Source: a virus. Taken from it: DNA of 20,139 bases. The notes under the pieces are model-generated. The model did not search any database. It had not been told where the DNA came from and was given only the letters and a program-made list of their open reading frames with translations. A program made the translations under genes and the position numbers. Of the stretch, positions 1 through 20,139 are shown one piece after another. The DNA is taken from positions 1 through 20,139 of IMG/VR virus record IMGVR_UViG_3300029309_000439. One strand, 5' to 3'. How positions within the stretch are numbered: position 1 is the first letter of the stretch; every line of letters starts with the position of its first letter.

Positions 1-23
1 ATGTTGTGAGTTTGCGCTCTCAT
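1..23 (-). CDS. Start of an unidentified gene, cut by the left edge
   Basis: An ATG at 23-21 opens a frame that runs out of the window after seven whole codons (MRAQTHN). It begins four bases after the stop of the HNH gene, which fits the tight spacing of the rest of this strand. Nothing about function can be said from so little sequence. Confidence 0.35.
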
Positions 24-27
24 TTTC

Positions 28-510
28 TTAGTAGGCTACCGGTGTGTGCGCCTCTCGGCCGCTCTTACTGTTGTGACATCGGTCACACATAGCTTGATGG
101 TTGCCTGGCCACCAAAAGTCACCACCGAGGCGCACTGGCGTGATGTGGTCCACCACCGCGGCAATCGCATTGCACTCTACGCACAACGGATGCTCTGACA
201 AGAAGACTTTGCGATACTTGCGCCACTGCGTGCTGTTGTAACGCTTCTCTTCATGACCCCAGCGATGTTTGTTCTTCGCCTTCTTTTTAGGTTGTTCTGG
301 CATCCAAGGCATGCGCGTGTAATATTCTAATTCTGCATTATAGTCTTCCCAAAAGCACTTAACATCAATGTGCAGGCTCTCCATTTGAGTGCGTATGCGA
401 TACTCGTTTTTATAATGTCGCTGCGCCAATACTAGCGTTGCCTCTTTTGCAATGATTGCCGCGTGAGATGCACACGTTGCAGCCAACCTTTCGATGTCTA
501 GCTTCGTCAT
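28..510 (-). CDS. HNH endonuclease
   Basis: This 160-residue protein probably makes nicks or double-strand cuts in DNA. The C-terminal 60 residues carry a complete HNH layout. Two CxxC knuckles (C110/C113 and C142/C145) should bind a structural zinc. VVDHI supplies the first catalytic histidine at H122, GNH supplies N137, and the CxxCHNxK end supplies H146 and K149. The N-terminal 70 residues are helical with no recognised domain, and a lysine-rich linker (about 74-82) separates the halves. The ATG overlaps the initiator stop by four bases (ATGA), so the two are probably co-translated. In HK97-like phages small HNH proteins often sit beside the terminase and help packaging. Here it lies at the far end of the replication cluster, so a role in replication or recombination, or a homing origin, is equally possible. 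Confidence 0.85.
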   Translation of the reverse strand: MTKLDIERLAATCASHAAIIAKEATLVLAQRHYKNEYRIRTQMESLHIDVKCFWEDYNAELEYYTRMPWMPEQPKKKAKNKHRWGHEEKRYNSTQWRKYRKVFLSEHPLCVECNAIAAVVDHITPVRLGGDFWWPGNHQAMCDRCHNSKSGREAHTPVAY

Positions 511-1250
511 CGTCCTCCCTTCAGCAGTTTCTCCTCCAGCTGCTGTGCGTGCAACAGCTCCTCTTTGGCAAGGTGTGCCTTCTCTGGGTTCTTAGAGTAC
601 GCTGCGGCGCGTTTTCTATGCCATCTGATGTCTGACCTTAGCTGCTCATCATCGCGTCGCGCTACGGCCCTCTGAGGTACGTTCTTGAGGCTCCTGCGAT
701 ACCACGCCTCCGCCACTGGCTTCCATCGCGATATAGCACCATGCTTGTTGCGCCAATTGCGAGCGTCGTAGTAGGTAAAGAAGTCTTTGGCCCAGCTGAC
801 CACGTGGTTGCTGTTGTTGCCGCGCTCCTTGTCGTTAATCCAAGTGAAGTAGTCCCTCACCTGCTGCCAATGGATTGGTCTTTTCTCTTCCTCCATCTTA
901 TTATGTTCTGTATTAGGTTCTGTATTAATATATGTATTACGGGTAGACACTGGTGTCTCCCCCCCCTGGACACTGGTGTCTACCCCCCCTAGACAATCAC
1001 GACACATTAGCTGTCGTTGTTGTCTACCCTCCACGGCCTCTAGGTAGCCTTTGTCGAGTAGTGTGTTGACGGCCCTTTGTGCTGTGCGCTTGGATACGCG
1101 CAGCAGCTTACTAAAGCCGGTATTGGTCATAAAGCAAGGGTTACCCTGCTCACTGTAGCCATAGACAACTGAAGCCACCAAGCGCTCCGTGACGTTGATG
1201 TCCTCCAGTTCCCATATGTGCATTGGTAGGATGATGTGCTTGCGTGGCAT
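507..1250 (-). CDS. Replication initiator with N-terminal winged helix (lambda O-like role)
   Basis: This 247-residue protein is likely the phage DNA replication initiator. Residues 20-70 form a winged-helix DNA-binding domain of the HTH_36 type: TERLVASVVYGY, then MTNTGFSKLL, the recognition helix VSKRTAQRAVNTL and the wing GYLEAVEG. A low-complexity linker at about 88-120 (GGVDTSVQGG, then NTY/NTE repeats) joins a basic, tryptophan-rich C-terminal half ending in a charged helix. The linker is encoded by DNA with iteron-like palindromes and 12-base AT-rich repeats. That is the arrangement known from lambdoid O genes, where the origin lies inside the initiator gene. Start ATG shares one base with the previous stop (TGATG). 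I see no helicase or primase motifs. The HTH assignment is strong; the initiator role rests on architecture and on SSB and recombination genes nearby. Confidence 0.65.
   Translation of the reverse strand: MPRKHIILPMHIWELEDINVTERLVASVVYGYSEQGNPCFMTNTGFSKLLRVSKRTAQRAVNTLLDKGYLEAVEGRQQRQLMCRDCLGGVDTSVQGGETPVSTRNTYINTEPNTEHNKMEEEKRPIHWQQVRDYFTWINDKERGNNSNHVVSWAKDFFTYYDARNWRNKHGAISRWKPVAEAWYRRSLKNVPQRAVARRDDEQLRSDIRWHRKRAAAYSKNPEKAHLAKEELLHAQQLEEKLLKGGR
905..939. repeat. Three AT-rich repeats of TGTATTA with a 12-base period
   Basis: On the plus strand TGTATTA occurs at 909-915, 921-927 and 933-939, spaced exactly 12 bases. The first two copies extend to GTTCTGTATTA (905-915 and 917-927). The block is very AT-rich compared with its surroundings and lies beside the palindromic repeats at 945-989, so it could be a DNA unwinding element. 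The 12-base period equals four codons and encodes an Asn-Thr-Glu type repeat, so a protein-level origin of the repeat is also possible. Confidence 0.5.
945..1032. repeat. Iteron-like palindromic repeats inside the initiator gene (candidate replication origin)
   Basis: GACACTGGTGTCT occurs at 946-958 and again at 969-981, a period of 23 bases. Each copy holds a perfect inverted repeat (GACAC, TG, GTGTC) and is followed within a base or so by a C-run (959-966 and 983-989). A degenerate copy of the right half plus C-run lies at 1015-1032, 44 bases from the second. Palindromic, helically phased repeats beside an AT-rich block and inside an initiator gene match the lambda-type origin plan. Function as an origin is inferred. 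Confidence 0.5.
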
Positions 1251-1486
1251 CAGTCTCTGCCCCAGCTGTTCGCCAGGTCGTAGTTGGTGTCTAGATCGCT
1301 CTTGAATAGCTCCGTGATGGTCAAGGTGTACTCTACCTCTTTGTAGCGCTTGTCAATGTTCTTGCCGTATGGTGAGGTGATGTGACCTCTTACCATGCTC
1401 TTTGCCTCCTTGCGGCTTGAGACATACCAAACGACGCGCTCACCGTAAGCCTTGCATTCAAAGACGGCTTTGTACGTCTTAGACAT
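1250..1486 (-). CDS. Small protein of unknown function, 78 residues
   Basis: I do not recognise this protein. It is basic and reads like a small alpha/beta fold: a strand (KTYKAVFECKAYGERVVWYVS), a charged helix (SRKEAKSMVRGHI) and a second strand (YKEVEYTLTITEL). No zinc site, membrane segment or nuclease motif is visible. I chose the ATG at 1486, which overlaps the stop of the preceding gene by eight bases; a TTG one codon earlier is an alternative. The stop shares one base with the initiator start, so it is co-translated with replication genes and may be an accessory factor. Confidence 0.6.
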   Translation of the reverse strand: MSKTYKAVFECKAYGERVVWYVSSRKEAKSMVRGHITSPYGKNIDKRYKEVEYTLTITELFKSDLDTNYDLANSWGRD

Positions 1487-1661
1487 CAAACAAGGTTGCT
1501 TGCACTGGCCCTAACAACTCCCATTTGGCTATGTCAAAGCAGCACGGCTCAGTTCCCCACGGAGGCACACTGCGCACCTCTATAATGGTCACCTTGTACC
1601 GCTTGCCGTTATGGTATCGCTCATGCACCGCGACAACCTCCTCTTCAGAGTATCCCTTCAC
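1479..1661 (-). CDS. Small protein of unknown function, 60 residues, GTG start
   Basis: No family is recognised. The frame begins with GTG at 1661 (overlapping the previous gene by 17 bases) because no ATG exists in it. A later GTG at 1631 is also possible. The body is a likely beta-rich domain (YKVTIIEVRS, then FDIAKWELLG), with a vicinal CC pair at about residues 40-41 and the C-terminal end ATLFDV. That ending resembles the short hydrophobic clamp-binding tails (QxxLF-like, here QATLF) of proteins that bind the DNA sliding clamp, but one short match is weak evidence. The neighbours are a nuclease upstream and the initiator cluster downstream. Confidence 0.5.
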   Translation of the reverse strand: MKGYSEEEVVAVHERYHNGKRYKVTIIEVRSVPPWGTEPCCFDIAKWELLGPVQATLFDV

Positions 1662-1977
1662 GTTTCATTGCCGTTAGCAGTTCAAGAAAATCCTCTAGGT
1701 AAAGGGCAGCGACCGGAGGCTGGTGATTGCGCTTGTGTATAATCACGTTGATGTTCGTGTCTAACGGCATCCGTTCAAGCACCTGGTGATAGTTAATGCT
1801 AGACTCCACAGCCTTGCATTGAATGTAGAATGGGTCCGTGTCGGTCAGGTCCACACCCATATCATCCAGCTTCTTGCTCACGTAACCTGTGCGCTCTACG
1901 TCGCCTCCAAATAGGCGCATCCACACCTTCGCAATCTTCAGCTCGAATCGCTTGCCCTTGTCCCTAGAGTTAATCAT
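1645..1977 (-). CDS. Hjc/VRR-like PD-(D/E)XK nuclease, possible Holliday junction resolvase
   Basis: At 110 residues this protein has the size and motif order of small archaeal-type Holliday junction resolvases. It opens with an RDKGKRFELKIAKVW helix supplying E12. GGDVERTGY follows, then MGVDLT with the metal-binding D43, and finally the YIQCKA strand giving Q53 and K55 in place of the usual ExK. Gln at this place is tolerated in some members of the fold, but it makes activity less certain. The gene overlaps both neighbours (ATGA with the upstream frame) and sits with a RecB-like exonuclease and an SSB, so resolving or trimming branched replication intermediates is a sensible role. It could also be a restriction-like or structure-specific nuclease of another subfamily. 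Confidence 0.6.
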   Translation of the reverse strand: MINSRDKGKRFELKIAKVWMRLFGGDVERTGYVSKKLDDMGVDLTDTDPFYIQCKAVESSINYHQVLERMPLDTNINVIIHKRNHQPPVAALYLEDFLELLTAMKREGIL

Positions 1978-2240
1978 TCCATCCGTCTGCGTTGCTTAAA
2001 GTATCTCAGGCGCTGCTCCATGCGCTGCTGCATATACTCCGGTAGGTTGTCCTTGCCAAAGTAGTCTTCAATAGCTTCTAAGGCGCGGCCCATCACAGAC
2101 TTAGCCTCCTGAATCTCTGGAGGTTGTTTCATGCCTCTGTCCTTCAGCATGCCGCTGATACGGATAAGGTTCTCCTCTGTATGCACGTGGGCGTAGTAGA
2201 GGTTTTGTATCACCTTCTTAATGGCTGTGTCTTCAGTCAT
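1974..2240 (-). CDS. Helical protein of unknown function, 88 residues
   Basis: This protein looks almost wholly alpha-helical and charged. Two long helices (about 5-32 and 40-62) precede a strongly basic C-terminal tail (QQRMEQRLRYFKQRRRME) that could bind nucleic acid. I placed the start at the ATG at 2240, ten bases after the exonuclease stop, rather than at an earlier one inside that gene, because the upstream part reads as non-coding composition. Its stop overlaps the start of the Hjc-like gene (ATGA). The position between two nucleases hints at DNA recombination, but no family is recognised. Confidence 0.6.
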   Translation of the reverse strand: MTEDTAIKKVIQNLYYAHVHTEENLIRISGMLKDRGMKQPPEIQEAKSVMGRALEAIEDYFGKDNLPEYMQQRMEQRLRYFKQRRRME

Positions 2241-2250
2241 AGCGTAATTC

Positions 2251-3012
2251 TTAGATGATGTCCAATGCTGGCACCCACGAAGGCGCGTCCATCTGCCAAC
2301 CGGCCTCGTCGTCCTCGTCGTGGTTATGGCGCACCTCTCCATCCCAACGCTTCCATTGCTCAATCAGGTTCTCCCATTCGATATGGCCGCGTGCGATGTA
2401 CTGTGGCTCTAGCTCAATGACCTGGACATGATGCGGTGCAGCTGACTCTACAGCGATGATGAAGTAGGACTCGTGATCGTACCCCATAAGGGCAGCGGCG
2501 CGCTGGTATATGGCCGCTTGCATGTAGTACTTGAAGTCATAAATCGTGCGCTGTATGCTGTAGTGGCTCACGTTCTGCGTGGTCTTGAGGTCTAGCATAA
2601 ACCAAGAGCCAAGGCCGTCTATAATGCCGCGATGCGGTACACCGCACTGGTCAATGGTAAACGGCACCTCAAACTTCTGACACTGCTTAATCATAGCGCC
2701 AGCGTATGGGTGTGCCTCCACTCTGTGAGCCAACAGGCGTATGTCCATCGCTTCCTTGGCGGTAACGATGTCCTTATCTGCGTTCTCTTGTTGGAAGTCC
2801 TTCCACGCATTGCCAGCCCTGCGGCCTTCGTATACCGCCACCGTGCGGCTGTACTTCTGCGGCTCTAGGATAGCCCTGTGGACCATCGTACCGAACTGCA
2901 TGGCCGGTGTAGGTGGCTTCTTATTGTTCTTGTAGTCCAAGAAGGCCAGCGGCGATCGTGAGAACGCCTTTAGGCTGCTGAACGATAGAGGCAGGTGTTT
3001 ATCCTTTGACAT
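2251..3012 (-). CDS. RecB-like PD-(D/E)XK exonuclease (exodeoxyribonuclease VIII-like, DUF3799 type)
   Basis: This 253-residue protein carries the ordered motifs of RecB-family phage exonucleases. Motif I is FGTMVHRAILEP with H45. The acidic residue of HRGIIDG is D132. The catalytic MLDLKTTQ gives D141 and K143, and the downstream helix YMQAAIYQRA supplies the conserved Q165 and Y169. Such enzymes resect double-stranded DNA ends to make single strands for annealing or recombination, which fits the SSB encoded two genes upstream. I chose the ATG at 3012 (14-base overlap with the previous gene) because the frame begins with TTG before that. The last 35 residues are acidic and histidine-rich (RHNHDEDDE), which is unusual. 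A recombinase partner of the RecT or Erf type is not recognised in the window. Confidence 0.8.
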   Translation of the reverse strand: MSKDKHLPLSFSSLKAFSRSPLAFLDYKNNKKPPTPAMQFGTMVHRAILEPQKYSRTVAVYEGRRAGNAWKDFQQENADKDIVTAKEAMDIRLLAHRVEAHPYAGAMIKQCQKFEVPFTIDQCGVPHRGIIDGLGSWFMLDLKTTQNVSHYSIQRTIYDFKYYMQAAIYQRAAALMGYDHESYFIIAVESAAPHHVQVIELEPQYIARGHIEWENLIEQWKRWDGEVRHNHDEDDEAGWQMDAPSWVPALDII

Positions 3013-3361
3013 TGTAAATAGGGTTTCCTGTAAGGTCAAACAACTCCTTGGTGATCATGCGCATCCTGTGGTTCATGCTACTCCATTCATTGTCCTGGTT
3101 GCCGTGCTTCTCATTAAAGCGAGCTAACAGATTCCAACGTTCGTGGCGCAAGCGGCTTATCTGCTCGGCTTGCTCTGGTGTATATGCGCAGTCCATTATG
3201 TAAATGGTTTTTGGAGATGCCAAGCCAAAAATTGCATCGTACTCAGTGCCTCGCGCGATTTCACCCACCGTCGCGACGCCTTGTGAGCTTGGCGCAACAT
3301 CTTGTGGCGACGGCGGTGCTGGTCTATTAACTCGACGAGCTGGTCTCTTTCCCTCTGCCAT
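2999..3361 (-). CDS. Unknown protein with disordered basic N-terminus, 120 residues
   Basis: No family is recognised. The first 30 residues are rich in Pro, Arg, Ser and Gln and probably disordered. They are followed by a compact segment (ATVGEIARGTEYDAIFGLASPKT) and a helical C-terminal half with a charged heptad-like stretch (EQAEQISRLRHERWNLLARF). It starts three bases after the SSB stop and overlaps the exonuclease start, so all three are probably made together. By position it may be an annealing or loading partner of the exonuclease, which is an inference only. Confidence 0.65.
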   Translation of the reverse strand: MAEGKRPARRVNRPAPPSPQDVAPSSQGVATVGEIARGTEYDAIFGLASPKTIYIMDCAYTPEQAEQISRLRHERWNLLARFNEKHGNQDNEWSSMNHRMRMITKELFDLTGNPIYNVKG

Positions 3362-3364
3362 GTC

Positions 3365-3922
3365 TTAAAATGGAAGGTCATTGCTGACAGGCTTAGACTT
3401 AGCGACGCTCAACTCAGGCAGCTCCTGCACAAAGGGACTTTCTGCGTCATACAACTTAGTCAGGTCCACGTACTTGTGTGCCTCCGATGCAAACGCTACA
3501 AGGTTCTCCTCAATGGGTGACTGTACTCCGGTGACGTTGTACTTGGTATCAAGACCCTTGCCGACACGAGTAACAACAAGCTCGAAGTCGCTCCAATGTG
3601 CGTCATTAAAGAGCATGGCCATCTGATCAATGATGGTGCGTTGAGAGAACGACCACAGCTTAACTCTGCCGTTGTTGTTGTCGTGATCGTACTCGAACAC
3701 CACAAAGGCCACAAACTTCTTTGGGCGCTCGTCGCTGATGGCATGCTCTGGGCGTTGCGCGTCTGGCTCCCAGCGTACCGGCTTGCCATCTACGAACAGT
3801 TCGTGACCTGTAATGGGCTTGCTAATGATGCGCAGGTTGCGCTTGTCACCGTCTTGAAACTTAACGTAGTCAGATGCGCTGCTGTTCGACTGTTGCAGAA
3901 AATTGAAAATATCGTTTGGCAT
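3365..3922 (-). CDS. Single-stranded DNA-binding protein (T4 gp32-like phage family)
   Basis: This 185-residue protein should coat single-stranded DNA during replication and recombination. The middle has the beta-rich pattern of phage gp32-like SSBs: RIISKPITGHELFVDGKPVRW, then KKFVAFVVFEYD, a strand followed by WSFSQRTIIDQMAML, and FELVVTRVGKGLDTKYNVTG. The C-terminal 25 residues are flexible and end in NDLPF, close to the acidic-aromatic tip (DDIPF type) that bacterial SSBs use to recruit partner enzymes. The N-terminus (FNFLQQSNSSASDYVKF) resembles the short lead-in of this family. It is the first gene after a 56-base gap with a possible promoter, so it probably heads the replication and recombination operon. 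Confidence 0.75.
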   Translation of the reverse strand: MPNDIFNFLQQSNSSASDYVKFQDGDKRNLRIISKPITGHELFVDGKPVRWEPDAQRPEHAISDERPKKFVAFVVFEYDHDNNNGRVKLWSFSQRTIIDQMAMLFNDAHWSDFELVVTRVGKGLDTKYNVTGVQSPIEENLVAFASEAHKYVDLTKLYDAESPFVQELPELSVAKSKPVSNDLPF

Positions 3923-3972
3923 ATTGGGTTTATTTGTTGGCCCAAGTACGTCATACGAAGCGGGGAATAAAA
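3923..3972 (-). promoter_or_regulatory. Possible Bacteroidota-type promoter and A-rich leader before the SSB gene
   Basis: The short gap before the SSB gene reads TTTT (3972-3969), 20 bases, TACTTGGG (3948-3941), then an A-rich leader (CAACAAATAAACCC) up to the ATG. The spacing equals that of the better match before the small-terminase candidate, and the leaders are alike. The -7 match to TAnnTTTG is poor, so this is a weak call. Confidence 0.3.
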
Positions 3973-3978
3973 AAAATC

Positions 3979-4161
3979 TTAGGCGCCGTTATCAACATCG
4001 CGACGTTGGCGGAGCATTTTCCGCAGTCTAACGATGTTTATTGCAAGCAGTGTACAAGCGCCCGCAGCGCTCAAGGTCCAGTCTACCACGTCTTGCCAAC
4101 GCGTAATCTCCCAACCAAGCCAAACAAGGTTTAACATTAATAGGTTGGCCCCGTCATTCAT
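3979..4161 (-). CDS. Small membrane protein, possible holin or holin partner, 60 residues
   Basis: This 60-residue protein has an amphipathic N-terminal part (LLMLNLVWLGWEITRWQ), one clear membrane segment (about 28-45, VDWTLSAAGACTLLAINI) and a strongly basic tail (RLRKMLRQRR). That is the build of many small holins and antiholins. The ATG at 4161 overlaps the previous stop as ATGA, and GGAG lies just upstream. Together with the gene before it and the amidase it forms a lysis cassette of three. No holin family is recognised by sequence, so the role is positional. Confidence 0.55.
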   Translation of the reverse strand: MNDGANLLMLNLVWLGWEITRWQDVVDWTLSAAGACTLLAINIVRLRKMLRQRRDVDNGA

Positions 4162-4325
4162 TTCTCCAAGGTACTGAACAGCAGCGGCAGAACGCCCACG
4201 AAGCACAGTATTACAGCCTCCCACGTAATGCCATGTACGACTATCTGCTCACAGGCAGTGGTAACAATGACACCGCCGGCAGTGTTCTTAAGCGACCAGC
4301 GCTTGAGGTCTCCCTTGCTCTCAAT
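4158..4325 (-). CDS. Putative holin, 55 residues, apparently with a non-canonical start
   Basis: The frame encodes a hydrophilic head (ESKGDLKRWSLKNTAG) followed by two hydrophobic stretches (GGVIVTTACEQIVV and WEAVILCFVGVLPLLFSTL) and a short charged end (EK). This suits a small holin next to an endolysin. The frame has no ATG, GTG or TTG near the amidase stop. The best-placed start is ATT at 4325, overlapping the amidase stop as ATTGA; a CTG lies four codons earlier. An ATG at 4424 exists but would bury about 100 bases in the amidase gene and add arginine-rich sequence unlike the rest. The next gene overlaps as ATGA. Boundaries are uncertain. Confidence 0.55.
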   Translation of the reverse strand: MESKGDLKRWSLKNTAGGVIVTTACEQIVVHGITWEAVILCFVGVLPLLFSTLEK

Positions 4326-4770
4326 AGCTGAGGTCAGGGCACGCCATCCATTGCTGGAGCTGCCCAAAGACCTCCGCGACCTCAAACGACGGACAAGCCT
4401 TCGCGCTGTATTCCCTATGGCCATGTAAATCGAGTGGTTGATTGAGTACAAGACACAGCGCACGACACAGGCGTTTAATGGCGCTGCGCTGCTCCGTCGT
4501 CATGGTATTCTTTGGGTGACCGCTGTGATCAAGACCGCCAACGTAGCATATGCCGATGCTGTCTTTGTTGTGGCCCTTGGTGTGTGCGCCGGCGCGGTTG
4601 ATGGGTCGACCGCTCTCAATGGTACCGTCTAGCTTGACCACAAAGTGGTAGCCGATGTCTGACCAGTTGCGCGGCGCTGACATGTGCCACACGCGTATGG
4701 TCGCGGCGTTGACGTCTTGGTCTTCTTTGGTCGCACTACAGTGCAGAATAACGCGCGTAATCTGTCTCAT
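4321..4770 (-). CDS. Endolysin: N-acetylmuramoyl-L-alanine amidase (Amidase_2, T7 lysozyme type)
   Basis: This enzyme cuts the amide bond between N-acetylmuramic acid and the stem peptide of peptidoglycan and should lyse the host at the end of infection. At 149 residues it is a single catalytic domain of the usual length, without a cell-wall-binding domain. Zinc ligands are expected at H10 (VILHCSAT), H118 (HGHREY) and C126 (KACPSFE); the H-x7-C spacing and the lysine two residues before the cysteine (K124) match the T7 lysozyme site. Y41 in IGYHFVV corresponds to the catalytic tyrosine. No signal peptide is seen, so it needs a holin, and two small membrane proteins follow directly. Its start overlaps the tail-tip gene as ATGA. 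Confidence 0.92.
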   Translation of the reverse strand: MRQITRVILHCSATKEDQDVNAATIRVWHMSAPRNWSDIGYHFVVKLDGTIESGRPINRAGAHTKGHNKDSIGICYVGGLDHSGHPKNTMTTEQRSAIKRLCRALCLVLNQPLDLHGHREYSAKACPSFEVAEVFGQLQQWMACPDLSY

Positions 4771-7583
4771 GCAATTTGGCGTATAGCAGCATGGAGGTAT
4801 TTATCACTAATGACAAGCTTTACACTGCTGCCACTGCCCACTATCTTAAAGAAAATATTTGGACTTATGACTTGTGCAGCTGTTGCTTCAAAGACACACG
4901 TACCTCCAACTCCGTCATATTGCAACCCATATAAGTCTTTCGTAGTTCTTGCGCAGAGCACGTTGTCTGAGCCGTCAATAAATGGACCGACAACAATCTT
5001 GACTTCTGTTGCGTCGCTGGCATTGTCATTAAAGAATGCGCAGAAAATATTCATTTCATACAGGCCAGTCTCAGGAACTACATATTGATTGCTTGAATTA
5101 GTGTTGGTATTGGAGTCATAAGTTGCGGTCATGTACGTTTTAAGCGTATTCCAGCCAATCCAGCCCCCAGTTTGATTAGGTGTGAAATACGTCGTAGCCG
5201 TTGACCCTGTACCATTCCAAACCACATGATTTTTAGGGAAATTATAGCCTGAGCTAAGTGCAGTGTTTGCCCATTTACTAGCAGCGGAATTGTACTGCAA
5301 GATTTGGTTGTCTTGCACGCCGCTAATTTTTACGTCGCCTAGGTATTCCAGATGCACCGTAGACCTTCCACCGCTTGAGTTAGTCTGCTGTTGAACTGCT
5401 GCTAAATCTGTAGCTAATGAACTAACAGTTAAGCTATTCGCTGCAATCTGTTTACTTGATCCTTGTATTTCTCCGCTCAATTTATTTTGTGACTCGCTTA
5501 AAGCTTGTTGTAGCGTGCCGAGTGTAATCCTGTTGCGGCGTTGGCCAATCTTAATGTTGGCCACACTGCCAACGATTGGCGTGCTGTCGTCGCTTGCCGT
5601 GGTGCTAGTGCTGCTGTCGTATTGATACTTGAACCACTCGCCTTCATACAAGGCTTCTGTTGCGTTCATACGCAAGCGCATAGGCACGTAGTAATCCGAG
5701 TCACCATTTAGGCCTTGCACGGCGTGCGTGGGTCCGTACAAGTTACTTGACAGGCGGATGGTACCGTTGGCTGTACTTAATGGCGTTTGTCGCATGCTGA
5801 GGATGTCCAAGCACGTCAAGTCACAAATAGGTGTACTTAAGCCTGTGTAGATGCTATTGCTCCACTCGCCGGTGGACTTGGTAAATGTGCCGTCGTCATT
5901 GATTAGCCAAACGCCTTGGTTAGGGTTACTGTTGCCGATGCGGTCAGCAAGAATGGCCTCCGGTAGATCTAGGCTTTCCCTTGCGTTTGCAGCTGCGTTG
6001 GTTCGCGTGTAGGTGATAACATCACCGTCAAACGTAGAGCCGCCACGCGTTTGGTATATGCTGGTAAGGTTGGCTAGTGCAAAGGACTGGCCCAGTGAAG
6101 CGTCCGCGCTGGTGACATCGAGGTTGTTCTTGTCAAACACCTTAATGTCCCATTCACCAATTTCCGTTACGGCTACCGTACCGAGGTCAACGTCAATTGG
6201 TGGGAAGGTGATTGTGACAGTGCCGGTAAGGTGCGCACCGGCAAAGCGATCGTAGACAGCAGTGTACTCCTGTATTTCGTTTGTTGTGGTGGTGTTGTAC
6301 GTCGGCGCCTGGTCATTAGGCGCGAAGCAACTCATGTTGTCACCGTTGGTGGTGTAGGTGTTGTTTATGATTGTGCCGGCTGTGTCGGTCATGGCCGTCG
6401 TGGTGCGCTTGGCGTATATATCGCCGTGCCGCACCTTAAAGGCAAGGCGCACTCTGCGCCCCCTGTCGCTCGATGCGTTAGTCCCGTATCCGGTAAAGCT
6501 GATGACGTAGCTGAACGTCAAGCTTACGACGTCATTGTCCTCAAGCACTGGCGCACTGTTGGCAAACACAAATTGGCTTGTGATGTTGCCGCTTGCGTTG
6601 CCTGCTCCTACACCGTTCCAATCAAAGGCGTGACCTTCATAGTCGTGGGTGTAGTTTACTTCTGACAGACTGGGCAGCGCGCCAAACTCAAAGCCGGCCA
6701 GCTTAGTCTTGTTGCCTGATGTAATGGCCGTGGCTAAGCTGTACAGGTTGCCGCTGTTCTGCGTCACAAAGCCTGGTGTATTAGCACTGCTGTTGTTGCC
6801 GTTGTCGCCACTCTTAAAGTATGCGTATGCCGTCATGCCTGCGTTGGCTTTGGCCACAGGTATAACCCACCAAGCACCATGGAACTGCATTAGTCTGGCT
6901 TGCAGGTTGGTCAGCATAGACACCAACACCTCCTTGCAAGTGTGGTACTCGGCCTCACCGTTATCCTGCACGTTGCGCAGCTTGGTGTGGTTGATGATGA
7001 TTTTGCTTGTGTACGGTGCGCCGGTCATCTCCGCGTGCTGCACGTGGTCGGAGACATACAGAAAGTTCTTGTCTGCGGCCCATGCGTCTATATGGCGCAC
7101 CTTGCCAAGTATGCGACACAGCACCACGATGAGGTGCGTGGTGTCGGTGTATTCTGACGTGGGACTGTTCTTGTACAGCACTTCGTCCAGTAAGCCGATG
7201 TCGTCGGTGGCCTCAAGCGTGACAAGGTTTGGGTCTTCGTCTTGAAACGTTAGATCACAGAACAAGACACCAGACCAAAACAACTCTTGAGAAGCTGACG
7301 GACCGCGGAAGACCTCAACACGGAAGCGGCCTTCTTGTCCAGTCTGTATGTCGCTAAGGAACGTTGCGATGCTAGACGTAGTGCTGTACACAGGGATACT
7401 GCACGCGCTACTTAGGATTGGCTCGTGTGTACTTTGTCCGCGTCCGTCCCAGTCTAACTCAAAGCCTGGTGTGCCCAGTGTCAACGTACCAACAGATGAG
7501 CCGCTGTAGTCGCTGTCGTAGAAGTCAAGGTTGTACTCTGTGCCTACCTCGTCTTTAAACCCTGCTGTAAATCTCTTTGCCAT
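4767..7583 (-). CDS. Tail-tip / receptor-binding protein with C-terminal C1q-like domain
   Basis: This 938-residue protein comes directly after the tape measure, where siphophages encode distal tail, hub or central fibre proteins. The N-terminal 250 residues have the beta-rich style of a tail-tip ring or hub (for example FRVEVFRGP and VTLEATDDIGLLDEVLY). The middle is Thr/Asn-rich beta structure. Around residues 700-740 a helical, Ser/Gln-rich stretch suggests a trimeric coiled coil. Near 745-780 comes the common fibre motif LGDVKISGVQDNQILQY followed by a SKW turn. The last 150 residues look like a C1q/TNF-type jelly roll, with VVPETGLYEMNIFCAFF as the key strand pattern. The terminal domain probably binds the host surface. 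The TAATG overlap with the tape measure indicates coupled translation. Confidence 0.75.
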   Translation of the reverse strand: MAKRFTAGFKDEVGTEYNLDFYDSDYSGSSVGTLTLGTPGFELDWDGRGQSTHEPILSSACSIPVYSTTSSIATFLSDIQTGQEGRFRVEVFRGPSASQELFWSGVLFCDLTFQDEDPNLVTLEATDDIGLLDEVLYKNSPTSEYTDTTHLIVVLCRILGKVRHIDAWAADKNFLYVSDHVQHAEMTGAPYTSKIIINHTKLRNVQDNGEAEYHTCKEVLVSMLTNLQARLMQFHGAWWVIPVAKANAGMTAYAYFKSGDNGNNSSANTPGFVTQNSGNLYSLATAITSGNKTKLAGFEFGALPSLSEVNYTHDYEGHAFDWNGVGAGNASGNITSQFVFANSAPVLEDNDVVSLTFSYVISFTGYGTNASSDRGRRVRLAFKVRHGDIYAKRTTTAMTDTAGTIINNTYTTNGDNMSCFAPNDQAPTYNTTTTNEIQEYTAVYDRFAGAHLTGTVTITFPPIDVDLGTVAVTEIGEWDIKVFDKNNLDVTSADASLGQSFALANLTSIYQTRGGSTFDGDVITYTRTNAAANARESLDLPEAILADRIGNSNPNQGVWLINDDGTFTKSTGEWSNSIYTGLSTPICDLTCLDILSMRQTPLSTANGTIRLSSNLYGPTHAVQGLNGDSDYYVPMRLRMNATEALYEGEWFKYQYDSSTSTTASDDSTPIVGSVANIKIGQRRNRITLGTLQQALSESQNKLSGEIQGSSKQIAANSLTVSSLATDLAAVQQQTNSSGGRSTVHLEYLGDVKISGVQDNQILQYNSAASKWANTALSSGYNFPKNHVVWNGTGSTATTYFTPNQTGGWIGWNTLKTYMTATYDSNTNTNSSNQYVVPETGLYEMNIFCAFFNDNASDATEVKIVVGPFIDGSDNVLCARTTKDLYGLQYDGVGGTCVFEATAAQVISPNIFFKIVGSGSSVKLVISDKYLHAAIRQIA

Positions 7584-9361
7584 TACTTGCCAAATCTGCG
7601 GCGACGGCTGTAGCTGCTGCGCTCCTCACTAAGTAGAAGGTCGCGGCCACGGATTGTGCCGGTCACGTTCACATTCCCACCGCCTATCATATTCTTAAGC
7701 TTGTCCAATGGTGCTACGACCTCTGGGTTGATGCTGCTTGTGCCTGGTCCCTCGCCGACGAGGGCGAGGCTAGCGCCGCTGAAAATTCCGCCTTCGGCCA
7801 TCTGTGGTATGTTACCAAAGGCTGCGTCTACCATACCCATACCGGCAGCAATTAACGCTGGTATAACAATCATAGCCGCCGGTCCACTCATTTTACCGCT
7901 CTTAATTGCGGCCTCAATAATCATGGCTTGAGAAGCTGCTAAGGCTGCTTTGATTGCTTGCGCTGCAAACTGTTTTAAGGCTGCCGTGCTTTCCTTGCCT
8001 CCTTTAACTATTGCGCTGAATGCAGTTCCAAACTGAGTGCCAATCTGCACAGCTACACTGCGTATGATTTCGCCCATCATGGTAAACTTTTGGATTGTGG
8101 CATCCGTTGAAAAGTTGACCGAGTCATAGCTGCCTTTTAAAGTGTGGTTAGCGTGAACCGCTGCTAATACATCGACAGCATGATCAGAGTACATGCTGCT
8201 CACCTTGCCAAGCGACTGCAAGTGTGACTGCTCTACTGCAATCAGTTCTTTTTTTCCCTGTACTTCTTTACTAGTGCCGCCGTCTGTGGTCGTCGTTGGT
8301 GCTGCCGCTGGCGCGTCTGGTAAGGTGCTGAGGCTTGTCGTGCTAAAGGCAAAAAGCTCTTCCACCTTATCGACAAAAGCGTTGGCGCCTTCGAGGTGTG
8401 CGCCGGCAGCGTCAGCGCCTAATACGTTTTCAAGTTCACGCGCCAAAGTTTGCGCCGCATGAGCTTCGTCCATCAGCTCCTCGATGTTGCCTTTGTGCGC
8501 TTTCTTCAGTTTTTGCCGCAAGTGAAAGAACTGTTCACGCGACTTCTGAAGGTCGTCTTCTGACAGTGAGGCTCTTCGTACTTGGTTTGTGAACCCTTCC
8601 AGCAAACCAGTTACAACATCGAGTAGTCCTGACTTCTCTGCAAATGTGCCAAGTGCTATGGTCACGTTGTCAAACGCTGTCGTCAATCTGCCGCTGACAG
8701 TCTCCGACAGGTTAATCATAGCGTCATTGGCAAAACCGCCTTCGCTGTGCATCTGCATCAGCGCCTCGTTGAACTCGTCGACGCTAACCTTGCCAGCGCC
8801 AAACTCCATGTTGGCGTCGCCGGTGACCTTGCGCAGCTGGTCGAAGATTGGGATGCCGCGCTCCGCAAGTTGGTTTAGGCTCTCAAGCTCAACCTTACCC
8901 TTGGCTTGAACCTTAGAAAAGACAGCGGTGATGTCAGCAATGCTGTTGCCTGACGCAGCGGCTATATCGCCCAGCATACGCAGACGATCGTTGATGTCCT
9001 CGACACCTACGCCAACGGCCATCAGTTGCCGTGCGCTTCGGCTTACCTCCTCAAGCTGAAACGGAGTCTGTGCGGTAAACTTGTTAAGCTTGTCGACCAT
9101 CTTCGACGCGCCCTCCGCGCTGCCGGTGATGCTGCGAAATCCTACGCGCAGCTTCTCTAGGTCTGCACCGCTCTTGATGACAGCGGTCAAGCCGGCAGCT
9201 ACGCCGGTGGCTATCATGGTCCCTGCTTTCTTGGCAAGGTTAGATATCTCGCCAAAGTTCCTGCGGAAGTTGGACTTCGTGCGCCGCAGGTCTGAGTTGA
9301 GTTTGGTTAGGCTCTTTTTACTGAGACCGATTACAACCTTAAGACTTTTTAGTAGTGCCAT
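7583..9361 (-). CDS. Tail tape measure protein
   Basis: This 592-residue protein sets tail length and is carried in the tail tube. The N-terminal 35 residues are basic and helical. Residues 75-170 match the conserved tape-measure N-terminal domain (TPFQLEEVSRSARQL, LGDIAAASGNSIADIT, LNQLAERGIPIFDQL). The middle is helical and charged, and two hydrophobic stretches (about 47-65 and 495-530, MIVIPALIAAGMGMVDAA) could insert into the host membrane during DNA entry. The C-terminus ends in a basic cluster (YSRRRRFGK). By the family rule of about 0.15 nm per residue the tail would be near 90 nm, short for a siphophage. The start lies 23 bases inside the end of the second tail-chaperone frame, the usual position. 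Confidence 0.9.
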   Translation of the reverse strand: MALLKSLKVVIGLSKKSLTKLNSDLRRTKSNFRRNFGEISNLAKKAGTMIATGVAAGLTAVIKSGADLEKLRVGFRSITGSAEGASKMVDKLNKFTAQTPFQLEEVSRSARQLMAVGVGVEDINDRLRMLGDIAAASGNSIADITAVFSKVQAKGKVELESLNQLAERGIPIFDQLRKVTGDANMEFGAGKVSVDEFNEALMQMHSEGGFANDAMINLSETVSGRLTTAFDNVTIALGTFAEKSGLLDVVTGLLEGFTNQVRRASLSEDDLQKSREQFFHLRQKLKKAHKGNIEELMDEAHAAQTLARELENVLGADAAGAHLEGANAFVDKVEELFAFSTTSLSTLPDAPAAAPTTTTDGGTSKEVQGKKELIAVEQSHLQSLGKVSSMYSDHAVDVLAAVHANHTLKGSYDSVNFSTDATIQKFTMMGEIIRSVAVQIGTQFGTAFSAIVKGGKESTAALKQFAAQAIKAALAASQAMIIEAAIKSGKMSGPAAMIVIPALIAAGMGMVDAAFGNIPQMAEGGIFSGASLALVGEGPGTSSINPEVVAPLDKLKNMIGGGNVNVTGTIRGRDLLLSEERSSYSRRRRFGK

Positions 9362-9710
9362 TTGTCATCGCTTTAAGCGTCGCCGCCAATGCCTTGTTGC
9401 TGCCCTTCTTCTTCTTCTTCTTCTCCCAAGGGAAGATACACAGGTCCTGTGGCTTGAGTCGCTGTCCTGGCTTACCGTGTGGCGCAAGAGTAACCGTAGC
9501 TAACCACCGCGTGCGCTCCCACTCCTGTTGCTGCCTTACCTCCTCCTGTCGGTTCATGCCTTGCGCAGCAGCACAGAACTCTTGGAACGTCATGTCATAA
9601 AACACGGAAGGGCTGAACCGCAATTGGCCCAGCCCTATCTCCATGCAGTATTCAAATGTCAGCGCTTCGCCTTCACTTTTTTTTTGTGTCTCCGCCACCG
9701 AGCAACGCAC
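9339..9710 (-). CDS. Tail assembly chaperone, second frame (gpT-like extension reached by frameshift)
   Basis: This frame is probably not an independent gene. It lacks a suitable start at the end of the preceding chaperone, and the ATG at 9710 is buried in that gene. It is in the +1 (equivalently -2) frame relative to it and shares an A9 run, so recoding would join about 112 residues starting SEGEALTFEY to the first protein, giving roughly 206 residues. The pattern FEYCMEIGLGQLRFSPSVF, then MTFQEFCAAAQGMN, resembles the gpT-type domain found before tape measures, which binds the tape measure and tail tube subunits. The end is unusual: a run of six lysines coded by six AAG codons (9422-9405), then a basic helix. 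The edge at 9710 is the nominal frame; translation in this frame really begins near 9680. Confidence 0.7.
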   Translation of the reverse strand: MRCSVAETQKKSEGEALTFEYCMEIGLGQLRFSPSVFYDMTFQEFCAAAQGMNRQEEVRQQQEWERTRWLATVTLAPHGKPGQRLKPQDLCIFPWEKKKKKKGSNKALAATLKAMTNGTTKKS

Positions 9711-9957
9711 CGACAGCTTCAGCCAAGGCGTCTAGATCCTTGACCTCAATGAGTCCGAGGAAGTCGTCGCATTCGTAGTCAAACGGAATGCCGGCGTGCT
9801 TGGCTCCACTCTGTGCCATGTAGTAGACCAGCGTGCCAATCTCTACAACGTCATCACTGAGTTTGCCAAGGTCAATGCCAGCTTCACGCTTGGCCGCAGC
9901 TAAGGCGCGCATGTCGCACCTCAGTGTGAACTCTTTCTCGCTAAGCGTAAGCTTCAT
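9673..9957 (-). CDS. Tail assembly chaperone, first frame (gpG-like)
   Basis: This 94-residue protein sits between the tail tube and the tape measure, where siphophages encode chaperones that keep the tape measure soluble. It begins with a short beta hairpin (KLTLSEKEFTLRCDM) followed by helices (RALAAAKREAGIDL, DDVVEIGTLVYYMAQ and DLDALAEAVGALL), the common fold of small gpG-type tail chaperones. It ends in a glycine-rich linker and Thr-Lys-Lys-Lys coded by an A9 run just before the stop. The ATG shares one base with the stop of the tail tube gene (TAATG). Function is known from the family and from position; the sequence alone gives no catalytic motif. Confidence 0.75.
   Translation of the reverse strand: MKLTLSEKEFTLRCDMRALAAAKREAGIDLGKLSDDVVEIGTLVYYMAQSGAKHAGIPFDYECDDFLGLIEVKDLDALAEAVGALLGGGDTKKK
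9677..9685 (-). other. A9 slippery run for programmed frameshifting in the tail chaperones
   Basis: On the coding strand nine adenines are read as ACA AAA AAA AAG TGA in the first frame. Shifting by +1 (or -2), or losing one A by transcriptional slippage, continues into AGT GAA GGC and the gpT-like frame, which is open for 112 codons. A -1 shift would stop after five codons, so it is not the productive event. Confidence 0.65.
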
Positions 9958-10361
9958 TAAGCGTCGTCGCTGTCGTGAGTAATGGCACCGCTCAATTCAA
10001 ACGTGGCGCTGTAAGAAACGTTGTCCTCAGTGCCGGCGCTAGTCTCGATGCTTGTGCAAAATGCAGTAGCTGAGAACACATCGTCGTGTGTGCCAGTGTC
10101 AACACCAAACTTGATTGCAAAGCTTGAGCGTGCAGTAAAGTGAGTCATAAGCGTTGTGACTGCGTTTGTAGTGTCGTCCACCAATCCGGACACGCTAACG
10201 CTACCAGACCGCAAGCCCCCAAACAGCTCACGGAATCCGCTGCTGTCTTTGGTTGTGATGTCCCGTGTCTCCATGGACAAGCTAATGCTGCCCTCTGTTT
10301 GGTCTGGCATTGCTGTACCGGCAATGCTAACAATGTAAACTGTGCCGTTAAAAATGGCCAT
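9957..10361 (-). CDS. Major tail tube protein
   Basis: This 134-residue protein forms the tail tube by stacking rings. It has the beta-sandwich pattern of TP901-1-type tube proteins: a short N-terminal strand pair (NGTVYIVSIAGTAM), the strand SISLSMETRDITTKD, the loop SSGFRELFGGLRSGSVSVSGLV that is typical of the family, and a C-terminal strand (VSYSATFELSGAI). The size is small but within the range of such proteins. It is followed by the chaperone frames and the tape measure, which is the order expected. The acidic C-terminal tip (HDSDDA) is probably exposed. It overlaps the small membrane protein before it as TAATG. Confidence 0.85.
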   Translation of the reverse strand: MAIFNGTVYIVSIAGTAMPDQTEGSISLSMETRDITTKDSSGFRELFGGLRSGSVSVSGLVDDTTNAVTTLMTHFTARSSFAIKFGVDTGTHDDVFSATAFCTSIETSAGTEDNVSYSATFELSGAITHDSDDA

Positions 10362-10525
10362 TACTTCTCTTGTTTTTTGTTGTTTGCGATAATCGCGTTG
10401 AGCAACAAATCGACGTACGCGAACACGCGATCGTCGTTGATGCTTGGCGTGAGGTTGACTACCACCTTAGCAAACACCATGAGTGCAAGGAGCAGCTCTG
10501 CCCAATGTGTCAGGAAAAAGTCCAT
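10361..10525 (-). CDS. Small membrane protein in the tail operon, 54 residues
   Basis: This short gene starts at the ATG at 10525 (nine bases after the previous gene, with GAGG just upstream) and its stop overlaps the tail tube start as TAATG. The peptide begins MDFFLTHWAELLLALMVFAK, so residues 4-23 form one membrane helix. A polar turn (NLTPSINDDR) and a second amphipathic stretch (FAYVDLLLNAIIAN) follow, and the end is basic (NKKQEK). A membrane peptide between head-tail joining and tail tube genes is unusual. It could act in lysis, superinfection exclusion or DNA entry. I do not recognise a family, but length, overlap and composition support a real gene. Confidence 0.65.
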   Translation of the reverse strand: MDFFLTHWAELLLALMVFAKVVVNLTPSINDDRVFAYVDLLLNAIIANNKKQEK

Positions 10526-10534
10526 GACCTCAAG

Positions 10535-10933
10535 TTACAGTTCTTCGCCAAACCAACCGGCCTCCCTTGCTTCTTCTTCTGTAAGTATCTCCGCGTCGCT
10601 TGGCATAAGGTACTGGAACAGCACAACGTCGTTGGTTGAGATGTAGTACGTCATAGCTGCGCGCTCCTCAGTGGTGAGCTGTGGGAACAAGGACACTAGG
10701 GCTGTGATGTCGCGCTGCGGATGCACCTGAATAGCAAGCTCCGTGTCACCAACGCAAGCCCACTGCTCGGTGTCTGGGTGCTGGATTAGGCTAAGCAGCT
10801 GCGTCGTTACATGGCCCTCGCCATGCAGCGCCTTAGGAAGCTTGAGGTTGTACAGCTCTTGGCTGATGCCTTGCGCGCGTTGCTGGCTTGTCAATTTCAG
10901 GCGCGGCGTTACGGGGAGGTATACTGTGGCCAT
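10535..10933 (-). CDS. Unknown protein of the tail module, 132 residues
   Basis: No family is recognised. It begins with a short beta segment (ATVYLPVTPRLKL) and continues as an alpha/beta protein with a clear strand (WACVGDTELAIQVH) and an acidic C-terminal helix (ILTEEEAREAGWFGEEL). There is no membrane segment. The start shares one base with the stop of the tail-terminator fusion gene (TAATG), and the next gene is the small membrane protein. It sits where some phages carry a minor tail or capsid accessory protein, so a structural or chaperone role is likely but unproven. Confidence 0.65.
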   Translation of the reverse strand: MATVYLPVTPRLKLTSQQRAQGISQELYNLKLPKALHGEGHVTTQLLSLIQHPDTEQWACVGDTELAIQVHPQRDITALVSLFPQLTTEERAAMTYYISTNDVVLFQYLMPSDAEILTEEEAREAGWFGEEL

Positions 10934-12891
10934 TAGTAGATGCTGAAGTAGTTGTTTATGTCCGTCTCTATGCCGCTGCGGTTGCTGGATTGGTCGGAAT
11001 CAAACAATATAAATTCTTGGCTTTTGTGCATATCCATAACGGATGACCAGCCTAAAGTCACAGTTGGATTAGTTGCCATACTACCAATCATGGTCAATGA
11101 AGCTTGACTACTATTTAGGCTGTTATGAAGCTCTTGCATTGTGAGCGTGGACCCAGTGCCGCCGTTTACATAATTGATTACCGTGTTGGATGCAGAAGCA
11201 GCTGAGAGGGCTTGCGCCCAACCCCAATATGGCAAAAGACCACCGCGAGATAAGGTAATTGACCTTGAACCTACATTTGGACCCTTTACTACACTAAAAA
11301 TTGAAGTATTTCCAGAGTTGGACAAGCTCGTCGACAAATAACCCGTAATCAATATTGGCTTCCCGTTTTCAGTAATCACAGCAGAGCCGTTATATATCTG
11401 CGGTTGATTGCCGCCTGTGCTTTGCGTGGCGTTGTTAGCCGTGCCTCCAACGTTAGCTTGATCATACCAAGTAACCACGTAGCCGTTAGCACTGCCGCAA
11501 TGCGTGGCGATGGCTGACGTGTCCAGGTCTCCAGAGCCATCGAAGCCAATGTCTGTCTCGCTGTCGTCGCTGTCCCTGCGAATGCGCATGCAGCTGCCGC
11601 TATAGTCTTTGTCTAGCAAGCGCACAGAGTAAGCTGCTGCCGCTCCGGTGTAGGTATCAAGTAGCTTGTCCGGTGTGCTGCTGATAAGCGTGCGCAAGAT
11701 GACAACGCTGCCGTTGGCTGTGATGCTATTTATATAAGCGTCAACCACAGCTTCAATAAAGCTTTGAGATTGGTTATCGTAAGGCCCCAAAGGGTACTGT
11801 TGCATTTGACTTAACGCGGTAGGAAAGGGCGTGCCGCTTATGTACATAGTGCGCCGCACAGTATTGTCGGCTACAGTGTCGGCCAAGTAGTTACTAATGA
11901 AGCCACGACCCTGAACACTGTTTACGCCTTCGAAGTATTCTATTGTATGACCAGCGTTAGTGAGAGCAGTAACTGAGGCCTGGGCAGAGCTAACGCGGCT
12001 GTTGCTAAAGAAAGCGTTGTTGCCGTTAGTCATTTGCTCCTGGGCGCGCGATAAGGATCGGTTTAGCTGGCTGCTAGTTGGTGAAGCTGTAGCACCAAAG
12101 TTGCCAAGCACAGCAAGCAGGTCGCCAGTGCCTACGGTTCCATTTTGGTTTATGTCGCCAAAAACACCATTGGGGAACATGCTGTCTGTTAGCCCAGCGT
12201 CAGTACCGTACTCAGTTATAACGCCTTGCAGCATGCTAATGGTAGCCTTGTCAGAACTGTCGTGGGTAACGCTACCCTCCGGAAACTCTAGCGTGTTGGC
12301 TGTGTCGCTATTGGCTGCGCTGGTCTCTTGTACAGTTAGGCTGCCGCCGCCGCCACCGCTGGCAATGGTGGCCGTGCTGCCGTTAATCGTAACCGTGCCA
12401 TTACTAAACACCAACTTTGACACGGCGCCGCTTGGTGTACCGTCGACCTCCTCAACCGTAAATGAGTTAGACGGAAACTGTGCTACGGTAACCGCTGTGC
12501 CGGTGCGCTGGATGCGGACGTCGTAGGTCTGCTCCAATACATACACGCGTTGGTCAGGATCAAACTGCACGTCGCTTGTGTCGAAGTCTATGCTCTGCAC
12601 CTCAACGCCGCTTAACGTTCCGCTCTGACGGTCTAGGGCGCCACGTACGGCAATGCCAAGGTTCATGCCGACCTCGTAGTCATCGCTCACGCAATACAGC
12701 TCCACACGCGCTGTATCGAGTTTGCTTGTGGCGTTCTTGGTGGCTGCCGGTGTCGTGTCCGTTACGCTGTAGACAATGAAGGGAAGGACAGCGTCTTGCT
12801 GCGCCATCTCTGGAAAGATGCGGTCCGCGCAGATTGCACCTACGGCGCTGCTGTCCTTCAGCAGTTTGTATATCGCTTTGCCTGTTTCCAT
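10933..12891 (-). CDS. Tail terminator-like domain fused to a dockerin-like and LamG-like surface extension
   Basis: Residues 1-135 look like a tail terminator or DUF3168 protein: helix GKAIYKLLKDSS, then RIFPEMAQQDAVLPFIVYSV, ARVELYCVSDDY and a final strand YVLEQTYDVRIQRT. Such proteins close the tail end at the head joint and are about 130 residues long; this one has 652. The extra part runs through a beta-rich linker with a Gly5 run (179-183) and a single dockerin-like calcium loop (245-266, GDINQNGTVGTGDLL). A Ser/Asn-rich stretch follows. Residues 405-652 look like a concanavalin/LamG fold related to the arabinofuranosidase B family (MRIRRDSDDSETDIGF, GYVVTWYDQ) and end in IETDINNYFSIY. 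I see no proof of glycosidase activity; carbohydrate binding is more likely. Confidence 0.7.
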   Translation of the reverse strand: METGKAIYKLLKDSSAVGAICADRIFPEMAQQDAVLPFIVYSVTDTTPAATKNATSKLDTARVELYCVSDDYEVGMNLGIAVRGALDRQSGTLSGVEVQSIDFDTSDVQFDPDQRVYVLEQTYDVRIQRTGTAVTVAQFPSNSFTVEEVDGTPSGAVSKLVFSNGTVTINGSTATIASGGGGGSLTVQETSAANSDTANTLEFPEGSVTHDSSDKATISMLQGVITEYGTDAGLTDSMFPNGVFGDINQNGTVGTGDLLAVLGNFGATASPTSSQLNRSLSRAQEQMTNGNNAFFSNSRVSSAQASVTALTNAGHTIEYFEGVNSVQGRGFISNYLADTVADNTVRRTMYISGTPFPTALSQMQQYPLGPYDNQSQSFIEAVVDAYINSITANGSVVILRTLISSTPDKLLDTYTGAAAAYSVRLLDKDYSGSCMRIRRDSDDSETDIGFDGSGDLDTSAIATHCGSANGYVVTWYDQANVGGTANNATQSTGGNQPQIYNGSAVITENGKPILITGYLSTSLSNSGNTSIFSVVKGPNVGSRSITLSRGGLLPYWGWAQALSAASASNTVINYVNGGTGSTLTMQELHNSLNSSQASLTMIGSMATNPTVTLGWSSVMDMHKSQEFILFDSDQSSNRSGIETDINNYFSIY

Positions 12892-13394
12892 CAGAGTTTA
12901 AATTTGTCGAAGACCCTGCGGTACTTCATAATCATAAGGCGCTCCATAGCTGGACGCAACCGAGCCAAGGCAGGGACAATCTTATTGAATGACTCGCTGT
13001 TTACGGTTTTGTTCCGTCCACCAATTCCGCCGTCTTCTGTCCATTGCGCAAAGTATCCGTCCATTCTTAGCGCTCCGCCTTTCCTTGGCCCTATGAATAC
13101 ATTAATGCGGCTGCCGCGGCTGTTGCGTACACCAATGGAACGCCGAAGTGTACCGTTGGGAATAGTCTTAATGACTTTACCCTGACCCTTTGGCGCTCTA
13201 CCTGGTCCAGGTGTCCCCTTGTAAATCTTAAAGTCTTTCCCGCTTCGTGGTATTTGAGGCTTCACGCGCTTGGCCGCCATGCGTCCAATGTCGCGGTTGC
13301 TCTTTCGCAACTCTCGCGCCATCTCTTTTGGGAAGGCACCGATGCGGCCAATCTGCTTAAGCAGCTCATCGAGTCCTTCGACCTTACCTGCCAT
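12891..13394 (-). CDS. HK97 gp10-like head-tail / tail component
   Basis: This 167-residue basic protein lies between the head-tail adaptor and the tail terminator, the classical place of the HK97 gp10-like family. The N-terminus (VEGLDELLKQIGRIGAFPKEM) gives the typical first helix, followed by a basic helix (RELRKSNRDIGRMAAKRVKPQIPRS). A flexible Gly/Pro/Lys-rich loop comes next, then the strand SRINVFIGPRKGG, a short FAQWTEDGG segment and a C-terminal helix. Tails of this class use such proteins at the neck. It overlaps its neighbours by 11 bases and by one base (TGATG). Confidence 0.75.
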   Translation of the reverse strand: MAGKVEGLDELLKQIGRIGAFPKEMARELRKSNRDIGRMAAKRVKPQIPRSGKDFKIYKGTPGPGRAPKGQGKVIKTIPNGTLRRSIGVRNSRGSRINVFIGPRKGGALRMDGYFAQWTEDGGIGGRNKTVNSESFNKIVPALARLRPAMERLMIMKYRRVFDKFKL

Positions 13395-13740
13395 CAGTCC
13401 CTTTCTCTTTGCAGAATATGCGCAGGCCGTCGCGGCGTCCTATCTCCTCAAAGCCAAGTATCTCATACTCTCGGCTCTCGAAGATTATCGCATCGTCTTG
13501 GCTAATACTAACACCGCTACCACTGTCAATAGGGTTAGGATGGTGTACCACAAAAGTAACATCGCGTTGGGGGAAGATTTGGTAGGCCTTCATGCTCTCG
13601 CCGGCACTGCCAGCGTAGATCACCTCGGCCCACATGTTGTTATTCACGGTAGCGCTTACCGTAGGCTGTCCGTAGTCGTCTTGTGTAAACGTCTCAGTCC
13701 TGTGCGTTATGTATCGGTCTCGCCGTCCTGCGTTCTTCAT
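13384..13740 (-). CDS. Head-tail adaptor / head closure protein (SPP1 gp16-like)
   Basis: This 118-residue protein has the small beta-barrel pattern of Phage_H_T_join proteins. The N-terminal strand is DRYITHRTETFTQDDYGQP. A WAEVIYAG strand follows, then a short helix, VTFVVHHPN, a turn with DDAIIFESREYEILGFEEIG and the final strand LRIFCKEKG. It plugs the portal-connector channel and gives the tail a docking surface. Its order (connector, closure, gp10-like, terminator) is the standard one. It starts with ATGA overlap on the connector gene. Confidence 0.8.
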   Translation of the reverse strand: MKNAGRRDRYITHRTETFTQDDYGQPTVSATVNNNMWAEVIYAGSAGESMKAYQIFPQRDVTFVVHHPNPIDSGSGVSISQDDAIIFESREYEILGFEEIGRRDGLRIFCKEKGTDGR

Positions 13741-14312
13741 GGCTGATAGATAACGCGGTATTGGTTCAGCAAGGCGTCGAGTCCAAACTTGAGGCGCGTG
13801 GTAATAGTTCCGGTTACCTCCTCTTGCCTGTTTTCGTACATGTGTGCCACCAGCAACCTGATGGCTTGCTTGACTGGCTCTGGGCAGTAGGTGTATCCAG
13901 CGGTAAACGTGATGACCACAGGACTTAAAGCATATTCGTAGGTGGTAGGGTAATCCCTAAAGGCAATGCGTGCCGGCGAGCTGATGGTGTCGGTGTACCA
14001 ATTGGCAGCGGCTAACGTCGTGAGGTCGCTCGTGTAGTCCTTGGCTGCCGTCGTCTGATACTTGACTTCGCTGATGGCCGTGACAGGCCCAATAGGAATA
14101 AAGCTATTTACAAACGCTGGCAAGTAGCCCCTAGCTGTATAGCTGCCCAGCTTGATGTTGCAATGCTTCTCGACGTATGCAATGGCAGCAGATCGCAAGG
14201 ACGTAATCAGCGTGTCCTCTTGGCTGTGCGTTACACGCAAGTGCATCTTCAAATCGGCAACGCCAATGATTGTCTCACCACTTACGTCCGCGCCTGTTAT
14301 CTCTACTTGCAT
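13737..14312 (-). CDS. Head-tail connector (gp6-like, phiE125 gp8 family)
   Basis: This 191-residue protein is likely the ring that sits below the portal. It carries a helical pattern typical of gp6-like connectors: VADLKMHLRVTHSQEDTLI, then a long helix SLRSAAIAYVEKHCNIKLG. The middle is a beta insertion (FIPIGPVTAISEVKYQ and SPVVITFTAGY) and the end is a helical pair (PEPVKQAIRLLVAHMYENRQE) plus a tail matching the family's last helix (LDALLNQYRVI). It is the first gene after the terminator that follows the capsid gene, with no promoter visible in the 18 bases between, so it is probably expressed by read-through. Confidence 0.8.
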   Translation of the reverse strand: MQVEITGADVSGETIIGVADLKMHLRVTHSQEDTLITSLRSAAIAYVEKHCNIKLGSYTARGYLPAFVNSFIPIGPVTAISEVKYQTTAAKDYTSDLTTLAAANWYTDTISSPARIAFRDYPTTYEYALSPVVITFTAGYTYCPEPVKQAIRLLVAHMYENRQEEVTGTITTRLKFGLDALLNQYRVIYQP

Positions 14313-14320
14313 AGCGTAAA

Positions 14321-14350
14321 AATAGAAAAGCCCGCACTAGGCGGGCCTTT
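14321..14350 (-). terminator. Intrinsic terminator after the major capsid gene
   Basis: On the coding strand a GCCCGC stem (14346-14341), five-base loop and GCGGGC stem (14335-14330) are followed by TTTTCTATTTTT. An A-rich stretch lies on the other side, so it may also work from the other strand. It lies 26 bases after the capsid stop. It probably boosts the ratio of capsid messages over the downstream joining genes, which would be read by leakage. Confidence 0.85.
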
Positions 14351-14371
14351 CTCATTCAGTGAATTACGCTA

Positions 14372-15637
14372 TCAAGCGTTGTCGTGGAAAGTGTAAGCGG
14401 CACCACCGTGAAGCACAGCAGCATCAGCGTAGCGGTGGATACTAATCCGCACCTCGTGGCTAAGGTCCATAGCAAATGGATTGACAACGATGTCAAGACC
14501 ACCAAACAAACCGAGAACGGCAGCCTGGTTAAAGTCGGCCATAATCATAGAACCGTCAGCAGCAACACCGTTAGCAGGAAGCAAGTCGGTCACAGCGTAT
14601 GGATAGCCCAAGGCGTTGAAGTTGCCGGCGGAGCTACGGTCGAGAGCAGCGTTGACATTAGTCACAATGTCGTCAGCAGCAATCAAAGCGTGAGCAACAC
14701 TGTTGGCAACAACCTTGACGTTGGCCAAGTTGACACCAGCGGCAGCCAAGGCAGCCTCACCGAGAAGCATTGCCGCGGCGCTTACTGCGTCAGTGTTATC
14801 ACCGTCTCCAGTACCAATGATTGTGTCAAACACAGTCTTGTCAATCTGGCGATTGAGCTGTGTAATCATGTCGTTGGTGATAAGCTGCTCGACAGCAGGA
14901 CCGCCCTGCATCATAAGCTGCTCAGTGACAGTAACGAAAGCACCGTAGCGAGTAGGTGTCAAGCTCCGCGCGCCAATTTGGTTGGCTGCGCTTGATACGT
15001 CAACACCCTCACCAGCTGTTGCAACTGTTGCAGCAGCAGTAACGATTGGAACGTTGACATTAGAAGTCAATCCGGTAAGGACGCGACCACCAAGAGACTC
15101 AAACAAAGTCGGTGCGGCCAAGGCAGCAACACCTGCGGCGACTTGCGTACCAACAAAGCCAGGAGCGTTGGCCAAGGAAGAACCGGCACCAAAATCACCA
15201 GCGTCACCCAATGCACGCATTGCGCTTGCAGGGATAGAGAGCTGGCCTTTGATAGCCATGTTAGAGCCGCGAGCTTCACGCACAGCCTCCTCAGTAAACT
15301 CAGCGGCGACACCAGTAACACGCTTGCCTTGTGACAAATCACGGACGGCACCAGCCAAGTCAAAGCGCTTGGACATGTTGCGCATCTCATTGGATGCACC
15401 ACGGCCAATCTCACCAGCAAGAACAGCACTCTCGGCAATCTTAGCGTCTTCACGCTTCACCTTAAGTTGCACGTCCACCTTGCGGATTTCAGTGGCAAGG
15501 CGCTCCAACTCTGCTACGTCAGTATCAGAGAGATCGCGTTCTTCAAGTTCAGCGGCTTTTTTAACGTCTTCGCGCTGCTCGACGTATTGCTGGCGCAGGG
15601 CCTGCAAATCCTTGATAGGAAGGTCAGTCATTTTCAT
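14372..15637 (-). CDS. Major capsid protein (HK97 fold, Phage_capsid family)
   Basis: This protein of 421 residues forms the icosahedral shell. The first 65 residues are charged coiled coil (LQALRQQYVEQREDVKKAAELEERDL and onward), the delta domain that acts as an internal scaffold and is removed by the prohead protease. The remainder has the HK97 layout: Thr/Val-rich N-arm, a long spine-helix region (EEAVREARGSN), the insertion with FGAGSSLANAPGF, VTEQLMMQGGPAVEQLI, and a C-terminal strand (VRISIHRYADAAVLHGGAAYTF). I start at the ATG at 15637, overlapping the protease stop by 14 bases; two codons later is another ATG, and an earlier TTG is unlikely. The leader reads AACAACAAC, with no Shine-Dalgarno. 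Confidence 0.93.
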   Translation of the reverse strand: MKMTDLPIKDLQALRQQYVEQREDVKKAAELEERDLSDTDVAELERLATEIRKVDVQLKVKREDAKIAESAVLAGEIGRGASNEMRNMSKRFDLAGAVRDLSQGKRVTGVAAEFTEEAVREARGSNMAIKGQLSIPASAMRALGDAGDFGAGSSLANAPGFVGTQVAAGVAALAAPTLFESLGGRVLTGLTSNVNVPIVTAAATVATAGEGVDVSSAANQIGARSLTPTRYGAFVTVTEQLMMQGGPAVEQLITNDMITQLNRQIDKTVFDTIIGTGDGDNTDAVSAAAMLLGEAALAAAGVNLANVKVVANSVAHALIAADDIVTNVNAALDRSSAGNFNALGYPYAVTDLLPANGVAADGSMIMADFNQAAVLGLFGGLDIVVNPFAMDLSHEVRISIHRYADAAVLHGGAAYTFHDNA

Positions 15638-16298
15638 GTTGTTGTTCGGCGCGCGCAAATACAGACGCAGCCTGATATGCCGGATAAGTTACAGGACTCA
15701 CATCGATTAGACGCCCCACCTTTTCAATAACTCTCACGCCGTCCTTGTCTACGCTTTCTTCACTAATCGTAAAGGCAAAAGAACTCTGTGAGATGTCGCC
15801 GCGCTGAATCATGGTGTACAGGTCGCGACCGGCTTGCGTGTCGCTAAGCACGCCACGGTAGTACAGGCCGTCCTCGTCTTCTTTAAGCTTTAGTGTGCCG
15901 TTGCTTGTACGCGCCAGCGGTACGCCGTCGTGATTAATTAAAAGCCGCACGTCGTCCTCCAAGACATCAGCAAAGGCACCAGGTGCAATGCGCTCTTGGA
16001 ATGCACCGAGGTCAGTGGTGCTGTTAAACACAGCCGCGTAACCTTCGACCACAAGCTCGTCGGTGGCCGCGCGCATCTCTGCTGTGCGGTACTGAACGCC
16101 CTTATCTGTGGCCTTTTTTAACTTGCGCTCTGCTACGCCGCTGAGGTAGCGCCGCACCTCTGCGATGCGTGCTGCGTCTTCGCCTGGTGTATGGCTGTAA
16201 ATGGCCACCAGTTGCATGTATGTGGCCTTGTTGGTGCGCTTGCTAATGTTGTGCAGCGCCCTTCTAACGTAGTTAGGAAGGTGATTGTCCGTCGTCAT
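15624..16298 (-). CDS. Prohead maturation protease (HK97 gp4 family, serine protease S78)
   Basis: This 224-residue serine protease cleaves the capsid scaffold domain during maturation. The core begins at about residue 80 with VVEGYAAVFN. The expected catalytic histidine is H123 in LLINHDG, followed by the typical LARTSNGTLKLKEDEDGLYY. The catalytic serine is in SQSSFAF (S172 or S173), and the end carries DVSPVTYPAYQ. About 75 residues precede the domain (helical, basic, with two helices). Many family members start close to the core, so this is an unusual extension and may be a capsid-binding or assembly segment. It overlaps the portal stop by 26 bases. Confidence 0.92.
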   Translation of the reverse strand: MTTDNHLPNYVRRALHNISKRTNKATYMQLVAIYSHTPGEDAARIAEVRRYLSGVAERKLKKATDKGVQYRTAEMRAATDELVVEGYAAVFNSTTDLGAFQERIAPGAFADVLEDDVRLLINHDGVPLARTSNGTLKLKEDEDGLYYRGVLSDTQAGRDLYTMIQRGDISQSSFAFTISEESVDKDGVRVIEKVGRLIDVSPVTYPAYQAASVFARAEQQHEND

Positions 16299-17481
16299 TG
16301 CTTGAGATTTTTTCGGAGTAGGCCTGCATCTTGTCTATGCTTAATTGGTTGACCTGAACCAAGTGTTGATCCCCGCCGTCGATGGGGTTAAGTTCCTCTG
16401 TGCTGCGTACCTCGTTAATGCTCATCACACCGTTCTGCAACATTTGGGTAAAGAAGCTTGCTCGCGCTTGCATATCGCCACGGAACAAATCGTTTAGCGC
16501 AAACTTGAAGTAGTGGTTGTTGGCCTCTTGCCTTGTAAGCAGCTTGCTCTCCAGCTCTTGCTCGATGCGCTTGGCCCACGGCAGGACCGTATGCCGTGCA
16601 AACATCAGGTTCTGTTGCTCGACGTTGTTGTATGTCGTCTGGCTCTCCAACTGCACCAACGCTGGCGGTACACTAAAGATGCGGCAAATCTCTTCGGCTT
16701 GGAACTTGCGCGTTTCGATGAACTGCGCTTCTTCCGGTGCGATGCTAATGCGGCTATACTTAAAGCCAAACGGCAAGAGCTTGGTGCCTGCGCTAGTTTG
16801 TGACGCGTTCCACGACCCTTGCAGCATTTGCATCTGCTCAGACTTAAGCGGCTGGTCGCTAGACAGTACGCCGGTCATCTGCCCACCGTTGCCAAAGTAT
16901 TGGCTACCGTAGTCCTGTGCAGCTTGAGCAAGTCCAAGGTTCTCTCTGTGCAGCTGGATAGGTGACTTGCGGTAGAGGTTGCAGATTTCTAGCATGTTCT
17001 CCTGCTGTACCACACGACCGTCGCGGAGCTTGTATATGATGCGGTCGTTGACGACGCGCTGCTCGACAAAGTCAGTGTCCACACATTGCAAGGCTAGTGG
17101 CACTCCACCGGCTCCACGCTCAATAATGGCGTAGCCTACGCCCTTCAGTACAGCGTTGGCAATGATTGTCTCCCAAAAGACAAAGGCGGTTTCGTATGCG
17201 TTGGGGCGATACTTGGTGACGTCGCACGCTGGGTGGTCAATAACGATGTCGCGACGCTGGCCGCTCATCTCATAGAGGTTGAGACTTAGGCTGGCAAGCG
17301 TACTAGCAATCTTGTACACGCATGCGTATACCGTACTAATGCGCACGCTGCTTTCATGGGTGATACTGGCACCGGCTGACGTTGGTCCATACAGACCTAC
17401 GGCGTTAATGATGTCCTCTGGACGATCCAAGCCGACGCGCATGCGTACCGATTTGACAAAAGACTGTAAGCGATTGGGCAT
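16273..17481 (-). CDS. Portal protein (HK97 family)
   Basis: This 402-residue protein forms the dodecameric ring through which DNA is packaged and released. It shows the standard pattern: SVRISTVYACVYKIASTLASLSLNLYE near the N-terminus, the DHPACDVTKYRPN and FWETIIANAVLKGVGYAII motifs, a central SRISIAPEEAQFIETRKF, then FSVPPALVQLESQTTYNNVEQQNLMF and the helical C-terminal crown part. I chose the ATG at 17481 because an earlier in-frame TTG would place the start inside the terminator hairpin. This makes the portal the first gene after that terminator. Confidence 0.92.
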   Translation of the reverse strand: MPNRLQSFVKSVRMRVGLDRPEDIINAVGLYGPTSAGASITHESSVRISTVYACVYKIASTLASLSLNLYEMSGQRRDIVIDHPACDVTKYRPNAYETAFVFWETIIANAVLKGVGYAIIERGAGGVPLALQCVDTDFVEQRVVNDRIIYKLRDGRVVQQENMLEICNLYRKSPIQLHRENLGLAQAAQDYGSQYFGNGGQMTGVLSSDQPLKSEQMQMLQGSWNASQTSAGTKLLPFGFKYSRISIAPEEAQFIETRKFQAEEICRIFSVPPALVQLESQTTYNNVEQQNLMFARHTVLPWAKRIEQELESKLLTRQEANNHYFKFALNDLFRGDMQARASFFTQMLQNGVMSINEVRSTEELNPIDGGDQHLVQVNQLSIDKMQAYSEKISSNDDGQSPS

Positions 17482-17491
17482 GAGGCAAGAT

Positions 17492-17522
17492 AAAAAGGGG
17501 GAGCCACCGTCGCGACCCCCCC
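17492..17522 (-). terminator. Probable intrinsic terminator between large terminase and portal
   Basis: On the coding strand a G7 run (17522-17516), about 14 bases and CCCCC (17501-17497) are followed directly by TTTTTAT. The five to seven GC pairs are strong, but the loop is long for a terminator, so efficiency is uncertain. It lies between the stop of the terminase and the portal start. Confidence 0.5.
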
Positions 17523-17546
17523 TCAAATAAACCAAATACAGAAACC

Positions 17547-19016
17547 CTATAAGCTGATGACCTCTAAAAGAGGCTCCTCCTCTTGAGCGTTGTTAAAGTA
17601 ACAACCCATTGCCATAATACTGGCCACTATACCATCAACTTTCTGACTCTCGCTGTTCTTCTTTTTTGTGACCTTGATGTTGTCGGCCTCATCGCGTGCT
17701 AGGTGTACGCATCCCATCTGCCATCGCAGGACATCGTGGCCGCCGTGCTTAACCTGTCCCTTGCACAGCAGTACCTCAAACTGTTTGGTGGGGTAAGACA
17801 TCGACGCGTAACCCTGACCAAAGGGTTGGCAGTCTATGCCGTCAAGAAATGGCACGACAAGGTGCGCGATGTAACGGTCATAAGCCAACGCCTTGAGATC
17901 ATAGGTTTGTGCAAGCTGCTGGATGTGGGTGCGTACAGCAAGCATGTCCGTCACATTTCCGTCAGTTATGCTTACTAGCCCCAAACGCTCAAAGGTGTAG
18001 TAATCAATGCCTCCGCTTAGGCTCTTACTGTTGGCTTTGTCTTCGTTGACGAAATGATGGCACTTTAAATAAAAGCAGTCATTCACGTCGTCGCGAAAGA
18101 CAAGCGCCACGGCGGTAAGGTCTTTGGTGCTAGATAGGTCCATACCGGCGTAGCATGGCAGCGTCCTCAGGTATGCCTCGTCTACCTCATCGGCTCCGCG
18201 CATAAACTCATCATCGGATACCCACCGCTCCTCGCTTGCTGTCCAAATGTTCAGGTGCAAACGCAGGAAGGTGTTTATCTGTCTAGGGTTTTCCTTGCAT
18301 CGCTTTACCTCCTGCTCAAAATAATCAGCCTTGCAAATGCTACCGAAGCCAGGGTTAGCCTTTTCCCACGTTGCTGGCTGCGTCCAGTCGTCGTCTTTGT
18401 CAGCGCTGTAGATGACAGGCAGAAAGGTGTCGTCGTCAACGCTGCCCTCCTTCACCTTCTTCGCGTAGTCGTGCAGCTCATAGCAAATGCTGGACGTATC
18501 GTGGCCGGCAGTGGTGATGGCAATGACCAAAGGCTGCGTCCGTGCGCCGGTCGAAGTCTTTAAAACATCATACAGGTCGCGATCAGGAAAAACGTGGAGT
18601 TCGTCCAATATGACAGCATGGGCGTTGAATCCGTGCTTGGTGTTGGCCTCGGCAGATATGGATAGCTTCGGATTGTTGGCGCACATGGCAGATGCGATTT
18701 CGAAGACGATACGCGCTTGGTTACGGTCACCCGCTGCGCTGATAATCTCAGCGCCTGGCTCGCCGTCAGCGAAGAGCATGTATAGGGCGATGGCGGCGCA
18801 AAGATTGCTCTTGCCATTTTTCCTAGGTACTTCGATATACGCTTGGCGGTACTGGCGTAGTCCATCACTGCGAAGTGTGCCAAAGAGTGGACGGATGATG
18901 TCGTCCTTTTGCCAGTCCTCAAGAATGAACGGCTTACCGCCCAATTCGCCCTTGACGTGGGTGCAGTACCTCTCGATCCACTCCACGGCCTTGTTACCTG
19001 CTTCCTCATCGTACAT
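17547..19016 (-). CDS. Terminase large subunit (Terminase_1 family)
   Basis: This packaging motor of about 489 residues has both enzymatic domains. The ATPase shows Walker A VPRKNGKS (63-70), Walker B VILDEL (acids D138 and E139) and the coupling motif AITTAG (166-171). The C-terminal RNase H-like nuclease has GMDLS (D293), LAYDRY (D380) and KVDGI (D461), the three metal-binding acids. The family is that of HK97-like phages, which usually cut at cos sites, though cohesive ends cannot be inferred from sequence alone. I prefer the ATG at 19016 (overlap of 11 bases with the gene before) to the ATG at 19052, since family members usually begin close to the DEEAGNKAVEWI helix. Both are possible. 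Confidence 0.95.
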   Translation of the reverse strand: MYDEEAGNKAVEWIERYCTHVKGELGGKPFILEDWQKDDIIRPLFGTLRSDGLRQYRQAYIEVPRKNGKSNLCAAIALYMLFADGEPGAEIISAAGDRNQARIVFEIASAMCANNPKLSISAEANTKHGFNAHAVILDELHVFPDRDLYDVLKTSTGARTQPLVIAITTAGHDTSSICYELHDYAKKVKEGSVDDDTFLPVIYSADKDDDWTQPATWEKANPGFGSICKADYFEQEVKRCKENPRQINTFLRLHLNIWTASEERWVSDDEFMRGADEVDEAYLRTLPCYAGMDLSSTKDLTAVALVFRDDVNDCFYLKCHHFVNEDKANSKSLSGGIDYYTFERLGLVSITDGNVTDMLAVRTHIQQLAQTYDLKALAYDRYIAHLVVPFLDGIDCQPFGQGYASMSYPTKQFEVLLCKGQVKHGGHDVLRWQMGCVHLARDEADNIKVTKKKNSESQKVDGIVASIMAMGCYFNNAQEEEPLLEVISL

Positions 19017-19197
19017 CTTCTGGTCTGTACATAGGGCAACGCTTAAGAACATAGTCTTGGTTCTCCATGCCGCTGCCCTTGTATATGCGGCTGCTGTGCC
19101 GCTTTAGTTGTGGTGCAATCACAAAGACCACAGGCAAGGAACTACAGATGTAGTCCTCGCCGGTGTCCTTGTGGTGTAATAGCCAAGCGCCTTTCAT
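19006..19197 (-). CDS. Small protein of unknown function between terminase genes, 63 residues
   Basis: I do not recognise this 63-residue protein. It begins MKGAWLLHHKDTGEDYICSS and has one hydrophobic beta stretch (LPVVFVIAPQL) with a basic patch after it (KRHSSRIYKG). The start is three bases after the previous stop and the end overlaps the terminase start. Tight coupling makes a real gene likely. A packaging accessory role is plausible by position only. Confidence 0.6.
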   Translation of the reverse strand: MKGAWLLHHKDTGEDYICSSLPVVFVIAPQLKRHSSRIYKGSGMENQDYVLKRCPMYRPEDVR

Positions 19198-19200
19198 TTG

Positions 19201-19530
19201 TCAATAATCCAATTGGCCCTCTGGCGACATTTCAGGAAAAGCCTCTTTCGTTCGCTCTATAATTAATTCAATGGCCCTTCTATATCTGCGGCACTCGTCA
19301 TAAGCTGTGTAAGTGCGCATATCTTGAAACCGATAGTAAACCTCCTGAGCCAGTTTGTAGTTCATTAATCCGGTTGCCATGTAGTGTGCAATACACTTGT
19401 CAAAAGCGTCGTGCCATGGCTGCTCGTAGGTAACGTCTACAAGTATGGCTTCTAATTCTTCTGCTGCTTCAGAACCTTTGCGAAATAGCACAGGTCTTAA
19501 ATCATTGTTTCTGCGTAGTTCTTGATTCAT
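19201..19530 (-). CDS. Candidate terminase small subunit, 109 residues
   Basis: The gene lies directly upstream of the packaging genes and behind a good promoter, the usual position of the small terminase subunit, which recognises the phage DNA. The protein is mainly helical: a first charged segment (ELRRNNDLRPVLF), the helix SEAAEELEAILVDV, a helix-turn-helix-like stretch (IAHYMATGLMNYKLAQEVY) and a long basic helix (ECRRYRRAIELIIERTKEAF). No clear homeodomain-like fold can be proven by eye. I use the ATG at 19530 because the promoter lies between it and the earlier ATG at 19596, which would be upstream of the RNA start. Confidence 0.5.
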   Translation of the reverse strand: MNQELRRNNDLRPVLFRKGSEAAEELEAILVDVTYEQPWHDAFDKCIAHYMATGLMNYKLAQEVYYRFQDMRTYTAYDECRRYRRAIELIIERTKEAFPEMSPEGQLDY

Positions 19531-19553
19531 GTTTTTTGGTTTGTTTGATGATG

Positions 19554-19585
19554 CTAAGATATAGCAAACTTTCATACACGCCAAA
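19554..19585 (-). promoter_or_regulatory. Bacteroidota-type promoter of the packaging and structural operon
   Basis: Reading along the coding strand: TTTG (19585-19582), 20 bases, then TATCTTAG (19561-19554). This resembles the Bacteroidota consensus TTTG then TAnnTTTG with about the right spacing, differing by one base in the -7 element. An A-rich leader (CATCAAACAAACC) follows for 23 bases to the ATG at 19530. No -35/-10 of the sigma-70 enterobacterial type is better. Confidence 0.55.
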
Positions 19586-19604
19586 ATATTATGCATTTTA
19601 ACAT

Positions 19605-20006
19605 TTACAATATCCTGCCATAATCCAAGATGTGCTGAATGGCTGACAATCCGCCTTCGGTGTACGTCTTGCCTTCTAGCAGTATGCCGTCGTACAGATG
19701 CACGACCTCGAGCTGCTGCGTGTCGTCCAGTGGGAACGAATCAACGCTAAAGCCGAAGCGCACGATGAACAGGCCGCGGTACGTGTCGCTGCTGTCGGCA
19801 AAGGCTTGGTCCATCTCTTGCATACTGGCCAGCGTTCCTTTGCTGCTCATGTCTTCGCCTGGGTTCTTCCACTCGAACATCATCCAAAAGTCTTTTGCCG
19901 TGTTGCGGTAGATGCAGTCTATGTCATGGATGACATCGTGCCGCCTCGCCATTTCCGACATCTTGCGGTTGATGGGGTGCACGCTGTTTGGTCTATGTAC
20001 TCTCAT
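19605..20006 (-). CDS. Protein of unknown function with possible PD-(D/E)XK nuclease core, 133 residues
   Basis: I do not recognise a named family. The strands around HDIDCIYRN and WMMFEWKNPGE give D30, then E45 and K47, the D...ExK layout of PD-(D/E)XK nucleases. This is followed by a helix (TLASMQEMDQAF) and a hydrophobic strand (YRGLFIVRFGFS), as expected for that fold. The C-terminal third (QQLEVVHLYDGILLEG) may be an additional strand. The start overlaps the upstream stop as ATGA. It sits before the promoter of the packaging genes, so it is the last gene of a separate unit. Activity is unproven. Confidence 0.6.
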   Translation of the reverse strand: MRVHRPNSVHPINRKMSEMARRHDVIHDIDCIYRNTAKDFWMMFEWKNPGEDMSSKGTLASMQEMDQAFADSSDTYRGLFIVRFGFSVDSFPLDDTQQLEVVHLYDGILLEGKTYTEGGLSAIQHILDYGRIL

Positions 20007-20139
20007 GCAAAGTCTGGGTCTTCGGCCTCCGCACTGCTAATGCCGACGGCCTTGATGTAAGCACGCTTCTTGTCGCGTAGCCTTTGCAACTCGATGTACT
20101 CCGGACGGCTCTTGATGTAGACCTGTCCTTTGTCGCCCT
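20003..20139 (-). CDS. C-terminal end of an unidentified gene, cut by the right edge
   Basis: A frame enters from the right edge and ends at a TGA (20005-20003) that overlaps the next ATG as ATGA. The visible 44 residues include a charged helix (YIELQRLRDKKRAYIKAVG) and an acidic end (AEAEDPDFA). The open frame and the coupling support a gene; its product cannot be named. Confidence 0.55.
   Translation of the reverse strand, partial: GDKGQVYIKSRPEYIELQRLRDKKRAYIKAVGISSAEAEDPDFA

Follow-up and report, generated by a model that had tools for sequence, protein, structure and literature searches.

The stretch of viral DNA analysed here (the window, 20,139 bases) is an entire IMG/VR virus record and is probably an incomplete genome. 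A siphophage structural module lies on its minus strand, as judged from the list of open reading frames and from Pfam and PHROG matches. Genes for terminase, portal, S78 protease, HK97-type capsid, a gp6-like connector, a head completion protein and a gp10-like neck protein are followed by the gene considered here, a 132-aa gene, the tail tube, two small genes, the tape measure, a 938-aa protein and an amidase. The gene considered here occupies 12891-10933 on the minus strand and encodes 652 aa with no internal stop. It sits between the neck protein and the tail tube gene, an order that is also found in cultured relatives. The features discussed below are as follows.

12891..13394, minus strand: HK97 gp10-like neck protein, context (PF04883, E 2.2e-4, barely over the cut-off)
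12481..12891, minus strand: tail terminator domain, residues 1-137 (PF11367, PHROG 347 and VIA fold matches)
12160..12480, minus strand: beta-rich linker, residues 138-244, carrying the motif TVEEVDGTPSGAVSKLVFSNGTVTINGSTATI (alignment, motif search)
12118..12159, minus strand: single dockerin/EF-hand-like calcium loop GDINQNGTVGTGDL, residues 245-258 (motif search)
11674..12117, minus strand: spacer and small alpha/beta module, residues 259-406 (pLDDT ~80-90 over 301-400)
11356..11673, minus strand: conserved frame of the tip, residues 407-512, first half of a GH54 beta-sandwich (PF09206, AbfB profile)
11029..11355, minus strand: hypervariable face of the tip, residues 513-621 (conservation among tips; DNA identity with locus L082)
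10936..11028, minus strand: conserved C-terminal strand and helix of the tip, residues 622-652, with the invariant E626 (tip alignment)
10535..10933, minus strand: 132-aa partner gene (follows the tip in 109 of 113 places; pLDDT 88, no PDB match)
9957..10361, minus strand: tail tube protein, context (PF06199, E 1.1e-15)
4767..7583, minus strand: 938-aa distal tail protein, whose C-terminal end (about 4770-5240) reads as a C1q-like tip

Residues 5-127 of the 652-aa protein match the Pfam family Tail_completion_gp17 (PF11367) with an E value of 1.9e-16 and 60.7 bits against a cut-off of 24.5, and the domain also matches PHROG 347, "tail terminator", at E 5.9e-15. The predicted fold of residues 1-137 resembles the solved terminators of GTA, Bxb1, T5, Mu and lambda with Z scores of ~12-16, the best being 16.3 (VIA). 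By family model, fold and gene position, residues 1-137 are a tail terminator. A further ~515 residues follow in the same open frame, bearing out the initial annotation, which had described a terminator fused to a long C-terminal extension. It had also named fold prediction as a check, with similarity to neither domain as the adverse outcome; both parts proved recognisable, the first as a terminator and the last as an arabinofuranosidase-B fold. Model confidence is high for the terminator and for much of the conserved frame of the tip, but low for the linker and the variable face. Considering that the arm occupies most of the chain, one might regard the N-terminal domain as a mere docking domain, with another protein capping the tail. 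However, its position is exactly that of the terminator gene in cultured relatives, the domain is under strong purifying selection, and the Pfam and PHROG searches of the structural module yield no second terminator candidate, all of which makes this view very improbable.

The region between terminator and tip is modular. The linker motif TVEEVDGTPSGAVSKLVFSNGTVTINGSTATI is duplicated in some relatives, and the spacer and alpha/beta module align as two alternative versions. The calcium-loop motif did not arise in any of 5000 shuffles of the arm, and of 71 complete related entries, which correspond to 52 distinct proteins, 33 have it in the matching position. Among these relatives, the loop is present or absent together with the middle module. 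A full type I dockerin consists of two duplicated calcium-binding segments. The fusion protein and its relatives have one loop only, with the duplicated second segment not present, and Dockerin_1 (Pfam) is not matched by the fusion protein at E 0.1. We therefore rejected a dockerin identity: of the dockerin-like loop described initially, the single EF-hand-type calcium loop stands, as an element that is optional among relatives, whereas a true dockerin does not.

In two scans, viral contigs yielded this terminator at about a hundred loci, which carry roughly 59 different metagenome identifiers; many of the contigs are short, one contig can account for several loci, and the tip itself partly determined which loci entered the sample. 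Loci on these related contigs are given L-numbers. All 52 distinct complete relatives are fused, with lengths of 318-961 aa, and none is near 130 aa. In comparisons with near relatives, dN/dS is 0.02-0.19 in the terminator, the linker and the conserved tip frame, indicating a single translated chain. The window itself is a single contig, and a frameshift, a misassembly (chimera) or a chance open frame could be suspected on that ground. We rejected this explanation, to which we assign almost no probability, as the same fusion recurs on contigs from dozens of metagenomes, every complete relative is fused, and dN/dS stays well under 1 along the arm as well as in the terminator. The initial annotation had suggested looking for the same fusion in other phages: all close relatives carry it. 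In two distant cultured phages, Paracoccus phage Pthi1 and Bacteroides phage F2, the tube gene is immediately preceded by a terminator of 128-129 aa that stands alone, and MT835917, an unannotated faecal phage, has a 133-aa ORF at the terminator position. Since distant cultured phages have the stand-alone form in the same place, it is likely the ancestral state. No relative of the terminator domain was found in the 84,980 species genomes scanned for a host. At L016:533-2779, a 748-aa protein precedes the terminase and carries the calcium loop, the lectin tip and a 132-aa partner of 91% identity. Its N-terminus matches PF11367 at E 0.0055, under the cut-off, and profile comparison gives a probability of 0.3%; it is possibly a second, independent fusion with a very diverged terminator N-terminus.

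The C-terminal domain matches ArabFuran-catal (PF09206) with an E value of 1.9e-6 and 27.7 bits against a cut-off of 25, and an AbfB profile at E 3e-7. The predicted model of residues 408-652 superimposes on GH54 AbfB (1wd3) with Z 14.0 over 207 aligned residues (rmsd 3.7). Confidence is low over the variable face (pLDDT <50 for most of 527-621), so that the fold assigned to this face rests on the conserved frame and on the structural aligner. Where the initial annotation had read a LamG/arabinofuranosidase B-like domain, the arabinofuranosidase part is borne out by family and fold, and the LamG family models in Pfam give no match in the fusion protein; as both folds are jelly-roll sandwiches, the missing match does not exclude a distant kinship.

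Conservation within the tip is uneven. Among 42 distinct lectin tips, the mean fraction of the commonest residue is 0.81 over residues 407-512, falls to 0.27 over 513-621 and recovers to 0.67 over 622-652. In 81 pairs with a terminator identity of at least 90%, the median identity of the variable face is 21%, and 79 of these pairs lie below 35%. DNA identity between the window and L082 follows the same pattern, reaching 95-97% for the terminator and 94-96% for the 132-aa gene and dropping to 39-45% across the variable face, which is flanked by values of 69-97%. The hypervariable tip behaves as expected of a putative lectin that tracks changing host polysaccharides. A diversity-generating retroelement was considered as the source of the variability and rejected, there being no reverse transcriptase among the Pfam-scanned proteins of the window and the variants differing in length.

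A family match over the cut-off and a fold match across the whole domain could also be taken to mean that the tip is an active GH54-type glycosidase, that is, a depolymerase mounted at the neck. The catalytic residues argue against it. GH54 E308 aligns with the invariant E626 of the tip, but the positions of E221 and D297 lie within the hypervariable face, where the 42 tips show nothing conserved in their place (a gap; Trp or Ala) and the alignment is uncertain. Binding rather than hydrolysis is for this reason the better guess, and we consider an active enzyme quite improbable.

The lectin tip is coupled to a gene of its own. A 132-aa homologue follows the tip in 109 of 113 testable places, the gap usually being within about a dozen bases, and the ORF upstream of the 132-aa gene carries a lectin tip in 117 of 117 sufficiently complete cases, on the terminator or on many other anchors; the remaining upstream ORFs are cut by contig ends, and these counts are biased in that many loci were found via tip or partner and some are the same contig. 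Behind other kinds of tip there is no 132-aa gene; the tube gene begins 174-208 bases further on, or other genes lie in between. The exception is found in L108 and L111, where the 132-aa gene is present and a separate lectin-tip gene (331 aa) comes after a differently tipped terminator arm. In L108:2579-6161, an IELA-type terminator arm, the 331-aa lectin-tip gene and the 132-aa partner thus show both arrangements side by side. The model of the 132-aa protein is confident (pLDDT 88); it has two unnamed BFVD matches, nothing in Pfam or PHROG, nothing in the PDB above Z 3.7 and no match in named phages. Judging from its constant neighbour, the protein is probably a dedicated partner of the lectin tip, serving as its chaperone or cap.

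The two loci with a separate 331-aa lectin-tip protein, together with the long and flexible linker, lend some substance to the idea that the chain is cleaved, or that translation restarts internally, leaving the terminator and a free lectin or fibre as separate components of the virion. The 52 distinct complete proteins, however, include neither a free-standing lectin arm of the clade nor a short terminator, and the linker after the terminator is well conserved. We regard separation of the two parts as unlikely.

Tail terminators are generally regarded as conserved morphogenesis parts. Here, a near-constant terminator is followed by at least five kinds of C-terminal end among the 52 distinct proteins. 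The lectin-like tip is by far the commonest (43/52); an IELA-type end behind long AITANTAKTGITSGQAS repeats and a C1q-like end terminating in AAIRQIA account for three proteins each (3/52 and 3/52), and two short end types for 2/52 and 1/52. The C1q likeness is our reading of the sequence and does not come from a database match. L004 has two lectin tips in tandem. At L062:4303-8445, one 1381-aa protein bears three tandem lectin tips and is followed by a homologue of the 132-aa gene. A given cassette can also recur on different backgrounds: L037 and L042 share a variable cassette behind different terminators (81% identity in the face, 73% in the terminator), and L002 and L006 have a DNA identity of 94% over residues 301-406 and of 67% in the terminator. 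The occurrence of the same cassette or arm behind diverged terminators indicates that tips and arms move by recombination.

This exchange extends to the distal tail. The 938-aa protein of the window, for which neither a Pfam family nor a match in named phages was found, terminates in the tip borne on the terminator arm of L113, L116 and L117 (41% identity over 185 aa). The distal protein of L082 is 99% identical to that of the window in the first 680 residues, but ends in an IELA-type tip, as does the distal protein of L119; the IELA-type tip is in turn carried by the terminator arms of L100, L108 and L114. In L146, a lectin tip (46% identity) is part of a 1719-aa protein right after the tape measure, accompanied by the 132-aa gene. 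The tip modules are therefore common to other adhesin proteins, as expected of phage adhesins and tail fibres with exchangeable tips. Outside the nearest clade of the window, many relatives have a distal tail protein with a conserved end that lacks any such tip, and of the adhesin candidates seen in these phages the terminator arm varies most. The C-terminal part of the 938-aa protein (4770-5516) forms a second hypervariable region, with a DNA identity of 29-35% to L082, set between 92-96% upstream and 93-97% in the downstream amidase gene.

We propose, with a probability of roughly 0.78, that the terminator ring doubles as the base of a receptor-binding arm, so that in this group of uncultured siphophages the neck also grips the host surface, a task that usually falls to separate fibre proteins. 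From family and fold we infer that residues 1-137 would form the usual ring, capping the tail tube and docking to the head. Each ring subunit would extend its beta-rich linker with the calcium loop outwards to the tip, in this phage a GH54-type beta-sandwich in which the catalytic residues are not conserved and a hypervariable face of ~110 residues would bind sugars. The 132-aa protein may help the lectin tip to fold, or cap it. Tips are swapped as cassettes between phages, and also between neck arm and distal tail protein, by which exchange the clade could mount adhesins at two places. The initial annotation had offered a virion-decorating arm and a fused fibre gene as alternatives; the two amount to a single structure, an arm resembling a fibre, whose exchangeable tips are in part common to the distal tail protein.

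Terminators are hexameric and fibres usually trimeric, which counts against the arm reading, as does the question of how a hexamer would arrange long repeat-rich arms such as that of L116. A hexameric tail-capping ring is known for the terminators of T5, lambda, SPP1 and R4C (PMC11784142, PMC10276861). The arm could instead be a structural or assembly element, such as a neck brace, a capsid-to-tail strap or a tail-length or joining factor, with no adhesin function. In favour of such a role, the arm is joined to a morphogenesis protein, and the window phage already carries a tip on its distal tail protein. Yet a brace touching conserved parts of the virion should itself be conserved, whereas the end of the arm is hypervariable or replaced while the virion genes are alike, and its tips are found again on distal tail proteins and on other anchors. 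A purely structural arm thus appears improbable.

Going beyond the receptor-binding arm, we tentatively consider a broader scenario, which we hold to be possible rather than probable. The neck, not the tail tip, might be the main and fastest-evolving host-recognition site of the clade, with the ring of terminator arms making first contact; the lectin tip and its 132-aa partner might constitute a mobile adhesin cassette moving among neck, tail-tip and fibre anchors across unrelated phages.

Host binding at the neck was initially described as rare; it is indeed uncommon, but precedents exist (PMC6669499, PMC10457771). The neck passage structure (NPS) of 936-type and P335 lactococcal phages is a neck-mounted protein of about 500-900 residues, with near-constant N-terminal ~180 residues and several classes of C-terminal end that include carbohydrate-binding modules (PMC6669499). 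The fusion resembles it in combining a constant N-terminal anchor with exchangeable ends. In contrast, the NPS is a protein in its own right, with a BppU-like anchor for which an 18-mer collar has been proposed (PMC6669499); the anchor of the fusion is the terminator itself, and hence a phage that lost the arm would lose its terminator as well. Gp40 of Vibrio phage XM1 is an 839-residue trimeric collar spike in contact with both the terminator and the head completion protein; a role in sensing or holding the host has been proposed for it (PMC10457771). Like the terminator arm, it is a long neck-mounted element, but it is a separate trimer held by an Ig-like N-terminal domain and not a covalent part of the terminator. 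SPP1 gp17, lambda gpU, T5 p142 and R4C gp18 share the fold and gene position of residues 1-137; they have about 130-160 residues and no arm. Larger terminators have extra domains for other roles, e.g., contact with the sheath (PMC11784142).

On the side of the tip, the GH54 alpha-L-arabinofuranosidase B (1wd3, 6sxr) shares the beta-sandwich over 408-652, the YDQSGN region and the equivalence of E308 with E626, and differs in that E221 and D297 are not conserved in the tips, whose corresponding face is hypervariable. The same lectin-like domain is present in PHROG 10356, "virion structural protein", and in similar tail proteins of Gordonia, Arthrobacter and cyanobacterial phages, none of which is fused to a terminator. 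As a defining feature of an NPS, a dockerin and a GH54 enzyme was in each case looked for and not found, we file the fusion under none of them. In the open-access literature searched, we came across no description of a terminator-adhesin fusion. Neck-mounted adhesins are already known as separate proteins; new here is the terminator itself as the anchor. Were the receptor-binding arm real, the head-tail joint would be a place where host range can be determined, receptor-binding proteins could go unnoticed under the annotation "tail terminator", and a portable adhesin cassette equipped with its own partner gene would be in circulation among environmental phages. The matter is open to direct testing in near-identical phages whose main difference lies in the tip.

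Several smaller features of the window deserve mention. Two PD-(D/E)XK nuclease-like genes lie close by each other at 1645-3039, near a gp32-like protein; the pair shows a DUF3799 match and a PDDEXK_15 match under the cut-off. The small gene preceding the tape measure (9339-9710) matches only PHROG 16333 and 7377, both of unknown function, and perhaps encodes a tape-measure chaperone. At 14400-15300, the capsid gene drops to ~70% DNA identity with L082 and L003 while neighbouring genes are mostly >90%, which reads as an allelic swap within the capsid gene. Part of the neck-protein gene (12900-13300) shows a DNA identity of 55-69% with L082, L003 and L005 and of 98% with L083, the pattern of a mosaic junction immediately before the terminator.
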